Positions 1-64,000 of a stretch of DNA of 64,000 nt are shown here, in pieces. Source of the stretch: Segetibacter sp. (GTDB lineage Bacteria > Bacteroidota > Bacteroidia > Chitinophagales > Chitinophagaceae); the NCBI GenBank assembly GCA_028288485.1, contig JAQBNO010000097.1, forward strand, positions 1 through 64,000, read 5' to 3'. Both the position numbers and the translations under genes were made by a program. The notes under the pieces are model-generated. The model saw only the letters and a program-made list of their open reading frames with translations, ran no database searches and had not been told where the DNA came from. How positions within the stretch are numbered: the stretch's first letter is position 1; every line of letters begins with the position of its first letter.

Positions 1-1227
1 CCATGTAATCGCTTCCTTAAAACCATCGCGCATTATTAACGCTCCGTTTTGCACCTGGGGCAATTGATGAACGTAAAGGCTGTCGATTCCCTCAATTGTA
101 TTAAAAGAACTGATCATCATCTTATTTACATTACCTGCAATTCTGAAGTCTGAAGCGCTGATTGAAAGTGAAATAGAATGCACTAACAGAATAACTAAAA
201 AAGCCATTTGCCGTTCCAATGGCTGTTTGAACGATGCACTTATAGTCAGCACCATCAATAAGCACAGGAAAAACGCTGGAAAATACAGGAACCTCTCGCC
301 CTCATAACTATGTACGGCAATACCGAGTGTACAATAAGGTAACAGTGATACTAGAAAAACTCCTGCCAGTAGGACGAGTTTTTTACGAGAAGGACTTTTA
401 ACCAGCAGAACAAGAATTGATATTGCAATTGCCGAAAATATAATAACAATAATAACCCCCTGGGTATAAGCCGGCACAAAACTTCGCATCAACAGCTTTC
501 CAAAATTACCGATTACAGATAAAAACTCGTTGCCTCCAATATTATTTACTTCATAACTTCCATAAATTTCACCGATTACCAGCCACCGCGCTAATAGGTA
601 AACCCCGAATGAAATGAATACGATTGTCAGATGAACTCTATCATTTTTTTCCCGGTCGATCAGGAAAAAGAAAACACATAACAGGGGTAATATAAAACTT
701 GACTCATAGCTTAAAAGGGCCAAAGACAATAACAAAATGTATTTTGCTATCGAGAAAATAGTTTCCTCTCTTTTCACGTATTCTAAGAGGAACAGCAAAG
801 AAAAAACCAACCCCAGGATCGCCGACCGGCCCAATATCCATAATACTGCTTCACCATGGGTTGCATATACAAAAAAGAAAAGGGCAACAATAAAGGCCAT
901 CCTTTTTGAACTTAGATTATCGAAATATTTTTCAATAATCTTCTTACTAACCAGGAAAACAAGCCAGCAACAACCGAGATGCAGCAATAAATTGGTCAGG
1001 TGATATCCCGCCGCATTCTTACCGTACAGATACTCGTCGGCCATTACAGATAAATCGCAAACAGGACGGAAAGAGTTTCGCTGAAACAATTGACCTTGCC
1101 TGCTTAAGGGAATATGAATAAAATCATCATTCTGAAAAAATAAAACGAAAGGGTTATAGCAATACAAGGCATACGCTGCAATACCTGCATATAAAAACCA
1201 AGAAGACTTTTCAAATGAAAATTTCAT
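1..1227 (-). CDS. Polytopic membrane glycosyltransferase-like protein (GT39/TMTC-like), 3' end cut off by the window
   Basis: Read on the minus strand from the ATG at 1227-1225, the frame is open for all 409 codons to the window edge, so the C-terminus is missing. A membrane helix at about residues 10-31 is followed by NDDF (33-36), an FRP motif (53-55), YHLTNLLLH (75-83), WILGRS (130-135), SYESSF (173-178) and an ERFLYFP segment near 312-318. The Asp pair in the first periplasmic loop, the FRP and HLTN blocks and the late ERFLYFP are typical of GT-C fold transferases that use polyprenyl-phosphate sugars (GT39, TMTC/ArnT-like). Many hydrophobic segments fit an inner-membrane enzyme. Substrate is unknown. 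The fold call is fairly sure, the exact family is not. Confidence 0.7.
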   Translation of the reverse strand, partial: MKFSFEKSSWFLYAGIAAYALYCYNPFVLFFQNDDFIHIPLSRQGQLFQRNSFRPVCDLSVMADEYLYGKNAAGYHLTNLLLHLGCCWLVFLVSKKIIEKYFDNLSSKRMAFIVALFFFVYATHGEAVLWILGRSAILGLVFSLLFLLEYVKREETIFSIAKYILLLSLALLSYESSFILPLLCVFFFLIDREKNDRVHLTIVFISFGVYLLARWLVIGEIYGSYEVNNIGGNEFLSVIGNFGKLLMRSFVPAYTQGVIIVIIFSAIAISILVLLVKSPSRKKLVLLAGVFLVSLLPYCTLGIAVHSYEGERFLYFPAFFLCLLMVLTISASFKQPLERQMAFLVILLVHSISLSISASDFRIAGNVNKMMISSFNTIEGIDSLYVHQLPQVQNGALIMRDGFKEAITW

Positions 1228-1341
1228 AATTTAACAGGTCCGGCGGAACTACTTTAAACCCAGCGTATATTGTTGGTATGAATAATAAAGTGACGCGAAC
1301 TCTCGGTATACGAATTTGAAAAGCAAAATAAAAAACTAAAA

Positions 1342-1361
1342 GTACAAGTGAGTGACACTAC
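1342..1361 (-). repeat. Interspersed 20-mer repeat R1 (A type)
   Basis: On the minus strand this reads GTAGTGTCACTCACTTGTAC, one mismatch from the A-type consensus GTTGTGTCACTCACTTGTAC. It lies in the 211-bp gap between hscA and the membrane protein at 1-1227. Confidence 0.8.
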
Positions 1362-1438
1362 CTGTTCCGTTCGCGCAACGATGCCGATGAAAGTTACACA
1401 GCATGACCAAAAGAGTATCTCAAAGACCGGGGCTGCTG

Positions 1439-3295
1439 TTAAACCTGCTTTCCTTTCATGGCAGAACTTACCGCAATATCCATCACTCTTTCTGCATAAG
1501 GACGGCTGATATCATTTAGCTCTTCCACTTTTCGGTGAATAAGATCTTTGTCTTCCATAGTTAGCGCAAGTTGAAGTGCCTGCATTGCCTGCGCGGTTTC
1601 GATAAGTTCTTCCCGCGTTAAGAATGTTGCATTCTTTCCAATAAATTTTTCGGTGGTTTGCAAAAGCTGTTCGCCTTCGGTTCTCGCTTCTACCAGGGCA
1701 CGTTTCGCTATATCATCTTTTGCGTGCGTTATGCTATCCAGGAGCATTTTTTCCACATCCGCGTCGCTGATACCATATTGAGGTTTCACTTCTATACTTT
1801 GCTCTACGCCGCTGCGCAGTTCCTTAGCCTTTACTACCAGGATACCATCGGCATTTATTAAAAAAGCCACTTCCACTTTCGGAAAACCGGCGGGCATAGC
1901 AGGGATACCGGATAGATTAAATTCTGCTAGTTTGCGGTTATCATTTACAAGATCTCTTTCACCCTGGAAAACGCTGATCCGCATTCCGCTTTGTCCATCT
2001 TTCTGCGTCGTATATTGCCGCCCAACCTTTGTCGGAATTTTTGAATTGCGAGGGATTAATACATCCATCAATCCTCCCATGGTTTCAATTCCCAGGCTTA
2101 GCGGAGTTATATCGAGTAACAAAAATTCTTTATTGTTGCCTGCAAGGATATCTGCCTGAACCGCCGCACCTATCGCAACTACCTCATCAGGATTTACACT
2201 GTCGTTTACCGGCTTTCCAAAGAAATCGCTTACCGCTTTTTTTACTGCCGGCACCCTGGTGCTGCCTCCTACCATCACGACGCTTTCAATTGATTGTACA
2301 TCTACCTTAGAATCAGCTATTGCATTTCTGCAGCTCCGAACTGTTCTTTCGATCAGTGGACCGATCAACGCTTCAAACTCAACTTTGGTAATGCTTAGTC
2401 TATCGCCGTTTACTTCAGCCTCGAATGTTTCATTACTGCTGAGGTGCTTTTTTGCTTCTTCGGCTTTTAACCGTAATGTTTGAGAGAGCTCTGGATTATT
2501 CGATAGATCAGTTTCAGATAGTCCTGATTGCCTTAACCAGTGCTGGATAATTACGCGATCAAAATCATCGCCTCCCAGGTAGGTATCACCGTTCGTGCTC
2601 AAGACTTCAAAAATTCCATTAGTGATTTGCAAAATGGAAATATCGAAAGTGCCACCGCCGAGATCATAAACAGCAATTGTTTTGCTCTCTTCCCGGCTTA
2701 AACCTAACCCGTACGCCAGGCTTGCTGCTGTTGGTTCGTTAATAATACGCAGTACATCGAGGCCCGCAAGTTTTCCTGCATCGCGTGTTGCCTGCCGCTG
2801 CGAATCGTTGAAATAGGCAGGAACTGTTATAACTGCCTTTGTTACCGGCGTTTTTAATATATGCTCTGCCCGATGTTTCAGTTCTTTTAGAATAAAGGAC
2901 GAAAGATCGATGGGTGAATAAAACTTTTCTCCAACCTGCACCTTCACCAGGCTTTCGGTATTGTCATCTATTACTTTATAGGTAAAAAACGAAGCATTTT
3001 CCTTAATGTCGTTATAACTTTTACCCATTAAACGCTTGGCGCTGAAAATAGTATTCTCGGGTTCTTTTATGAGAAATTGCTTTGCATCTTCCCCGACCGT
3101 TGCTCCCCCATACTTGTCAAAATGAATAATACTTGGCACCAGGCTGCTTGAATTGTGTTCTTTTAAAGCAACCGGTTGTTTACTTTCAGGATGAATAATG
3201 GCTACAAGACTATTGGTAGTTCCCAGGTCTATTCCCACGATCATCTCTTCTTTTTGCAAGCTTCCTGTAGCTATATTAATTCCTATTTTGGCCAT
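1439..3295 (-). CDS. hscA: Fe-S cluster assembly Hsp70 chaperone HscA
   Basis: This 618-residue Hsp70-family ATPase is predicted to help transfer Fe-S clusters from the scaffold protein to apo-proteins in the cytosol. The nucleotide-binding domain shows [10 protein letters not shown] (about 20-29), the Hsp70 motif [25 protein letters not shown] and [13 protein letters not shown]. The substrate-binding domain follows with [14 protein letters not shown], and a helical lid ends the protein. The N-terminal extension [14 protein letters not shown] before the ATPase motif, and the lack of a long acidic DnaK tail, match HscA of Bacteroidota rather than DnaK. No iscU, hscB or fdx lies next to it here. 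It is divergent from the GNAT gene. HscA rather than DnaK is a family-level judgement. Confidence 0.85.
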
Positions 3296-3645
3296 TTTAC
3301 TGCAATTTGCTGCAAATGTAACATAAGAAACTGCAAGTGTTTTTTGAATTGAGGAATTAAGCTCAGGAGTTTTTGGGCATCCAGTTTACTGCAAGGCCAC
3401 CAATGTGATTCGTGCAAAGGCATAGATAGTGTGGCTAAAACCTGGGATTACAATATTGATCTAATCCTGGAATTTCAGCTTTTTTTAGTTCTTCAATGCC
3501 TGCATAAAACATAAGACGATCTTTTCGAATTAATCTACTATATTAACCTTCTATTTTGAATTAAGTCAGCAATTACGGCAACTAATAGCTACAATATTCC
3601 ATCGTAGTATTATAGCTGGTTAACATAAAAGTGAGCAGGTAATAA
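3296..3645. other. Divergent intergenic gap, 350 bp
   Basis: AT-rich gap between hscA (minus) and a GNAT gene (plus). It must carry both promoters, but I could not place a convincing -33/-7 pair. No copy of the interspersed repeat and no RNA gene is visible. Confidence 0.5.
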
Positions 3646-4317
3646 ATGCCGGAAATAAAAGAAAGCAATAGCAGAAACATTCCTGGAATAGCAGAGTGCC
3701 AATTGCAATGCTTTCCGGCTTCGATGGCAGTATTGTTAGGTAAAAAAACAGTAGAAAAATCACTGGAATGGTTCCTCATTTCCGACAATCGTTTCCTTAT
3801 ACACATCGAAGAAGATGAAAAAGTAGTCGGCTTCCTTGGTGGTTTTGCACCACGTTTTATCGGCGATGGAGGAAAAAGCGGAATGTTTATGCATTCCTTA
3901 CCTGAGACCATTAAAGCATTTGTTAAAAACCCCTCATTAGTAATGCATAATGAAATCAGGAATTATGCGCCTGCTTTCGTTAGAAATATTGCAATTCGCT
4001 TCTTAAATAACTTATCTTTAAAGCCCCCGATCCAAAATTCTACAGATTATCTCCAGTGTTTGCAAGTGAGTATAATTGGTGTTCATCCATCTTTCAGGGG
4101 TAATGGTTATGCCCTTGCCCTTATGAAGAAAGCAGAAGATTATGCAGCGCTGCACAACAAACAGAAACTCCAGTTGAGTGTAAAACAAAAAAATCTTCCT
4201 GCGGTGAATATGTACAAAAAGGCAGAATGGGAAATATCAGGAAGATTAAAGGACACTTTCCAGATGAAAAAACAGCTCGGTGGAATTAGAAATCAAAACC
4301 TGGTGGTGGAAGCCTGA
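3646..4317 (+). CDS. GNAT-family N-acetyltransferase
   Basis: 223 residues. The C-terminal half has the GNAT acetyl-CoA site: VSIIGVHPSFRGNGYALALM (about 142-161) is motif A with the R/Q-x-x-G-x-G/A loop as RGNGYA, followed by a helix and the motif B-like segment NLPAVNMYKKAEW. The N-terminal half is less conserved and likely binds the acceptor. The substrate cannot be told from sequence. It is followed after 68 bp by a radical SAM gene on the same strand, so the two may be co-transcribed. The ATG at 3646 is the first good start, and nothing recognisable lies upstream in frame. Confidence 0.8.
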   Translation: MPEIKESNSRNIPGIAECQLQCFPASMAVLLGKKTVEKSLEWFLISDNRFLIHIEEDEKVVGFLGGFAPRFIGDGGKSGMFMHSLPETIKAFVKNPSLVMHNEIRNYAPAFVRNIAIRFLNNLSLKPPIQNSTDYLQCLQVSIIGVHPSFRGNGYALALMKKAEDYAALHNKQKLQLSVKQKNLPAVNMYKKAEWEISGRLKDTFQMKKQLGGIRNQNLVVEA

Positions 4318-4385
4318 CCCCTGCTCGTCCCCCTTTCAGAAAGTGAATTATTGAAATTATTTGAACAGCTATATTTCTTTTTATT

Positions 4386-5414
4386 ATGCCGGTAACCCAA
4401 ACCCTAGAAAATACAACGAAGAAAGATCAACATGTGTACCAGGGCGATAACAGGTGGTATCGGATCTGGTACCTGAGAAAACTATACTTCAACATTTTGG
4501 TGAAACAACTGCCAAAACTTGGCTTCGTAAATGCTGCCCGTACTCAATTTCCATTTGCTTTTAAAGATGCAATCGCTCCACCGTCGTTGTCGGTTGAATT
4601 CACCAATTACTGCAATCTTTCCTGCACTTACTGCACCTCCCCTCTAAATCTTCGTCCAAAGGGACTAATGAGTGATTATATTTTCGACCGGGTAGTAGAA
4701 GGTATTGTTGACTGCGAGGTAAAAAGGGTACGAGTTATAGGTAATGGCGAGGCCGGTATCCATCCGAATTATAAGGAGTATATCAAGGAACTAAGACGGG
4801 TAACCTCTGTTATTTCGCTAACCACTAATGCAAAATTTAATAAAGAAGCATTTATTTATGATACCATTGATGCCGGATTTGACCAATTAAATATTTCGGT
4901 GGACTCAGACAACAAGAACAGCTATGAAAAGCTTAGGGTGAGAGGGAACTTTGAAAAGCTGGTCGGCGACTTGAAAAAGCTGAAGGAATATAAAGACGGC
5001 AAAAAGAGCAAAACGATGATCAATATCCGGGTAATGATTAGCCCCGAAGATTTTGATCGCCAAAAGGAGATAATGGATTTTTGGAAGCCTTTTGCCGATG
5101 TAATTAGCAAGCAGTATGTGATTGATATTAATGACCTACACACAGACACATTTGCCACCGATGCCAGGAATGGGAGATTCCCGGCGTGCTCGCTCCCATT
5201 TAAAACCCTCGATATTCAATGGAACGGAAATATTCCGTTATGCTCTTATTCGTTTAAACAAAGCGGGCTTCCTGAAGGAGTTTTAATTGGCAATATTGGT
5301 AAAACCAGCCTTCAGGAAATATGGAACGGCCCGCTTATCAAGCAATACAGGGATGCCCATCGTTCAAGAAACGAAGCATCGATGCCTTTGTGCAACAATT
5401 GCATGGGAACTTGA
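4386..5414 (+). CDS. Radical SAM/SPASM domain protein
   Basis: 342 residues. The AdoMet-radical cluster motif is CNLSCTYC (Cys76, Cys80, Cys83), preceded by a beta-strand VEFTNY typical of the TIM-barrel start. GNGEAGIHPNY resembles the GGE motif. The C-terminus has a SPASM-type cysteine set: ACSLPFK, PLCSYSF and the terminal CNNCMGT, which should bind an auxiliary Fe-S cluster. The IGNIGKTSLQEIWNG segment is also typical of SPASM proteins. Radical SAM proteins of this shape act on peptides, cofactors or cell-envelope precursors. No short precursor peptide is obvious nearby and the neighbour is a GNAT protein, so the substrate is open. A hairpin terminator follows at 5554-5580. Confidence 0.85.
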   Translation: MPVTQTLENTTKKDQHVYQGDNRWYRIWYLRKLYFNILVKQLPKLGFVNAARTQFPFAFKDAIAPPSLSVEFTNYCNLSCTYCTSPLNLRPKGLMSDYIFDRVVEGIVDCEVKRVRVIGNGEAGIHPNYKEYIKELRRVTSVISLTTNAKFNKEAFIYDTIDAGFDQLNISVDSDNKNSYEKLRVRGNFEKLVGDLKKLKEYKDGKKSKTMINIRVMISPEDFDRQKEIMDFWKPFADVISKQYVIDINDLHTDTFATDARNGRFPACSLPFKTLDIQWNGNIPLCSYSFKQSGLPEGVLIGNIGKTSLQEIWNGPLIKQYRDAHRSRNEASMPLCNNCMGT

Positions 5415-5553
5415 GGATCCGGTTATAGGATCGGGTATGAGTGATAAAACGCTTTAGTTACTGCTTTCATTAATTTCCCTAAAATCCTGTGGCCCCTGCC
5501 TCTTTTTGTTCGAAATGAAAATTCTTTTCTATCTTTTAATGTATTAACCTGAC

Positions 5554-5580
5554 AAAGCCTTCGATTTAGAAGGCTTTTTT
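5554..5580 (+). terminator. Rho-independent terminator after the radical SAM gene
   Basis: Stem AAAGCCTTC / GAAGGCTTT (9 bp, 6-nt loop GATTTA) runs into a T tract ending at 5580. It lies 140 bp past the radical SAM stop. Confidence 0.8.
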
Positions 5581-5611
5581 GGTAGCAGGCTAAAGCGGTT
5601 CTATCGGCATT

Positions 5612-5631
5612 GTTGTGTCACTCACTTATAC
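5612..5631 (+). repeat. Interspersed 20-mer repeat R2 (A type)
   Basis: GTTGTGTCACTCACTTATAC, one mismatch from the A-type consensus, directly downstream of the radical SAM terminator. Confidence 0.85.
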
Positions 5632-5820
5632 TGGTGGTTCTATGTGCAGCTTTCTTAAGGTTCGTCAAACATTAAAGCGCCCGTTTCAACATATACTAAT
5701 AACGGCTCGTTTGGGCTCCCGGTGTAAGTGTGTTTTATTAACCGCGCCACCCAGCACTACCTTCAACAGCATGATCAATATGGTAAATAATGTATGCAGT
5801 AACGCGTACACGGCATCACG

Positions 5821-5853
5821 TTGACTTATTTTATTTAAATAAGATTATTTTTG
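5821..5853 (+). promoter_or_regulatory. Candidate Bacteroidota promoter for glyA
   Basis: A TTG at 5821-5823 and TATTTTTG at 5846-5853 (consensus TAnnTTTG), separated by 22 nt, end 18 nt before the glyA ATG. The spacing is at the long end of the usual range. A small inverted repeat CTTATTT/AAATAAG lies between the two boxes. Confidence 0.45.
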
Positions 5854-5871
5854 CCCTTCAAATTTCTGTAA

Positions 5872-7152
5872 ATGCAAAGAGACACATTAGTTTTTGATCT
5901 TATTAATAGAGAATTAGAACGTCAACGACACGGTATTGAACTTATTGCTTCTGAAAACTTTACAAGCTTGCAGGTAATGCAGGCAATGGGAACAGTATTA
6001 ACCAATAAGTATGCAGAAGGCTACCCTGGAAAAAGATATTATGGCGGATGTGAAATAGTGGACCAGGTTGAACAACTGGCTATCGACCGGTTAAAACAAA
6101 TATTCGATTGTGAGTACGCGAACGTACAACCGCATAGTGGTGCACAAGCTAATTCTGCATTAATGCTTGCAGTTTTGCAGCCCGGCGATGCTATTCTTGG
6201 CCTTGACTTAAGTATGGGTGGCCACCTTACACATGGTAGCCACGTTAACTTTAGCGGTAAACTGTATCAGCCACATTTTTATGGCGTGACCCGCGATGGC
6301 GGTATTGTTGATTATGAAATGCTTGAAGCAAAAGCCAGGGAAGTAAAACCGAAGATGATTATTTGTGGAGCAAGCGCTTACAGTCGCGAATGGGATTATG
6401 CAAGGATCAGGAAAGTAGCTGATGAAGTAGGGGCTTTTGTATTCTGCGATATGGCCCACCCTGCGGGGTTAATAGCGAAAGGATTATTGACTTCTCCTTT
6501 TGAGCACTGCCATTTTGTTACTTCAACTACTCATAAAACTTTGCGCGGTCCACGAGGTGGTGTTATCTTGATGAAAAAAGATTTTGAAAATCCTTTTGGA
6601 TTAAAAGATCCTAAAGGTAATACCCGGATGATGAGTAATGTGATTGATATGGCTGTGTTTCCGGGAACACAAGGCGGTCCGCTTGAGCACGTAATTGCTG
6701 CAAAAGCCGTGTCATTCGGAGAAATCCTAACCGATGAATTTACAAACTACGCCAACCAGGTCGTAGCTAACTCCCAGGCGATGGCTAAAGCTTTTGTTAA
6801 TAAAGATTACCAGCTAATAAGTGGTGGAACGGATAACCATTTAATGTTGATCGACCTGAGGAATAAAAACATAAGCGGGAAAAAAGCAGAGAACGTTTTG
6901 GTAAAAGCCGATATAACAGTAAATAAGAACATGGTCCCGTTCGACGATAAAAGTGCGTTTGTAACAAGCGGTATTCGAATTGGGGTGCCTGCTATTACTA
7001 CCAGGGGAATGAAAGAAGATCATATGCAGTTTGTAGTTGATGTAATTGACCGCGTTTTAATGAATGCAGATGATGAAAGCCTGCTTGGCCAGGTTCGTGG
7101 CCAGGTAAATGAGTTTATGGAACAATTTCCACTATACCCCGAATTAGGTTAG
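5872..7152 (+). CDS. glyA: Serine hydroxymethyltransferase
   Basis: 426 residues, the normal length. It converts serine and tetrahydrofolate to glycine and 5,10-methylene-THF in the cytosol, feeding one-carbon metabolism. Visible motifs are LIASENF (24-30), [13 protein letters not shown] (47-59), QPHSGAQAN (86-94), the PLP-binding [13 protein letters not shown] with the Schiff-base Lys222, and FPGTQGGP further on. The ATG is preceded by a promoter-like TATTTTTG. It stands alone between gaps, so it is probably monocistronic. The purL and folE genes of this window use or make related folate/purine metabolites, but are not linked in an operon with it. Confidence 0.97.
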
Positions 7153-7297
7153 GGGGAGAAGCCAGGATAGACGAATAGCTATATGGCTAAGTTGTTGATG
7201 ATGCATTAATTATATTGCTAATAACACTGCAATCATGTTCGGCTGTAGTGTAACAATATGAAAATACAGCAATCAGGCATTAAATAATTACTGACTT

Positions 7298-7729
7298 ATG
7301 ATACAAAGAAAACAAACCATCTGGCTTTTACTTGCGGCGATTACAGGCTTTTTAATAACCCGGGTACCATTATATGCCGCAACGTTAGGGGGTGAAACTG
7401 TTAGAAAATTCATTGCAACCGAGAACCTTCTCTTATTTGCTGTTGCTATTATAGCAGCCCTCCTGGGCCTGGTAGCTGTTTTCCTTTTCAAGAATCGTCC
7501 CTTGCAAATGAAATTGTCAGTTTTAGGAGTTTTTGTTTCTATAGGCTTTATTGCCCTGGAAGTTTGGCGTATGGGCGAATTTGGGAGAGAAATTGCGCTT
7601 TTGAGGCAACAGACCTCCTATTCCTGGGGCGCATTACTACCGATAGCAATGATGGTGTTTTTTATCCTCGCGGCAGTGAATATTAGAAAAGATGAAAAAC
7701 TGGTGAAGAGTTTAGACAGGTTGAGATAG
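7298..7729 (+). CDS. DUF4293 family membrane protein
   Basis: 143 residues with four predicted membrane helices (about 9-27, 43-65, 73-90 and 109-127). The opening MIQRKQTIWLLLAA and the four-helix layout match DUF4293, a Bacteroidota-specific inner-membrane family of unknown function. The family has no assigned activity and I see no catalytic motif. The gene is followed by a strong bidirectional hairpin that also serves the convergent small gene. Confidence 0.8.
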   Translation: MIQRKQTIWLLLAAITGFLITRVPLYAATLGGETVRKFIATENLLLFAVAIIAALLGLVAVFLFKNRPLQMKLSVLGVFVSIGFIALEVWRMGEFGREIALLRQQTSYSWGALLPIAMMVFFILAAVNIRKDEKLVKSLDRLR

Positions 7730-7745
7730 AATTTTCATGATTTAT

Positions 7746-7789
7746 AATAAGCAAGAAGGGAGGAAATGACGCCTCCCTTCTTGCTTATT
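7746..7789. terminator. Bidirectional terminator hairpin
   Basis: A perfect 18-bp inverted repeat (7746-7763 and 7772-7789, 8-nt loop AAATGACG). It has A/T-rich outer ends and lies between the convergent DUF4293 gene and the PID-CTERM gene. Confidence 0.8.
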
Positions 7790-7806
7790 ATTTAGTACAA
7801 AGAGAT

Positions 7807-8031
7807 TTAAAGCTCTGCCAATTTATCGCCTTTTCTTTTATCGTGTACCTTTTTTAATCCGTAGCCTACGGCTGCCGCAACCAGTAAACTCACCCCACCA
7901 TCGAAAGGTACATCCGAATCATTCACATCCACTCCCGGCTCACCATCGCCAATTTGCGCCATTAAAAATACAGGAACAAATATCATAAAGATCAGCAGAA
8001 TCGATTTTAAGTTAATGGCAATCTTCTTCAT
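7807..8031 (-). CDS. Small PID-CTERM sorting-domain protein
   Basis: 74 residues. An N-terminal signal peptide (about 1-25, ending FLMAQ) is followed by an acidic stretch DGEPGVDVNDSD and then VPFDGG at 41-46, a hydrophobic helix and GYGLKK (56-61) before a basic tail. Signal peptide plus P-[IVF]-D-G-G, a hydrophobic span and a basic end is the short C-terminal sorting signature called PID-CTERM in Bacteroidota. Here the whole protein is little more than signal peptide plus sorting tail. It may be anchored in the envelope; no substrate or partner is known. It could be the remnant of a longer sorted protein, but the frame is intact. Confidence 0.65.
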   Translation of the reverse strand: MKKIAINLKSILLIFMIFVPVFLMAQIGDGEPGVDVNDSDVPFDGGVSLLVAAAVGYGLKKVHDKRKGDKLAEL

Positions 8032-8579
8032 ATTTAAATTGTAAGTATTATTTGTGGGGAAATAAATACTGGACTATTTGGAAATGATTATTAAGTATTT
8101 GCTTCGCTTTTTTATTCCCGCTCAAGGAGTCGATAATTTGAAGACAATTTCTATTAAAAAACAAATAAATTAATTAATAAACTTTCCGTTTACGAAAATA
8201 TATCAATTTATAGCGTCGAAGTATTAAAAGTATTTAAGCACGTACTTTTTACAATAGCTATTGTAAGCAGCCTTGAGTCACAAGCAACTAACCAAGCTTT
8301 CAAAATTCCTTTTAATGTTCATTCAATGAATATCGAGGAACTTAAAATAAAGCAATATAAAAATTTGCTGATTTTTATATTAGATGTAAGTAAACTGTAT
8401 TAAGAACATAGAAACTTTCTTCTAAATCACCCCAGACTTCCTTCAAACGTTTGGCTTACCAGTTCTCTTCACCTTATTAAACTTGGCGACGTTCAATTAT
8501 CAGCATTTAAGGTTAATCATTTATTACCTTCGTTAAGGTATCAAAACCCGAATTTCACTATAACCCCAAAATCTAATTA
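8032..8579. other. Divergent AT-rich gap, 548 bp
   Basis: No gene or repeat copy is visible. The gap contains a perfect 18-bp palindrome at 8249-8266. TACCTTCG at about 8525-8532 resembles a -7 box (TAnnTTTG with one mismatch) for the carbonic anhydrase gene. Confidence 0.5.
8249..8266. repeat. Perfect 18-bp palindrome, possible operator
   Basis: TTACAATAGCTATTGTAA is fully self-complementary and lies in the divergent gap between the PID-CTERM gene and the carbonic anhydrase gene. It has no T tract, and a regulator-binding site fits better than a terminator. Confidence 0.45.
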
Positions 8580-9137
8580 ATGGCACTTATACTTGCGGTC
8601 AATAACAAAATGCCCGAGTTTGGTAAAGATTGCTTTGTTGCGCCGAACGCTACTATTGTTGGTGATGTTACAATGGGAACCGAATGCAGTATCTGGTTTA
8701 ACACGGTTGTACGAGGTGATGTAAACTACATCAAAATGGGAAATAAGGTAAATGTACAGGACGGAGCAGTGATACATTGCACTTACCAAAAGAATGCTAC
8801 GAATATTGGAAATAATGTTTCAATTGGCCACAATGCGATTGTACACGGCTGTACTATACATGACAATGTATTGATAGGAATGGGTGCTATAGTAATGGAC
8901 CGCTGTATTGTTCATAGCAATACAATCATAGCGGCGGGAGCGGTAGTACTGGAAGGAACGATAGTTGAGCCGGGGAGTATTTATGCAGGAGTACCTGCCA
9001 AAAAAGTAAAAGATATTTCACAAGATAAGATAAGTGGCGAAATTGACAGGATTGCGAACAATTATACAAAGTATGCGTCCTGGTTCGAAAATTATAATGC
9101 GCAAAAAGAGAATAATATTTTAGATACTCCGTTATAA
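8580..9137 (+). CDS. Gamma carbonic anhydrase-like hexapeptide-repeat protein (YrdA/PaaY type)
   Basis: 185 residues forming a left-handed beta-helix of hexapeptide repeats ([LIV]-G-x-x-x-x pattern, for example VGDVTMG, IGNNVSIG and IGMGAIV). The zinc histidines expected for gamma carbonic anhydrases are present as His66 (AVIHCT), His84 (SIGHNA) and His89 (IVHGCT), with the conserved VRGDV and NVQDG segments. Family members are trimers with metal sites at subunit interfaces; some hydrate CO2 and others have no proven activity. It ends with a short helical tail. Activity is therefore probable but not certain. Repeat R3 and a lipoprotein gene follow. Confidence 0.85.
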   Translation: MALILAVNNKMPEFGKDCFVAPNATIVGDVTMGTECSIWFNTVVRGDVNYIKMGNKVNVQDGAVIHCTYQKNATNIGNNVSIGHNAIVHGCTIHDNVLIGMGAIVMDRCIVHSNTIIAAGAVVLEGTIVEPGSIYAGVPAKKVKDISQDKISGEIDRIANNYTKYASWFENYNAQKENNILDTPL

Positions 9138-9233
9138 GATTTACAGCGGTACTATAAGAAGATAAACCACCACCAGAAGCTTAGGTATAAAGACTACCGG
9201 GAAATACATAATACTAAGAATAGAATGGGTACT

Positions 9234-9253
9234 GTTGAAGAGTGCGACGCAAC
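9234..9253 (-). repeat. Interspersed 20-mer repeat R3 (B type, CAAC end)
   Basis: Minus-strand sequence GTTGCGTCGCACTCTTCAAC. It is identical to R13 and differs from the B consensus only in the last bases (CAAC for GTAC). It lies 45 bp before the small lipoprotein start. Confidence 0.85.
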
Positions 9254-9298
9254 AGGGGTTACATAAATGAACCGATGCTGGTACCATAAAAAAATCTT

Positions 9299-9469
9299 AT
9301 GAGAAAAATAAGTTTCATAATTGTAGCAGTTTGCTGCATTACGGCTTCCTCGTGCAGCGTAGGTAAAGGATGCCCGAGCAATGGAAAAAACATAGGCGCA
9401 GAAAAGCTCTTGAGTGGTGACAAGAAGTCGATAAAACTGGCGAAAAAAGCGGGCAAATTCAAGCACTAA
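9299..9469 (+). CDS. Small lipoprotein, 56 residues
   Basis: A short frame from the ATG at 9299 encodes a lysine-rich protein beginning MRKISFIIVAVCCITASSC. The hydrophobic stretch ending in TASSC is a lipobox-like signal with a lipid-acceptor Cys19. The mature part carries SVGKGCPSNGKNIGAEKLLSG and ends in KKAGKFKH. I recall similar CPSNGKNIGAEKLLSG miniproteins in other Bacteroidota, of unknown role. It is followed after 33 bp by the 96-residue gene on the same strand. Calling rests on the signal sequence and the recognisable core. Confidence 0.7.
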   Translation: MRKISFIIVAVCCITASSCSVGKGCPSNGKNIGAEKLLSGDKKSIKLAKKAGKFKH

Positions 9470-9502
9470 CGATTGAATATATAATATCCAATATCTACAC
9501 AT

Positions 9503-9793
9503 ATGAGTTACCATTTAACCTCTGCATCCGGCAGTATCGAAGCAGTTATTGACGACAATTGCGGCATGAAAAAGTTCTTAAGCATCGCAAATATGCTGGC
9601 GAAAGAATGCAAAATTAAATTTATCGCGAAAGAAGACTACAGCGATACAATCGACTGGTTCTTTAGCTATAAAGGTCACCAGCTAAAGCTTCACTATAAT
9701 ATCTATAACGGGGTATCTATTTGTAACAACAGCAGTAAGGATAACGCTGTTGTAACCGAGCTCGCTTCTATTCTCGAAAGAAAGTTTTTTTAA
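9503..9793 (+). CDS. Conserved hypothetical protein, 96 residues
   Basis: I do not recognise a named family. The protein is soluble, with no signal peptide or membrane span, and has an alternating hydrophobic pattern that suggests a small alpha/beta fold (VIDDNCGMKKFLSIANML, then IDWFFSYKGHQLKLHYNIY). It lies 33 bp after the lipoprotein gene and probably shares its transcript. Its stop overlaps the convergent rsgA stop by 4 bp. Codon use looks like its neighbours, so I take it as a real gene. Confidence 0.7.
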   Translation: MSYHLTSASGSIEAVIDDNCGMKKFLSIANMLAKECKIKFIAKEDYSDTIDWFFSYKGHQLKLHYNIYNGVSICNNSSKDNAVVTELASILERKFF

Positions 9794-10716
9794 TAGCTCT
9801 TATCTTCCATGGTATCAAGAATTGTCATGTAACTAACATACCTGTCAACATGTATTTCGCCTTTGTCTAAGGCATCTTTAATGGCGCACCCTGGTTCGTT
9901 TATATGCATGCAATTATTGAACTGGCAATTAGTTAACCGCACCCTCATTTCGGGAAAATAATGAGAGAGCTCCTGTTTATCAATATGAACAATTCCGAAC
10001 TCTCTCAGGCCGGGAGTGTCTATTACTTTGCCTCCAAATGGCAGATCAAACATTTCCGCAAAAGTAGTTGTATGCATTCCCTTTCCACTCCAGTCGCTGA
10101 CCTCTTTGGTTCGCAACTTCAGCTGTGGGAAAATTGCATTTATTAATGACGACTTGCCCACGCCGCTATGACCGCTGAGCAAGGTTACCTTGCCGAGCAA
10201 GATATTTTTCACTTCATCTACTCCCTGGTTATTGACTACACTCGCCAGCAAAACTTTATAGCCTATAGCTTCATACATACTTTTCAACTCATCAAACTTG
10301 TCCAGCTCCTTTTTTCGATATACATCGGCCTTATTAAAAACAATTACTGCCGGTACATGATACGCTTCGGCGGAAACAAGAAAGCGGTCAATAAAGCCCT
10401 GGGATGTTTTAGGATCTTTTATGGTAGCAAACAAAATACTCTGGTCGAGGTTTGACGCAACAATATGATGCTGGTTTTTATTGTGAGGCGAAACCCGGGC
10501 TATATAATTTCTACGGTCGTCAATGGCGGTAATGGTTGCAGTACTTTCCAATTCATTTTCCAGCTCCATATCAACAGTATCGCCTACTGCTATAGGATTT
10601 GTTGAGGTTAGTCCGCTGATTTTTAAAACCCCTTTTATCCGGGCCTTGAATATTTTGCCCTCTTCATTCTTCGTTATGTACCAGCTTCCTGTCGATTTAT
10701 AAATTAGCGCCTTCAT
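9790..10716 (-). CDS. rsgA: Ribosome small-subunit-dependent GTPase A
   Basis: 308 residues. RsgA (YjeQ) is a circularly permuted GTPase that checks late 30S subunit maturation. An N-terminal OB fold is followed by G4 NKAD (128-131), then G1 GHSGVGKS (182-189), a TT-containing switch (HTTTF) and G3 DTPG (233-236). The order G4-G1-G3 is diagnostic of the family. The C-terminal zinc site is Cys264, Cys269, His271 and Cys277. Length is normal. It converges on the 96-residue gene with a 4-bp overlap of stops. Confidence 0.95.
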   Translation of the reverse strand: MKALIYKSTGSWYITKNEEGKIFKARIKGVLKISGLTSTNPIAVGDTVDMELENELESTATITAIDDRRNYIARVSPHNKNQHHIVASNLDQSILFATIKDPKTSQGFIDRFLVSAEAYHVPAVIVFNKADVYRKKELDKFDELKSMYEAIGYKVLLASVVNNQGVDEVKNILLGKVTLLSGHSGVGKSSLINAIFPQLKLRTKEVSDWSGKGMHTTTFAEMFDLPFGGKVIDTPGLREFGIVHIDKQELSHYFPEMRVRLTNCQFNNCMHINEPGCAIKDALDKGEIHVDRYVSYMTILDTMEDKSY

Positions 10717-10828
10717 TAGTACGAAGTTAATACATGACGAAATGAGTTACATTATTAAACCGTGGTCATGCTCTCGCAGATTTAAAGATCACTCTTTTAG
10801 CGGAAGAATTTCATTTTAAGACGGTAGC

Positions 10829-10860
10829 AAAAAAAACTGCCCGGCTTACAAGCCGGGCAG
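10829..10860 (-). terminator. Rho-independent terminator of the 10884-14276 gene
   Basis: On the minus strand a 10-bp GC-rich stem CTGCCCGGCT / AGCCGGGCAG with a 4-nt loop is followed by eight T residues, 24 bp past the stop. Confidence 0.9.
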
Positions 10861-10883
10861 CATACATATTAGGAATTGAAATT

Positions 10884-13800
10884 TTAGAAATCAAGTCCTA
10901 AAGCAAAGTACCATCTCGGTTTACCTTTAAAAATTCCATCCATCGGCCACCCGGCGTCTAATTTTAAGAAGTATCCCAGTAGTGTGCTTCGGGCACCAAA
11001 ACCGTAACCACCTGCAAAAGGTCCGATGCCGCCTGCTTTTGACTGTAACAATACAGGATTATTAGGATCATTGGCGTTCGAATAGGTAATACTTGGTCTT
11101 TCGAACTTATCATATTTGCCGTTCCAGGCTGTACCTAAATCGAGAAATTGTACCAATTGGAAGTTTCTCACGAATGCATTGTTCACCGGTTTATTCAATA
11201 GGGTTGAAAATACAGGTAACCGAAGTTCACTGTTCAATACAAAAGCATTATTCCCGTTCGCAATATTTTGGTTGAACCCACGAAGGTTAACAGCTAAAGT
11301 TTGAAAGGCATATGATTGATCAGGGTCTGGTTTAACCTCATCGTTAAATTTAGGACTGATCCAGCCATCCACTCCACCCAAATAGTAAATGAGCTTCCGA
11401 TCGCCCCAGCTGAAGTCTGCTGCTGCACGCACTGCCCAGATGAAATTTCGATAAATGGGCAGGTAATGCCGGGCATCAAAACCGAAGTTGTAGGTTTGCT
11501 TACCGCCTTGGGTAACAGTATCCCTAATAGGCATATTAACATCCATATACAGTTTATACCTTAAGCCATGCCAGATGTTTTGGGTTGGATTGATGGTGTT
11601 ATCATGTACATATTCAAACCTGCTTAATGCATACTGGCTTACCTGATCGGGGAAAATCAGGCCAAGTTCGTCTGGGCGTTGCTGTGAAATATTGAATGGT
11701 TGAATGGTCGTTCTATCGCGGCGATAAGCAAGTGTGACACGCAGACTTTTCACCTCGTTTAACGGGTAGCTACCATTGAACTGGTAGATGTTGGTACCGA
11801 ATTTAGCATCAAAGTCCTGCTCGAAATTGCTGCCCTTTAAAGTTGCACCGCTATGATTGCTCGTTCTGTAATAAGTAAGACCCCAGTCGAAGCGCTTCCT
11901 GAAATTCTGGAACGCAAATAAATAGTCATTATCGCTCAGGTTTGTTCCCAACCTAAAGCCCCCGGTAAACTTGATGTCTTCAAAAAGGTCACTCACACTG
12001 GCACGGAACGTAAAGTTCAAATTTGACCCATTACCCAGTTGTATAGGGCCATTACCGCCTGCATAAGGTTGATAACGGTTAATAAGAATGTTATTCGAAA
12101 CGCCGCTTACAATGTAGTCGTTACTAAACTTCCACCGGTAATCAAAAAGCTTCGACTGCTCCAGAATTGTTGGATCGGCTCCCCGTGGCACCTCTACCAC
12201 GCCTCCAGCGTTTTTCTTTTCATCTTCAAATTCGTTCTGAAAAACAGCTGCAGCGTTGGTAGCGGCAGAATCTGAATTTGTGGTAATGGTTGTTTTCCCT
12301 TCTTCTGCCCTCCTTTCGGCCATTATTTTTTTCATGTATTCGGTTGGACGGGCATTTACATTTCTTTTTCGCAGCGTTACAGAGTCTACTCTTAGCTTGT
12401 ATAAGAACTTCATGTCTGCCTGCCGGGTTACCTCGCTAACCTGTCCGCGATCGCCTGCAATTCTTGTTTCAAGAAGGCTGCTTTGATAATTGGAAATAGG
12501 GAAAGTATAAGTTGAGTCTTTGGTAACCTGGAACATGCTGATACTGTCCGGCTCATTTTTCTGCCATGCTACCATAGTAGAATCGAGTTCTTTGTCTGAA
12601 GGGTTGCGAAGAACTTCATCGCCTATATAAAACAAGGTATCAAGCCCTTCTCTCTGGGTGGAAAAAAAGCCTGCCCAACGGTTTGCAATACCATTCTCAT
12701 CGGTAACAAATGTAAAGTGGTTCACATTGTATTGCGTCGGATATCGTGCGTTCCCAAATTTGAGGTTGCTTAACTGCGTGATTTGCTTTTTGGTAAAATA
12801 ATCAAGCATGAAAATGTTGTACCGGTTGCTACTGGGTAATACAGTATCTGCATTAGGGGCATCGGGTCCGGGACGGTTACTGGCGAAAACAATACCCGAT
12901 TTGTTTGGAAACGAAACAAAAGAGGCGTCAAGATCGTCGTACACATCGTTGGTTAATTGCTCCAGCTTGTTACTTTCTATTTTGTAAGAAAAAATATCGG
13001 TGTGACCATTTTTAACAGCGGTCAACAAAAGGGTATTTGCATCGAGCATGAATTGAACGTCTAATATTTGGTCAAGACCTTCAATTTGCTGTTTAAAGCC
13101 TTTGTATTGTGCAATAACATCATACACAAACATTTTAATCTTTCCGCTCTCCCAATAAATTACAGCTACCCGGGTTCCTTTACCATCCCATGCCAATAAA
13201 GGATAACTTGGATTTATATCTGTTTTCTGGGTTCTTACACCGTATTTCAACAACGTTTTCTGTAGCTCATAGTTCTCATAATAACCCACCGAGTAAACGC
13301 CTTTGTTATATTGAACTACAGCATAACTTAGATTTCTTGGATTTGGATTTGCCTGGAAACGGAAAAAGTCTTTACGGGTGCTAATCTCTTCGGTTACAGC
13401 CACTGTTCCTTTTGGTACATTCCTGCGTTGACGAATGTCTTTGTAGTACTTCTCCTGCTGGTAGGTCATGAAATCAGCAAGTAGTTGTTTGAATTTCTTC
13501 TTAGCAATGCGCTGCGATGCACTGTTCAGGCTTTTGTAAATCCGCGCCAGGTAAAGAAAGTAAGTGACGTTTTCTTTTTTATACTTTTCGTCGATATAAA
13601 ACCAAAAAGAGGCTCCTGCAAGCAAGGGTTTTTCAAAAGCGAACTGGTAGAAGTTTTTGTAGCTATCACTTAAAATTGCACTCTTTAATTCATCGTCCTT
13701 TGCTGTGCTCCATCTTTCGGCTATATAACTCACATATCCATCAGTAAGCCAGGTTGGCAGATCGAGCAAAGCGGCATTGCTCGCAAATTCTCCAATATCG

Positions 13801-14276
13801 TCTCCAAACAATTGGTTATCAAGTAACACCCTCGCAATACCTTCTCTTACCTGCCGTTTCAGATTTGCGTGGTTACCGTCAAAATAAACAATCATTTTAT
13901 TATTCACCAATTTGGTAAGACCGCCCCCCTGTGCATTCATCAGGTCGTTACCAAGGCCAATATTTGTGCTTTTATAATCGTTGTAATTATTATAAGCCAC
14001 AATGTTTATTTGCCGTTGAAGTGAATATTCAACCTGCGCCTCAATGCCTGCAAGTTCCTTCTCAGCTACCTGCGCAACAAATTTTCCCAGTTCCAGTCCT
14101 CCCTGGTTGAAGTAGGTGTTGAAATTGGGTGATTGATAAAATTTCCAGATAAACTTTTTATGTTGAATCCTGTTCTTGCCAAATTCTACTGCATTAACCT
14201 GGGAAAATCCGGTAAAAGAAAAAAGACAAAACCCTACAAATGCAACAATTCTGCTGCTCATACTATTAACTTGCAT
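10884..14276 (-). CDS. Outer-membrane beta-barrel protein with TolB-like propeller region (surface antigen/Omp85-like)
   Basis: 1130 residues. A signal peptide (about 6-25, ending FTGFSQ) precedes a peptidase-MA-like region with the segment PTWLTDGYVSYIAE. A WD40/TolB-like propeller follows (for example LAWDGKGTRVAVIY, HTDIFSY, SGIVFASNRPGPD and FVTDENGIANRW). The last about 400 residues are strand-rich (RFEYVHDNTINPTQNIWHGLRYKLY, ending WYFALGLDF with the C-terminal aromatic typical of barrels). Family members in Bacteroidota are often annotated TolB or surface antigen D15. I infer an outer-membrane barrel with a periplasmic propeller; the substrate is unknown. A strong terminator follows. 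Confidence 0.75.
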   Translation of the reverse strand: MQVNSMSSRIVAFVGFCLFSFTGFSQVNAVEFGKNRIQHKKFIWKFYQSPNFNTYFNQGGLELGKFVAQVAEKELAGIEAQVEYSLQRQINIVAYNNYNDYKSTNIGLGNDLMNAQGGGLTKLVNNKMIVYFDGNHANLKRQVREGIARVLLDNQLFGDDIGEFASNAALLDLPTWLTDGYVSYIAERWSTAKDDELKSAILSDSYKNFYQFAFEKPLLAGASFWFYIDEKYKKENVTYFLYLARIYKSLNSASQRIAKKKFKQLLADFMTYQQEKYYKDIRQRRNVPKGTVAVTEEISTRKDFFRFQANPNPRNLSYAVVQYNKGVYSVGYYENYELQKTLLKYGVRTQKTDINPSYPLLAWDGKGTRVAVIYWESGKIKMFVYDVIAQYKGFKQQIEGLDQILDVQFMLDANTLLLTAVKNGHTDIFSYKIESNKLEQLTNDVYDDLDASFVSFPNKSGIVFASNRPGPDAPNADTVLPSSNRYNIFMLDYFTKKQITQLSNLKFGNARYPTQYNVNHFTFVTDENGIANRWAGFFSTQREGLDTLFYIGDEVLRNPSDKELDSTMVAWQKNEPDSISMFQVTKDSTYTFPISNYQSSLLETRIAGDRGQVSEVTRQADMKFLYKLRVDSVTLRKRNVNARPTEYMKKIMAERRAEEGKTTITTNSDSAATNAAAVFQNEFEDEKKNAGGVVEVPRGADPTILEQSKLFDYRWKFSNDYIVSGVSNNILINRYQPYAGGNGPIQLGNGSNLNFTFRASVSDLFEDIKFTGGFRLGTNLSDNDYLFAFQNFRKRFDWGLTYYRTSNHSGATLKGSNFEQDFDAKFGTNIYQFNGSYPLNEVKSLRVTLAYRRDRTTIQPFNISQQRPDELGLIFPDQVSQYALSRFEYVHDNTINPTQNIWHGLRYKLYMDVNMPIRDTVTQGGKQTYNFGFDARHYLPIYRNFIWAVRAAADFSWGDRKLIYYLGGVDGWISPKFNDEVKPDPDQSYAFQTLAVNLRGFNQNIANGNNAFVLNSELRLPVFSTLLNKPVNNAFVRNFQLVQFLDLGTAWNGKYDKFERPSITYSNANDPNNPVLLQSKAGGIGPFAGGYGFGARSTLLGYFLKLDAGWPMDGIFKGKPRWYFALGLDF

Positions 14277-14331
14277 ATCCGATCTTTAGAGTTTTAAAAT
14301 TAAGATAAAACATTGTAATTAAATTACGTTT

Positions 14332-14985
14332 ATGGTTTCCATTAAGATTTTTACATTTAGCCCTCTTGCAGAAAATACCTACATAATACACGATGAAAAA
14401 AAGGAAGCAATAATAATTGATCCGGGATGTTATTTTGATGAGGAAAAGTTAATGTTCAAAAGTTTTATTGAAGCCGAGGGCTTGAAGCCGGTGCAGCTTT
14501 TAAACAGCCATTGCCATCTGGATCATGTTTTCGGTAATAAATGGGTGTACGAAACCTATGGATTGGAATTATTTCTGCATCCAAACGAGGAGATAATGTT
14601 GAAGCTTGCGCCCCAGTCGGGCGACCTGTGGGGGCTGCCGTTTGAAAATTACGAAGGGCCGCTACACTTTTTAGACAAAAACGACCTTGTGTCCCTGGGT
14701 AGGAATATACTTAAAATCTTGCTTGCGCCCGGCCACTCACCGGGAAGCATTTGCTTTTATAGCGAAGAACAGCAATTTGTAATAGGCGGTGATGTTTTAT
14801 TTAGAGAAAGCATTGGCCGAACCGATCTTCCCGGTGGCAATCATGCAACGCTATTAACCAGCATAAGAGAACAATTATTTGTTTTACCAGATGTGGTAAC
14901 AGTATATCCTGGTCATGGAGAACCAACGACTATCGGATACGAAAAGAAATACAATCCGTATTTAAAGCCGGAAAATGTTTTTTAG
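14332..14985 (+). CDS. Metallo-beta-lactamase fold hydrolase (glyoxalase II-like)
   Basis: 217 residues. The binuclear metal motif HCHLDH (His60, His62, Asp64, His65) is complete, followed by APGHSPGS (His135), GGDVLF (Asp154) and YPGHGEPT (His195). The spacing is that of the short glyoxalase II-like/YcbL hydrolases, which cleave thioesters such as S-lactoylglutathione or relatives. The canonical glyoxalase II C-terminal helical domain is absent, so the physiological thioester is unclear. The gene is divergent from the barrel-protein gene with a 55-bp gap. Repeats R4 and R5 follow. Confidence 0.9.
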   Translation: MVSIKIFTFSPLAENTYIIHDEKKEAIIIDPGCYFDEEKLMFKSFIEAEGLKPVQLLNSHCHLDHVFGNKWVYETYGLELFLHPNEEIMLKLAPQSGDLWGLPFENYEGPLHFLDKNDLVSLGRNILKILLAPGHSPGSICFYSEEQQFVIGGDVLFRESIGRTDLPGGNHATLLTSIREQLFVLPDVVTVYPGHGEPTTIGYEKKYNPYLKPENVF

Positions 14986-15017
14986 GTTACCGGCATAATT
15001 GCAAGGATTGAACTTCG

Positions 15018-15035
15018 GTTGCGACGCTCCGTTCA
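15018..15035 (+). repeat. Interspersed repeat R4 (C type)
   Basis: GTTGCGACGCTCCGTTCA, identical to R7. It shares the GTTGCG..CGC core but has A at the dyad centre and a TCCGTTCA end. Confidence 0.75.
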
Positions 15036-15177
15036 ACTTTATGAGCCCTGTTTGGCCTGTCAAACTTCTTTGCCAGCTCTAACACTTCATTTGCGGGCTC
15101 TAACACTTGAGTAACGGTGATGATCGCTGTAAAGGCTATACTTTCCGTAATGTCTAAAAGCTGCCCAACGTAATAAA

Positions 15178-15197
15178 GTACAGGTGAGTGACATCAC
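15178..15197 (-). repeat. Interspersed 20-mer repeat R5 (A type)
   Basis: The minus strand reads GTGATGTCACTCACCTGTAC, three mismatches from the A consensus, and it faces R4. Confidence 0.7.
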
Positions 15198-15387
15198 CAA
15201 AGGGAACCACTCAGGCAGTGATGTTGTAGATTCAATTAATGCTTGTTGCCAAAAACATTCTTTTAACCTGTGCTCCTGCTAATTCCCGGCGCCGAACTTC
15301 TATTTCTACTTTCTGTTATTATTGGCAATTCAAAGATGGTTATTTGCCCTAAATTCGCTTTTAAGTGTTTTAGTTAAAATTTTATAA

Positions 15388-17790
15388 ATGAAGAAATTTC
15401 TTCTCGTTGTTGGTGTACTTATTTTCTCTTTCTTTTCGGTTAAGGCCCAGGTATTGGATTCGATGCTGAAAGTATATTCAGAACAGGTACCTGATCAAAA
15501 AGTACATGTCCACTTCGATAAAGACTTATACCGGGCAGGGGAAACAATATGGTTTAAGGCTTATCTTTTCTCAGGATTTAGCCTTTCTGCTTTCAGCAGG
15601 AATTTTTATGCAGAACTAGTGAACGATAAAGGCAACGTGATGCAAAGGAAAATCTACCCTGTAATTGAATCTGCTTCTGCCGGCAGTTTTGATATTCCGG
15701 ATTCTTTGCCCGCAGGAAATCTGACCTTCAGGGGTTATACCACGTGGTTGCTGAATTTTGATACATCATTCATTTTTCAAAAAAGCGTTACAATTCTTGA
15801 TAAGGCGGGCAACCCTCAAAAAAAGGCCCCTGATGTTTTGCGAACAGCAGCCATCCAGTTTTTCCCCGAGGGAGGCAACCTGGTGAATACATTGGAATCG
15901 GTAGTGGCGTTTAAAGCAAACGACGATGTTGGTATGCCGGTGAAAGCAAAAGGCAATATTGTAAACAGCAAAGGAACGGTTATTACTTCATTTTCTGCAG
16001 TTCATGATGGTATGGGAACGTTTACATTGAGGCCGGAAGCGAACGAAACCTACAATGCCGTATGGACAGATGCGACGGGCAAACAACAAACAACTGCCTT
16101 ACCGGTAGCGAAAGCAGAGGGTTATGTAATCAAAGTGGCCACGTCGGGAAACAAAAAAATCTTCACTTTAAGCCGGACAGATGGGATACCTGAGGAATGG
16201 AAAAGAGTAACCGTAGTAGCTTTGTTGGGACAGGAAAGAGTTTACAGGGCGGCTGCGAACCTGGAAGTGAATAAAATGACCAGTGGGTCAATCCCGGTAA
16301 CAGATTTTCCTTCAGGAGTGATGCAGATCACTGTTTTTTCAACAAATATGGAGCCCTTGGCCGAGAGAATTGTAATGGTTAATAACGATAATTACCATTT
16401 TAAAACCACGATAACGACGCCGGAACTGAACACGAATTTCAGGGCAAAAAACACCCTTGAAATTGCTGTTGACGACACTATTCTTTCGAATCTTTCTTTA
16501 TCTGTAACCGACGCCGTAATTGGGCGACAAACTACAGGTGATAATATCATATCGCGCATATTATTAACCGGCGACATTAAAGGTTATGTTCATAACCCCA
16601 CTTATTACTTTTCAAAAAATTCGGATAGTGTGGCAGCTCACCTTGACCTTGTTATGCTTACGCATGGCTGGCGCAGGTATAACTGGACGCTGTTGGCTCA
16701 GCGACGTAAACCGGCTTTAAAATACCCCCCGGATTCGTATTTATCATTAGACGCCAGAGTCTTTGGCGTTACAACCGCGTCTCCATTACGAAATGATGAG
16801 CAGTTGCTGATTTTTCTGCAGGGCAAAGACTCGTCGCTTCAATTGCTTGAAATGCGAAAAGTCGGCCTTGACAAGTTTTCACTTCCTAACATTACTTTTT
16901 TTGATACCGTCAGCGTTTACTACCAATTCGCGAAAGACAAAAAAGCAGAGAAGGAAATGTCGCTTGCCTTCACTAATAACTTTTATAAAGGCGTAAAAAA
17001 TATTAACCCTTTAAACCGGCCGGTGAGCTTGCAAGTGGACACTGCTGCAATAGCAAGAACAAAGTTCCTGGCGGAGAGGCTGGCACTCATCGGCGGCAGG
17101 TTCAACCAGGGGAATGTGCTACAAACCGTGGTGGTTACAACAAGAACTAAAAGCCGGCTGCAGGAATTGGATGAAAAATATGCAAGCGGGTTGTTTAGGG
17201 GCGACAACGGCTATATTTTTGATCTTACCGGTAACAACACCAGCGGCGCATTTGATGTGTTTTCATACTTACAGGGAAGAGTTGCCGGATTGCAGATCAG
17301 TGGTATGGGGTCCAATGCTTCCTTGTCGTGGCGGGGAAGTCCAACTGCACTTTTTTTAAATGAAATGCCATCTGACCCATCCATGATCTCGGGAATTAAC
17401 ATTAACGACATTGCGTATATCAAGATCATGAGACCACCTTTTATCGGTAGTACCGGTGGGGGCGCCGGTGGTGCTGTTGCCATTTATACAAAAAAAGGAG
17501 GCGATGTTAAACCTACTCCGGGCGTAGGTTTAAATAAAAGTATTGTAACAGGCTATTCAGCCATGAAAGAGTTTTATTCCCCCAATTATAAAGACCTGTC
17601 TGCATCTTCAGAAGTGGCTGCAGATTACCGTTCGACCCTGTATTGGAACCCCGCTGTTTTAACCGACGGCAGCAGGAAAAAAGTAAGAGTAGAGTTTTAT
17701 AATAACGATATTACAAGGTCCTTCAGAATTGTACTGGAAGGTGTTAATGAAATTGGGAAAATAGTAAGGATCGAAAAGGTGGTTCAATAG
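15388..17790 (+). CDS. Surface protein with MG2-like N-terminus and TonB-dependent receptor plug domain
   Basis: 800 residues. A signal peptide (about 1-20, ending SVKAQ) is followed by KVHVHFDKDLYRAGETIWFKAYL, the macroglobulin MG2-type start, and several beta-sandwich repeats. Near the C-terminus a plug-like segment follows, with VVVTTRTK, FSYLQGRVAGLQI, ALFLNEMP and a YIKIMRPP..GGGAGGAVAIYTKKG block typical of TonB receptor plugs. No 22-strand barrel follows, so it is not a complete receptor. Such MG2-plug proteins are common in Bacteroidota envelopes and have no settled function. It may deliver or anchor partners at the outer membrane. Confidence 0.7.
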   Translation: MKKFLLVVGVLIFSFFSVKAQVLDSMLKVYSEQVPDQKVHVHFDKDLYRAGETIWFKAYLFSGFSLSAFSRNFYAELVNDKGNVMQRKIYPVIESASAGSFDIPDSLPAGNLTFRGYTTWLLNFDTSFIFQKSVTILDKAGNPQKKAPDVLRTAAIQFFPEGGNLVNTLESVVAFKANDDVGMPVKAKGNIVNSKGTVITSFSAVHDGMGTFTLRPEANETYNAVWTDATGKQQTTALPVAKAEGYVIKVATSGNKKIFTLSRTDGIPEEWKRVTVVALLGQERVYRAAANLEVNKMTSGSIPVTDFPSGVMQITVFSTNMEPLAERIVMVNNDNYHFKTTITTPELNTNFRAKNTLEIAVDDTILSNLSLSVTDAVIGRQTTGDNIISRILLTGDIKGYVHNPTYYFSKNSDSVAAHLDLVMLTHGWRRYNWTLLAQRRKPALKYPPDSYLSLDARVFGVTTASPLRNDEQLLIFLQGKDSSLQLLEMRKVGLDKFSLPNITFFDTVSVYYQFAKDKKAEKEMSLAFTNNFYKGVKNINPLNRPVSLQVDTAAIARTKFLAERLALIGGRFNQGNVLQTVVVTTRTKSRLQELDEKYASGLFRGDNGYIFDLTGNNTSGAFDVFSYLQGRVAGLQISGMGSNASLSWRGSPTALFLNEMPSDPSMISGININDIAYIKIMRPPFIGSTGGGAGGAVAIYTKKGGDVKPTPGVGLNKSIVTGYSAMKEFYSPNYKDLSASSEVAADYRSTLYWNPAVLTDGSRKKVRVEFYNNDITRSFRIVLEGVNEIGKIVRIEKVVQ

Positions 17791-17829
17791 TAAATACATT
17801 TCTCAAACGGCTGCTCTAAATAAAAATTT

Positions 17830-18762
17830 ATGTCCACGATACTAATAACAGGAGGTAGCGGATTGCTGGGTTCAGCGCTTACCAAAATGCTAATTGCAGA
17901 AGGACATAAGGTAATTATTCTAACAAGGTCAGAAAAGCCGGCTGATAATAGTAGTGTACGTTATGCAACCTGGGACGTTAAGGCTCAAACCATAGATGAA
18001 ACTGCCATCTCTTCGGCAGATTATATTATTCATCTTGCCGGTGCCGGTGTGGCAGACAAAAGATGGACCGACGACAGGAAAAAAGAAATAATTCAGAGCC
18101 GCACAGAAAGTAGCGCATTGCTCGTCAAAGCCCTGCAAAAAGTTCCAAACAAAGTAAAAGCAGTAATAAGTGCATCAGCGATCGGATTTTATGGTGATGA
18201 CGAAAAGCGACCGCCAAAGAAGAAAGTTTTCACAGAAGAAATGCGAGCCGATAAAGAATTCTTAGGTGAAACATGCCGATTGTGGGAGGAAAGCATAGAT
18301 CCCGTACAAAAAGCAGGCATACGGCTGGTAAAATTCAGGATCGGCATTGTACTAAGCAATGACGGCGGTGCATTTCCTGAATTTAAAAAGCCGGTTAAAT
18401 TTGGCATAGCAGGCGTTTTGGGTAGCGGGAAACAAGTGGTAAGCTGGATTCATATTGATGACCTTTGCCGCATGTTTATTTATGCTATAGACCATGAAGA
18501 TATGCAGGGCGTGTACAATGCAGTTGCACCGAAACCCGTAAGAAACAAAGAGCTGACTTTATTATTAGCAGAAAAAATAAAGGGAAGATTTTTCGTTCAC
18601 ATGCACGTACCCGTATTTGTTTTAAAAGCAATGCTCGGGCAAATGAGTGTAGAGGTTTTGAAAAGCGCCACAGTGAGCTGTGATAAAATAAAAGCGACAG
18701 GATTTACTTTTCTCTACCCGGCGATAGAACCGGCCCTTGATAATCTTGTAAAAGCCGGTTAA
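17830..18762 (+). CDS. TIGR01777 family NAD(P)-dependent epimerase/oxidoreductase
   Basis: 310 residues, a normal length. The Rossmann dinucleotide motif GGSGLLGS lies at about 7-14, followed by YIIHLAGAGVADKRW, which is characteristic of the TIGR01777 (YfcH/SulA-like) group. SAIGFYGD takes the place of the classic SDR tyrosine region. The C-terminal DUF1731-like segment (HVPVFVLKAMLGQM) is present. Substrate is unknown for the family. It lies 39 bp after the MG2 protein gene on the same strand, so they may be co-transcribed. Confidence 0.85.
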   Translation: MSTILITGGSGLLGSALTKMLIAEGHKVIILTRSEKPADNSSVRYATWDVKAQTIDETAISSADYIIHLAGAGVADKRWTDDRKKEIIQSRTESSALLVKALQKVPNKVKAVISASAIGFYGDDEKRPPKKKVFTEEMRADKEFLGETCRLWEESIDPVQKAGIRLVKFRIGIVLSNDGGAFPEFKKPVKFGIAGVLGSGKQVVSWIHIDDLCRMFIYAIDHEDMQGVYNAVAPKPVRNKELTLLLAEKIKGRFFVHMHVPVFVLKAMLGQMSVEVLKSATVSCDKIKATGFTFLYPAIEPALDNLVKAG

Positions 18763-18814
18763 CTTCTGAAAGTTTTTTTTGGTAACCAGCCTCAGTAATC
18801 CTGTTCCATCTTCC

Positions 18815-18834
18815 GTTGCGTCGCACACTTGTAC
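18815..18834 (+). repeat. Interspersed 20-mer repeat R6 (B type)
   Basis: GTTGCGTCGCACACTTGTAC, one mismatch from the B consensus. It is followed by CGGCGGGGTCTACGCAGCAT, which loosely resembles the minus strand of 31060-31090. Confidence 0.85.
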
Positions 18835-19114
18835 CGGCGGGGTCTACGCAGCATTTCAACCCGGCGAGCATATCCATGAACATTTAAGTTCGAGAAAGCA
18901 CTTGTGAATTCATTGCCTGTTTGACGCCGGCTCGAATACCTCATCTCGGTTCATCATGAAGCAATTTTATTGACAGTAAGAAAATTTATTGCCCGCAATT
19001 GCACCCGGTTTTTATGACCGTCTTCATAACGTAATATGAGCGTAACAGTTCATACACTCTTCATCGTATAGCCTTAATGTTTTCTTTGCCGATGCTCAAC
19101 AGCATTATCAAAGA

Positions 19115-19132
19115 TGAACGGAGCGTCGCAAC
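19115..19132 (-). repeat. Interspersed repeat R7 (C type)
   Basis: The minus strand reads GTTGCGACGCTCCGTTCA, identical to R4, and is inverted relative to R6. Confidence 0.75.
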
Positions 19133-19246
19133 CACCGCTATATCATTGTTTCTTTAGCTGGCACAACAAAAAAAACTCTAACAGAATTTACTGAACCAAC
19201 AGCGGCTCGACAATTAATACCGGGATCGGAATAATAATTAAAATAT

Positions 19247-19272
19247 AAAAGGCCCTGGAACCGGGGCCTTTT
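19247..19272 (-). terminator. Rho-independent terminator of sprA
   Basis: Stem AAAAGGCCC / GGGCCTTTT with an 8-nt loop, 20 bp past the sprA stop. The minus strand continues into an A/T-rich tail. Confidence 0.8.
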
Positions 19273-19291
19273 ACTCTTAAAATCTGTTCGT

Positions 19292-22200
19292 TTATTGGGC
19301 CAGCGAAATCCTGATCTGTACGCCTGCCCTTGTATTAGTGATTGGAGCAGAGGTCGAAATATAAGGAACCACTCTTCGCTGGTCGAAGTAAAACTTAACA
19401 TTCACCCGGTTATTTAAAACATAATCGATCGAAGGCTGGATAGTAACCACTTTTTGTCCGCCTGTACTAAAGGAATTGTCCTGGTCTAAACGGCTATTGC
19501 TGGTGGCATCGTCGCGCATACTTAAGTCGAGCCGGAAGTTTACATCGTTTTCGAGTTTTTTACCTTTAGTCCCCGGAATTTTAAATGGAAGACTAAAGCC
19601 GCGTTTCCTCCAGCTACCTCCTATAGTCCACTCGGTGCTATTTACTTCGCTAAGCTGGTAATCTACAAGACTCAAACTCAACTGCCGGCTCTTTTTATAC
19701 TGGAAGCTAGCGGTTAACTGGCTTACTGTAGTAATATCAAAACCCAGCAATGGGCTGAATGATTCCTGGATAGTGATGTTTGGAACGAGGAAGAAAGGAA
19801 TAAAGTTTCCTGAAATAGAGTCAATGAAGCCGGGAGCCTGGTAACCGAACGGGTCCATGTACAACAAGGCGCTGTTAAAGCTGTTCATTCCCAGGCTTCC
19901 GTTATATGCATGGGTAACGCTGATGGTGCTGAAAGTTTTTGCCAATGCAGGAATACGGGTAAGGCCAGTATAAGTTACTCTCCAGTTCGGCCTTGGTTTA
20001 ATACTGCTAAACGGATTTGACTTAATGTTTGGGTTCGCCTGCTTAATTAAACCAACACTTTTTGGGTCCTGTCCGCTATAGGCGGCAATAAAAGATGGAA
20101 TTAAAACATCCTGGGCATAACGATTGTAACCTGTATAATAGCCATCCTGGTTCCTGTCTCCTTTTTGATAAGGGTTACTCAGGGCTAAACGTTCGGATAG
20201 AATAAGCCTGTAAGCTTCGAACTGCCTGAAGGTTTGTGAAATCTCGGTTGGCTTGTTTTTACTAAATAAAGTTTTAAATGCTATATAAGAAACATTGAAA
20301 CCTCCGGTTGCCAAAGGACTTAAGTGCTGAAAGTTTCCATTATCGGTTATTGTTTTAAATAGCTCCGAGTAATCCTTTGTATAGGTTCTTTCTACATTCA
20401 CATCTATTGTAAATTCCCTTATCGGCTCAAGCTGGGCAGTTAAACTCAACTTCTGGTCAAGACTTTGACGGAACATGTAATTTAAGGTAGTATCACGTGT
20501 GATTAAACCATTCGCAGCTTTCTGGTTCAACCAATTAGAATCAGGTTGGCGGCCAAAAACAAAATCAAGCCCGGGAGCCATGCTATTCCAGTTTTGTCCC
20601 AATGCTCTTGTACTATCGGTATACCCGGGAATGCGGCTACGGTAGTTCTCGCCATAGTTCACCGATGCACGCTTCACCATCGTAAGAAGTTGTCCGCCTG
20701 CTCTTGTTATTCCACCCATATCAACCGGCTGGTTTGCTTTCAACAAACGCGCAGCTTTACGTTCTTCACGGCGTTGCTTTCTCCATTTACGTAATGCGAC
20801 TCTTTTTGCTTTACCCGAAAGACCTTCAATCACTTCACTACGTAAAGGCAGGGTTGAGGTAACAGCTGGAGGATTATTTCTGTTGTCAGGTCCATTTGTG
20901 GCCGATGCCCTTTTGTTCTTTCTGCCACCGGTGGTATCATCGGGAGCAGGTGCTTGTTCCAATGCTCTTAACCACCTGCTTTTCATGTACAATCGTGTAA
21001 AGTCAAACTCCCCGTTTAAATTATTTTCCTGGCTGTTTTCAATGGTATTGCCTAGGTTAAGGGCCAGCCTGCTGGCACCGATCCAGTTATAAGTTGTTGT
21101 ATAACTATATCGAGCAGTAATCCAATCGGTGAGCGGTAACTTCGACAGTGGCAAGGTATAACTACCAATAGCTCTTTGCTGGTACAAAGTGTTTCTTCCA
21201 CCCTGGAAAAAGTTTGAGCGAACGGTGTCTTTCTTTTGCTTGCTATCTATTCTTCCATATGGCTCATCTATCCTGGCATTATTAACGGCTGAAAAATCTA
21301 TATTTAAAGCCCTTGTAAGATCCCATCTTAAATTATAATACCTGTCGAAAGTGAAGAACTTATCGTAAGTGGTATCTACCCTGTCTACCTTATTATCGAA
21401 GGTGTTAACAATGCGGGGTACAAATTCTCCAAACTGCCGGTTAACATCGGCCCGAAAACTGAGCAACGAAGGCAATGGGTTTAGATTGAAATCACGAACC
21501 AAGGCATACCAGGGCGATTTTGATTTAATAATTCGCTTGAAGGGCTCGAGGTATTTAGGTTGATTATTATAAGTATAACCCAAGCCCCCCCTGTGTTTAA
21601 TTACGTCGTTCTTTGTAATTAAAGGGCTTGTTTGTTCGTACTTGATATATGAATAGCTCACATCAAGATTACTGATACTCCAAAGTCTTGTTTTACCGGT
21701 CGGCGTTATTCTTACATTGGTAAAATTGAGCGTTTTAATCGTGGTTTTATCGATCGCAGCTTTTTTGAGGTCACTTCTTTCTTTCCCCGAATAGCCTTTC
21801 AGCTTTTCGTTCAACCTGATATCAAGATCATACGGATCATATTCGGGAGTGCGGGTTGTTTGATTAATACTTGCATAAACGGGAATGGAAATGCCAAGGC
21901 TTTTTGGCATCAATTTTCCCAGTTCCAGGTTTGCCGCTGCGTCATACTGCATGAAATTCTCACGAGCTCTTTCGTTCACTCTCTGTTCAAGAGTACCAAA
22001 ACCCGCTGTATAGGTATTTGCAGAAAGTGCCAGGGTGCCAAGATCTGCCAGGTTAACATCTACCCTCCCCAAGGCAGCATAGCCTCCCTTTTCATCTAAT
22101 TTTGACAACCTCAGTTCATTGATCCATACTTCTGCGTTAACCGGTACGTTGTCGGATAACGGACCATTTTCAACACCAATTAAAAAGATTCGAATTTCGC

Positions 22201-25200
22201 CGAGATTTGGATTTCCCTTTATCGCCAATTTTTTGTTCCCTATAGTTTCCTGGTAATAATTGGTTATATTCTGAAGCTTTTGATTACGCCTGAGCTTTAA
22301 CTGAACAAGGTCCTGGATATTCAAATCCAGGTTGTTACTGTCGGGCCAAACCTTCCTTTGATCAGCTTCTGTATTTGCATAACTGCCCGGCCTCGTAACC
22401 CTTAACGGAATTTTTATTTCGTAATAGTTGTTTAGAAAATCGTTTCCTATACGAATCACTGCATTAAGCTGGTTATCATTAATAGCCTGGCTGTTTTTCA
22501 TGCTTTCCGCATGCACAAACATGTTCAACTTTCCATACTGCCGCATGTCAAGATTCATCGTTTTAAAAGCTGCTCTTATATCTTTTGCGTCAAGGTTTCG
22601 GATTTGGAAACTCATAGCCTGTTCATTTTGTAACAGGTTTATGCCGTTATTACTTAACTGCTGAACTCTTTCAATTCCCGGCGGTATTAAATAATTTACA
22701 GGTTGACGTTTACTATTCTCTTCAAGGTTTACAGCTAACACGTTGAAGGTTGTACGGTTGCCGGGAGTAATGGGCACATAATTGCCGGTAGTATCTAATT
22801 GGAAAGTAAATGATCTCCATTGGTTACGAACAAGGTCAAGGCGGGCAAAACGAAGAGTTACAGAGTCTTCAAAGTCTGTCAGGAACATACGAACAAAGCG
22901 GATCGATTTAAAGTCGGGAATGTTTCCTACTTTCTTTTCATAATCGTTAATAGGCACTCTAAAAAGATACCAGTTTTCGTTTCCTGAAGTGCCGTCAGCA
23001 TAACGAACATTTATGCTTTGTTTATCGGTAATGTATTTTGTATTCCCGATATCCATTCCTGGCCTGAGATCAATTGCGTATTGGAAATATTCTTCAGCTT
23101 CGCTTAGGGTGTTATCGCGATTGAGGTCTTCGTTGTCAGGATACAAAGTCGCAGCCGGACTGAACTGGGAGTTATCAGTAGCAATGGGAGAATTTCCCTG
23201 CGGATTATTAAAGTTTTTGTACCTGCCTAAAATGCCCGTATTGGCTGCATCATAAGCGCCATCCCTGTACCATACATAATTATCATTTGAAGGATCGCGC
23301 TGGGCACGTGCACTGAAAGCTGAGCCGGGGAAATTAGCAGTAACCTGGCCTAGATAATCGCTACGTTTAACTACCTCATCAGCATCACTCAACCCATCGA
23401 ACCCCACGTCCTGGAAAGTACGATCAGCAGGATCGTTACTAAAAGCCTGCGTAACCTGGATAGGATTAACCGGCGTTCTTCCCCATGTAGTACTGTTATC
23501 AACGGCAGATGGTTGGTTAGGTGAACTCATGCCGTTTTCATAAAACCTGCGACCGTCTTTTAATATGTCTTCACTAAGTGTTCCCAGGTTTAAATATAAT
23601 TTTCCGCCCGTACTTGCTGGTTTCTTTATAAAAGGATCCTGCACCCAAAATTCTACAAATTCAACATTGCTTGTTACGAAATCGGTTTGGTCAATAGCTC
23701 TCATGATACCGGCCCAACGCTGACGGGGGTTCTTTAATTTTCCGCTTGGCTCTACCTCAGCTGTACTGGTTTCAAAATTATACGGACCTATGTCGGTAGG
23801 ATAATAGGAAAGGTCAAAAGTAACCATCTGGTTTTCACCCAGGTTGTTGGTCCGTTGCGGAAATAATTCCTGGTTAAATACAGCACGAACACGAGGATCA
23901 CTTAGTTCAGCCACATTTCTCCTCATAGGGTTATTTGGGCTGTTTCTGTCCTGCAGAATCGGCTCAATATTATACCAGGCCAGTTTAGCCCTGTTACGGT
24001 TGTAAGGAAGCGAATCATTTAAACTGCCTTCAGGGAAGGCGTTATTACCTTGTGGAGTACTTGCCAGTGACCATGAAATGAACGGAAAACGAAGGTCAAT
24101 ACTGTTACGAGTTCCTTCAAAGTCATCAACATAAATCAACCCCTCGTCGCCCGAGCCAATTTGTCGGGGATGACCCGGTTTTAGAAAAGCCGCCTCTCCA
24201 TAGGCATTGATAGTTGATAGAGCTGTGCTGTTATAAAATGGAAGTTTGTTTAAAAGCCGGGTGATCTTCGGCGACTCGGTGCGGTAATTAAAATCCAATC
24301 CATACATTGTATTCCTGATCGGGTCTTCCCCATAATTCATTTTTGTAAAAAATGGTCTTTCTGAGAGTCGCGCCATACTTGCTCCTAACGACAACTTTTT
24401 ATTTGCAAGGTAATCAAGACGCAACCCCATAAAACTCCTTTGCTGAATGCCAAAACCTGCATTGTTTTCGAACTGAACACTTACAGGAATGCCGCTGTTC
24501 AAGATCGCTCCGTTCAGAATTTTTACCGTTCCCAGGTTATAGTCAATGCTGTAATCGAGGCCCTCTCTCAAAATCTGCCCACCTGCTGTTACGGTTACAG
24601 AGCCGGGAGGAACGTTAAATGCCCCGAGGTATATTTCAGATGAAGAGCTGCCTTTACCCGATCCCTGCATAACATACCTGTTCAGGTTTGCAAACGTTTG
24701 GGCTATCGCTTTTATAGAGTCGTATAGCTGGTAATAAACATATTTTCCTTTAAACGCCTGCCCGGGCCCGTTAAAGGCAAGGGTTTCCAAATCTCTACCG
24801 AACGGCTCTAAAACAGGAAAAATGATTTTGCCCTGTTGTGATAAAACGGTAAATCCTTCCACGTAATCGAATACCCCGTCGGGCATAGGGTCATTCTGGT
24901 TATTTAACCGGTCGAGATTCAAAATACGTAAAAGAGATCTGCCTTCAACTGATGGAGAAGATTCGGGCAAGAATCGTTTTAAACCACCGCTTGGTTCTTC
25001 GTATAATATGTTCAACTTGAAATCCTGCCGTTGAATACCGGGAAGATCAAGTGAATAAACGTTTTTCATCATCCATCTCCAGATTGGCAGAGCAGGACGT
25101 TGTGACGTCGCTTTTAATAATTTCAGCATCAGCACTTTTTGAACTCCCTGTGTAGAGTCTAATGTAACGTCCTGCGAAAACTCCCCCACCTGGTAAACCT

Positions 25201-26593
25201 GGCCGTTTAAAGTATACTGGTAAGCAACCCCTAACACTTCGTCCGGCTGTAGTTGCTGGTTAAGAGATACAAAGCCGATTTGCGGGTTGAAAAAATATTC
25301 GTTAGGATTTAGCTTCCGTGCAAAGGTTTTTTCATAATCCTCTACCGGCCGTAAACCCCTTCCCTGTAAAATGGAGTTCACTAATACTGGATTACGGATA
25401 CTGGGATTAGCGCGCAGAGGTGCATACAAATCGTTTGCCGCATTGTTCGGAAAGCTTCCTGCACCGTTTCCTCGTATACTTGGGTTATATGGAGCACCCT
25501 CGCCCAAATCCATAAACGCAACTATATCGCGTGTTTCTGTAGTCGCACCTGTCCGGTTGGTAACCCATACTTCCACACGTAGAATTTGTACCTGCGTATT
25601 TACGACCGGCAAATTCTGCATTGCTTTATTAAAATTGGATCTGAAATAATCTCCAAATAAAAAGTGCCTGTTCTCTTCGTAATCATCCAGCTTTTTATCA
25701 AATCGGGTAGTAGCGGCACCACCTTGTAAAGCAAGCGACTGACGCTGTGCCTTTTGGCTGGCCAGCACACCTGTAACAAATAATTTCCCGAACTGCAATT
25801 GAGTTTTTATCCCAAATAAACTTTGCGCACTGGGAATTAGAGTTCCCTTTGAGGTATACGAAACGTTTCCCGCTTCAATTGATTTTATAATCTCATCATC
25901 CATTCCCTTGTAATCCAGTTTCAACTGGTTTTCGAAGTCGAAGTTTGCAAGGGTATTATAATTAATAGGTAACTTAAGCTTATCTCCAATGTTTGCAATA
26001 ACATTCAGGTTTGAATTCATGTCAAAGTCAAATCCCCCGTTTTTCCTGGCACTTTCAGGAAGTGTCGGATTTTTAATATTCTGGCCCTGGTACCCCGCCA
26101 ATATATCCACATTACCTTGCGGACGTATATCTACCTTCAGTCCATTTGGACCTACCCCAAAAATCCGGTCAAACAACTTATCATATGTTTTCAGCTTCGG
26201 CCTTTCAACTTTACGATTTAAAACACTAAGCGTATTTGCTCTCTTTCTAAAATATTCGCTTTCAGATTGTTTTGCCTTATACCGCATCATTTCTTCAAAA
26301 GTCATGTAAGTAGGCGTGCGGTAATATGAATTGCCTATTTTTTCAACTATATAATATTGCTTTGTTTTAGGATCATATTGTATGTCCCTTTTTATATAAG
26401 CTGTATCGGAAAAATTGAATGGATTGTTTGAATTGTACGTAAACGGATCACCTACACGATCACTTATGGGAAAGCGGGTTGTATCATTTTTACTGCTATC
26501 GGCACGATTTTGGCCATAAGTATTGGAAGCCAAAAAAGCAGAAATTAAAAAAATAATGTATGCGTGAATTGAATATCGGTTACGACTGATCAA
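19292..26593 (-). CDS. sprA: Type IX secretion translocon protein SprA (Sov)
   Basis: 2433 residues, the expected size. SprA is the very large outer-membrane barrel through which the type IX secretion system exports its cargo and, in gliding species, adhesins. It begins with a signal peptide (about 5-27, ending ASNTYGQ). Residues 60-130 carry the conserved early SprA block (TPTYMTFEEMMRYKAKQ). The rest is long, strand-rich and full of aromatic and Asn residues, with repeated segments such as PTDIGPYNFET, YVDDFEGTRN, EVWINELRLS and KIPGTKGKKLENDVNFRLDLSMRD. It ends in TRAGVQIRISLAQ. The frame is intact. ruvA lies 36 bp upstream on the same strand and may be co-transcribed. Confidence 0.93.
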   Translation of the reverse strand: MISRNRYSIHAYIIFLISAFLASNTYGQNRADSSKNDTTRFPISDRVGDPFTYNSNNPFNFSDTAYIKRDIQYDPKTKQYYIVEKIGNSYYRTPTYMTFEEMMRYKAKQSESEYFRKRANTLSVLNRKVERPKLKTYDKLFDRIFGVGPNGLKVDIRPQGNVDILAGYQGQNIKNPTLPESARKNGGFDFDMNSNLNVIANIGDKLKLPINYNTLANFDFENQLKLDYKGMDDEIIKSIEAGNVSYTSKGTLIPSAQSLFGIKTQLQFGKLFVTGVLASQKAQRQSLALQGGAATTRFDKKLDDYEENRHFLFGDYFRSNFNKAMQNLPVVNTQVQILRVEVWVTNRTGATTETRDIVAFMDLGEGAPYNPSIRGNGAGSFPNNAANDLYAPLRANPSIRNPVLVNSILQGRGLRPVEDYEKTFARKLNPNEYFFNPQIGFVSLNQQLQPDEVLGVAYQYTLNGQVYQVGEFSQDVTLDSTQGVQKVLMLKLLKATSQRPALPIWRWMMKNVYSLDLPGIQRQDFKLNILYEEPSGGLKRFLPESSPSVEGRSLLRILNLDRLNNQNDPMPDGVFDYVEGFTVLSQQGKIIFPVLEPFGRDLETLAFNGPGQAFKGKYVYYQLYDSIKAIAQTFANLNRYVMQGSGKGSSSSEIYLGAFNVPPGSVTVTAGGQILREGLDYSIDYNLGTVKILNGAILNSGIPVSVQFENNAGFGIQQRSFMGLRLDYLANKKLSLGASMARLSERPFFTKMNYGEDPIRNTMYGLDFNYRTESPKITRLLNKLPFYNSTALSTINAYGEAAFLKPGHPRQIGSGDEGLIYVDDFEGTRNSIDLRFPFISWSLASTPQGNNAFPEGSLNDSLPYNRNRAKLAWYNIEPILQDRNSPNNPMRRNVAELSDPRVRAVFNQELFPQRTNNLGENQMVTFDLSYYPTDIGPYNFETSTAEVEPSGKLKNPRQRWAGIMRAIDQTDFVTSNVEFVEFWVQDPFIKKPASTGGKLYLNLGTLSEDILKDGRRFYENGMSSPNQPSAVDNSTTWGRTPVNPIQVTQAFSNDPADRTFQDVGFDGLSDADEVVKRSDYLGQVTANFPGSAFSARAQRDPSNDNYVWYRDGAYDAANTGILGRYKNFNNPQGNSPIATDNSQFSPAATLYPDNEDLNRDNTLSEAEEYFQYAIDLRPGMDIGNTKYITDKQSINVRYADGTSGNENWYLFRVPINDYEKKVGNIPDFKSIRFVRMFLTDFEDSVTLRFARLDLVRNQWRSFTFQLDTTGNYVPITPGNRTTFNVLAVNLEENSKRQPVNYLIPPGIERVQQLSNNGINLLQNEQAMSFQIRNLDAKDIRAAFKTMNLDMRQYGKLNMFVHAESMKNSQAINDNQLNAVIRIGNDFLNNYYEIKIPLRVTRPGSYANTEADQRKVWPDSNNLDLNIQDLVQLKLRRNQKLQNITNYYQETIGNKKLAIKGNPNLGEIRIFLIGVENGPLSDNVPVNAEVWINELRLSKLDEKGGYAALGRVDVNLADLGTLALSANTYTAGFGTLEQRVNERARENFMQYDAAANLELGKLMPKSLGISIPVYASINQTTRTPEYDPYDLDIRLNEKLKGYSGKERSDLKKAAIDKTTIKTLNFTNVRITPTGKTRLWSISNLDVSYSYIKYEQTSPLITKNDVIKHRGGLGYTYNNQPKYLEPFKRIIKSKSPWYALVRDFNLNPLPSLLSFRADVNRQFGEFVPRIVNTFDNKVDRVDTTYDKFFTFDRYYNLRWDLTRALNIDFSAVNNARIDEPYGRIDSKQKKDTVRSNFFQGGRNTLYQQRAIGSYTLPLSKLPLTDWITARYSYTTTYNWIGASRLALNLGNTIENSQENNLNGEFDFTRLYMKSRWLRALEQAPAPDDTTGGRKNKRASATNGPDNRNNPPAVTSTLPLRSEVIEGLSGKAKRVALRKWRKQRREERKAARLLKANQPVDMGGITRAGGQLLTMVKRASVNYGENYRSRIPGYTDSTRALGQNWNSMAPGLDFVFGRQPDSNWLNQKAANGLITRDTTLNYMFRQSLDQKLSLTAQLEPIREFTIDVNVERTYTKDYSELFKTITDNGNFQHLSPLATGGFNVSYIAFKTLFSKNKPTEISQTFRQFEAYRLILSERLALSNPYQKGDRNQDGYYTGYNRYAQDVLIPSFIAAYSGQDPKSVGLIKQANPNIKSNPFSSIKPRPNWRVTYTGLTRIPALAKTFSTISVTHAYNGSLGMNSFNSALLYMDPFGYQAPGFIDSISGNFIPFFLVPNITIQESFSPLLGFDITTVSQLTASFQYKKSRQLSLSLVDYQLSEVNSTEWTIGGSWRKRGFSLPFKIPGTKGKKLENDVNFRLDLSMRDDATSNSRLDQDNSFSTGGQKVVTIQPSIDYVLNNRVNVKFYFDQRRVVPYISTSAPITNTRAGVQIRISLAQ

Positions 26594-26629
26594 AACTTAT
26601 AGCTGTTTATGTAAAATTCTCACTATAGG

Positions 26630-27214
26630 CTAAATATTTTTAAGCGCTTTTTTAATCAGTTCTTCTAATTGAATATTACTATCGTTAGCTTCAATAACGT
26701 TTTTTATTGCTTTTTCTGCGTTAGGTCGTGGAATTCCTAAAGAAATTAATGCTGTTAATGCATCATTTTCGACTTTATTTGTTACTGACGAGGTTAAAAT
26801 AGAATCGTTTAAGTTCTTACTTAACTTATCTTTTAGTTCAAGAACTAATCTTTCTGCGGTTTTTCTGCCTATTCCTTTGACGCTTTCCAGTAATCGTGCG
26901 TTGCTTTGAACAATAGCTTTAATTATTTCGTCAGGTTTTAATCCAGACAACATCATTCTAGCTGTTGCTGCACCAACTCCCGAAACACTAATTAATTGTG
27001 TGAAAAGTTCTTTTTCTGAAGGTTCAGAAAAGCCGTATAAGGTCTGATTATTTTCAGTTATGTGCAGATAAGTATATAACTGGCCACTTTCCTGATTACT
27101 TATGGCCGAATAAGTATTTAAACTAACCTGGCATTCGTACCCTACTCCATTTACATCAACAACTACCTGCGCGGGATTCTTCACCGCGAACTTCCCTCTA
27201 ACAAAAGCGATCAC
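26630..27214 (-). CDS. ruvA: Holliday junction branch migration protein RuvA
   Basis: 194 residues. RuvA tetramers bind four-way junctions and load the RuvB motor. The N-terminal OB fold (MIAFVRGKFA..VVDVNGVGYECQVS) is followed by two helix-hairpin-helix motifs: LISVSGVGAATARMML and LESVKGIGRKTAERLVLEL. The acidic-loop domain follows, then a short linker and the RuvB-contacting C-terminal domain (ENDALTALISLGIPRPNAEKAI). Length is normal. It lies just upstream of sprA on the same strand and is divergent from fabH. Confidence 0.95.
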   Translation of the reverse strand: MIAFVRGKFAVKNPAQVVVDVNGVGYECQVSLNTYSAISNQESGQLYTYLHITENNQTLYGFSEPSEKELFTQLISVSGVGAATARMMLSGLKPDEIIKAIVQSNARLLESVKGIGRKTAERLVLELKDKLSKNLNDSILTSSVTNKVENDALTALISLGIPRPNAEKAIKNVIEANDSNIQLEELIKKALKNI

Positions 27215-27311
27215 ATTAAATATATTTAGCCATGAATCAAAAATAAAAGATGAAACAATCAGTACAAATATTATTTTAAGATAAAGTAATTACTTCATTT
27301 TTACAAACACC

Positions 27312-27319
27312 TACCTTTG
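27312..27319 (+). promoter_or_regulatory. -7 promoter element for fabH
   Basis: TACCTTTG, a perfect match to TAnnTTTG, 68 nt before the fabH ATG. The surrounding CTACCTTTGCC also occurs upstream of yidC. No clear -33 TTG was found at the right spacing. Confidence 0.5.
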
Positions 27320-27387
27320 CCATCCTTCAATATCCAAGAATAAACAATTACTTTTATTTCCCGAAATAAATAATTTTAAAGCACGTA

Positions 27388-28392
27388 ATGGCACAAAAAA
27401 TAAGCGCAGCAATAACTGCTGTCGGTGGTTATGTTCCCGAATACAGGTTAACGAATAAGGAGTTGGAAACAATGGTAGACACAAATGACGAATGGATAAA
27501 GAGCCGTACCGGAGTTGAAGAAAGGAGAATTTTAAAAGGTGAGGGTAAGGCCACATCCGATCTTGGCGCTCCCGCAGTAATGGACCTGATACAAAAAAGG
27601 GGAATTGATCCGCTTGAAATTGATTGTATCATTTGCTGCACCGTAACCCCCGATATGTTTTTTCCTGCCACTGCTAATATTATCAGCGAAAAAGTGGGTG
27701 CTAAAAATGCCTTCAGTTTCGACCTGGGTGCGGCGTGCTCAGGTTTTTTGTTTGGCTTAACCACCGGCGCTGCTTTTGTCGAAAGTGGACGATATAAAAA
27801 AGTTATTGTTGTTGGCGCCGACAAAATGAGTGCGATAACCGATTACAGCGATCGTACAACCTGCATTTTGTTTGGCGATGGTGCCGGTGCAGTTCTGCTT
27901 GAACCTGGTGAAGATGGTTTTGGTGTGCTTGACAGCAACTTGAAATCCGATGGAACAGGTGGAAAGTATTTACACATGAAAGCAGGAGGTTCATTGCGGC
28001 CTGCCTCCCCCGAAACCCTGGCGGCTAAAGAACACTTCATTTTCCAGGAAGGTCCTTCAGTTTTTAAATTTGCCGTTACGGGAATGGCCGATGTTGCTTA
28101 CGAACTTGTTAAACGAAATAATCTTACCGGCGACGATATTGCCTGGCTTGTTCCTCACCAGGCAAATAAAAGAATTATCGATGCAACGGCTAACCGTATG
28201 GGCGTACCTACCGAAAAGGTAATGTTGAATATTATGCGTTATGGCAATACTACTTCCGGCACTATTCCGCTGTGTTTGTGGGACTGGGAGAAGCAACTTA
28301 AAAAAGGCGACAACCTGGTTCTGGCTGCTTTCGGCGGTGGGTTTACCTGGGGTGCAACCTTAGTGAAATGGGCTTACGACCCTAAGAACTAG
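27388..28392 (+). CDS. fabH: Beta-ketoacyl-ACP synthase III
   Basis: 334 residues. FabH starts fatty acid chains by condensing acyl-CoA with malonyl-ACP. The thiolase-fold catalytic triad is complete: Cys117 (LGAACSGF), His257 (VPHQANKR) and Asn287 (RYGNTTSG). TRTGVEERR-like SRTGVEERR (39-47) and the C-terminal FGGGFTWGA are typical. The acyl specificity (branched or straight primer) cannot be read from sequence. It stands alone here, separate from the minus-strand fabD at 30 kb. Repeat R8 follows in the convergent gap before the DinB gene. Confidence 0.95.
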   Translation: MAQKISAAITAVGGYVPEYRLTNKELETMVDTNDEWIKSRTGVEERRILKGEGKATSDLGAPAVMDLIQKRGIDPLEIDCIICCTVTPDMFFPATANIISEKVGAKNAFSFDLGAACSGFLFGLTTGAAFVESGRYKKVIVVGADKMSAITDYSDRTTCILFGDGAGAVLLEPGEDGFGVLDSNLKSDGTGGKYLHMKAGGSLRPASPETLAAKEHFIFQEGPSVFKFAVTGMADVAYELVKRNNLTGDDIAWLVPHQANKRIIDATANRMGVPTEKVMLNIMRYGNTTSGTIPLCLWDWEKQLKKGDNLVLAAFGGGFTWGATLVKWAYDPKN

Positions 28393-28540
28393 TTTGATAC
28401 TGATTGTTGAGAATTGAATATCGAAAATTTGAAGATGTTATTAAATCCGCAACAGGAAGTTTCTTTTGTGGCTTTTCATTGAGACCTTTTAGATTTTGTT
28501 ACTTTTTTGTTTACCGGCATCTGTTCTTTGCTGATGCATC

Positions 28541-28560
28541 GTTGTGTCACTCGCTTGTAC
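28541..28560 (+). repeat. Interspersed 20-mer repeat R8 (A type)
   Basis: GTTGTGTCACTCGCTTGTAC, one mismatch from the A consensus. It is preceded by CATC and followed by GGCAAACCTTTATTCA, a 3' extension also seen in R10 and R17. Confidence 0.88.
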
Positions 28561-28581
28561 GGCAAACCTTTATTCAAAGGC

Positions 28582-29070
28582 TCACTTTTTAGCCCTGCTC
28601 CATACGATAAAATCGGTTGCGGGAATATTGTCGACCCCTAACTGTCTTAGTATTGTTACCAGTTGTCCGCGGTGATAAGTAGCATGATTAAAAACATGTA
28701 GGAGAATTTGAAATAGCGGCTGAGTAAACGGTTCCTTTTTAAAGTTCTGATAACTAAACACTTTCTCTAACGATTCGTTTGTACTTTTTTCCACCCAATC
28801 ACCCCACAGCCTGGAGCGCTCAATAAGTCCTGCAGCTATCTCGGTCATCGTTGACTGTTCATTCCCTAACGGAATTGTTTCTGCCCGATTTAGCCGCTGC
28901 ATCCAAATATGATCGGTATTCCACAGGTGAAGTAATGTTAGTTGAAGACTGCTAAAACTACTTGCCACGTGCCGGAAATGTAGTTCCCCAGAAAGCGGCA
29001 GAATAACATCGACGATTCTTCGGTTCGCCCAAAGGTTGTATAAGGCATGCTGATGTAAAATTTCCTTCAC
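28582..29070 (-). CDS. DinB family protein
   Basis: 162 residues with the four-helix DinB/YfiT fold. The metal-binding histidine triad is visible as His at LTLLHLWNTDHIW (helix 2) and the pair in FNHATYHRGQL (C-terminal helix), with the family phrase HATYHRGQLVTILRQLG. DinB-family members include thiol-dependent transferases (bacillithiol or mycothiol dependent) and uncharacterised damage-linked proteins. Nothing nearby narrows the substrate. It converges with fabH and is divergent from the GNAT gene at 29224. Confidence 0.85.
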   Translation of the reverse strand: MKEILHQHALYNLWANRRIVDVILPLSGELHFRHVASSFSSLQLTLLHLWNTDHIWMQRLNRAETIPLGNEQSTMTEIAAGLIERSRLWGDWVEKSTNESLEKVFSYQNFKKEPFTQPLFQILLHVFNHATYHRGQLVTILRQLGVDNIPATDFIVWSRAKK

Positions 29071-29186
29071 GGTTAATTGCTTTTGTTTTGTTTCAAATTT
29101 AATACAGCTGCTTTTAAAGAGAAATGGTATTTGAAGTAAATGTACTTATTGAATTATTCCTTTATAAAAACAACCGGCGCAGTGTT

Positions 29187-29194
29187 TACATTTG
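29187..29194 (+). promoter_or_regulatory. -7 promoter element for the GNAT gene at 29224
   Basis: TACATTTG matches TAnnTTTG and lies 29 nt before the start codon. No TTG is visible at -33. Confidence 0.4.
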
Positions 29195-29223
29195 CAGCAC
29201 TAACAGAAAATCTTTAAATAGGT

Positions 29224-29682
29224 ATGGAGAATTTTATAACCAGGCGCGCAGTAAAAGATGATTGCCCAAGGATATTAGAACTTATACAGGAGTTGGCAGT
29301 ATATGAAAGAGCTCCTGAAGAAGTTACTGTAACCCTTGAACATTTCGAAGAAAGCGGTTTTGGGAAAAGCCCCGTTTGGTGGGCTTTTGTAGTAGAATTA
29401 GAGGGAGTAATACAAGCTTTTGCCTTATACTATATTCGGTACAGCACCTGGAAGGGACAAAGAATGTACCTGGAAGACCTGCTGGTAACAGAAAAAATGA
29501 GGTGCAAAGGAATAGGCAAATTACTTTTTGATGCGTTAATAAAAGAAGCAAAAGAAAGAGATTTAAATGGTATAACGTGGCAGGTGCTCGAGTGGAACGA
29601 TGCCGCAATCAATTTCTACAAAAAGCTGAACGCTTCTTTTGACGCCGAATGGGTCAATTGCAGCATAAGCGTTCCTGCATAG
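29224..29682 (+). CDS. GNAT-family N-acetyltransferase (spermidine/diamine acetyltransferase-like)
   Basis: 152 residues. It begins ITRRAVKDDCPRILELIQELAVYE and has YLEDLLVTEKMRCKGIGKLL (about 80-99), which carries motif A with the acetyl-CoA loop RCKGIG. The C-terminal QVLEWNDAAINFYKKLNA is motif B with the catalytic-type Tyr. The layout, including the short ALYYIRYSTWKG strand, is close to the SSAT (spermidine/spermine acetyltransferase) type, so a small amine may be the acceptor. This is an inference from overall similarity. Repeat R9 follows in the convergent gap. Confidence 0.82.
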   Translation: MENFITRRAVKDDCPRILELIQELAVYERAPEEVTVTLEHFEESGFGKSPVWWAFVVELEGVIQAFALYYIRYSTWKGQRMYLEDLLVTEKMRCKGIGKLLFDALIKEAKERDLNGITWQVLEWNDAAINFYKKLNASFDAEWVNCSISVPA

Positions 29683-29853
29683 GGAAACGAAGAATTGGTT
29701 TTCTTCAAGTGCAAGTATTAGTTATTGCGGGCCTCTCGCAACCTGGCTAAGAAATCCCCGGCCAACTTCATCAAGGCTTTTAATAAACATCCTCTTGGTG
29801 CAGTGGATTGTTTGCTACCGGCAATAACGAAGTGGGCTGCTATCTCTACATCG

Positions 29854-29873
29854 GTAAAAGTGTGCGACGCAAC
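29854..29873 (-). repeat. Interspersed 20-mer repeat R9 (B type)
   Basis: The minus strand reads GTTGCGTCGCACACTTTTAC, two mismatches from the B consensus. Confidence 0.82.
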
Positions 29874-29938
29874 GATTTCGAATAAAGATTTACTGTTGGG
29901 CTCAAAAAAAAAAACAGGAACAGTTGACCCTCTAAAAG

Positions 29939-29967
29939 AAAAAAGGCGTTGCAAGTGCAAGGCCTTT
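29939..29967 (-). terminator. Rho-independent terminator of fabD
   Basis: Stem AAAGGC-g-TTGC / GCAA-g-GCCTTT with a 4-nt loop and one G-G mismatch. The minus strand ends in a run of six T. It lies 26 bp past the stop. Confidence 0.75.
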
Positions 29968-29992
29968 CTACGAAACTTATTTATCTAATGAA

Positions 29993-30883
29993 TTAGCTCA
30001 CTCCATCAACAACAGCTCCTTTAAAAATTTTAGTCACCAGGCCCTGCAACACTTTTCCGGGGCCCACTTCAGTAAAATGAGTTGCGCCGTCTGCTACCAT
30101 GGCCTCTACCGATTGTGTCCACCGAACAGCACCTGTTAACTGGTTGATCAGGTTCATTTTTATTTCATCAGGGCTCGTTATTGCTTTTGCCACTACATTC
30201 TGGTACACCGGGCAAATTGGATTGCTAAAAACAGTTGCTTCAATTGCAGCAGACAGTTCCTCTTTAGCAGGTTTCATTAACGGGCTGTGAAAAGCACCAC
30301 CCACCGGTAAAACCAATGCACGTTTAGCACCTGCCGCCTTCATTTTTTCACAGGCTATTTCAATTCCCCTTTTACTGCCGCTAATGACCAATTGGCCGGG
30401 GCAGTTAAAGTTGGCTGCAACCACCACTTCGCCGGTATCTTCCTGGATCTCCGCGCAGATAGCTACAACTTTTTCATCGTCTAGCGACAACACTGCGGCC
30501 ATTGTTGACGGATTTTGCTCACATGCTTTTTGCATTGCTTTGGCCCGTACACTTACCAACTTCAACGCATCTTCAAACTGCAAGGTTTTATTGGCGACCA
30601 GTGCAGAAAACTCTCCCAGAGAATGACCCGCAACCATATCGGGTCTTGCTTTTTCAATGGTTGTATAAGCAATTACAGAATGTAAGAAAACAGCAGGCTG
30701 GGTAACATTTGTTTGCTTCAGGTCTTCATCGCTTCCGTCAAAAAGCACGTCCGATATTCTAAAGCCTAGAATATCATTTGCCTGTTCAAAAAGTTCGTGG
30801 GCTGCGACGTTGTTCTCATATAAGCTTTTACCCATTCCACGAAACTGGCTGCCCTGGCCGGGAAAAATATAAGCATGTTTCAT
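29993..30883 (-). CDS. fabD: Malonyl-CoA:ACP transacylase
   Basis: 296 residues. FabD moves malonyl from CoA to acyl carrier protein for chain elongation. Motifs are FPGQGSQ (7-13), the active-site GHSLGE with nucleophile Ser88, and GGAFHSPLM with His199. Length is normal. It is the only fatty-acid elongation gene nearby; acpP, fabF and plsX are not within the window. An atypically GC-rich gap (30884-31119) separates it from folE upstream. Confidence 0.96.
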   Translation of the reverse strand: MKHAYIFPGQGSQFRGMGKSLYENNVAAHELFEQANDILGFRISDVLFDGSDEDLKQTNVTQPAVFLHSVIAYTTIEKARPDMVAGHSLGEFSALVANKTLQFEDALKLVSVRAKAMQKACEQNPSTMAAVLSLDDEKVVAICAEIQEDTGEVVVAANFNCPGQLVISGSKRGIEIACEKMKAAGAKRALVLPVGGAFHSPLMKPAKEELSAAIEATVFSNPICPVYQNVVAKAITSPDEIKMNLINQLTGAVRWTQSVEAMVADGATHFTEVGPGKVLQGLVTKIFKGAVVDGVS

Positions 30884-31055
30884 TAGAGAAAGTTTTTGTT
30901 TGATTTGCTATGTGGTTAGTAATTGTAAAGTAAAATATCTACAATCGCTTCACAAGCTATTGAAAAATTTAAACAAGCCTTGCGGGAAGTGTGAAGTTGC
31001 CAAAAGGTTTGACGATAAAGTGCGGGCGGCCCCATCCCCGCTTCAATTTAGACGG

Positions 31056-31087
31056 CCGGCGATGCTGCTACGGAAACCCTTCGCCGG
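31056..31087. repeat. Inverted repeat in a GC-rich intergenic patch
   Basis: CCGGCGA (31056-31062) and TCGCCGG (31081-31087) form a 7-bp stem with an 18-nt loop. The patch from about 31020 to 31100 is visibly richer in G/C than the gaps around it. Its minus strand resembles the sequence just after R6. Confidence 0.45.
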
Positions 31088-31119
31088 TATACCCCCCCTC
31101 AGTTAGAACACAACAATTG

Positions 31120-31716
31120 CTAATGAAGGCGCGATGAGATCAATTTCAGAAATTCATCTCTTGTAGGTATTTTTTCAAACTCACCAAAAAAAGCGGAGGT
31201 GGTTGTAACAGAGTTTTGCTTTGAAACTCCCCGCATCATCATACATAAATGATTTGCTTCGATTACAACGGCTGCACCGACAGGATTTAATGACTGCACG
31301 ATTGCATCAAGAATTTGTGTAGTTAACCTTTCCTGCACCTGCAGCCTTCTGGAAAAGACGTCGACTACTCTTGCCAATTTGCTTAAGCCTGTAATCCATC
31401 CGTTGGGAATGTAAGCAATATGGGCTTTTCCATAAAAAGGCAGCATATGATGTTCGCACATGCTATACAGTTCAATATCTTTTACAACGATCATTTCACT
31501 TACATCTTCGTGAAACTTGGCTGAGTTTATTATCGCCTGCGCATCCTGGCTGTAGCCTTGTGTTATAAACTGCATTGCTTTCGCAATTCGTTCAGGAGTT
31601 TTTAATAGTCCTTCACGATCAGGATCTTCACCCAGCAAACGAATAGCTTCCCGGTAATTCTTCATTAGCCCCTGCGTCACGTCTTCATCATAAACTTCCG
31701 ATTTACTATATGCCAT
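31120..31716 (-). CDS. folE: GTP cyclohydrolase I
   Basis: 198 residues. It converts GTP to 7,8-dihydroneopterin triphosphate, the entry to folate and other pterins. The zinc site is complete: Cys87 and His90 in SMCEHHML, with Cys158 in [10 protein letters not shown]. The substrate region [13 protein letters not shown] and the [21 protein letters not shown] helix are family hallmarks. Both zinc cysteines make this the zinc-dependent FolE1 type. Two 6-pyruvoyl-tetrahydropterin synthase paralogues lie directly upstream on the same strand (30 bp and then 126 bp apart), so the three probably form a pterin/deazapurine operon. Confidence 0.96.
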
Positions 31717-31746
31717 ATCTTACTTAATGGTTTTACAATTTTTGAA

Positions 31747-32157
31747 TTAAGCCGGGTACTCTACAAAGTTTCTTTCGGTTTCGTACAGTCGAACCTGCAG
31801 GTCCAAGGCGGAATCGAGCTTTTTACGCAATATCTCGTATATAACGATAGCTATATTTTCAGCGGTGGGGTTCGTTTGCTGAAATTCTTCTAACTCTATA
31901 TTCAGGTTTCTGTGATCGAATTTCGAAAGCACATTTTCTTCTATCAGGTCGCCTAAAACTTTAAGATCTATCACAAAACCGGTTTCAGGATCGGGCAGGC
32001 CGGTTACTTTAACTATCAACTCGTAATTATGGCCATGAAAATTTGGGTTATTACACTTGCCAAAAACTGATCCATTCCTAACCTCATCCCATGCAGCGTT
32101 GTTGAGCCGGTGGGCTGCATTAAAGTGTTCTTTACGATAAACCGCTACTTTATTCAT
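31747..32157 (-). CDS. 6-carboxy-tetrahydropterin synthase / 6-pyruvoyl-tetrahydropterin synthase (copy 1)
   Basis: 136 residues. Zinc histidines His16 (FNAAHRL), His41 and His43 (HGHNY), catalytic Cys35 (FGKCNNPN), the Asp81-His82 pair (FDHRNL) and the TAENIA glutamate are all present, so it should be active. The family takes dihydroneopterin triphosphate from FolE and gives either 6-carboxy-tetrahydropterin (QueD, queuosine route) or 6-pyruvoyl-tetrahydropterin. Sequence alone does not decide. The stop lies 30 bp upstream of the folE start. A second paralogue with the same residues is next door. Confidence 0.85.
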   Translation of the reverse strand: MNKVAVYRKEHFNAAHRLNNAAWDEVRNGSVFGKCNNPNFHGHNYELIVKVTGLPDPETGFVIDLKVLGDLIEENVLSKFDHRNLNIELEEFQQTNPTAENIAIVIYEILRKKLDSALDLQVRLYETERNFVEYPA

Positions 32158-32283
32158 AAAATGGAAAACTTCTTCTGTTGAATATGTGAAACGTCAAAAG
32201 TGAAACGTCAAAAAATTAAAAAGGTTCGCGTAGCTTGATTTCGATTTAAAATTTCTGCAAAAAAATGCGCGTTAACAAAATTC

Positions 32284-32694
32284 TTAATCGCCGAAATATT
32301 CCACATAAATGCGTGGAGTTTCATATAGTTTAATGCAGTGAAGCTTTACGTGTAAAGGCAAGTGTCGTTGCAATTGCTTCCATATCTCCATTGCGAGCAC
32401 CTCGGTACTGCACATCTTCCCTTGCAAAAACTCCACGTCGAGGTTCAGATTCTTATGATCCAGCTTACTGATCACACTTTCCTGAATGACTTTACTAAGC
32501 TTTTTAACATCAAATAAAAATCCGGTTTCCGGATTAATATGGCCTTTTATAGTTACATAAAGGTCAAAATTATGACCGTGCCAATTCTCATTCGCGCAAA
32601 CACCAAACAGCTCTTCATTTTTTTCCTTGGTCCACGCAGGGTTATAGAGCTTGTGGGCTGCATTAAAATGTTCCAATCTTGTCAGGTAAACCAT
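32284..32694 (-). CDS. 6-carboxy-tetrahydropterin synthase / 6-pyruvoyl-tetrahydropterin synthase (copy 2)
   Basis: 136 residues from the ATG at 32694. A longer frame to 32853 exists but adds 53 residues overlapping mqnB and lacking family similarity. All family residues are present: His14, Cys33 (FGVCANEN), His39 and His41 (HGHNF), Asp79-His80 (LDHKNL) and STE in place of the TAEN segment. It is of equal length to copy 1 but clearly diverged (for example CSTEVLAMEIW versus PTAENIAIVIY), so the two probably differ in product or partner. A -7 box lies 18 nt upstream of this start. Confidence 0.85.
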   Translation of the reverse strand: MVYLTRLEHFNAAHKLYNPAWTKEKNEELFGVCANENWHGHNFDLYVTIKGHINPETGFLFDVKKLSKVIQESVISKLDHKNLNLDVEFLQGKMCSTEVLAMEIWKQLQRHLPLHVKLHCIKLYETPRIYVEYFGD

Positions 32695-32711
32695 TCTGCA
32701 GTAAATTTTGG

Positions 32712-32719
32712 CAAAGGTA
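32712..32719 (-). promoter_or_regulatory. -7 promoter element for the 6-PTPS/folE operon
   Basis: The minus strand reads TACCTTTG, a perfect TAnnTTTG, followed by CC. It ends 18 nt before the ATG at 32694 and so supports that shorter start. Confidence 0.5.
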
Positions 32720-32765
32720 ATATTTGAAATGAATAACCAACCGTTAGATATACGACCTTTGCTGC

Positions 32766-33434
32766 ATGAAAGTTGTGATAACATCGGCCACTGAAAGAGA
32801 GATCTCACCAATAAAACAAACGATCGATCCTTTATATACAGGAGAAAGTTCAAGGCTGCGAATCTCGTTTCATGAAAGCGGCGTAGGAATTCTCGCCTCC
32901 TGCTTTTCGATCTCCAAACTCATCTTTGAAGAAAAACCCGATTTGATTATTCAGGCCGGCATTGCCGGCACTTTCAACAACGATACGCCGTTAAGTAAAG
33001 TGGTAGCCGTAAAGGAAGAATATGTTGCAGATACGGGTGTTGAAGAAAACAGCAATTTACAAGATCTCTTCGACTTAAACCTGCAACACCCAAACCTGTT
33101 CCCTTTTACGAACAGAAAACTTGTTAACCCAATGCTCGAAAAAATAAACTTATTGAATTTAGACGAAGTCACTGCTATAACGATCAATGAAATTACTACC
33201 CGGCAGGAACGCATTGACCAGTTGAAAGAAAAATATCGTCCTGAAATTGAATCAATGGAAGGTGCATCGCTTCATTACTGTTGTTTGCAAACCTATACGC
33301 CGTTCATTCAAATCAGGGCTATCAGCAATTATGTTGGCGACAGGGATAAATCGAACTGGAAGTTCAAAGAGTCTTTTGAAAATTTAGCCAGCATAATTGA
33401 AAGGTATATCGATGCGCTGTATACCATTAAATAA
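32766..33434 (+). CDS. mqnB: Futalosine hydrolase
   Basis: 222 residues of the nucleosidase (phosphorylase-like) fold. It opens VVITSATEREISPI, has IIQAGIAGTFN with the base-binding glycine turn, and ends with the family segment EIESMEGASLHYCC (Glu pair contacting the ribose). MqnB splits futalosine to dehypoxanthinylfutalosine in the futalosine route to menaquinone. Location supports this: mqnD follows 18 bp later on the same strand. It is divergent from the pterin operon with a 71-bp shared promoter gap. Confidence 0.9.
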   Translation: MKVVITSATEREISPIKQTIDPLYTGESSRLRISFHESGVGILASCFSISKLIFEEKPDLIIQAGIAGTFNNDTPLSKVVAVKEEYVADTGVEENSNLQDLFDLNLQHPNLFPFTNRKLVNPMLEKINLLNLDEVTAITINEITTRQERIDQLKEKYRPEIESMEGASLHYCCLQTYTPFIQIRAISNYVGDRDKSNWKFKESFENLASIIERYIDALYTIK

Positions 33435-33452
33435 ATCAAAAAAATCAGCACA

Positions 33453-34289
33453 ATGAAGTTTACGATTGGATTCAGTCCGTGCCCTAATGATACTTTTATA
33501 TTTGATGCACTCGTAAATAAAAAAATAGATACCGAAGGTTTTGAATTCGAAGCCGTACTTGAAGATGTACAGACTTTAAACAAATTGGCCATTGCTCGAA
33601 AACTCGATATCAGTAAAATCAGTTATGGCGTTTTACCGCTTGTTACTAATAATTATTTGGTTTTAAATAGCGGGGGAGCACTTGGTAAAGGTGTTGGCCC
33701 TTTGCTGATTGCCATGCACGAAATAAAAAATTTGCCTTCAGTTATTGAAGACTTGACTGTAGCTATCCCTGGTGAAAATACTACCGCTCACATGTTGTTT
33801 TCCTACGCATTTCCGGAAGCTAAAAAGAAACAATTTCTCGTATTTAACGAAATTGAAGACGCGGTTTTAACGGGCAAAGCAGATGCAGGTGTTATTATCC
33901 ACGAAAACAGGTTCACTTACCAGGATAGGGGTTTATTCAAACTAATGGACCTCGGAGAATATTGGGAAAAGGAAACAGCTGCACCAATTCCGCTCGGGGG
34001 AATTATCGTGAAGAAAGAGATTGACAAAGAAGTTCAGCAAAAACTCGACAGGCTGATAAAGAAGAGCGTACAATATTCGTTTAGTCATTATCCCCAAATC
34101 TCTTCTTATATCAGTTCTCATTCGCAGGAAATGAGCGAAGATGTGATGCGGAAACATATTGATTTATACGTAAACAACTTTTCTTTAGATTTAGGAGTGG
34201 AAGGCAAAGCGGCAGTAAATAAGTTATTAGATGTGTATAGTAACATTCACAAGTGGCGGACTACCGGCACGAATATATTTGTGGAGTAA
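33453..34289 (+). CDS. mqnD: 1,4-dihydroxy-6-naphthoate synthase
   Basis: 278 residues, a periplasmic-binding-protein-like fold. It opens TIGFSPCPNDTFIFDALV, the family signature, and carries SYGVLPLV and DAGVIIHENRFTY. MqnD splits cyclic dehypoxanthinylfutalosine to 1,4-dihydroxy-6-naphthoate, the late step of the futalosine menaquinone route. It lies directly after mqnB, so the pair is one operon. mqnA, mqnC and mqnE are elsewhere. Repeat R10 lies in the gap to the convergent photolyase gene. Confidence 0.94.
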   Translation: MKFTIGFSPCPNDTFIFDALVNKKIDTEGFEFEAVLEDVQTLNKLAIARKLDISKISYGVLPLVTNNYLVLNSGGALGKGVGPLLIAMHEIKNLPSVIEDLTVAIPGENTTAHMLFSYAFPEAKKKQFLVFNEIEDAVLTGKADAGVIIHENRFTYQDRGLFKLMDLGEYWEKETAAPIPLGGIIVKKEIDKEVQQKLDRLIKKSVQYSFSHYPQISSYISSHSQEMSEDVMRKHIDLYVNNFSLDLGVEGKAAVNKLLDVYSNIHKWRTTGTNIFVE

Positions 34290-34355
34290 TAGCCGAAATA
34301 AGAAATCTGCTATTGGTTTTTGGGTGACAAGCTGAAGAATAAGCAATTTTACATC

Positions 34356-34375
34356 GTTGTGTCACTCCCTTGTAC
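34356..34375 (+). repeat. Interspersed 20-mer repeat R10 (A type)
   Basis: GTTGTGTCACTCCCTTGTAC, one mismatch from the A consensus, preceded by CATC and followed by CGCAAAGTTTTATTCA. Confidence 0.88.
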
Positions 34376-34451
34376 CGCAAAGTTTTATTCAGCTTTTTTT
34401 AAACGACTAAATTTTAATACTCTTTATCATTCATCAGGAGTTACAACATAC

Positions 34452-35762
34452 TTACTTTCTTAACGCTTTACCAAAAACTTCCAGTGCTCTTTTACGCGCT
34501 TCTTCATGTACAACCATCGGCCTCGGGTAAGAAAACTCGTTTAATTCTGGAATCCATTTTTTAATATACTCAAGTCCCTTATCAAATTTCGTTGCCTGTA
34601 AATGCGGGTTGAAAATGCGAAAGAAAGGAGCAGCGTCGCAGCCACTTCCTGCAGCCCATTGCCAGCCACCGTTGTTCGATGCCAGTTCGTAATCCAACAG
34701 CTTTTCGGCAAAATAGGCTTCGCCCCACCGCCAGTCAATTAAAAGGTGTTTGGTTAGAAAAGAAGCCACCACCATTCTCACCCGGTTATGCATAAAACCA
34801 GTAGCATTAAGTTCTCTTAAACCTGCATCAACAATGGGGTAACCCGTCATTCCGTTGCACCATTTTTCAAACTCTTCTTCATTATTGCGCCAGTCAATTT
34901 TTTCGAATTCCGCTTTGAACGCATACCCTAAGCCAACTTTCGGAAACTGCCACAAGATCATTTGGTAAAACTCTCTCCATATCAATTCGTTCAGGTAGGT
35001 ATCGTTTATGCTTTTGGCAAGACGGACTATTTGCCTAATGCTTACCGTACCAAAACGGAGATGAACACCTAACCTTGAGGTACCATTTTCAATACCCGGA
35101 AAATCCCTGGTGGAAGAATATTTGATAATTATCTCCTCTTTCAATTCCCGCGATGGAAAGGGATAATTCATATTGCGAAAGCCCATACTTTCAAGCGACG
35201 GCACAACAAGTGTTTCAGCGCGGTAAAAGTTATTGAAATACTTTTCGGTTGGATACGAAGAGAGAAAGAAGTTGTTAAGTGTCGCTTTCCATTTCCTGCT
35301 ATAAGGAGTAAAAACAGTGTACGGCTCGCCGTTATCTTTTAAAATTTCATTCTTTTCAAATATCACCTGGTCTTTATAAGTATGAAACGAAATAGAGTTC
35401 GCTTGTAACAGCTCTCTAATTTTCCCATCTCTTTCCTTTGCGTAAGGCTCATAATCGTGGTTGGTGAAAACTTTTTCAATTTGGAATTCGGCTACAATAG
35501 CTTGAAAAACATCTTCGGGAAAACCATAAAAAACCTTTAAAGTGCTATCGAGAGAAATCAACTGCTGCTGTAATTCGTGGATGGCAGCATGAATAAATGA
35601 CACTCTTCTATCACCCTTGTCATCGAGCTTATCTACAATATCCCGGTCAAATATAAATATTGGCAGTACCGGTCTACCTTCTTTTAATGCATGATATAAA
35701 CCTGCATTATCATGCAGTCGCAGATCGCGCCTGAACCAAAAAACATTTATTAACGGCTTCAT
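34452..35762 (-). CDS. Deoxyribodipyrimidine photo-lyase (cryptochrome/photolyase family)
   Basis: 436 residues. The N-terminal antenna domain begins VFWFRRDLRLHDNAGLY, the family signature. The FAD domain has TSRLGVHLRFGTVS, ELIWREFYQMIL, and the photolyase block GYPIVDAGLRELNATGFMHNRVRMVVASFL followed by LDYELASNNGGWQWAAGSGCDAAPFFRIFNP. The NNGGWQW..G.D segment and conserved Trp residues fit a class I CPD photolyase that repairs UV dimers with light. A DASH-type cryptochrome is less likely from the block spacing. The class IV aminotransferase gene lies 28 bp upstream on the same strand and may be co-transcribed. Confidence 0.92.
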   Translation of the reverse strand: MKPLINVFWFRRDLRLHDNAGLYHALKEGRPVLPIFIFDRDIVDKLDDKGDRRVSFIHAAIHELQQQLISLDSTLKVFYGFPEDVFQAIVAEFQIEKVFTNHDYEPYAKERDGKIRELLQANSISFHTYKDQVIFEKNEILKDNGEPYTVFTPYSRKWKATLNNFFLSSYPTEKYFNNFYRAETLVVPSLESMGFRNMNYPFPSRELKEEIIIKYSSTRDFPGIENGTSRLGVHLRFGTVSIRQIVRLAKSINDTYLNELIWREFYQMILWQFPKVGLGYAFKAEFEKIDWRNNEEEFEKWCNGMTGYPIVDAGLRELNATGFMHNRVRMVVASFLTKHLLIDWRWGEAYFAEKLLDYELASNNGGWQWAAGSGCDAAPFFRIFNPHLQATKFDKGLEYIKKWIPELNEFSYPRPMVVHEEARKRALEVFGKALRK

Positions 35763-35790
35763 TTTTTTCTACCAACAAACACATAACTGT

Positions 35791-36648
35791 TTAAATAGTT
35801 GACGTTTGAAAAAGAGGAGCCACAAATTTTTGATATAATCGTGACGAGGTGGAATTACTATAATTACTGTTTTGAACCTTTTGGACCCACCGGATACCAT
35901 AAATTGAATTGGTTAGGAAAACTTCTGAAGCATTTAATAGTTCGTCAGGAAAAATTTCCACTTCGTAAAAGGGCAGGCCCTCCTTTTTAAAACAATTCAG
36001 CAAATACTTTCTCATTACTCCGCTTACACATCCCTGGGAAATTGAGGGAGTTTTGATAATGCCTGCTGAAACAATAAATACGTTGGCTATAGTTGCATCG
36101 GCTAAACTGTTATGAGCATTTAATAAAATGGCGTCATCCAGTTTATTCTGCTTTGCGCGTAATGCCGCCATTATATAACCTAAAAAATTATTAGATTTTA
36201 TATAAGAAAAACGGTCAGCAGTCTTTATTGCATCGGAAAAGAAATCTACAACAAGGCCTTGTTGGTTAAACCGGTTGGTTTCTGTATTACCTGCCCAGCT
36301 CTGAATGATAAAGTTTGGACTATGATCTTCTACATCATACAATCCACCATCTCCCCTATATAGCACCAACCTTACCCTCGCAAATGAAGAATGGCCGTTA
36401 GCTAGCACCAATGCGGTAATTTGATCTATCAAATATGAAGTGGTAAGAAATGATGGAATGGTAAAACATAAAGTATCGAGTGAAGAAAAAAGTCGGTCGA
36501 AATGTAGTTGATGTAAAGGGATGTTGCCATTAATCACCTTTATGGTTTCGAAGCACCCATCGCCATAGCGGAAGGAGCGGTTATTTGGAGAAATAGCCAC
36601 CTCTTCTTCGCGTACTATTTTTCCGTTCCAGTTTGCAAATAAAGACAT
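35791..36648 (-). CDS. Aminotransferase class IV (branched-chain aminotransferase / aminodeoxychorismate lyase-like)
   Basis: 285 residues, fold type IV PLP enzyme. SFRYGDGCFETIKV at about 24-37 holds the substrate-binding region, HFDRLFSSL follows, and YIKSNNFLGYIMA carries the presumed Schiff-base lysine. The next block LADATIANVFIV corresponds to the family's E-x-T-x-(S/A)-N, but the Glu that normally contacts the pyridine nitrogen is Asp here (conservative, and confirmed in the DNA as GAT). The length suits PabC-like lyases (about 270-290) or short aminotransferases. Product is undecided. It lies 28 bp upstream of the photolyase gene in the same transcript. R11 lies upstream. Confidence 0.8.
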   Translation of the reverse strand: MSLFANWNGKIVREEEVAISPNNRSFRYGDGCFETIKVINGNIPLHQLHFDRLFSSLDTLCFTIPSFLTTSYLIDQITALVLANGHSSFARVRLVLYRGDGGLYDVEDHSPNFIIQSWAGNTETNRFNQQGLVVDFFSDAIKTADRFSYIKSNNFLGYIMAALRAKQNKLDDAILLNAHNSLADATIANVFIVSAGIIKTPSISQGCVSGVMRKYLLNCFKKEGLPFYEVEIFPDELLNASEVFLTNSIYGIRWVQKVQNSNYSNSTSSRLYQKFVAPLFQTSTI

Positions 36649-36752
36649 ATAAGGTAAAAACAGCAGTTTGAAAAGCAGGAGAGAAAATACTAAGTGGAAT
36701 TATGTGACGATGAATTATACCAAATGTGAGAAAAGTCGCTTGAAGATTTACA

Positions 36753-36772
36753 GTACAAGTGAGTGACACAAC
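36753..36772 (-). repeat. Interspersed 20-mer repeat R11 (A type, exact consensus)
   Basis: The minus strand reads GTTGTGTCACTCACTTGTAC, an exact A consensus, preceded by GGCATCATC on that strand. Confidence 0.9.
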
Positions 36773-36874
36773 GATGATGCCAGTTGATTCTCGAGCAGGT
36801 AACAAAAAACATCTGGTCGCGGGTTAAACCAGCATGAAAATAAATTGGCTCAAAAAAAATTAGCAATCTGTTCC

Positions 36875-37543
36875 TTAGCCTTCTACTATTCCGTGTTTTA
36901 CAGCGTACAAAATTAACCCAGCCGTACTTTTTGCTCCTGTTTTCATTTTTAAACGATCCCTGATCGCTTCGACCGTACGAGGACTGATATCGACAATATC
37001 GGCAATTTCCTTAGTGCTTTTTTCATCGCACATTAATTTCAAAACCTGCATTTCCTTATCACTCAGCTCAGCGTCATAAGCAGGATTTGTTTCTATCATT
37101 CTCCTGTTTCTTAAACCTGAAAGCATTGCCTTGTTGGTATATTCATTGAAAAAAAATTCTTTCAAATACACCGTTTTTATTGCTTCGTAAATAGTTTCGC
37201 TATCGCTGTTCTTTGTAAGATAACTGTTAGCGCCGATTTCCATTAGTTTACTTATCATACTTACATCGTCATTCATTGTAAGCATAATAATTTTTGCATT
37301 TGGCAATATTTTTTTTACTTCAGGTAATGTGGCAATTCCGTCGAGAATAGGCATTTGTATATCGAGAAGAATAACATCGGGTTGAAGAAACTTTACTAGA
37401 TTAAGTAATTGCATACCGTTTTCAGCCTCACCAATAAATTCAATGTCGCTGTAATGTGCTAAAGAAGTTTTCACACCGGTTCTGAACAATGCATGATCAT
37501 CTGTTATCAGAACCTTTATTCTACCATTATTGTCTGTATTCAT
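36875..37543 (-). CDS. NarL/FixJ-type response regulator (orphan 1)
   Basis: 222 residues. The receiver domain has the acidic pair Asp15-Asp16, phospho-acceptor Asp61 (DVILLDIQMP), Thr in IIMLTM and switch Lys111 (YLTKNSD). The LuxR-type helix-turn-helix at about 159-215 has LSDKEMQVLKLMCDEKSTKEIA and ISPRTVEAIRDRL. No kinase sits next to it, so I call it an orphan, although the kinase at 40060 is only 2.5 kb away. It is one of three NarL-type paralogues in the 36.9-41.6 kb island. Confidence 0.93.
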   Translation of the reverse strand: MNTDNNGRIKVLITDDHALFRTGVKTSLAHYSDIEFIGEAENGMQLLNLVKFLQPDVILLDIQMPILDGIATLPEVKKILPNAKIIMLTMNDDVSMISKLMEIGANSYLTKNSDSETIYEAIKTVYLKEFFFNEYTNKAMLSGLRNRRMIETNPAYDAELSDKEMQVLKLMCDEKSTKEIADIVDISPRTVEAIRDRLKMKTGAKSTAGLILYAVKHGIVEG

Positions 37544-37956
37544 TGAGCAACTAATAAAAGTCTTAGAATTATTGAATTTAATGAAACCCCGAAAGATATT
37601 TAATAAAAACGATAATTCATAAACGGATATTTTACGAGCGGATAAATAAGTAAAAATACTATGCCGCGAATTAGAAGTTGTACGCGAAAGTAAGTATTAA
37701 TTGAAACACGAAAATCGGCGCTTTTGCAGGAATTTAAGGTTGGGTAAGTAGCTACTTTTGTAATGCATAGCCCCATGGCTTTTTCCCCGTTTTGTAAATC
37801 CATTTAAATACAGTAGAAAAGGAGTAATTGTACTGCAATTCGTCCCCTGTTTTAATCCATATTGTAGGAAAGCCCCCTTGTCCCACATCCTATTACCGAA
37901 TTAAAAAAACCGGCCCGTTCAGTCGGGCCGGTTTTTCTTAAGATTAATTATAAGAA
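37544..37956. other. Gap between two response-regulator genes, 413 bp
   Basis: Holds the upstream region of the first regulator, a 12-bp palindrome AAGTAGCTACTT (37746-37757) and the terminator of the second regulator (37905-37936). Short frames inside it have no protein-like features. Confidence 0.5.
37905..37936 (-). terminator. Rho-independent terminator of the second response regulator
   Basis: A 13-bp inverted repeat AAAAACCGGCCCG / CGGGCCGGTTTTT with a 6-nt loop, 20 bp past the stop. It ends in T on both strands, so it can act in both directions. Confidence 0.9.
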
Positions 37957-38610
37957 TTATTCCAACAGTTTGTTGCGTATTGCATACATAATTAGTCCTG
38001 CTATTGTTTTTGCACCAACTTTTGTTTTCATATTTTGCCGGATAGTCTCTACGGTTCTGGGGCTCAAAAAAATTTCATCTGAAATTTCTTCAGTCGTTTT
38101 GTCTTCGCTGATCAACTTGAGTATCTTCAATTCTTTCTCGTTGAACTTGACCGGAGTTGGATAAAATTTTCTTACTGTTTTCTTGTGTTGCAGCTTTAAT
38201 AAGACTGCGGCATTAACGAGGTCATTAAAATAAAAGTCGTCGTTCATGCACGTAAGAATAGCCTTATAAATTTCATCGGCATCAGTGGTTTTTGTAAGAT
38301 AGGCATTAGCACCGTACTCCATCATCTTGGTAATGGTTTCTTTATCGTCGTACATGCTAAGAATAATGATCTTCAGTTCTTCATACTCTTTCCTTATTAA
38401 TTGAAGCGCCTTGATACCATCTGTTTCTGGCATTCTAATGTCCATAATAAGAATATCGGGTTTTTTCATTCTTAGTTTATGCATCATATCCTTACCATCT
38501 TCGGCTTCCCAGATAATCCTGATGTAATCACGGTTTTTCATAGCCATTCGAACTCCATCCCTGAAAATCTTGTGATCATCTGCTAACGCAAGTTGAATCA
38601 ACTTCTCCAT
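37957..38610 (-). CDS. NarL/FixJ-type response regulator (orphan 2)
   Basis: 217 residues. Acidic pair Asp11-Asp12, phospho-acceptor Asp57 (DILIMDIRMP), IIILSMYDD and YLTKTTD complete the receiver. The LuxR-type output domain has KFNEKELKILKLISEDKTTEEISDE with LSPRTVETIRQNMK. It resembles the other two regulators here but is clearly diverged, which fits old duplications rather than a recent one. It is divergent from the 129-residue small-protein gene with a 320-bp gap and has its own strong terminator. Confidence 0.92.
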   Translation of the reverse strand: MEKLIQLALADDHKIFRDGVRMAMKNRDYIRIIWEAEDGKDMMHKLRMKKPDILIMDIRMPETDGIKALQLIRKEYEELKIIILSMYDDKETITKMMEYGANAYLTKTTDADEIYKAILTCMNDDFYFNDLVNAAVLLKLQHKKTVRKFYPTPVKFNEKELKILKLISEDKTTEEISDEIFLSPRTVETIRQNMKTKVGAKTIAGLIMYAIRNKLLE

Positions 38611-38930
38611 AGCTATTTTATTGGGTTAAAGGGTTTTTATAGAATCGAAATAAGGTACAAATTTGGGCATATTAAGGGAAACATTACACGCAGCCACGTA
38701 ACGAGAACTGCGGTTTTTACTATTAATCGACAGTATTTTTACGGTAATCAGAGGTACTTTTACTATTTCTTGCAAAAACCACCCCTGCATTTGTCTCTAC
38801 AACTTGCTCACTATCAGTGTCTTCTGCAATTTAATGAAACTTTTCCAATTTTTCCCTCTTGTGGAAAAGACTACAAATAGGAAATTTATACTCAATTCGC
38901 ATTAATCACAACCCCTAAAAATTTTAACTC
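38611..38930. other. Divergent gap between response regulator and small-protein gene, 320 bp
   Basis: Contains an inverted repeat CTTTTCCA (38840-38847) / TGGAAAAG (38862-38869) about 60 bp before the small gene, a possible regulator site. I see no repeat copy and no clear TAnnTTTG box. Confidence 0.45.
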
Positions 38931-39320
38931 ATGACGAACACAGAAATTAATCCAGCAAAAGTTGCAACACAGAAGAAAGACTTCTCTGCTGAAGTTGGTG
39001 AAGATATTGGTTATGAAAGAGGAGCCAAGATGGTTAAGAATCATTTTGACAAGAACGGAGAGGCCTCTTCTCACTTTATTGGCCGCGACATTATCGAAGC
39101 TATTCTCGCACAGCCAGGTGTTGTTGGCATTTCAATTCACAATGGTATAGACCAATTTGGTCGTTCTAACCAGGTTTTAGTGGGTGTTAATTCGCAAGGA
39201 AACTATGTTTTGAATATAACAACCATTAGTGCCGGCGGCGAATTAGGCAAACAAAGAGGTATTGTAACAGCAGGTGGAGTAAGAAGCACAGGTACACAAC
39301 CTTGCGGTTGGGAATGGTGA
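38931..39320 (+). CDS. Conserved small protein of unknown function near a two-component locus
   Basis: 129 residues without signal peptide or membrane span. After a Lys/Glu-rich start the segment SSHFIGRDIIEAILAQPGVVGISI (about 44-67) leads into NGIDQFGRSNQVLVGVNSQGNYVL, and the C-terminus is Gly-rich ending TGTQPCGWEW. I recall Bacteroidota proteins with the same layout (..IEALLAQ.GC.GIRIY.G...VLVGVN..) next to a roughly 200-residue membrane protein and a kinase/regulator pair, but know no named family or function. The membrane protein, kinase and regulator genes follow on the same strand. A secreted signal or a regulator of the kinase are both possible. Confidence 0.8.
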   Translation: MTNTEINPAKVATQKKDFSAEVGEDIGYERGAKMVKNHFDKNGEASSHFIGRDIIEAILAQPGVVGISIHNGIDQFGRSNQVLVGVNSQGNYVLNITTISAGGELGKQRGIVTAGGVRSTGTQPCGWEW

Positions 39321-39361
39321 TAGCAGAGAAAATGCTTACGTGGTTCTAAAATATATTTTTT

Positions 39362-39369
39362 TATATTTG
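39362..39369 (+). promoter_or_regulatory. -7 promoter element before the 7TM-like gene
   Basis: TATATTTG matches TAnnTTTG. It would start a transcript near 39376, giving a very short leader if the upstream CTG start of the next gene is used. Confidence 0.4.
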
Positions 39370-39431
39370 GGCCAAAATAAGAAATCGACCTGACTGACCT
39401 TATATTAATAGCTTCGGTATTTACGGAAATA

Positions 39432-40037
39432 TTGCCCGCAATTTTTTATCTTGTTACTTACAAAAAGAACAGGGATAGAAAATTGCGGGTAATTTTTTTT
39501 CTTATAATTATTAATTTTTTAAGTGACTTATACGGCCTGTATACTGACACCCACAATCAGAAAAACTATATCTCGTACAACCTTTATATTTTAATTGAAA
39601 CTTTTTCCCTTTATATTTTCTTTTATCAAATCATCTTAAGTGGGGCAGTAAAAAAGACAATTTTACTTACCATCATTTCTTTTTTTATTTTCTGGCTCTA
39701 TCAATTTATAAGGTTCGGTCAGCAACGATTCCTTGACGAGTGTATAACGGTAGAAAATATTTCCCTCCTGGCTTTCTGCCTGTATTACTACATAGAAAAG
39801 ATAATAAAGATCGACACGGCTTACATCTATACAGAGAAAAGTTTCTGGATAGTAACCGCCTATCTTATTTTTATATCCGGAACGTTTTTTCTTTTATTGT
39901 ATATTCCCGGCTTGAAGGGCCAGGAATGGCAAAAATATTATGTCCTGAATTACGTTTTTGTAATTATCCGGACTATCCTTTTATCAATAGCCATGTTTAT
40001 GAAAAACAACGATTCGCCTAAACAGAAGTTTAATTAA
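39432..40037 (+). CDS. Multi-pass membrane protein, 7TM sensor-like
   Basis: 201 residues from a TTG codon at 39432. The frame is open back to a stop at 39378-39380. A CTG at 39390 would add 14 residues (LTDLILIASVFTEI) that complete a first membrane helix. No ATG fits. Six further hydrophobic segments follow, such as VIFFLIIINFLSDLYGLY, ISYNLYILIETFSLYIFFY, ILLTIISFFIFWLYQF and FWIVTAYLIFISGTFFLLLY. Seven helices ahead of a kinase that itself has only one membrane anchor suggest the sensory or ligand-binding partner of that kinase. I do not recognise a named family. The kinase gene begins 22 bp later. Confidence 0.7.
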   Translation: MPAIFYLVTYKKNRDRKLRVIFFLIIINFLSDLYGLYTDTHNQKNYISYNLYILIETFSLYIFFYQIILSGAVKKTILLTIISFFIFWLYQFIRFGQQRFLDECITVENISLLAFCLYYYIEKIIKIDTAYIYTEKSFWIVTAYLIFISGTFFLLLYIPGLKGQEWQKYYVLNYVFVIIRTILLSIAMFMKNNDSPKQKFN

Positions 40038-40059
40038 CATAAAGCCGGCTTTTTGATAA

Positions 40060-40878
40060 ATGATCTTATTACAATCTTTTGGAATTCCCCCTACGCTGCT
40101 ACTTGGAACCATTGGGATGCTATTTTTAGCAATCGCCCTTATTATTTTCATTATTTTTCACCAACGCAAAGTAATACGGTACCAGTTGAAGATGCAGCAG
40201 ATGGAGGCAGAGCAACAAAAAATCCTGTTACGGGCTTCTATCAGGCTACAGGAAGAAGAACGGCAGAGAATAGCGGCAGATTTGCACGACGATGCAGGCC
40301 CCTTACTCGCTACTGCCCGGCTCTACCTGACAGAGAATATGGTCAATCTTGATAAAGCCACACAGCTGCAATCGATATTTAATGCAAAACAAATAATTGA
40401 TGAAGCAATACAACTTATCCGCAATATCTCTCATAGCCTGATGCCGCCAACGTTGAAAAACTTTGGACTGGAAAGTGCAGTAAATGACTTCTTTCACAAA
40501 ATTAATGGTTCCGGCTCTTTAAATGTAAACTGCCGCTTTCATGATTATAAGGTTCGTTTAAAGCCAGATAAAGAACTTACTGTTTTTCGCATCATACAGG
40601 AATTGATTAATAATATCCTGAAGCATAGTAACTCAAGTTTTATCCATCTGACGCAGCATAATGGGGAAGACAATATGATTATCCGTCTCCATCACGATGG
40701 AAGGGGTCTTAACCAGGAAGATTTTCTTAAAATGTCTAAAAGTAATGTGGGGCTTGGATTAAAAAATATACAAAGCCGTCTGAAAGTTATACATGGAGAT
40801 ATTCTATTCGAGCAGGATCCGTCTGAGTCGTTTTATAAAGTAACGATAGATATTCCGAAAGATTATAATGAAAAATAA
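40060..40878 (+). CDS. Membrane-anchored sensor histidine kinase (HisKA_3/NarX type)
   Basis: 272 residues. One N-terminal membrane helix (about 12-34) leads into a coiled segment and the HisKA_3 dimerisation motif ERQRIAADLHDDAGPLL with phospho-acceptor His76. The ATPase domain has FRIIQELINNILKHSN (N box), HDGRG (G1) and VGLGLKNIQSRL (G2). There is no extracellular sensor domain, so input probably comes from the membrane protein encoded just upstream or a partner. HisKA_3 kinases pair with NarL-type regulators, and one begins 50 bp downstream. It belongs to the 38.9-41.6 kb plus-strand cluster. Confidence 0.92.
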   Translation: MILLQSFGIPPTLLLGTIGMLFLAIALIIFIIFHQRKVIRYQLKMQQMEAEQQKILLRASIRLQEEERQRIAADLHDDAGPLLATARLYLTENMVNLDKATQLQSIFNAKQIIDEAIQLIRNISHSLMPPTLKNFGLESAVNDFFHKINGSGSLNVNCRFHDYKVRLKPDKELTVFRIIQELINNILKHSNSSFIHLTQHNGEDNMIIRLHHDGRGLNQEDFLKMSKSNVGLGLKNIQSRLKVIHGDILFEQDPSESFYKVTIDIPKDYNEK

Positions 40879-40928
40879 TCTTTGCCGTTCGGGCACAACT
40901 AATTGACTTTGGTTATTTACCTTTAAAT

Positions 40929-41579
40929 ATGGGTGAGATAAAAGTTGCAATAGCAGACGACCATAAAATCTTCAGAAAAGGCGTTATTGTTTCCTTACGG
41001 CACTACAGTAACCTGAAGTTTGTTTTGGAAGCTGAAAACGGGCAACAATTACTCGACGGACTAGAGGAGGCTAAACCAGATGTTATATTAATGGACCTTA
41101 GAATGCCGGTAAAAGATGGCATTGAAACAACAAAGTACATCAGTCAGCACTACCCACACATATTTGTTTTGGTACTCACCATGCATGAAGATGAAAGGTT
41201 TGTAATTCACTTAATGGAAAATGGAGCAAACGGTTACCTGTTGAAAAGTACAGATCCGGTCGAAATTAAAAAAGCTATTTCGGATGTGGTAGAAAAAGGA
41301 TATTACCTGAATAATTATGTAAACCGGATATTAATAAAAAGGGCCCAGAATAAAAATAGAAACATTCCCTCTTTCAATAGAGAAGTGGAGGTAAGTGAAA
41401 AGGAAAAGGAGGTGCTCACATTTATTTGCATGGAATATACAAGCCAGGAAATAGGGGAAAAAATGGGAATAAGTGCAAGAACCGTTGAAAGCATTAAAGA
41501 GCGTTTGATGGAAAGATTTGGCTCTAAAAATACGGCCGGCCTTGTTTTCTTTGCCGTTAAAAACCACCTGATCGATTAA
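40929..41579 (+). CDS. NarL/FixJ-type response regulator, likely partner of the adjacent kinase
   Basis: 216 residues. Acidic pair Asp10-Asp11, phospho-acceptor Asp56 (DVILMDLRMP), VLVLTM and the switch Lys in YLLKSTD are present. The LuxR-type output domain has VSEKEKEVLTFICMEYTSQEIGEKMGISARTVESIK. It lies 50 bp after the histidine kinase gene and is therefore the probable cognate regulator. The two minus-strand regulators at 36.9-38.6 kb share the same architecture and may also be targets of this kinase. The downstream membrane-protein gene starts 21 bp later and may be co-transcribed. Confidence 0.93.
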   Translation: MGEIKVAIADDHKIFRKGVIVSLRHYSNLKFVLEAENGQQLLDGLEEAKPDVILMDLRMPVKDGIETTKYISQHYPHIFVLVLTMHEDERFVIHLMENGANGYLLKSTDPVEIKKAISDVVEKGYYLNNYVNRILIKRAQNKNRNIPSFNREVEVSEKEKEVLTFICMEYTSQEIGEKMGISARTVESIKERLMERFGSKNTAGLVFFAVKNHLID

Positions 41580-41600
41580 ACTCATACCTAAAATCGCTTC

Positions 41601-42851
41601 TTGCAAATACTTGTCTTTATATTTTATTTCCTTCTTTTTTCTTTCATCATCTCGAGAATACCATTTTTCAAAAAGTCTGGACTCGGCTTATGGCCTCTCT
41701 TAATTCTTTTTGCAATAAAGATCGCCGCAGGTGTTGCTTATGCTAAATTTTATACCTTACCTAAATATTATGAAGGCTCAGATACCTGGCGCTTCTACCG
41801 GCTAAGTTTAGATGAAACAAGATGGCTGCGGAACAATCCAGTCACTTTTATGAAAGATCTTTTTATACACGGCTATGGCGAAACCGGAAATCTCTTCAGC
41901 GGCGAAAACACCTACTGGAATGACCTGAAAAGCAATGTGGTGGTTAAGATAATGGCGGTGATGAATATTTTAACGGGCAACAGTTACTACACGAATATTA
42001 TCCTTTTCAACTTCCTGTTTTTGTTTGGGCTTGTGGCATTATTCAAACTATTCCGGCACCTATTTGCAAGTAGAAAAATAGTAATAATTAGCTTAGTCTT
42101 TCTTTTGCCTTCTACCCTCTTTTGGTGTAGTGGGATACATAAAGACGGCCTCATTCTTTCTGCGACCGGTATCGTTATATATTGTTTATATCAGTTGATC
42201 GAACAGTCTTTCCAGGTAAAAAAGCTTGTTCTTATTTTACTGGGCAGTTTATTCGTCTTCTCTTTAAGAAATTATGTAGTATTTGCATTGGTTCCTTCGC
42301 TGATTGCATGGTTGTTAAGTGTTAAATATCCGGGAAAGAGCATCGCTATTTTTGCAGGCGTATATATTACGGGTATTGCGATTTTTTTTATTGTACCAAT
42401 TGTAATTCCTTCCTTAAACTTCCCGCTATTTGTTACAGGAAAACGTGAAGAATTTTTACTTTTAGAAGGAGGTTCTGAAGTAAAAAACCGGCCTTTAACG
42501 ACCACTTTTTCAAGCTTTATTGCATTTCTTCCTATAGCTTTAGATATGGCTTTTCTCCGGCCCCACCTTACTGAGGTAAAAAATGTAAGTTATCTGCCGG
42601 CGGCAATTGAAGTAATCCTTCTTTTAATATCAATACTGGTAGCAATTTTCAATATTAAAAAAACGGGCAAAGTACGGCCGGTTATCCTGTTTTTACTTAC
42701 ATTTTCTCTTTCAATAATGTTGTTAACCGGCTACACCATTCCTTTTACCGGTGCAATCTTACGCTACCGAAGTTTCGTTTTACCCTTATTGATAACCCCC
42801 TTGCTAGGCATGACTAATATTGCCATTTTTAGTAAGAAAACGAGTTTTTGA
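41601..42851 (+). CDS. Polytopic membrane protein, unknown function
   Basis: 416 residues with about ten hydrophobic helices. No ATG exists before residue 84; the frame opens after a stop at 41589-41591, so the TTG at 41601 is the only plausible start. A soluble-looking loop (about 55-115) contains YYEGSDTWRFYRLS and NLFSGENTYWNDLKSN. Later come STLFWCSGIHKDGLILS and ILRYRSFVLPLL. The layout recalls polymerase or GT-C-like membrane enzymes of envelope polysaccharides, but no diagnostic motif confirms it. It lies 21 bp after the response regulator and may be co-regulated with it. R12 lies downstream. Confidence 0.75.
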   Translation: MQILVFIFYFLLFSFIISRIPFFKKSGLGLWPLLILFAIKIAAGVAYAKFYTLPKYYEGSDTWRFYRLSLDETRWLRNNPVTFMKDLFIHGYGETGNLFSGENTYWNDLKSNVVVKIMAVMNILTGNSYYTNIILFNFLFLFGLVALFKLFRHLFASRKIVIISLVFLLPSTLFWCSGIHKDGLILSATGIVIYCLYQLIEQSFQVKKLVLILLGSLFVFSLRNYVVFALVPSLIAWLLSVKYPGKSIAIFAGVYITGIAIFFIVPIVIPSLNFPLFVTGKREEFLLLEGGSEVKNRPLTTTFSSFIAFLPIALDMAFLRPHLTEVKNVSYLPAAIEVILLLISILVAIFNIKKTGKVRPVILFLLTFSLSIMLLTGYTIPFTGAILRYRSFVLPLLITPLLGMTNIAIFSKKTSF

Positions 42852-43186
42852 GATTGTTATACTTCCTTACAGTGTTTTTATATAAAAAAATACTGTTTAC
42901 TTTCAGGTGCTCTTTTTGGGATCAACAATAGTAATTCTAATCATCTTCGTTGTCCGGATCGATCCCTTTGGTGCTGTCACTCACTCGTACTGCTGTTTTT
43001 TCAATCAACAAAGTAGGCAAGCATCAATAGGAATTTCCTATGAATGACGATTAGGAAAACGCGGTGTTAAAATGGCGACATCTTTCATATTCCTGCCTGT
43101 ACAATTTAAACTTTCTTTCTAATTATCCATCTACAAGTAACAGTCCTTATGGAAAAGGCACGATTTTTTAATTTATTAAAAAGACA
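42852..43186. other. Intergenic gap before the Spy-like gene, 335 bp
   Basis: Holds R12 and an odd-centred palindrome ATAGGAATTTCCTAT (43027-43041). No gene is seen in it. Confidence 0.55.
42971..42990 (+). repeat. Interspersed 20-mer repeat R12 (A type)
   Basis: GTGCTGTCACTCACTCGTAC, three mismatches from the A consensus, with T5/A9 preserved. It is followed by a T-rich TTTTTTCAATCAA segment. Confidence 0.75.
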
Positions 43187-43201
43187 ATGAAAACAAACAT
43201 C

Positions 43202-43600
43202 ATGAAAAAGTATATTTTATCCTTATCGATTATCGTATTTTTCGCTTCTTCAACTTTTGCTCAATCTAATTCTGGCACCGGTGGTGTTCGTCGCGGTGGA
43301 ACAAGTTTAGAAATGCGCGAAAGGATGAAGGAAAGACTTAAAGAAGAATTGAAAATAAATAATGATCAAACCGATTCAATTGCTGCAATTCAAAATACCT
43401 ACCAGTTTAAAATCCGTGCATTGAAAAATGACACTAACTTAAGCGACGATGTCAGGAGAACAAGAATTGCTGAATTGGAAGCCGAAAGAAAACTAAGGCT
43501 GAAAGCTGTATTGACAGACGAGCAAATAATTCAGCTGGATGCGTTTATGCAAAACAGGAGAAAAAGAGGCGACAACCAGGGTACGCAGCGTACGAAATAA
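43202..43600 (+). CDS. Small secreted helical protein (Spy/CpxP-like)
   Basis: 132 residues from the ATG at 43202. An in-frame ATG at 43187 would only add five residues ahead of the signal peptide. Signal peptide at about 1-21 (ending SSTFAQ). The mature part is strongly charged and helical (LEMRERMKERLKEELKINND, TRIAELEAERKLRLKAVLTDEQIIQLDAFM), the pattern of Spy/CpxP-like periplasmic proteins with LTxxQ-type repeats. It is probably a periplasmic chaperone or stress-related protein. The call rests on pattern, not a clear family motif. A strong bidirectional terminator follows. Confidence 0.6.
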   Translation: MKKYILSLSIIVFFASSTFAQSNSGTGGVRRGGTSLEMRERMKERLKEELKINNDQTDSIAAIQNTYQFKIRALKNDTNLSDDVRRTRIAELEAERKLRLKAVLTDEQIIQLDAFMQNRRKRGDNQGTQRTK

Positions 43601-43616
43601 AAAAATACGATCTTGT

Positions 43617-43653
43617 AAAACTAAAAGGAGGCTGAGGGCCTCCTTTTAGTTTT
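43617..43653. terminator. Strong bidirectional terminator
   Basis: A 16-bp inverted repeat (43617-43632 and 43638-43653, loop TGAGG) with A- and T-rich outer ends, between the convergent Spy-like gene and accC. Confidence 0.9.
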
Positions 43654-43682
43654 ATAAGTATCCTGCTCCGGAGAGCTTTTTA

Positions 43683-43702
43683 GTTGAAGAGTGCGACGCA
43701 AC
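43683..43702 (-). repeat. Interspersed 20-mer repeat R13 (B type, CAAC end)
   Basis: The minus strand reads GTTGCGTCGCACTCTTCAAC, identical to R3. Confidence 0.85.
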
Positions 43703-43758
43703 GATGTTCCAATTATTAACTTAAGTCGAAACCAAAAAAAACATCCTTTCCAAACGCA

Positions 43759-45096
43759 TCATTCCATCTCAAATGTTTCCAGGAACTTAGTGGTAAAATT
43801 TCCGGCCCGGAAATCTTCATTCTTCATTAACTGCAAATGAAAAGGAATTGTCGTCTTAATGCCTTCGATAATGTACTCGCTTAATGCTCTGTGCATAGTA
43901 TCAATCGCTTCTTCACGGGTTTGTGCCATAGTTATCAGCTTCCCAATCATACTGTCGTAATAAGGCGGTATAACGTACCCTGCATATACATGGCTATCAA
44001 CTCTTACTCCGTGTCCACCTGGTTGGTGCAGCACCGTAATCTTCCCTGGGCTCGGACGAAAATCGTTATATGGATCTTCAGCGTTTATCCGGCACTCAAT
44101 TGCATGCATTTGGGGTTCGTAATTCCTGCCACTCAAGGCCTGCCCTGCAGCTATTTTAATCTGCTCCTTTATGAGGTCAAAATTTATTACTTCTTCGGTT
44201 ACACAATGCTCCACCTGTATACGGGTATTCATTTCCATGAAATAGAAATTCCTGTGCTTATCTACCAGGAACTCAATAGTACCCACACTTTCATAATCAA
44301 TGGCCTTTGCTGCTTTTATTGCCGCTTCCCCCATTTTCCTCCTTAACTCAGGTGTCATGAAGGGTGACGGGCTTTCTTCAACCAGTTTTTGATGACGCCG
44401 TTGAATAGAACAATCGCGTTCGCTGAGGTGAGCAACGGTGCCATATTGGTCACCTGCTATCTGTATTTCAATATGGCGTGGCTCTTCGACAAACTTTTCC
44501 ATGTACACGCCGTCATTTTTAAACGATGCTCCAGCCTCGTAACGGGCTGTTGTATACGCTTTTTCCAACTCTTTTTCCTCTAGTACTACACGCATGCCTT
44601 TTCCACCTCCACCGGCAGTTGCCTTCAGAATAACCGGGTAACCTATTTCTTTTGCAACCACCTTAGCCTCTTCCACACTTTCCAATAACCCTTTTCCACC
44701 AGGAACCACCGGAACACCTGCTTTAATCATGGTTTCCTTAGCGGTTATTTTATCGCCCATTTTATTAATCATGTCGGCGGTAGGTCCAATAAACTTAATC
44801 CCATGGTCCTGGCAAATTTGTGAAAACTTAGCATTTTCAGCTAAAAAACCATAGCCGGGATGAATGGCATCGGCATTGGTTATTTCTGCCGCCGCCATTA
44901 TATGCGCGATATTCAGGTAAGAATCTGCACTGGCGGGCTTGCCTATACATACAGCCTCATTTGCAAACCTTACATGCAGGCTATCTTTATCAGCAGTTGA
45001 GTAAACGGCCACAGTCTTTATGCCCATCTCACGACAGGTACGAATTACGCGGAGAGCGATTTCTCCGCGATTGGCGATTAAAATCTTTTTAAACAT
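43759..45096 (-). CDS. accC: Acetyl-CoA carboxylase, biotin carboxylase subunit
   Basis: 445 residues from [20 protein letters not shown]; a longer frame to 45144 adds 16 non-family residues. AccC carboxylates biotin on AccB with ATP and bicarbonate. Visible are the N-terminal [10 protein letters not shown], the [11 protein letters not shown] loop, the ATP-grasp glycine loop [25 protein letters not shown] and the metal/bicarbonate segment [14 protein letters not shown]. Length is right. accB lies directly upstream (91 bp) on the same strand, as usual. The malonyl-CoA made would feed fabD and fabH of this window. Confidence 0.96.
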
Positions 45097-45187
45097 CAGG
45101 TAATTGAAATTTGAAGGTGATAATCTGAAAATTGATTGCAACAAACGGAAACCTCTTTAACTTCCGATGCTACATTTTCAAATTATA

Positions 45188-45673
45188 TTAAGGTTCGACT
45201 AAAAACAACGGTTGATCATATTCTACAGGGCTTGCATCATCTACAAGAACCTTTACAATAGTCCCTTTCACTTCACTCTCAATTTCATTGAATAATTTCA
45301 TAGCCTCAATTATACAAACTGTTTTACCGATCGTAACTTCATCGCCAACGTTTACAAATGATGGCTTATCTGGACCGGCACTTCTATAAAAAGTCCCGAT
45401 CATAGGGCTTTTAATAGTGATAATATTATCCGGCTCTTTTTCTGCGCCGCCGGTACTTTGTTGTGAAACCTGTGTGCCGGAAGCTGATGGCGGAGGAGCA
45501 GATACAGGGTAAGCAGGGGGCAAATAAGACTGAACAGGTGCAGGAACACTAACAGTCGCAGGATCTTCTTTCTGCTTTATTAGTATTTTAAAATCACCTT
45601 CCTCGATACTTAATTCACCAATGTTGCTTCTGTTAACAATTTTAATTAATTCCTGGATTTGTTTAAAGTCCAT
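45188..45673 (-). CDS. accB: Acetyl-CoA carboxylase, biotin carboxyl carrier protein
   Basis: 161 residues. The N-terminal helix MDFKQIQELIKIVNRSN is the family start. A Pro/Ala/Ser-rich linker (about 40-75) precedes the biotinyl domain with the biotinylated Lys126 in EAMKLFNEIES. The more common MKM is MKL here, which is usual in this phylum. Length is normal. It lies immediately upstream of accC on the same strand. Degenerate repeat R14 lies upstream. Confidence 0.95.
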   Translation of the reverse strand: MDFKQIQELIKIVNRSNIGELSIEEGDFKILIKQKEDPATVSVPAPVQSYLPPAYPVSAPPPSASGTQVSQQSTGGAEKEPDNIITIKSPMIGTFYRSAGPDKPSFVNVGDEVTIGKTVCIIEAMKLFNEIESEVKGTIVKVLVDDASPVEYDQPLFLVEP

Positions 45674-45868
45674 ACAATCAGATTTATGGTTTGGATTGTA
45701 AATGCAGCGTTTTATAAGAAATGGCAGGCAAAATAGCTATTTTTAAAATAACACCGCTGAAAACATTGAGAATTCTATTCCAGCTAACGCAATTAATGTC
45801 TTTACCAATCAATTTTCCGAGTTATAGAAGGCTATGTGGGATAAGCTTTTAAATAACTATTAACGATT

Positions 45869-45888
45869 GTTGGGTTACTTACTTATAC
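45869..45888 (+). repeat. Interspersed repeat R14 (degenerate)
   Basis: GTTGGGTTACTTACTTATAC matches the A consensus at 16 of 20 bases. It lies between accB and the DUF6766-like gene. Confidence 0.5.
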
Positions 45889-45951
45889 TAACTGTTTGTT
45901 CTTCGAATTTTTTAAAATTGTTGAACACTATTTCCCCGTACTTATACCACT

Positions 45952-46611
45952 TTATTCACCCGTCTCCGAATCAGCAGCATCAACGGGTTTTGACTGAGAA
46001 GATCCTTTTTGCCGGAAATAAATACTTAAAAGTATTATCGAGAAGATAGATAAGAACTCGCTTTGCCAGTTTTGAAACGATTCAAACCAAAACCTGGTTC
46101 CAAAAATATATTCAGAAAAAGTTTCAGCCGGTTTTCCGGCTCGAACCTGCCCAAAGTTAAAATCTCTAAGGCTTCCATAAATGTGCATTACAAATGAGAG
46201 CAGGTATAGCAGCAACAAGACAATTGATAACGAGTTTTTATAAACAGCAAGAATAATTCCGCCTTTATGAACTGGCCACGGCGCGTTTTCTTTATTGGGA
46301 TCCGGCTCTTTGTCAACCTCTTCTTCTCCTTCCAGCTTTTTGGATTCTGAAGAACCTTCCTGCCTTAAAGTGCGTGTTAGAATCACAAATAAGGCCATTT
46401 GTAGAAATTCGCTTTCCCAATTTTCGAAGGTAGCGGAAATAAAATGTCCGCTTGAAATATATTGAGAAATTGAGACCGGCGAAAATTTGTCTTTTTCTAA
46501 CTCCTCATTATACTCCTTCCAACCCGTATAAAACTGTCCAGCCAGTGAAAGTAAAAACAGGAGAAAAAAAACAAGGGTTAAACTGTTTTTATACAAAAAA
46601 CCTTTTTTCAT
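45952..46611 (-). CDS. DUF6766-like membrane protein
   Basis: 219 residues from the ATG at 46611. The frame runs to 46746, but the extra part is Cys/Phe-rich and unlike a protein start. The protein consists of two similar halves, each with a KNSL(S/T)(L/I)V hydrophobic span, a loop, a second conserved F(E/Q)NW(E/Q)SEFL and a hydrophobic segment ending in (L/Y)(R/F)RQ(E/K)GSS. It is thus an internal duplication of a two-helix unit, which I associate with DUF6766. Function is unknown. It lies 182 bp downstream of the DUF4407 gene on the same strand. Confidence 0.75.
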   Translation of the reverse strand: MKKGFLYKNSLTLVFFLLFLLSLAGQFYTGWKEYNEELEKDKFSPVSISQYISSGHFISATFENWESEFLQMALFVILTRTLRQEGSSESKKLEGEEEVDKEPDPNKENAPWPVHKGGIILAVYKNSLSIVLLLLYLLSFVMHIYGSLRDFNFGQVRAGKPAETFSEYIFGTRFWFESFQNWQSEFLSIFSIILLSIYFRQKGSSQSKPVDAADSETGE

Positions 46612-46793
46612 AACCTCTTTTGATGAAATTCTTATGCCAACTGTGAAAGAATACTTACACAAAAGGTTGGATAACAATGTTGAGAGACAGTAACAAAAAC
46701 AACACGTATATGGTTGCACTAAAAAAGCAATTACCGGGAGGATCACCTTTATGAAGTTGCAAAAAATTTAATATGCAGAAATAAAATTAGCCA

Positions 46794-47993
46794 TTAGTTT
46801 TCCTGCTTCGTTAGCATTTCTTTCTTAAAATGCTCCCAAAAGCCATCAAAAGATTCATCCTCATTTTTTGACCACTTCGCCAACCTCGATCTCATTTTTT
46901 CATTTCGCTCCTGTTCAGTGGAAGCAAAAAATTCTTTAATAAAAGCTTCATCTTTTTCCTTTGCAAGTTGGTTATACATTTCCTTTAGATCTCTCTCTTT
47001 CATTTGGTTGCTTTGACCAATCTCCCTTTCCGTTTCCTCCGTCCACCGTACTTTTTCATCGTAAGTGCCGGCTGGTAGCAGCGTTTTAGCAAGAACTGGC
47101 ATCAGTTCTATCAACATTAAGATAATCACTATTAAAATATACCTCCATTGAAGGGCGGAGTTTTTGCTCACAAGGTTATTTAATGCTTCTATTCTTGTTA
47201 AAAAGCCGTTATTCAACAATCCGGCATACACCTGGTTTTCCTTGCTTATAATTGAATTAATTGAGCTGAGGTTACTATCAATAGAAACAATATTTGGCTT
47301 AAGAGTTGAAGAAAGGTGGTTAAACTCACTGTCAAGCTTTTCGTATTCCGCCTTTTTTGCAAGAGCGATTTTATGAATACCTACTTTCCCGGTTCCACCC
47401 GTTCCATCTATTTCTGCCACGAACTGGTTCCGCGAATTTGTTACTTCATTATATTTTGTATCTAGCTTGCTCTGAAGTTCTGCTCGTTGACGGTTCAATA
47501 CTTTTTTCTGTGGATTGTATAAAGAATCTAACTCCATCTGCTTTGCCCGCTTTCTTACTTCGTTATCCAACGACGCCTGTAATTTAATTTCTTTGTCAAA
47601 CATGAACAAAATAGCAGGCTGAGCCATAAAAGTTCCGAGAGTTATCGCCAAAATACTTCTTAAGAGTAATGGAGCAACTTTGTTTCTATTGAACTTGTTC
47701 ATTCCTTTTATAAGAGCACGGTCGATAGTAAGAATTATAAGACCCATAAACAGCCCTAGCAGTACAGATACTAACCAGTTATTAGATATCGTACTCCAAA
47801 AATACGTCCATGCTAACGTGGCAAAACTCCAGGTCGCTAAAACCGTAGTACCGATAATCCTATACCTGTTTCTGTCTACAACGCAAGAAACCAACAGCTC
47901 TTTTTCCGCGGTACTTAACCACCATAAAAATTCATCCCACATTGTCGGAACATACTGTTCCCTCTGCGAAAGGGAAGAAATACTTTTTCGCAT
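46794..47993 (-). CDS. DUF4407 family membrane protein
   Basis: 399 residues. An N-terminal cytosolic WWLSTAEKELL motif is followed by membrane helices at about 46-66, 73-94 and 108-132. A long periplasmic coiled region (about 135-280, with repeated Lys/Glu/Leu heptads) follows, then a fourth helix (about 282-303) and a charged cytosolic tail. This matches DUF4407, a Bacteroidota and actinobacterial family with no known function. The final acidic and basic tail could bind partners. It is divergent from yidC. The N-terminal MRKSISSLSQREQ is the natural start. Confidence 0.82.
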   Translation of the reverse strand: MRKSISSLSQREQYVPTMWDEFLWWLSTAEKELLVSCVVDRNRYRIIGTTVLATWSFATLAWTYFWSTISNNWLVSVLLGLFMGLIILTIDRALIKGMNKFNRNKVAPLLLRSILAITLGTFMAQPAILFMFDKEIKLQASLDNEVRKRAKQMELDSLYNPQKKVLNRQRAELQSKLDTKYNEVTNSRNQFVAEIDGTGGTGKVGIHKIALAKKAEYEKLDSEFNHLSSTLKPNIVSIDSNLSSINSIISKENQVYAGLLNNGFLTRIEALNNLVSKNSALQWRYILIVIILMLIELMPVLAKTLLPAGTYDEKVRWTEETEREIGQSNQMKERDLKEMYNQLAKEKDEAFIKEFFASTEQERNEKMRSRLAKWSKNEDESFDGFWEHFKKEMLTKQEN

Positions 47994-48226
47994 GCTTATA
48001 AATTGATAAATAAATAAATGGTGGTTGAAGAGAGAATAGCTCTTTATGAATTTACTACCGAAAATTAGGACGGTATTTTAAACCTAATACAAAGTGTTTA
48101 GTTTTTATCTATTGTTTAACTAACAGTTTTACTTAAAAATATGCAAATTTAACGGTAGAAATGCATTAACAACATTAAGAAGCTATGGTAAATGCAGCCT
48201 TCCTCCCTACCTATTCTTCAAATCCC

Positions 48227-48234
48227 TACCTTTG
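48227..48234 (+). promoter_or_regulatory. -7 promoter element for yidC
   Basis: TACCTTTG in CTACCTTTGCC, 21 nt before the ATG at 48256. It is identical in 11 bases to the fabH box and supports the ATG start over the TTG at 48232. Confidence 0.5.
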
Positions 48235-48255
48235 CCGCCTAATTTTTATATTGAT

Positions 48256-50112
48256 ATGCAGACTGATAAAAATACGGTCATCGGCTTTGTGTTGATTGGA
48301 ATTCTCTTTATTGGTTATTTCTGGTTTACAAATAAACAGCAACAAGTTCTTTTACAGGAAAAAACACGACAGGAAGATTCAATTGCAAGGGTAAAAGCAG
48401 TAGCCGCTCCTGTTGTCGATACTGCAATAGCAAAACTCGACTCTATGAGAAGAGATTCGGCGAATAAACTGCAGGCGGCCGGAAATTTTCAAAACGCGGC
48501 CACCGGAATAGAACAGCTTACAGTTATCGAAAACGAACTGATAAAAATCACTTTTTCAAATAAAGGAGCTCAACCAAAAAGTGTTGAGTTAAAAAAATAT
48601 AAATCTTACGATAGTACTAACGTAATATTAGCCGGTTCAGCATCCGACAACATTTCTTATAACATTAATACCGCTGCTAATAGCTCGGCACCTACAAGCA
48701 GTTTATTTTTTAATGCAGCTGTCGTTACTAAAGAAGCTGGTGGAAGGCAGGTAATTACATACAATTTACCTGCTGCTGACGGGCAAAGTATAAGCCACCA
48801 GTTTGTCGTCAAACCCAATGATTACATGGTCGACTGGAATATCGGACTGAATGGTGCTGACCGGTTGGTTTCAGGAAATTCCATGACTTTTAACTGGCAG
48901 GTGCAAGCGCATAAACAGCAAAGCGATATCACCTATGAAAGAACACAATCGAGGCTTTGTTATGTAGAAGACAATAGTTACGACTTTACCAATGCTGCTA
49001 CCGGGGCCACCGAAGCTTTTGAAAAACCGGTTAACTGGGTCTCAGTTAAACAACAGTTCTTTAATTCTACTTTAATTTCTAAAAACAACTTTAGCTCCGG
49101 CGAAATAAGTATTACAGTTCCTGAAGATACCAGTAGAATAGTAGGTAAAGCAGTTGCTAATATGAAAATACAACTACCCGCTGCTGCAAATACAACTGTA
49201 CCTCTCGCCTTATATTACGGACCCAACGAGTTCGATGTACTTAAAAAGTACAATTTAAAAATGGAAAGTATTGTTGACCTCGGTTCCGGTATATTTTCAT
49301 TTGTCAAATATATAAACAGGTACATCATAATGCCTGTATTTAATTTCTTTGCCGGCTTTATCAGTAATTACGGATGGGTTATTGCACTACTTACTATATT
49401 CATCAGGCTCGTTACTTCTCCACTCACTTACACCAGCTACTTAAGTGGAGCCAAAATGAAAGTGCTTCGTCCCGAACTTGATACGCTGAAAAAGAAATTC
49501 GGCGATGATCAGCAAGGATTTGCAATGCAGCAAATGAAACTGTTCAGGGAAGCAGGTGTTAATCCTTTAGGTGGATGTATACCAGCCTTGCTACAAATTC
49601 CTATTTTCTTTGCTTTGTATAGTTTCTTTAATTCAGAAATTGCACTGAGGGGGAAAAGTTTCTTATGGGCAAAGGATCTTTCTTCATACGACGTGTTTGC
49701 TCATTTACCTTTTTCAATTCCTTTTGGTTTTGGAGATCATATCAGCTTATTTACATTAACAGCTGTAATAACCAGTTTCCTTATTTCTATTTACAACATG
49801 AGTATGACTCCTGACCAGGGAAATCCGGTTATGAAGTACATGCCTTATTTTTTCCCTTTTATATTGTTGTTTATATTCAACCGTCTACCCTCGGCGCTAA
49901 CCTGGTATTATACAGTATCCAACGTTATTACACTGATACTTCAATTTATTATACAGAACTATATTATTAACCACGATAAAATACTGGCTAAAATTGAAGA
50001 GACGAGAAAAAAACCAAAAACGAAATCAAAGTGGCAGCTGCGCTACGACCAGATGATGGACTCACAAAAAAAAGTGCAGGATTTGAAGCAACGTACGGGT
50101 AATAAAAAATAA
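48256..50112 (+). CDS. yidC: Membrane protein insertase YidC
   Basis: 618 residues from ATG 48256; an upstream in-frame TTG at 48232 lies inside the -7 box and would not be transcribed. YidC inserts proteins into the inner membrane with or without Sec. Residue 9 onward has the first helix (VIGFVLIGILFIGYFWF), followed by a large periplasmic beta-supersandwich, then the conserved core with SNYGWVIALLTIFIRLVTSPL, AGVNPLGGCIPALLQIPIFFALYSFF and the later helices near 500-560. A basic tail ends KKVQDLKQRTGNKK. The long periplasmic domain is typical of Gram-negative forms. Confidence 0.96.
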   Translation: MQTDKNTVIGFVLIGILFIGYFWFTNKQQQVLLQEKTRQEDSIARVKAVAAPVVDTAIAKLDSMRRDSANKLQAAGNFQNAATGIEQLTVIENELIKITFSNKGAQPKSVELKKYKSYDSTNVILAGSASDNISYNINTAANSSAPTSSLFFNAAVVTKEAGGRQVITYNLPAADGQSISHQFVVKPNDYMVDWNIGLNGADRLVSGNSMTFNWQVQAHKQQSDITYERTQSRLCYVEDNSYDFTNAATGATEAFEKPVNWVSVKQQFFNSTLISKNNFSSGEISITVPEDTSRIVGKAVANMKIQLPAAANTTVPLALYYGPNEFDVLKKYNLKMESIVDLGSGIFSFVKYINRYIIMPVFNFFAGFISNYGWVIALLTIFIRLVTSPLTYTSYLSGAKMKVLRPELDTLKKKFGDDQQGFAMQQMKLFREAGVNPLGGCIPALLQIPIFFALYSFFNSEIALRGKSFLWAKDLSSYDVFAHLPFSIPFGFGDHISLFTLTAVITSFLISIYNMSMTPDQGNPVMKYMPYFFPFILLFIFNRLPSALTWYYTVSNVITLILQFIIQNYIINHDKILAKIEETRKKPKTKSKWQLRYDQMMDSQKKVQDLKQRTGNKK

Positions 50113-50187
50113 AGTTTCTAATCCACCGTCAGTTTAAAATTCGTAACGCATTTTATGGGCCCAGTTCTATTGCTACTATGAATCATC

Positions 50188-50207
50188 GTTGCGTCGCACT
50201 CTTTTAC
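50188..50207 (+). repeat. Interspersed 20-mer repeat R15 (B type)
   Basis: GTTGCGTCGCACTCTTTTAC, one mismatch from the B consensus, preceded by AATCATC as in R19. Confidence 0.86.
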
Positions 50208-50263
50208 TGACGATTCAATACGGGACGAAGCAAAATTTAAGATCTTTTTTAAACATAAAGTAG

Positions 50264-50291
50264 AGCCGGTGCATCTCGCATCGGCTTTTTT
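50264..50291 (+). terminator. Rho-independent terminator downstream of yidC
   Basis: Stem AGCCGGTGC / GCATCGGCT (9 bp with one G-T pair, 5-nt loop) followed by T residues, 150 bp after the yidC stop and 42 bp before the next gene. Confidence 0.75.
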
Positions 50292-50332
50292 ACCTATTAT
50301 TGGCACAATATTCGACTTCCTAAAGAATTATT

Positions 50333-50971
50333 ATGAAAAAGGGATTTTTGTCAATTGCACTTATAGTTTCAGCTTATTCTCAAGTTTTTGCACAGGAAGC
50401 AAAGGTGATCTCAGACTGTATCATCTTATACAAGGTGTCGGTGGAGGATTCAAAAGCCGATTCGCAGTTTGTGAAAGCAATGAGAGGAACTACCAAAGTG
50501 GTTTACATTAAAGGAGCAAAAAGCAGGAGCGACTTAATTACACCCCGTTTCAAACAAACAACTTTGTTTGACGAAAAATCTGATAGTACTATTATTCTGA
50601 GGGAATTAGGTAATACTAAATACATTTCATACCTAACAAGCACTAAAAGAACGGAACAAAATAAGAAATACGAGGGAATACAGTTTAACCCGACAACAGA
50701 TAAGAAAACGATTCTGGGGTATGAATGTAAAAAAGTGGTAGCAAAATTAGGGGACGGCTCTACTTATAATGTTTATTACACAACTTCCATTATACCATCA
50801 AATAAAGAATACGAATACCAGTTTAAAGATTTGCCCGGCTTTGTGTTGGAATACGAAGCGGAATCGGAAGACGGAAAAACAAAGATTAGTTATACTGCGG
50901 CACAAATTACTTTAGTGCCGGTACCGGTTGCAAGGTTTGATATCCCAAAAAGTGGATATAGAGTTCTTTAA
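50333..50971 (+). CDS. Secreted GLPGLI-like family protein
   Basis: 212 residues. Signal peptide about 1-20 (ending QVFAQ). The C-terminal half has GYECKKVVAKLG and the motif-like FKDLPGFVLEYEAE, a variant of the GLPGLI signature found in Bacteroidota. YTAAQITLVPV follows. The family is exported to the envelope or beyond and has no settled role. It converges on the small minus-strand gene with a 20-bp gap. Assignment to GLPGLI is by resemblance of the LPGF block, not certain. Confidence 0.65.
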   Translation: MKKGFLSIALIVSAYSQVFAQEAKVISDCIILYKVSVEDSKADSQFVKAMRGTTKVVYIKGAKSRSDLITPRFKQTTLFDEKSDSTIILRELGNTKYISYLTSTKRTEQNKKYEGIQFNPTTDKKTILGYECKKVVAKLGDGSTYNVYYTTSIIPSNKEYEYQFKDLPGFVLEYEAESEDGKTKISYTAAQITLVPVPVARFDIPKSGYRVL

Positions 50972-50991
50972 TAAATTGGAAAGATAAGATT

Positions 50992-51339
50992 TTATCTTAA
51001 AGAGGGAGGCGCCGGAGCTTTAAATTTAGGAACAGAGATCTTATGAGTATAAGGATAAATATAGGTAGTGTTACCTTTTTCAAAACGCATAATAGAATTA
51101 ACGGTAATGTCGCCGTTTGCTTCCTTTTTCTGACTAAGAAAACGAGCACCTCTATAATCAAATCCAGCCCTTAAGGAGAACGGGCCGGTATTTTTATAAA
51201 AGTTCCTATTAAAGTTCTTTAACGAATATAAGTTTTCTGTTTTCTTTTTGGTGGAACCTGTAAACGACCCCATGGCTATATGAGTAGCACTTACCATAAG
51301 GAGTGCTATCATAATCTTCTTTATTTTTACCTCTTTCAT
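50992..51339 (-). CDS. Small exported protein of unknown function
   Basis: 115 residues from the ATG at 51339 (MKEVKIKKIMIALLMVS). Earlier ATGs at 51351 and 51363 add only a few residues before the hydrophobic signal, so the start is uncertain. The signal-like stretch ends near SATHIAMGS. The mature part is basic and strand-like (FSLRAGFDYRGARFLSQKKE, IMRFEKGNTTYIYPY), ending in KAPAPPSLR. No family is recognised. It is divergent from the TPR gene and convergent with the GLPGLI-like gene. Confidence 0.55.
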   Translation of the reverse strand: MKEVKIKKIMIALLMVSATHIAMGSFTGSTKKKTENLYSLKNFNRNFYKNTGPFSLRAGFDYRGARFLSQKKEANGDITVNSIMRFEKGNTTYIYPYTHKISVPKFKAPAPPSLR

Positions 51340-51493
51340 CGTCGTAGTCATTTTACAACACAAATTTAGGATTTTTTTGAATATTTAACAACTTTTTATC
51401 CTGATTATTTTAGACGAAAAAAAATTAAAAAAGTTACAAAAGAAATTTGTTTTATTTCTCAGTAATCTTAACTTTCATTATCAGACAGAAAAA

Positions 51494-52915
51494 ATGGGCG
51501 AAAATTCATACAGAGAAGATAAAGAAGAAATGAGAGAACTGCTCAGGCAGTACGAAAACTTAAGGTCGGGGCGGCAGCATGCCTTTCTTGAAGAAGAAGC
51601 ATTTGAACGAATAATCGATTACTTCGACGAAAAGGACGAGTTGTTAAAAGCCATGGAAGCAGCAGATATAGGCATAGAGCAATTTCCATTTTCCTCAGTT
51701 CTAATGATCAAAAAAGCCGACTTGTTGCTTGCCGGCAGAAAGTACTGGGATGCATTGGAAATTTTAGAAAGAGCAGAACTTTTTGATAGTAACGACATCA
51801 ACCTTTTCATTTTAAAAACAGATGCTTACCTGGCACTAGATCAACAAAGTAAAGCCGTCGAGTTGTTAGAAGCAGCCCTGCTACAATTTGAAGGTGACGA
51901 AAGGATTGAATTGTTGTTTGAACTCGCAGACGTTTATGACGATTACGAAGAGTTTGATAAAGTATTTGACTGCCTTAAACTGATTTTAGAAGAGGAACCA
52001 ACCAATGAAGAAGCGCTGTACAAGATTTGTTTCTGGACCGATTTCACCGGCAGGAACGAAGAAAGTATTACACTGCACTTACAAATCATTGAAGAGTTTC
52101 CTTATAATGAATTGGCTTGGTTCAACCTCGGAGCGGCCTACCAGGGATTGAAGCTGTACGAAAAAGCAATCGACGCTTACTTATATGCAGTCACTATTGA
52201 TGAAAAGTTTGACTATGCGTACCGCAACATGGGCGACGCGTATTTGCGCTTAAGAAAATTTAAAGAAGCTATAGAAGTTTTAGAAAAAGTACTTGAACTA
52301 AGCCGGCCTGAAGATGTGATATATGAAGCAATCGGACATTGTTACCATAAACTCGGCAACTTTGCCCAGGCTCGCTTCAATTACCGTAAAGCGTCTCATT
52401 TAAACCCGGAAGACAGTAAGCTATACTATAAAATGGCTTTAACTTATATCAACGAAGAACAATGGGAAAGCGCAGTAAAACAGCTTGACAGCGCTATGAG
52501 AATACAGAAAACGTTGCCCGAATATAACCTGGCAATGGGCGAGTGCAAAATGCAGCTTAAGCAGTTTAAAGAAGCGATACAATACTTTGGAAACGTGGTA
52601 AGAACCCGACCCAAAAGTGTAGCCGGATGGGAAGCACTGATACGCTGTTTGTTTAAAGCTGAGTTTTATGAAGAGGCGCTGGAACAATGCGTCGCTGCAT
52701 TAAAAATAACGGAAGGGAAAACGCTATTCATCTATTATTTCAGTGCGTGCTTATTTGCTTTAAAGAAAACTAAAGAAGCAATATTGCATCTTGAAAAAGC
52801 GATAGAACATTCTCCGAGGCAGGTTAAAAAGCTAATAGACCTACATCCTGCTATTTTGCAAAATCAACAGGTGGTTGACTTGATTGCACGATATAAAAAA
52901 GGGAAAAAGCTATAG
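51494..52915 (+). CDS. Tetratricopeptide repeat protein
   Basis: 473 residues. About ten consecutive TPR-like units run from about residue 65 to the end, with the classic pattern (A/L)xxNLGAAYQGLKLYEKAIDAY, AYRNMGDAYLRLRKFKEAI, GHCYHKLGNFAQARFNYRKA and LAMGECKMQLKQFKEAIQYF. No signal peptide, membrane helix or enzyme domain is seen, so it should be a cytosolic scaffold for protein contacts. The acidic N-terminal 60 residues may hold a separate helix pair. The gene is followed by a perfect 27-bp inverted repeat. Role is unknown. Confidence 0.88.
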   Translation: MGENSYREDKEEMRELLRQYENLRSGRQHAFLEEEAFERIIDYFDEKDELLKAMEAADIGIEQFPFSSVLMIKKADLLLAGRKYWDALEILERAELFDSNDINLFILKTDAYLALDQQSKAVELLEAALLQFEGDERIELLFELADVYDDYEEFDKVFDCLKLILEEEPTNEEALYKICFWTDFTGRNEESITLHLQIIEEFPYNELAWFNLGAAYQGLKLYEKAIDAYLYAVTIDEKFDYAYRNMGDAYLRLRKFKEAIEVLEKVLELSRPEDVIYEAIGHCYHKLGNFAQARFNYRKASHLNPEDSKLYYKMALTYINEEQWESAVKQLDSAMRIQKTLPEYNLAMGECKMQLKQFKEAIQYFGNVVRTRPKSVAGWEALIRCLFKAEFYEEALEQCVAALKITEGKTLFIYYFSACLFALKKTKEAILHLEKAIEHSPRQVKKLIDLHPAILQNQQVVDLIARYKKGKKL

Positions 52916-52941
52916 CGCCAATTAAAACAAAATAAGAAAAT

Positions 52942-53012
52942 CTTGTACCAACGGCTTCATTGCAACCTGTTAATTCTACATGAATAGGTTGCAATGAAGC
53001 CGTTGGTACAAG
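52942..53012. repeat. Perfect 27-bp inverted repeat (17-nt loop)
   Basis: Arms 52942-52968 and 52986-53012 are exact reverse complements, beginning CTTGTACC and ending GGTACAAG. The right arm is continuous with repeat R16. No T tract follows on the plus strand; the minus strand would end in an A/T-rich tail. Confidence 0.85.
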
Positions 53013-53025
53013 TGAGTGACACAAC
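53006..53025 (-). repeat. Interspersed 20-mer repeat R16 (A type, exact), fused to the hairpin
   Basis: The minus strand reads GTTGTGTCACTCACTTGTAC, the exact A consensus. Its last seven bases form the end of the 27-bp inverted repeat. Confidence 0.9.
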
Positions 53026-53154
53026 GTTGTTGAGAGAAGAACTCTTGCTCCTCTCCTAAAAAAAACTAGCATCACAAAACTTCAGCGTAGCATATTAAAC
53101 CCCACTCTTAGAAGTAAATCTAACTACATGTCCCGTAAATTGAATTGCTTTACC

Positions 53155-53162
53155 TACTTTTG
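53155..53162 (+). promoter_or_regulatory. -7 promoter element for efp
   Basis: TACTTTTG matches TAnnTTTG, 47 nt before the efp ATG. No TTG is visible at the -33 spacing. Confidence 0.4.
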
Positions 53163-53209
53163 CGGCTCTTAGAAAAGTTCTGAAAAAATTTGAAATAACC
53201 TTTATTTTT

Positions 53210-53773
53210 ATGGCAACAACAGCAGACATAAGCCGTGGAATGATCTTGAAATTAGACGGTAGCTTGTATACAGTAATTGAATTTGGACAGAATAAAACAG
53301 CACGTGCTGCAGCCAAATTCTGGGCAAAATTAAAAGGACTTGATAATAATCGTTCAATCGAACATACATGGAACAGTGGCGACACAGTGTACCCTGTTCG
53401 GGTAGAAAAGAAACCGTACCAGTTCTTATATAAGGATGAAAGTGGGTACAACTTTATGGATAATGAGAGTTTCGAACAAATCTCGCTTGCTGAAACCATG
53501 ATTGATGCACCGCAGTTTTTGAAGGATGGCCAAGAGGTTGCTGTTTTAATAAATACAGAAACGGATCAGCCAATGAGTGTTGAACTTCCTGATAAAATTG
53601 TTATGCTGGTCACATATAGTGCACCCGGTCTTAAAGGAGATACAGCTACAAGAACATTGAAACCGGCAACTGTAGAAAGCGGTGCTACTGTAATGGTTCC
53701 ATTGTTTGTAAATGAAGGTGAGCTGATCAGAATTAGTACAAAAAGCGGGGAATACGTAGAAAGAGTTAAATAA
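53210..53773 (+). CDS. efp: Elongation factor P, arginine-tip type
   Basis: 187 residues, normal length, with the KOW-like N-domain and two OB domains. EF-P rescues ribosomes stalled at polyproline. The tip loop, usually KPGKG with a modified lysine, reads EFGQNKTARAAAKFWAKLKG here. Aligned to the lysine form the modified position is Arg32. NKTAR resembles the NKSGR tip of EarP-dependent EF-Ps, which are rhamnosylated on Arg32. The C-terminal EPGLKGDTATRTLKPATVESGA-like segment (APGLKGDTATRTLKPA) is intact. No earP-like gene lies in this window. A strong terminator follows. Confidence 0.95.
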   Translation: MATTADISRGMILKLDGSLYTVIEFGQNKTARAAAKFWAKLKGLDNNRSIEHTWNSGDTVYPVRVEKKPYQFLYKDESGYNFMDNESFEQISLAETMIDAPQFLKDGQEVAVLINTETDQPMSVELPDKIVMLVTYSAPGLKGDTATRTLKPATVESGATVMVPLFVNEGELIRISTKSGEYVERVK

Positions 53774-53797
53774 GAATTTCAACCTTATTTTTTACCT

Positions 53798-53830
53798 AAT
53801 AAAGCAGCCAGGGCTGCTTTATTTTTTTTA
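53798..53830 (+). terminator. Rho-independent terminator of efp
   Basis: Stem AATAAAGCAGC / GCTGCTTTATT with a CAGG loop, then a run of T, 25 bp after the efp stop. Confidence 0.92.
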
Positions 53831-54307
53831 TACTTTCCCTTTTTATTCGAACGAACACTCCCACAGCAATAGATAGGGGCGGCGAGCGTTATCACTCTTA
53901 TAATTGCTTATTATGCCCTTTTTACCTTCATTTTAGATTCGGTACGACGTAATTCACCGGCATTTTATCTGAAAATTGTGGTGTGTACGGTGATGGCCCG
54001 ATTTTTTAATACAAAAGATAACCTAAAAAGTTTGTTATAATGTTTTATTTGATAAATGGCGGAGTTATACTAATGTTATTACTATTCTTTTCTGCTCTTT
54101 CTGTTGAATCTAAAACTTCCAAACTTTACACCACTACCAAAACCGTTTCGGGATTAATTAGTAATTGCCGTATTTATTGCAGGCAGTTACTTAAAAAGTG
54201 ATAGCCCGAACAGAAGGTTCAGGCTATAGGTTCTCGACAATTATTTCTCAAGTTGTCTTTTGTATTTTAATCAATACTCATTTCGTGTTATCTCCTATGC
54301 ACGCGCT
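53831..54307. other. Convergent gap between efp and pyrG, about 480 bp
   Basis: Holds the pyrG terminator candidate at 54193-54227. No repeat copy, gene or RNA is otherwise visible. Confidence 0.5.
54193..54227 (-). terminator. Terminator candidate of pyrG
   Basis: On the minus strand AGCCTGAAC / GTTCGGGCT pair over 9 bp (one T-G) followed by CACTTTTTAA. It lies 81 bp past the pyrG stop. Confidence 0.6.
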
Positions 54308-56075
<1,768 letters not shown>

Positions 56076-56202
56076 CGCAATTCATTATTCAACCTTTAAT
56101 GCCGCCAGAATTTGCATAACCAGTGTTGCAAGCAACAGTAAGTAACATATTTGAATTAGAATAAAGGGCTTAGACGGGAACGAGTAAACTCATCCTGAAT
56201 TT

Positions 56203-56222
56203 AGGTTTATTTTAATAAACCT
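56203..56222. repeat. Perfect 20-bp palindrome
   Basis: AGGTTTATTTTAATAAACCT has 9-bp arms around TT, in the gap between proC and pyrG. Confidence 0.5.
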
Positions 56223-56658
56223 GACCGAGGAGACTAAAAAAATTCCTGAGGTCACACAAACGTACTGCAATTTTACGGGTCAAAAAAAATTCCTCAAAAA
56301 TCTTAACTAACAAGGCCGTAAATTGTTAACAACTAAAATTCCCCAAGAAGAATCGTACAGTGCTTTTTTTAGTTGGTGCTTTTTATAACCGCCGTATTCG
56401 CAGGATATACCTTAAAAAACAAATATTACCTGAAAAACGATAATAGCTGTGTATTATACTCCCTGGTTAGCCACAGAAGTAAGAGATATATTTACATTAG
56501 AAGTGCTGCAAAGGAATTTGCAGGCTTAAATAAACCAACCCTGATATTTGGCCAAAGTGACGGCGACGTCGTGGAAGCACCCGTTTTGTCGGGCAACGAT
56601 GACGCGAGAAATGAGACGCCGGTACCAGGAAACCTATTAAAACTATATAGAGTCTAAG

Positions 56659-57459
56659 CTACATATCGGTAGTTATCTTCTTATAGCTGGCGGTCAGTCC
56701 TTTAATCAAGGATGAGCTGAAACCCTGGTGCTCCATTTCGTTTAGGCCCGCTATCGTGCAGCCCTTAGGTGTTGTTACCTTATCAATTTCCTGCTCGGGA
56801 TGCGAGTTGTGTGTTAATAATAGATCTGCAGCACCCTTTACTGTTTGAGCGGCTATTAAAGAAGCCACGGCAGCACTAAAACCAATTTCTATCCCACCCT
56901 GGATATTTGCCCTTATGTAACGCATGGCATAAGCTGTACCACACGCCCCTAATACTGTTGCTGCGTCCATGAGTTTTTCATCGATCGTTATCGTTTTACC
57001 CATTTGGTCGAAAGTTCGCTCTACGTACTGAATTTCTTCCTGCGTCGCATTCTGGTTACAGATGCAGGTCATGCTTTCACCGATTGCAATAGCAGTATTA
57101 GGCATAGCTCTAAAGACGGGTATTTGCTTTTCGATAAAAGAGTATATGTCCTTGATATAAATACCGGTAACAACCGAGACAATCATGTGGCGAGCTTCTT
57201 TCAGGGCAGGCCTTATGCCAAGCAATACTTCCTGCACCTGGAAAGGCTTGACAGCAATAATTATTACATCCCCAAAATGAGCAGCTTCGTTGTTATCGCT
57301 GCTAACATTTGCGCCTTTATCTTTCAGAGATTGGAGTGCATTGATGTTGCGCCGGGTGATCATAATATCTGCAGGAGAAATAAAGCTGCTGCTAATAAGC
57401 CCTTCGGCAATGGCTGTACCTAAATTTCCTCCGCCTATAATTGCTATTTTTTTGTTCAT
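56659..57459 (-). CDS. proC: Pyrroline-5-carboxylate reductase
   Basis: 266 residues. ProC reduces pyrroline-5-carboxylate to proline with NAD(P)H. The Rossmann start is AIIGGGNLGTAIAEGL, followed by IIAVKPFQVQEVL, VSVVTGI, FRAMPNTAIAIGESMT and the family C-terminal block SLIAAQTVKGAADLL with VTTPKGCTIAGLNEME. Length is normal. It lies 43 bp downstream of hldD on the same strand, so the two may share a transcript. Confidence 0.95.
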   Translation of the reverse strand: MNKKIAIIGGGNLGTAIAEGLISSSFISPADIMITRRNINALQSLKDKGANVSSDNNEAAHFGDVIIIAVKPFQVQEVLLGIRPALKEARHMIVSVVTGIYIKDIYSFIEKQIPVFRAMPNTAIAIGESMTCICNQNATQEEIQYVERTFDQMGKTITIDEKLMDAATVLGACGTAYAMRYIRANIQGGIEIGFSAAVASLIAAQTVKGAADLLLTHNSHPEQEIDKVTTPKGCTIAGLNEMEHQGFSSSLIKGLTASYKKITTDM

Positions 57460-57502
57460 AAATAATTTACCATTCTTCCAATAACCTTGGTTTTCAATTT
57501 AA

Positions 57503-58573
57503 TCAGTAATAGTTATTTTTTGATAAATAATTCCGGACGTAATCATCTACACCTTCTTCTAAGGAATAAAAATCATTTTTATAACCTGCATCTCTTAATT
57601 TTTGCATGCTCGCTTCAGTAAAATATTGGTATTTATCACGAATATCTACCGGCATATCAATGTACTCAATGTGTGGCTCGAGGTCCATGCCGGCAAAAGT
57701 TGCCTTTACCAGGTCTTCAAAAGTTCTGGCAGTACCGGTGCCGAGATTATAAATACCAGATGACAAATGACTTTTAACATATGACTGATTTTGACTGATG
57801 TTCCTGTATTGCTCCATGATCCAACCGATTACTTTCACGACATCTTTTACATACACAAAGTCGCGCAATTGCTTACCATTTTCGAAACCCTGTTTATGAC
57901 TTTTGAAAAGCTTCACCAGACCGCTTTTTTTAATCTGGTTGAAGGAATGCAAGATAACACTTGCCATTCTTCCTTTATGGTATTCGTTTGGACCGTATAC
58001 GTTAAAGAACTTTAGTCCAGCCCAAAATGGCGGGTGGGTTTCCTGTTGTAACGCCCACTTATCAAACTCATTTTTACTTATACCATAAGGATTAAGCGGA
58101 TGTAAATTAACGATGTCTTCCTGCTTATCGTCATAGCCCGATTCACCTCCGCCGTAAGTTGCGGCAGATGACGCATAGATCAAGGGCACTTGTTTGGTTG
58201 TGCAGTAATTCCAAACCTCCTGTGAATACTCAACGTTCAATTCCTGGTGAATAGCATAATCGAATTCGGTCGTATCTGTTCGGGCACCAAGATGAACAAC
58301 AAAATCAATTGAAGGATTGTGCAATTCCAACCAATCGAATAAATTATACCTTTCCACAATCTCTGAAAACTTTTTCCCCTCCCAATTTTTTCTTTTTTCC
58401 TCAGCACCAAAGTCATCTACCAGGACTAGGTTTTCATACCCTTGCTGATTTAGATATTGAACCATGCAACTACCGATAAAACCTGCTGCGCCGGTAACAA
58501 TAATACTTGCACCCCCGGCAGGAGAATCACTATTGTTTGGTATTTCGTCGTTCCAGTTAATATCTATACTCAT
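57503..58573 (-). CDS. hldD: ADP-L-glycero-D-manno-heptose 6-epimerase
   Basis: 356 residues. The enzyme makes ADP-L,D-heptose for the lipopolysaccharide inner core. IIVTGAAGFIGSCMVQYL at about 24-41 is the NAD(P) Rossmann motif, the SSAATYGGGESGYDD block supplies the catalytic Ser/Thr region, and YGISKNEFDKW holds the YxxxK pair. FNVYGPNEYHKGRMASV and YVKDVVKVI are typical of HldD. A 23-residue N-terminal extension rich in Asp/Asn precedes the fold, while usual HldD starts directly at the Rossmann motif. An internal start is not obvious, so I keep the ATG at 58573. Confidence 0.9.
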   Translation of the reverse strand: MSIDINWNDEIPNNSDSPAGGASIIVTGAAGFIGSCMVQYLNQQGYENLVLVDDFGAEEKRKNWEGKKFSEIVERYNLFDWLELHNPSIDFVVHLGARTDTTEFDYAIHQELNVEYSQEVWNYCTTKQVPLIYASSAATYGGGESGYDDKQEDIVNLHPLNPYGISKNEFDKWALQQETHPPFWAGLKFFNVYGPNEYHKGRMASVILHSFNQIKKSGLVKLFKSHKQGFENGKQLRDFVYVKDVVKVIGWIMEQYRNISQNQSYVKSHLSSGIYNLGTGTARTFEDLVKATFAGMDLEPHIEYIDMPVDIRDKYQYFTEASMQKLRDAGYKNDFYSLEEGVDDYVRNYLSKNNYY

Positions 58574-58613
58574 TAAACTAAATCTAAAATGATGGTTAAC
58601 ATCTTATTGGTGG

Positions 58614-60920
58614 TTAAAATCCTTTCACTTCTCCCTTTAGTGTTACAGATTCTTTTACAGCTTCTGTTTTATAATCTTTCGTTGCTTCACCAACTTCCAC
58701 TTGTAGGCTACCCGACAGCATTCTTTCAATTGCAGTATCGTACAACTCTCTCCATTCATCGATGTGCCCCCAGTACTCTCCTTCAATATCTATGTTTCTT
58801 TCTGTTACTATTCCCAGGTATTCGTAAGGGGCGTTTAATGCTTTTAACTGCGACAATAATTCTTCAGCATTTTTAAGCGTACAACTAATAACAACCCGGC
58901 TTTGCGATTCTCCAAACCAATAAGCATCTTTACGGATATTGGTAGCACTTTGCTGAACATCAAAACCTAATCCACGATTAAAGCCGCTTTCTAAAAGCGC
59001 AGTAATTAACCCGCCTTCACTTATGTCGTGTGCGCTTTGCAACACCCTGTTCTTAATTAGCTGCTTAATTGTCTGTTGAAGCTCGTATTCTTCTTCGATA
59101 TTAAAATAAGGTGCAGGTGAATACTCAACACCTTTCAATTTATGCAGGTATTCGGACGAATTAATATCGTTACGGCTGGTACCGAGTAGATAAATCACAT
59201 CGCCTGGTTGCTTGAAATGCATGGTCATCCGGTCTTCCAAATCATCGAGAACGCCTACCATGCCTATTGTAGGCGTGGGATAAACCGCACCGTCAGGATT
59301 TTGATTATAAAAGCTAACATTACCACCTGTAACAGGTGTATCAAAACGGCGGCAAGCGTCTCCCATTCCCTTGACTGCGTATACAAACTGGTAATACACT
59401 TCAGGATCAAACGGATTTCCAAAGTTGAGGCAGTTGGTAACGCCAATTGGCTCACCTCCTGAGCACACAATGTTTCTTGCTGCTTCTGCTACTGCTATCA
59501 TTCCCCCCTGATAAGGGTCTGCAAAAACATACCGGCTATTACAGTCTACTGTAATAGCAAGTGCTTTTCCCGTGCCCTTTGCCAAAACAATTGATGCATC
59601 ACTTGGATTATTTGTACTTAAGTTAGCAGCACCAACCATACTATCGTACTGAGTATAGATCCATTTTTTATTAGCTATGTTCGGGATTTGAATTACTTTT
59701 TTCGCAACTGCTTTCAGGTCCTCATCTCCCTGTGAAATAGTTTCAGGATCAAAAGCCCTGATTTTCTCAAAATAGGCGGGTTCCCTGTATTCCCGGTCGT
59801 TTTGAGGAGCACCTCCGCCCAGTACGAGACTTTCTGCATTTAGTTCTGCTTCCAGCTCGCCATCAATATAAAACCGCAGCAATCCTGTATCTGTAACCGT
59901 AGCAATCTGGCTGCACGGCAAATCCCATTTTTCAAAGATGTCTAAAACGCTCTGTTCTTTACCTTTTTCTATAACAACCAGCATTCGTTCCTGGCTCTCA
60001 CTTAACAGCAGTTCCCAGGCTTTCATATTCTTTTGACGGGTCGGGACCTTGCTAAGGTCTATGTCCATACCAACTTTACCTTTTGCACTCATTTCTGCAG
60101 TTGAGCAAATGATACCGGCAGCACCCATATCCTGCATACCTACAACAGCACCTGTTTTTATGATCTCAAGACAAGCTTCCAGTAATTTTTTTTCCTGGAA
60201 AGGATCACCCACCTGTACTGCTGGCAACTCTTCCGCGCTTTCTGCTGTTATATCGGCACTCGCGAATGAAGCACCTCCCATTCCATCTTTACCTGTAGCG
60301 CTGCCTACAATAAATACCGGGTTACCTAAACCTTCTGCGGTCGCACTAATCGTTTCACCATTTTTCACAATTCCCACGCTCATAGCATTGACCAGTGGAT
60401 TGGTATGATATCGTTCTTCAAAATATGCCTCTCCTCCAACCGTAGGAACTCCAAAACAGTTACCGTAATGGCCGATACCGCGAACTACACCTGCAACTAA
60501 GTGCTGGGTCTTCGCCTCGTTCAGATTTCCAAAACGAAGACTGTTAAGTGCCGCTATTGGCCGGGCACCCATGGTAAAAATATCACGGTGAATTCCACCA
60601 ACACCCGTTGCTGCTCCCTGGAAGGGCTCAATTGCACTTGGGTGATTGTGACTTTCAATTTTAAATACTACGCCAAAACCATTTCCAATGTCCATCAGTC
60701 CGGCATTTTCTTCACCTGCTTTTACCAGCATTTTTTTGCCTTCCCGTGGCAAAGTCTTCAACCATTTAATGGAATTTTTATAGCTGCAATGCTCGCTCCA
60801 CATAACACTGTAGGCACAGAGTTCTGTAAAATTGGGCGTGCGCCCCATTACTTTTTCAATAAGCTCAAATTCTTCATCAGTAAGGCGTAACTGACGTGCG
60901 GTCTGTACGTTTATTTCCAT
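58614..60920 (-). CDS. purL: Phosphoribosylformylglycinamidine synthase, small PurL type
   Basis: 768 residues from MEINVQTARQLRLTDEEFE; the frame to 61022 adds 34 non-family residues. PurL forms FGAM from FGAR, using ammonia delivered by PurQ with PurS. The length fits the small PurL, not the 1300-residue fused form. Visible are the YSVMWSEHCSYKNSI motif (catalytic His), GIHRDIFTMGARPIA, QDMGAAGIICSTAEM and the second half with DSMVGAANLS, VTGGNVSFYNQ and AHDISEGGLITALLESG. purS and purQ are not in this window. R18 lies upstream. Confidence 0.96.
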   Translation of the reverse strand: MEINVQTARQLRLTDEEFELIEKVMGRTPNFTELCAYSVMWSEHCSYKNSIKWLKTLPREGKKMLVKAGEENAGLMDIGNGFGVVFKIESHNHPSAIEPFQGAATGVGGIHRDIFTMGARPIAALNSLRFGNLNEAKTQHLVAGVVRGIGHYGNCFGVPTVGGEAYFEERYHTNPLVNAMSVGIVKNGETISATAEGLGNPVFIVGSATGKDGMGGASFASADITAESAEELPAVQVGDPFQEKKLLEACLEIIKTGAVVGMQDMGAAGIICSTAEMSAKGKVGMDIDLSKVPTRQKNMKAWELLLSESQERMLVVIEKGKEQSVLDIFEKWDLPCSQIATVTDTGLLRFYIDGELEAELNAESLVLGGGAPQNDREYREPAYFEKIRAFDPETISQGDEDLKAVAKKVIQIPNIANKKWIYTQYDSMVGAANLSTNNPSDASIVLAKGTGKALAITVDCNSRYVFADPYQGGMIAVAEAARNIVCSGGEPIGVTNCLNFGNPFDPEVYYQFVYAVKGMGDACRRFDTPVTGGNVSFYNQNPDGAVYPTPTIGMVGVLDDLEDRMTMHFKQPGDVIYLLGTSRNDINSSEYLHKLKGVEYSPAPYFNIEEEYELQQTIKQLIKNRVLQSAHDISEGGLITALLESGFNRGLGFDVQQSATNIRKDAYWFGESQSRVVISCTLKNAEELLSQLKALNAPYEYLGIVTERNIDIEGEYWGHIDEWRELYDTAIERMLSGSLQVEVGEATKDYKTEAVKESVTLKGEVKGF

Positions 60921-61156
60921 AACGCCACGAAGGTAAGAAAGTGCAGCAAGTACACATTTGAACTTTTTTAAAACATGAAAAATTATGGAGCGTGAGGGTA
61001 ACAGTGAAGGGTAAAACGTCATTCGTGGAAGGTGAAAAGGCAGGTGTGTGAAACATGTAAGTTAAAAGACTGAAAGAAAAGAGATGATGTTAATAAATTT
61101 ACAAAAAAATACTTTTACCGCTTATAATGGAAACTATGCTGCAATAAATAAATTTA

Positions 61157-61176
61157 GTACAAGAGTGCGACGCAAC
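61157..61176 (-). repeat. Interspersed 20-mer repeat R18 (B type, exact consensus)
   Basis: The minus strand reads GTTGCGTCGCACTCTTGTAC, which I use as the B consensus. Confidence 0.9.
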
Positions 61177-61240
61177 GGCTGCTGAAGGAAGGGATCTTGC
61201 ACGGCTCCAAAAAATCTTGCAAAGAGTTATTAGTTGCAAC

Positions 61241-61273
61241 AAAAAGCCCTTGCATGCTTCAAATGCAAGGGCT
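61241..61273 (-). terminator. Rho-independent terminator of the DUF2807 gene
   Basis: Stem AGCCCTTGCAT / ATGCAAGGGCT (11 bp, 7-nt loop), followed on the minus strand by five T. It lies 18 bp after the stop. Confidence 0.9.
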
Positions 61274-61291
61274 ATAACATGATTAAAAAGG

Positions 61292-62011
61292 CTACGCTTT
61301 AATAATTTTGCCGCTACCTGAAGACCTTAAGTTTATATTTGTTGCCGAACCTTTGTAATAAATATTACCACTACCACTTACTTTGGCGTCGATGCTTTTG
61401 TTGGCGTATACTTTAATGTTTCCGCTACCACTTACCTGCGCAAACACATCGTTACACGAAACCTCGCTGCAATCAATATTTCCGCTGCCACTAATAGTCG
61501 CGTCAATATTGTTCGTACTTTTTCCCTTGATTGTAATATTTCCGCTGCCTGAAATAGCAAGCTTAGTTTCGTTGAATGAGTTAATACCCACATTTATGTT
61601 ACCCGAACCCGAAACAGCCAGGTTGGTTCTGCTATCGTTTGAAAAATCACCGTCACCCATGATGTTTCCACTACCGCTTACTTTTAAATTAGTCACTCTT
61701 GTTAACGTAACATAGACGATTAATTTATTTTTTGTTTTCAGCCCAACTTTGTCTTTAGACTTAACCACCAGGTTTCCGTCCTCTACCACAGTTTGTATGT
61801 AAGGCAGCAGGTTCTCATCGGCTTGTACGGTTATGCTACTCGAGTTGCCGTAGCTCATTTTAACATTCATGTTTCCCGATAACGCGATACCCGTATAACC
61901 GCTTAACGAACGGGTTTCTTTTTTCATGTTGCCGTTCCCGGTAATAGTTTCCCATGGGCTAAAGCTGCAAAGTGAGATAATTGCGATTAAAGCAAAGAGT
62001 AAATTCTTCAT
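61292..62011 (-). CDS. DUF2807 (GIN domain) beta-helix surface or periplasmic protein
   Basis: 239 residues from the ATG at 62011. A frame to 62101 adds 30 hydrophobic residues that do not look like a signal, whereas MKNLLFALIAIISLCSFS does. The mature part has seven spaced copies of SGSGNI or a close variant (for example LKVSGSGNIMG, AVSGSGNINV, AISGSGNITI, TISGSGNIDC, QVSGSGNIKV and KVSGSGNIYY) at about 20-residue steps. This is the right-handed beta-helix of the putative auto-transporter adhesin (GIN) family. Function in Bacteroidota is unknown. A strong terminator follows. Confidence 0.9.
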   Translation of the reverse strand: MKNLLFALIAIISLCSFSPWETITGNGNMKKETRSLSGYTGIALSGNMNVKMSYGNSSSITVQADENLLPYIQTVVEDGNLVVKSKDKVGLKTKNKLIVYVTLTRVTNLKVSGSGNIMGDGDFSNDSRTNLAVSGSGNINVGINSFNETKLAISGSGNITIKGKSTNNIDATISGSGNIDCSEVSCNDVFAQVSGSGNIKVYANKSIDAKVSGSGNIYYKGSATNINLRSSGSGKIIKA

Positions 62012-62207
62012 AATAAAAAGTTGAGTTTTGAAAAGATTTACGGTACAACGAAAGAAGAAAAAACAGGTTACAACTTTTAGTAACTTCTTGATGAACGGCA
62101 ATATTGAGTGATAAGAAATAAGTTCTCTAAATTTTCAACTGCGAAAAGAAGCTCAAGCTTAAGGCAAAATATTTTTGGTACCGGCATTTGCTTTTCAATA
62201 AATCATC

Positions 62208-62227
62208 GTTGCGTCGCAATCCGTTCA
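62208..62227 (+). repeat. Interspersed 20-mer repeat R19 (B core, TCCGTTCA end)
   Basis: GTTGCGTCGCAATCCGTTCA joins the B-type core to the C-type TCCGTTCA end and so links the two subtypes. It is preceded by AATCATC, like R15. Confidence 0.75.
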
Positions 62228-62299
62228 TCTTTCGGTACTTCTATTTATCTTTTTTCGCCTGAGCAGAGGGGTTATTATGAAGTCGAACAGAACAATTGC

Positions 62300-62956
62300 T
62301 CAAAACGGCATTTCCGGAACAGTGGCAGGAACAATTAACCTGCCCTGAGTTTTTGACTTAATTTCTTCAACTGTTACTCCGGGAGCTCGCTCAAGTAATA
62401 AAAATCCCCCATCAGTTACCTCGATAACGGCTAGCTCTGTTACTATTTTTCTTACACAGCCTACACCAGTAAGTGGTAATGTACATTTCGCTAATAACTT
62501 ACTTTCCCCTTTCGGATTAGAATGTTGCATTGCAACAATAATATTTTTTGCACTGGCTACAAGGTCCATAGCTCCACCCATTCCTTTTACCATTTTCCCG
62601 GGTATTTTCCAGTTCGCAATATCACCGTTTTCGCTTACTTCCATTGCACCCAAAACCGTAAGGTCAACTTTACCGGCGCGTATCATTCCAAAGCTTTCAG
62701 CACTGTCGAAGAAAGCGCCGCCGGGAATTACAGTTACCGTTTCCTTGCCGGCGTTTATCAGGTCTGCGTCTATTTCTTCTTCAACAGGGTAAGGTCCCAT
62801 GCCCAGTATCCCGTTTTCACTCTGAAAAATGACCGTCATGCCAACAGGAATATAATTACTAACCAAAGTAGGAATACCAATTCCTAAGTTAACATACATT
62901 CCGTCTTTTAACTCTTTTGCAATGCGTCGCGCAATTCCAAATTTATCTAAAGCCAT
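62300..62956 (-). CDS. scoB: 3-oxoacid CoA-transferase subunit B
   Basis: 218 residues. Subunit B of family I CoA-transferases carries the catalytic glutamate, here in the family segment [14 protein letters not shown] (about 44-57). [29 protein letters not shown] starts the domain. The C-terminal segment with [18 protein letters not shown] is typical. Together with subunit A it would transfer CoA from succinyl-CoA to acetoacetate or a related 3-oxoacid. Subunit A lies upstream (63717 onwards), separated by a third gene, which is unusual because A and B normally sit side by side. Confidence 0.93.
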
Positions 62957-62958
62957 TA

Positions 62959-63705
62959 CTATCGATTTAGACGTTTAAGAATGTGAGGTTGATTAACCAG
63001 TTGCGTGAATTGCTCATGCAGTTCATGGGCCATAGTTTGATTTAAGGTGGCTAATCTTTCAACACTTCTTCTAACCCATTCAAAAATCGTTTCAATTCCT
63101 GCCGCATCAAACCCACTTTCTAAAAATGCGTTCGGCTGCCCTGTTTTGGTATCTGTTTCAATATCTTCTACATCATCAAGAAGCAATAAGGTACTGATGA
63201 GCGCAAACCAATATTCCGCAATTTTATCACCCATGTCACTAGTGAATTCGAGTACAGACAGCGAAAATAAAAACAGGTCGCCGCGATGTAAGGCTTTGAA
63301 TGGAATGGATAAAGGGTTGAAAAAATTGCTTTCACCATTATAAAGAAAATCTAAAAGACTACTATGCCACCGTTTATTTTTACAGCTATCTTTTACGAGA
63401 TCCGAACATCTTTGTATTGCGTCATCAACAGTTATCTCGCCGGTTTCTTCTAAAGCACTTATGTGGCCTACCTGCTCCATCACCCCAACAAATTCTTCTG
63501 ATAGTAATTGTTTCCTGTCAATACCCAGCTTATAAAGTAAGTCAACGATTAACGGTATAAATAAGTATCCTGGCGTGGGGCGGAGGTATAAAAGTTTCCC
63601 TTTCCAGTATAAATTATCAACAGGAGGCTCGCGATCAACAAAAAAAGCAGCTATCATCTCATCAATACCATAGTTGATCTTTAAAAAAGAGGCAGAAATA
63701 AACAT
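62959..63705 (-). CDS. Unrecognised protein between scoA and scoB, with an Asp-rich motif
   Basis: 248 residues from the ATG at 63705; an internal ATG at 63657 would also work. It is helical and soluble. The segment [20 protein letters not shown] (about 169-188) has a DDxxD-like pattern resembling the second aspartate motif of isoprenoid synthases, followed by [10 protein letters not shown]-terminal residues show no matching first aspartate motif, so enzyme activity is not supported. It is only 2 bp from scoB and 11 bp from scoA, so translation is tightly coupled with both. I cannot name the family. Confidence 0.65.
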
Positions 63706-63716
63706 TAAATAGGTGG

Positions 63717-64000
63717 TTATTGAGGTTTAAGTTGAACCGTTCTTCGTTCAATCCTTTTTTCATAGTCTTTACCTTGGAAGATTCGGTGAACATATATTCC
63801 TGCTACATGTATTTCATCGGGATCTAATTCGCCTGGTGCAACAAGATGCTCCACTTCCGCAATGGTAATATTGCCTGCCTTTGCCATTGAAGTGGAAAAA
63901 TTACGGGTAGTTTTTCGAAATACAAGATTGCCGAGAGTATCACCTTTCCACGCCTTTACGATAGCATAATCTGCATGTAACGCCATTTCCATCAGGTACA
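63717..64000 (-). CDS. scoA: 3-oxoacid CoA-transferase subunit A, 5' part cut off by the window
   Basis: The frame is open to the window edge, so the first visible ATG (63992) is internal and the true start lies outside. The 94 visible residues are the C-terminal part: YLMEMALHADYAIVKAWKG, NLVFRKTTRNFSTSMAKAG, TIAEVEHLVAPGELDPDEIHVAGIYV and the tail RIERRTVQLKPQ. This is the standard end of the alpha subunit of succinyl-CoA:3-ketoacid CoA-transferase. scoB, the partner, is two genes downstream. Confidence 0.9.
   Translation of the reverse strand, partial: YLMEMALHADYAIVKAWKGDTLGNLVFRKTTRNFSTSMAKAGNITIAEVEHLVAPGELDPDEIHVAGIYVHRIFQGKDYEKRIERRTVQLKPQ

Follow-up and report, generated by a model that had tools for sequence, protein, structure and literature searches.

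The window analysed here, a 64,000-nucleotide stretch from the genome of a Segetibacter (Chitinophagaceae) soil bacterium, contains six signalling genes. Two response-regulator genes lie on the minus strand, RR1 (36875..37543) and RR2 (37957..38610), the latter divergent from four plus-strand genes that encode a 129-residue protein, here called SMALL (38931..39320), a seven-transmembrane protein (7TM, 39390..40037), a histidine kinase (40060..40878) and a third regulator, RR3 (40929..41579), its operon partner. All genes listed in an earlier, sequence-only reading of this DNA were recovered at or near the positions it gave. Pfam assigns a receiver and a GerE domain to each of the three regulators, in agreement with their description as NarL-type (NarL/LuxR), and HisKA_3 (67-132) and HATPase_c (172-266) domains to the kinase; the latter had been called short and devoid of a sensor domain, and Pfam matches none, leaving one N-terminal hydrophobic segment. 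RR1 has no adjoining kinase. A 416-residue multi-TM protein (41601..42851, plus strand) is the downstream neighbour in Segetibacter loci, although its membership of the module is doubtful. A defence-system reading of the locus was rejected, PADLOC giving one weak HTH match, to RR1 only.

The six-gene order is preserved in those Segetibacter loci that are long enough to reveal it, and in other Chitinophagaceae genera RR2 mostly stays divergent from SMALL-7TM-kinase-RR3; the signalling island is therefore confirmed as more than a chance grouping. A divergent RR2 is found in 46/61 named loci and a same-strand regulator after SMALL in 54/61, while RR1, the second divergent regulator, occurs mainly in Segetibacter (syntenic there, at 79-89% identity) and in a few others. 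The proposal that up to three regulators serve as outputs is thus supported in part, RR3 being the regulator within the operon. Three loci (L039, L041, L043) retain RR2 with no RR3 following the kinase at the locus, which suggests that RR2 may serve the kinase.

Similar gene sets without a named function had been expected in other Bacteroidota, and SMALL-7TM-kinase indeed recurs across the phylum, in 60/61 untruncated named loci, 34/38 usable weaker family hits and 17/20 phylum-level hits (seven of the 68 named and one of the 40 weaker loci are incomplete, and L138 has no SMALL hit). These counts are not independent events, because some named loci are the G genomes again and some are near-duplicates; L095 was scored as kinase-positive, even though the first gene there is a receiver-cyclase gene and its kinase is matched only weakly. 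A gene-neighbourhood survey had been named beforehand as a check that could overturn the idea of a linked set, and SMALL, rather than lying mostly away from kinase loci, directly precedes 7TM and kinase genes in nearly all cases. It lacks an adjoining 7TM gene in four loci (L071, L129, L131, L158). Two further SMALL-7TM loci, L206 and L215, have kinases of the PAS/HisKA type, and the arrangement is SMALL-7TM-SMALL-7TM-kinase in L207 and L209 and SMALL-7TM-7TM(-7TM)-kinase in L211, L212 and L218. The input pair SMALL-7TM is thus duplicated ahead of a single kinase, and kinase types vary. Over their last 300 bases, tandem SMALL copies are 98.7-100% identical in L259, in L260 and in two of the three copies compared in L261.

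SMALL, previously noted as a small protein of no known kind, comprises a folded core and a low-confidence tail ending in CGWEW, and is named by no family in Pfam, NCBIfam or PADLOC. These databases together with a PDB sequence search (best E 0.2), Foldseek (best E 0.27) and VIA-align (best Z 3.0) yielded no convincing known fold or family. Among 62 window-type SMALLs, a class defined by search strength and tail and not by a tree, 60 carry a Trp within the last 16 residues of an otherwise variable tail (59 distinct last-10-mers), the Trp frequency being 0.094 in the tail vs 0.0013 elsewhere. In weaker family loci Trp is present in the last 16 residues in only 2/34, and 26/34 weaker loci with a kinase have a CxxC-type tail; in an alignment of distant SMALLs the tail shows a fairly conserved CPxxC...NPLN motif, and nearly all of them have a CxxC-type tail. 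A Cys within the last 30 residues is retained by only 11/62 window-type SMALLs; the window tail has one Cys and the tails of its two nearest relatives have none, the gene set being kept where the sequence is long enough. (Tail and rate counts omit L071, and window-type counts omit L095-L099.) SMALL of the window carries no signal sequence, and none of its neighbours was recognised as an exporter or protease. Export signals were predicted on four distant SMALLs (L206, L208, L212, L215) and by eye on L268; exported-looking frames numbered only 5/45 among the distant SMALLs.

The membrane protein had been credited with about seven helices, and AlphaFold2 models it as a confident bundle of seven long helices (mean pLDDT 93.1). 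Its start codon is uncertain: the frame is open from 39381 and the complete first helix aligns in relatives, so that the start probably lies upstream of the 39432 given previously, but no ATG, GTG or TTG precedes helix 1 in the window. In a survey of start codons an anchor was missing from 4/60 7TM genes, 2/63 SMALLs and 58/58 kinases; since it was absent from all 58 kinases, only SMALL and RR3 serve as controls. Charge distribution predicts an N-out/C-in topology, and the outer half is less conserved (p=0.0012). The window 7TM matches no Pfam family at E <= 0.1, nor any in NCBIfam or PADLOC, and a PDB sequence search gave no match; PF07695 (7TMR-DISM), likewise without a hit in the window protein, is matched by 1/52 members (E 0.012). 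In structural comparison the best 50 matches (Z 11.3-13.7 over ~200 residues) are nearly all GPCRs or GPCR-like, a level that helical bundles can reach through a common arrangement, and the best Foldseek E, 0.13, is not significant. Microbial rhodopsins bind retinal through a Lys in helix 7; in an alignment column that may correspond to this position most relatives have Lys and the window 7TM has Arg, so no retinal link is expected for it.

Evolution is much faster in SMALL and 7TM than in the kinase and regulators, judging by mean pairwise identities of 0.44, 0.29, 0.72 and 0.76 for SMALL, 7TM, kinase and RR3, respectively, across 52 of the 55 complete loci, and of 0.79 for RR2 (1081 pairs). 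On the same 52 loci, distances of SMALL and 7TM are correlated given kinase and regulator (partial Mantel r=0.36, 0/2000 permutations). The correlation is not exclusive to this pair, since it is also seen between the SMALL core and RR3 (r=0.28, 0/2000) and between 7TM and RR3 (r=0.21, 6/2000).

The region upstream of SMALL holds a candidate regulator operator, the palindromic site ACAGTATTTTTACGGT (38730..38745), with a GTA-N4-TAC core at 38733-38742 and a second such core 21 bp away (38754..38763). An EM motif search recovered the site in 55/55 loci, with a score of 402 vs 74-78 in five shuffles run with fewer restarts and iterations; nine loci were left out, L095-L099 were unused and stretches of <=200 bases were dropped. 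The cleaner control is the exact-core count: 102 sites, at least one in each of the 55 loci, vs a mean of 5.2 and a maximum of 10 in 50 shuffles. Distant or weak-hit loci, in which a divergent RR2 is rare, have GTA-N4-TAC in 30/64 cases vs 4.4 expected from shuffles. At <=1 mismatch the motif has its only match within the window here (0.23 expected). A large regulon was rejected, since its own genome contains the strict 16-mer just twice, once here and once elsewhere, against a control count of 1. GTA-N4-TAC is thus likely a binding site of a response regulator, and its location upstream of SMALL makes the module probably self-regulating; the position fits activation and repression alike, and in window-type loci the site could serve RR2 instead of SMALL.

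Downstream of SMALL, TATATTTG (39362..39369, plus strand) matches TAnnTTTG, a sigma-ABfr-type -7 box, and is likely part of an internal promoter of 7TM-kinase-RR3. The box follows SMALL in 54/62 loci examined (seven near-duplicate or odd loci were left out, and the eight without it include L034, L087 and L094, which have no sequence past SMALL); a TTG lies 19-20 nt upstream in 18/54, and is absent from the window copy. No core promoter was located for SMALL, most of the upstream stretches examined being without TAnnTTTG. Inverted repeats near the internal promoter reach p<0.05 in 22/60 loci; an RNA hairpin there was rejected for the window copy, as 102/200 shuffles were equal or better. Operator, internal promoter and likely self-regulation all go beyond the sequence-only reading.

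We favour, with a probability of about 0.5, a two-component module that regulates itself and splits its receptor from its kinase, in which SMALL would be a ligand or ligand-like partner dedicated to 7TM. SMALL would probably act at the outer face of 7TM through its variable tail; 7TM would contact the kinase at the latter's only TM helix, setting kinase activity; the kinase would phosphorylate RR3 and probably RR2; and a regulator dimer would bind GTA-N4-TAC, controlling SMALL and perhaps RR2, with 7TM, kinase and RR3 expressed from their own promoter. The earlier suggestion that 7TM senses SMALL, or a product of it, and then drives the kinase is supported in part, by co-duplication of the pair in L207 and L209, its fast divergence and the variable outer half of 7TM. 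The favoured module also draws on the recurrent SMALL-7TM-kinase adjacency, the SMALL-7TM Mantel correlation, the Trp-bearing variable tail, the candidate operator, the export signals of some distant SMALLs and the near-identical tandem SMALL copies. We counted against a ligand the missing signal sequence, the rarity of export signals on distant SMALLs, the lack of a recognised exporter or protease beside the window SMALL, the conserved distant CPxxC...NPLN tail (less like a diversifying ligand), the SMALLs without an adjoining 7TM and the Mantel correlation with RR3. The fuller version, phylum-wide cell-to-cell signalling by a secreted SMALL pheromone (whole, or as a C-terminal tail released by processing and perhaps modified) through a GPCR-shaped receptor with a separate kinase, with autoinduction via GTA-N4-TAC and co-diversifying ligand-receptor pairs, is a tentative one that we consider doubtful.

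The operator upstream of SMALL and the separate receptor-kinase promoter would fit equally well if 7TM sensed an unrelated cue and a regulator induced SMALL as a feedback inhibitor that damps signalling by binding 7TM or kinase, following CpxP-like logic. The few distant SMALLs that look exported also speak for this, but neither a conserved Trp in a hypervariable tail nor near-identical tandem arrays would be expected of a damping protein, and we regard it as rather unlikely. The CxxC-type tails of weaker and distant loci point instead to an accessory sensory subunit docked on 7TM, binding a metal, redox or other small ligand with no intercellular signal; the gene set is nonetheless kept where the tail has one Cys or none, and Cys is rare in window-type tails, which leaves this reading unlikely. 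SMALL could finally be a co-regulated cytosolic protein of separate function, with 7TM and kinase sensing an external cue, as its missing signal sequence, the likely promoter of 7TM-kinase-RR3 and the SMALLs without 7TM would allow; phylum-wide adjacency and co-duplication of SMALL and 7TM make this improbable.

If SMALL is a ligand, Bacteroidota would signal by means of gene-encoded proteins or peptides whose receptor and kinase are separate molecules; on the rival readings too, a recurrent unnamed class of Bacteroidota two-component systems gains a defined operator, a receptor and a testable input. No description of a small protein-7TM-kinase module was recognised in the portion of the open-access literature covered, and the module could represent a means of communication or sensing not yet described.

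By Pfam and by their joint encoding, the kinase and all three regulators belong to the HisKA_3/NarL two-component systems, from which the module differs in that its kinase lacks a sensor domain and input apparently comes from a separate 7TM and small partner protein. The 7TM is like GPCRs in being an N-out seven-helix bundle, a structural likeness with no sequence relation found, and sensory rhodopsin-transducer pairs, in which a 7TM receptor acts via a separate TM partner, offer an analogy. The window 7TM gives no match to AgrB, the membrane protease family of Agr systems, and AgrB is absent among the at least 25 families listed for 52 7TM members. Compared with ComQXPA quorum sensing of Firmicutes, the module occurs in Bacteroidota, has extra divergent regulators and encodes 7TM and kinase separately, whereas the ComQXPA receptor domain is fused to its kinase; no ComQ adjoins SMALL (the genome's two PF00348 matches lie outside the window, at C40 and C103:72212), none of 57 SMALL proteins matches PF05952 (ComX) at E <= 0.1, the six families that they do hit being others, and SMALL, with its folded core, is about twice as long as ComX. 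Bacillus ComX has a Trp near the C-terminus, in most variants at one of the second- to fifth-last positions (PMC5331326, PMC4008528). SMALL is likewise a small variable protein with a Trp near the C-terminus (within about ten residues of it, in a variable tail, in 60/62 window-type SMALLs, but in the last 16 residues in only 2/34 weaker loci), and both systems place the small-protein or precursor gene ahead of genes for a multi-TM input, a HisKA_3 kinase and a NarL-type regulator; the module thus resembles ComX-ComP-ComA without being a member of it.

All six genes that the sequence-only reading had placed in this island were found at its positions and with its domains (Pfam): two NarL-type regulators on the minus strand, RR1 (36875-37543) and RR2 (37957-38610), and, divergently on the plus strand, a 129-amino-acid protein (SMALL, 38931-39320), a seven-helix membrane protein (7TM, ending at 40037), a HisKA_3-HATPase_c kinase (40060-40878) and a third NarL-type regulator, RR3 (40929-41579). 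The 7TM start has to be revised: the proposed TTG at 39432 would truncate helix 1, with which relatives align completely, and the frame is open from 39381. Among window-type loci (grouped by search strength and tail of SMALL, not by tree), an ATG before this helix is rare (4/56; 24 have no ATG, GTG or TTG), as against ATG starts in 61/61 SMALL and 51/51 RR3 controls; most 7TM genes of the weaker family matches do start with ATG. This scarcity (window 39320-39432; loci L032-L094) suggests weak or unusual initiation.

A gene-neighbourhood comparison found SMALL mostly close to kinases rather than away from them, as the proposed module requires. The order RR1, RR2 (reverse), SMALL, 7TM, kinase, RR3 (forward) and a 416-amino-acid membrane protein is constant in sufficiently long loci of Segetibacter. 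The present genome is assigned to this genus (family Chitinophagaceae), to which the named relatives belong whose SMALL is most similar and whose gene order is identical (L032-L036, L064). This last protein (41601-42851; about 11 hydrophobic segments, no family) follows RR3 in Segetibacter loci only; in other genera SMALL, 7TM, kinase and RR3 remain joined, and RR2 is mostly still divergent. Of 68 named loci, 7 are cut off after SMALL; 7TM and kinase are present in 60 of the remaining 61 (exception L071), a same-strand regulator in 54 and a divergent one in 46. The 40 weaker family matches include one without SMALL in the scan and one cut off, and 7TM and kinase occur together in 34 of the 38 counted; the exceptions are L129, L131, L158 and L139, the last with a kinase and, in the place of 7TM, a 200-amino-acid frame. 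At phylum level, 7TM lies next to SMALL in 19/20 loci, and 7TM plus a HisKA_3-type kinase in 17/20; the kinase is PAS-HisKA with a C-terminal receiver in L206 and PAS plus HATPase in L215 (HisKA match under the Pfam cut-off), and in L204 the kinase is PAS-HisKA_3 and no 7TM was recognised. The SMALLs without an adjoining 7TM (L071, L129, L131, L158) include two double-length proteins; Chitinophaga filiformis has three separate such copies, with 7TM matches elsewhere in its genome, and in one Flavobacteriales MAG (L095, 8019-9104) a receiver-guanylate cyclase protein is encoded after SMALL-7TM, ahead of any kinase-like gene.

Single-sequence searches detected SMALL in 9/9 genus mates and, own genome counted, in 16/59 genomes of the relatives set; profile matches occur in 100/244 family and 34/395 phylum genomes (own genome counted in both) and in 26/149 genomes of another class.

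The moving unit is the SMALL-7TM pair. Among 163 distinct 7TM proteins, 122 are encoded directly after SMALL and the 41 others mostly after RR3, or before a kinase without SMALL; the pair occurs twice before one kinase in L207 and L209, and a single SMALL accompanies two or three 7TMs in L211, L212 and L218. In another class, SMALL forms tandem arrays of three to five copies (L259-L262), followed in L260-L262 by 7TM and a kinase-receiver protein, which L259 also has, its scan having given no 7TM. A comparison of three copies per array (L259, L260, L261) gave 98.7-100% identity over the last 300 bases for every pair, bar those with the last L261 copy (63%). The last array copy has a Cys-less tail in several of these loci. 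In many loci (L049, L051, L053, L060, L072 and others) RR3 is followed by a further 7TM gene, this one starting with ATG. The own genome, in which the window is G000:C103:1-64000, also holds two paralogous 7TM-kinase loci, at G000:C171 (L030) and G000:C123 (L031). Ahead of these lie genes for small proteins of 144 and 77 amino acids, respectively, with Cys/Pro-rich tails and no SMALL profile match; a fourth 7TM is at G000:C108:67.

SMALL and 7TM are also the most divergent members: mean pairwise identity is 0.61 and 0.38, respectively, in seven Segetibacter loci (kinase 0.77, RR3 0.81, RR2 0.76), and 0.44 and 0.29 across 52 loci (kinase 0.72, RR3 0.76, RR2 0.79). Given kinase and RR3, SMALL and 7TM distances correlate (partial Mantel r=0.36, 0/2000 permutations as high); since SMALL core-RR3 (r=0.28, 0/2000) and 7TM-RR3 (r=0.21, 6/2000) are also correlated, this fits a pair without being exclusive to it. 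The 7TM-kinase correlation is weak (r=0.15, 93/2000), and no SMALL core-kinase link was found (r=-0.01). The AlphaFold2 model of 7TM (52-row alignment) has seven long helices (mean pLDDT 93.1), with a topology, predicted from positive charges across the alignment, of N-terminus outside and C-terminus inside; outer helix halves are less conserved than inner ones (1.78 vs 2.14 bits, p=0.0012).

For SMALL, AlphaFold2 predicts a confident core (about residues 21 to 110) and a low-confidence tail. A Trp occurs among the 16 C-terminal residues of 60 of 62 window-type SMALLs, never more than 8 from the end; W frequency is 0.094 in this stretch and 0.0013 elsewhere, and 59 of the 62 last-10-mers are distinct. 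Weaker family matches with a kinase mostly have a CxxC-type tail (26/34; Trp 2/34), aligned distant SMALLs mostly CPxxC followed by NPLN or similar, and some Segetibacter relatives both Cys and Trp (...CPPYC...SWY); the window SMALL has two Trp and one Cys. Export is where the ligand reading is weakest; no signal sequence was found on the window SMALL. A strong N-terminal hydrophobic segment is present in 4/45 distant SMALL frames (L206, L208, L212, L215), and an apparent cleavable signal peptide, judged by eye, in L268; some SMALLs are thus probably extracytoplasmic.

Expectation maximisation on the 220 bases 5' of 55 SMALL genes recovered a palindrome, AYMGTAWWWWTACKRT, in all 55 loci, the best matches lying 167-204 bases ahead of the start codon in 53; its score was 402, whereas five shuffled sets, run with fewer restarts, reached 74-78. 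As a cleaner control, plain GTA-N4-TAC occurs at least once in 55/55 loci (102 sites; mean of 50 shuffles 5.2, maximum 10), with commonest spacings of 21-23 bp (20 pairs) and 45 bp (10 pairs), as for putative dimers on one helix face. Among the weaker or distant loci, 30 of 64 carry a site (4.4 expected), which in 10 of them ends 64-70 bases ahead of SMALL; divergent RR2 is rare there (2/38 and 0/20). The motif is likewise retained without divergent RR2 in L063, L067 and L075, and without RR3 after the kinase in L039 and L041. The strict 16-mer occurs in the own genome at this locus and one other place only. All three window regulators share an S-P/A-R-T-V-E-x-I-like sequence, which we take to be the recognition-helix position, and we infer that the candidate operators (window 38733-38742 and 38754-38763) may be bound by the module's own regulators.

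Between SMALL and 7TM, 54 of 62 loci examined have TAnnTTTG (45 exactly TATATTTG), with TTG 19 or 20 bases 5' in 18 of the 54 (other spacings 0-4); the window gap has the box and lacks the TTG. Box and TTG agree with the sigma-ABfr -7 and -33 elements of PMC7366714, so a separate promoter probably serves 7TM, kinase and RR3, and SMALL could then be controlled apart from them. The TATATTTG box lies between inverted repeats in L036, L063, L069, L083, L092 and others, with arms that vary by species and still pair (p<0.05 vs shuffles in 22/60 loci, the window copy not among these). Near the SMALL start, some loci (e.g. L054, L061, L093) have a T-run with AGAGGTT/AGGGGTT and AACCTCTAAAAA, resembling an inverted repeat and possibly a structured leader.

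In the mechanism that we propose, 7TM would sense SMALL and act via the transmembrane helix of the kinase, which would feed RR3 and probably RR2, and a regulator would control SMALL expression. Positive feedback on SMALL would give an autoinduction switch and negative feedback damping; operator sites alone fit either. SMALL as a ligand is favoured over SMALL as a damping protein because of its variable Trp tail, tandem amplification and the duplication of the pair.

Window SMALL and 7TM are nameless in Pfam, NCBIfam and PADLOC, and no description of such a module was recognised among the papers listed in searches of open-access literature. Foldseek gave no significant match to the 7TM model (best E 0.13); its likeness to GPCRs (best Z 13.7, falling to 11.3 at rank 50 among the matches listed) may be only a common arrangement of helices. 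Membership in ComQXPA was rejected, there being no ComQ beside SMALL, no ComX family match, and a receptor split from the kinase; the abstract of the ComQXPA census reports none outside Firmicutes. What the module works like is ComX-ComP-ComA, where, according to PMC4008528 and PMC5331326, an extremely variable precursor with a Trp near its C-terminus is likewise paired with a HisKA_3 kinase, ComP.
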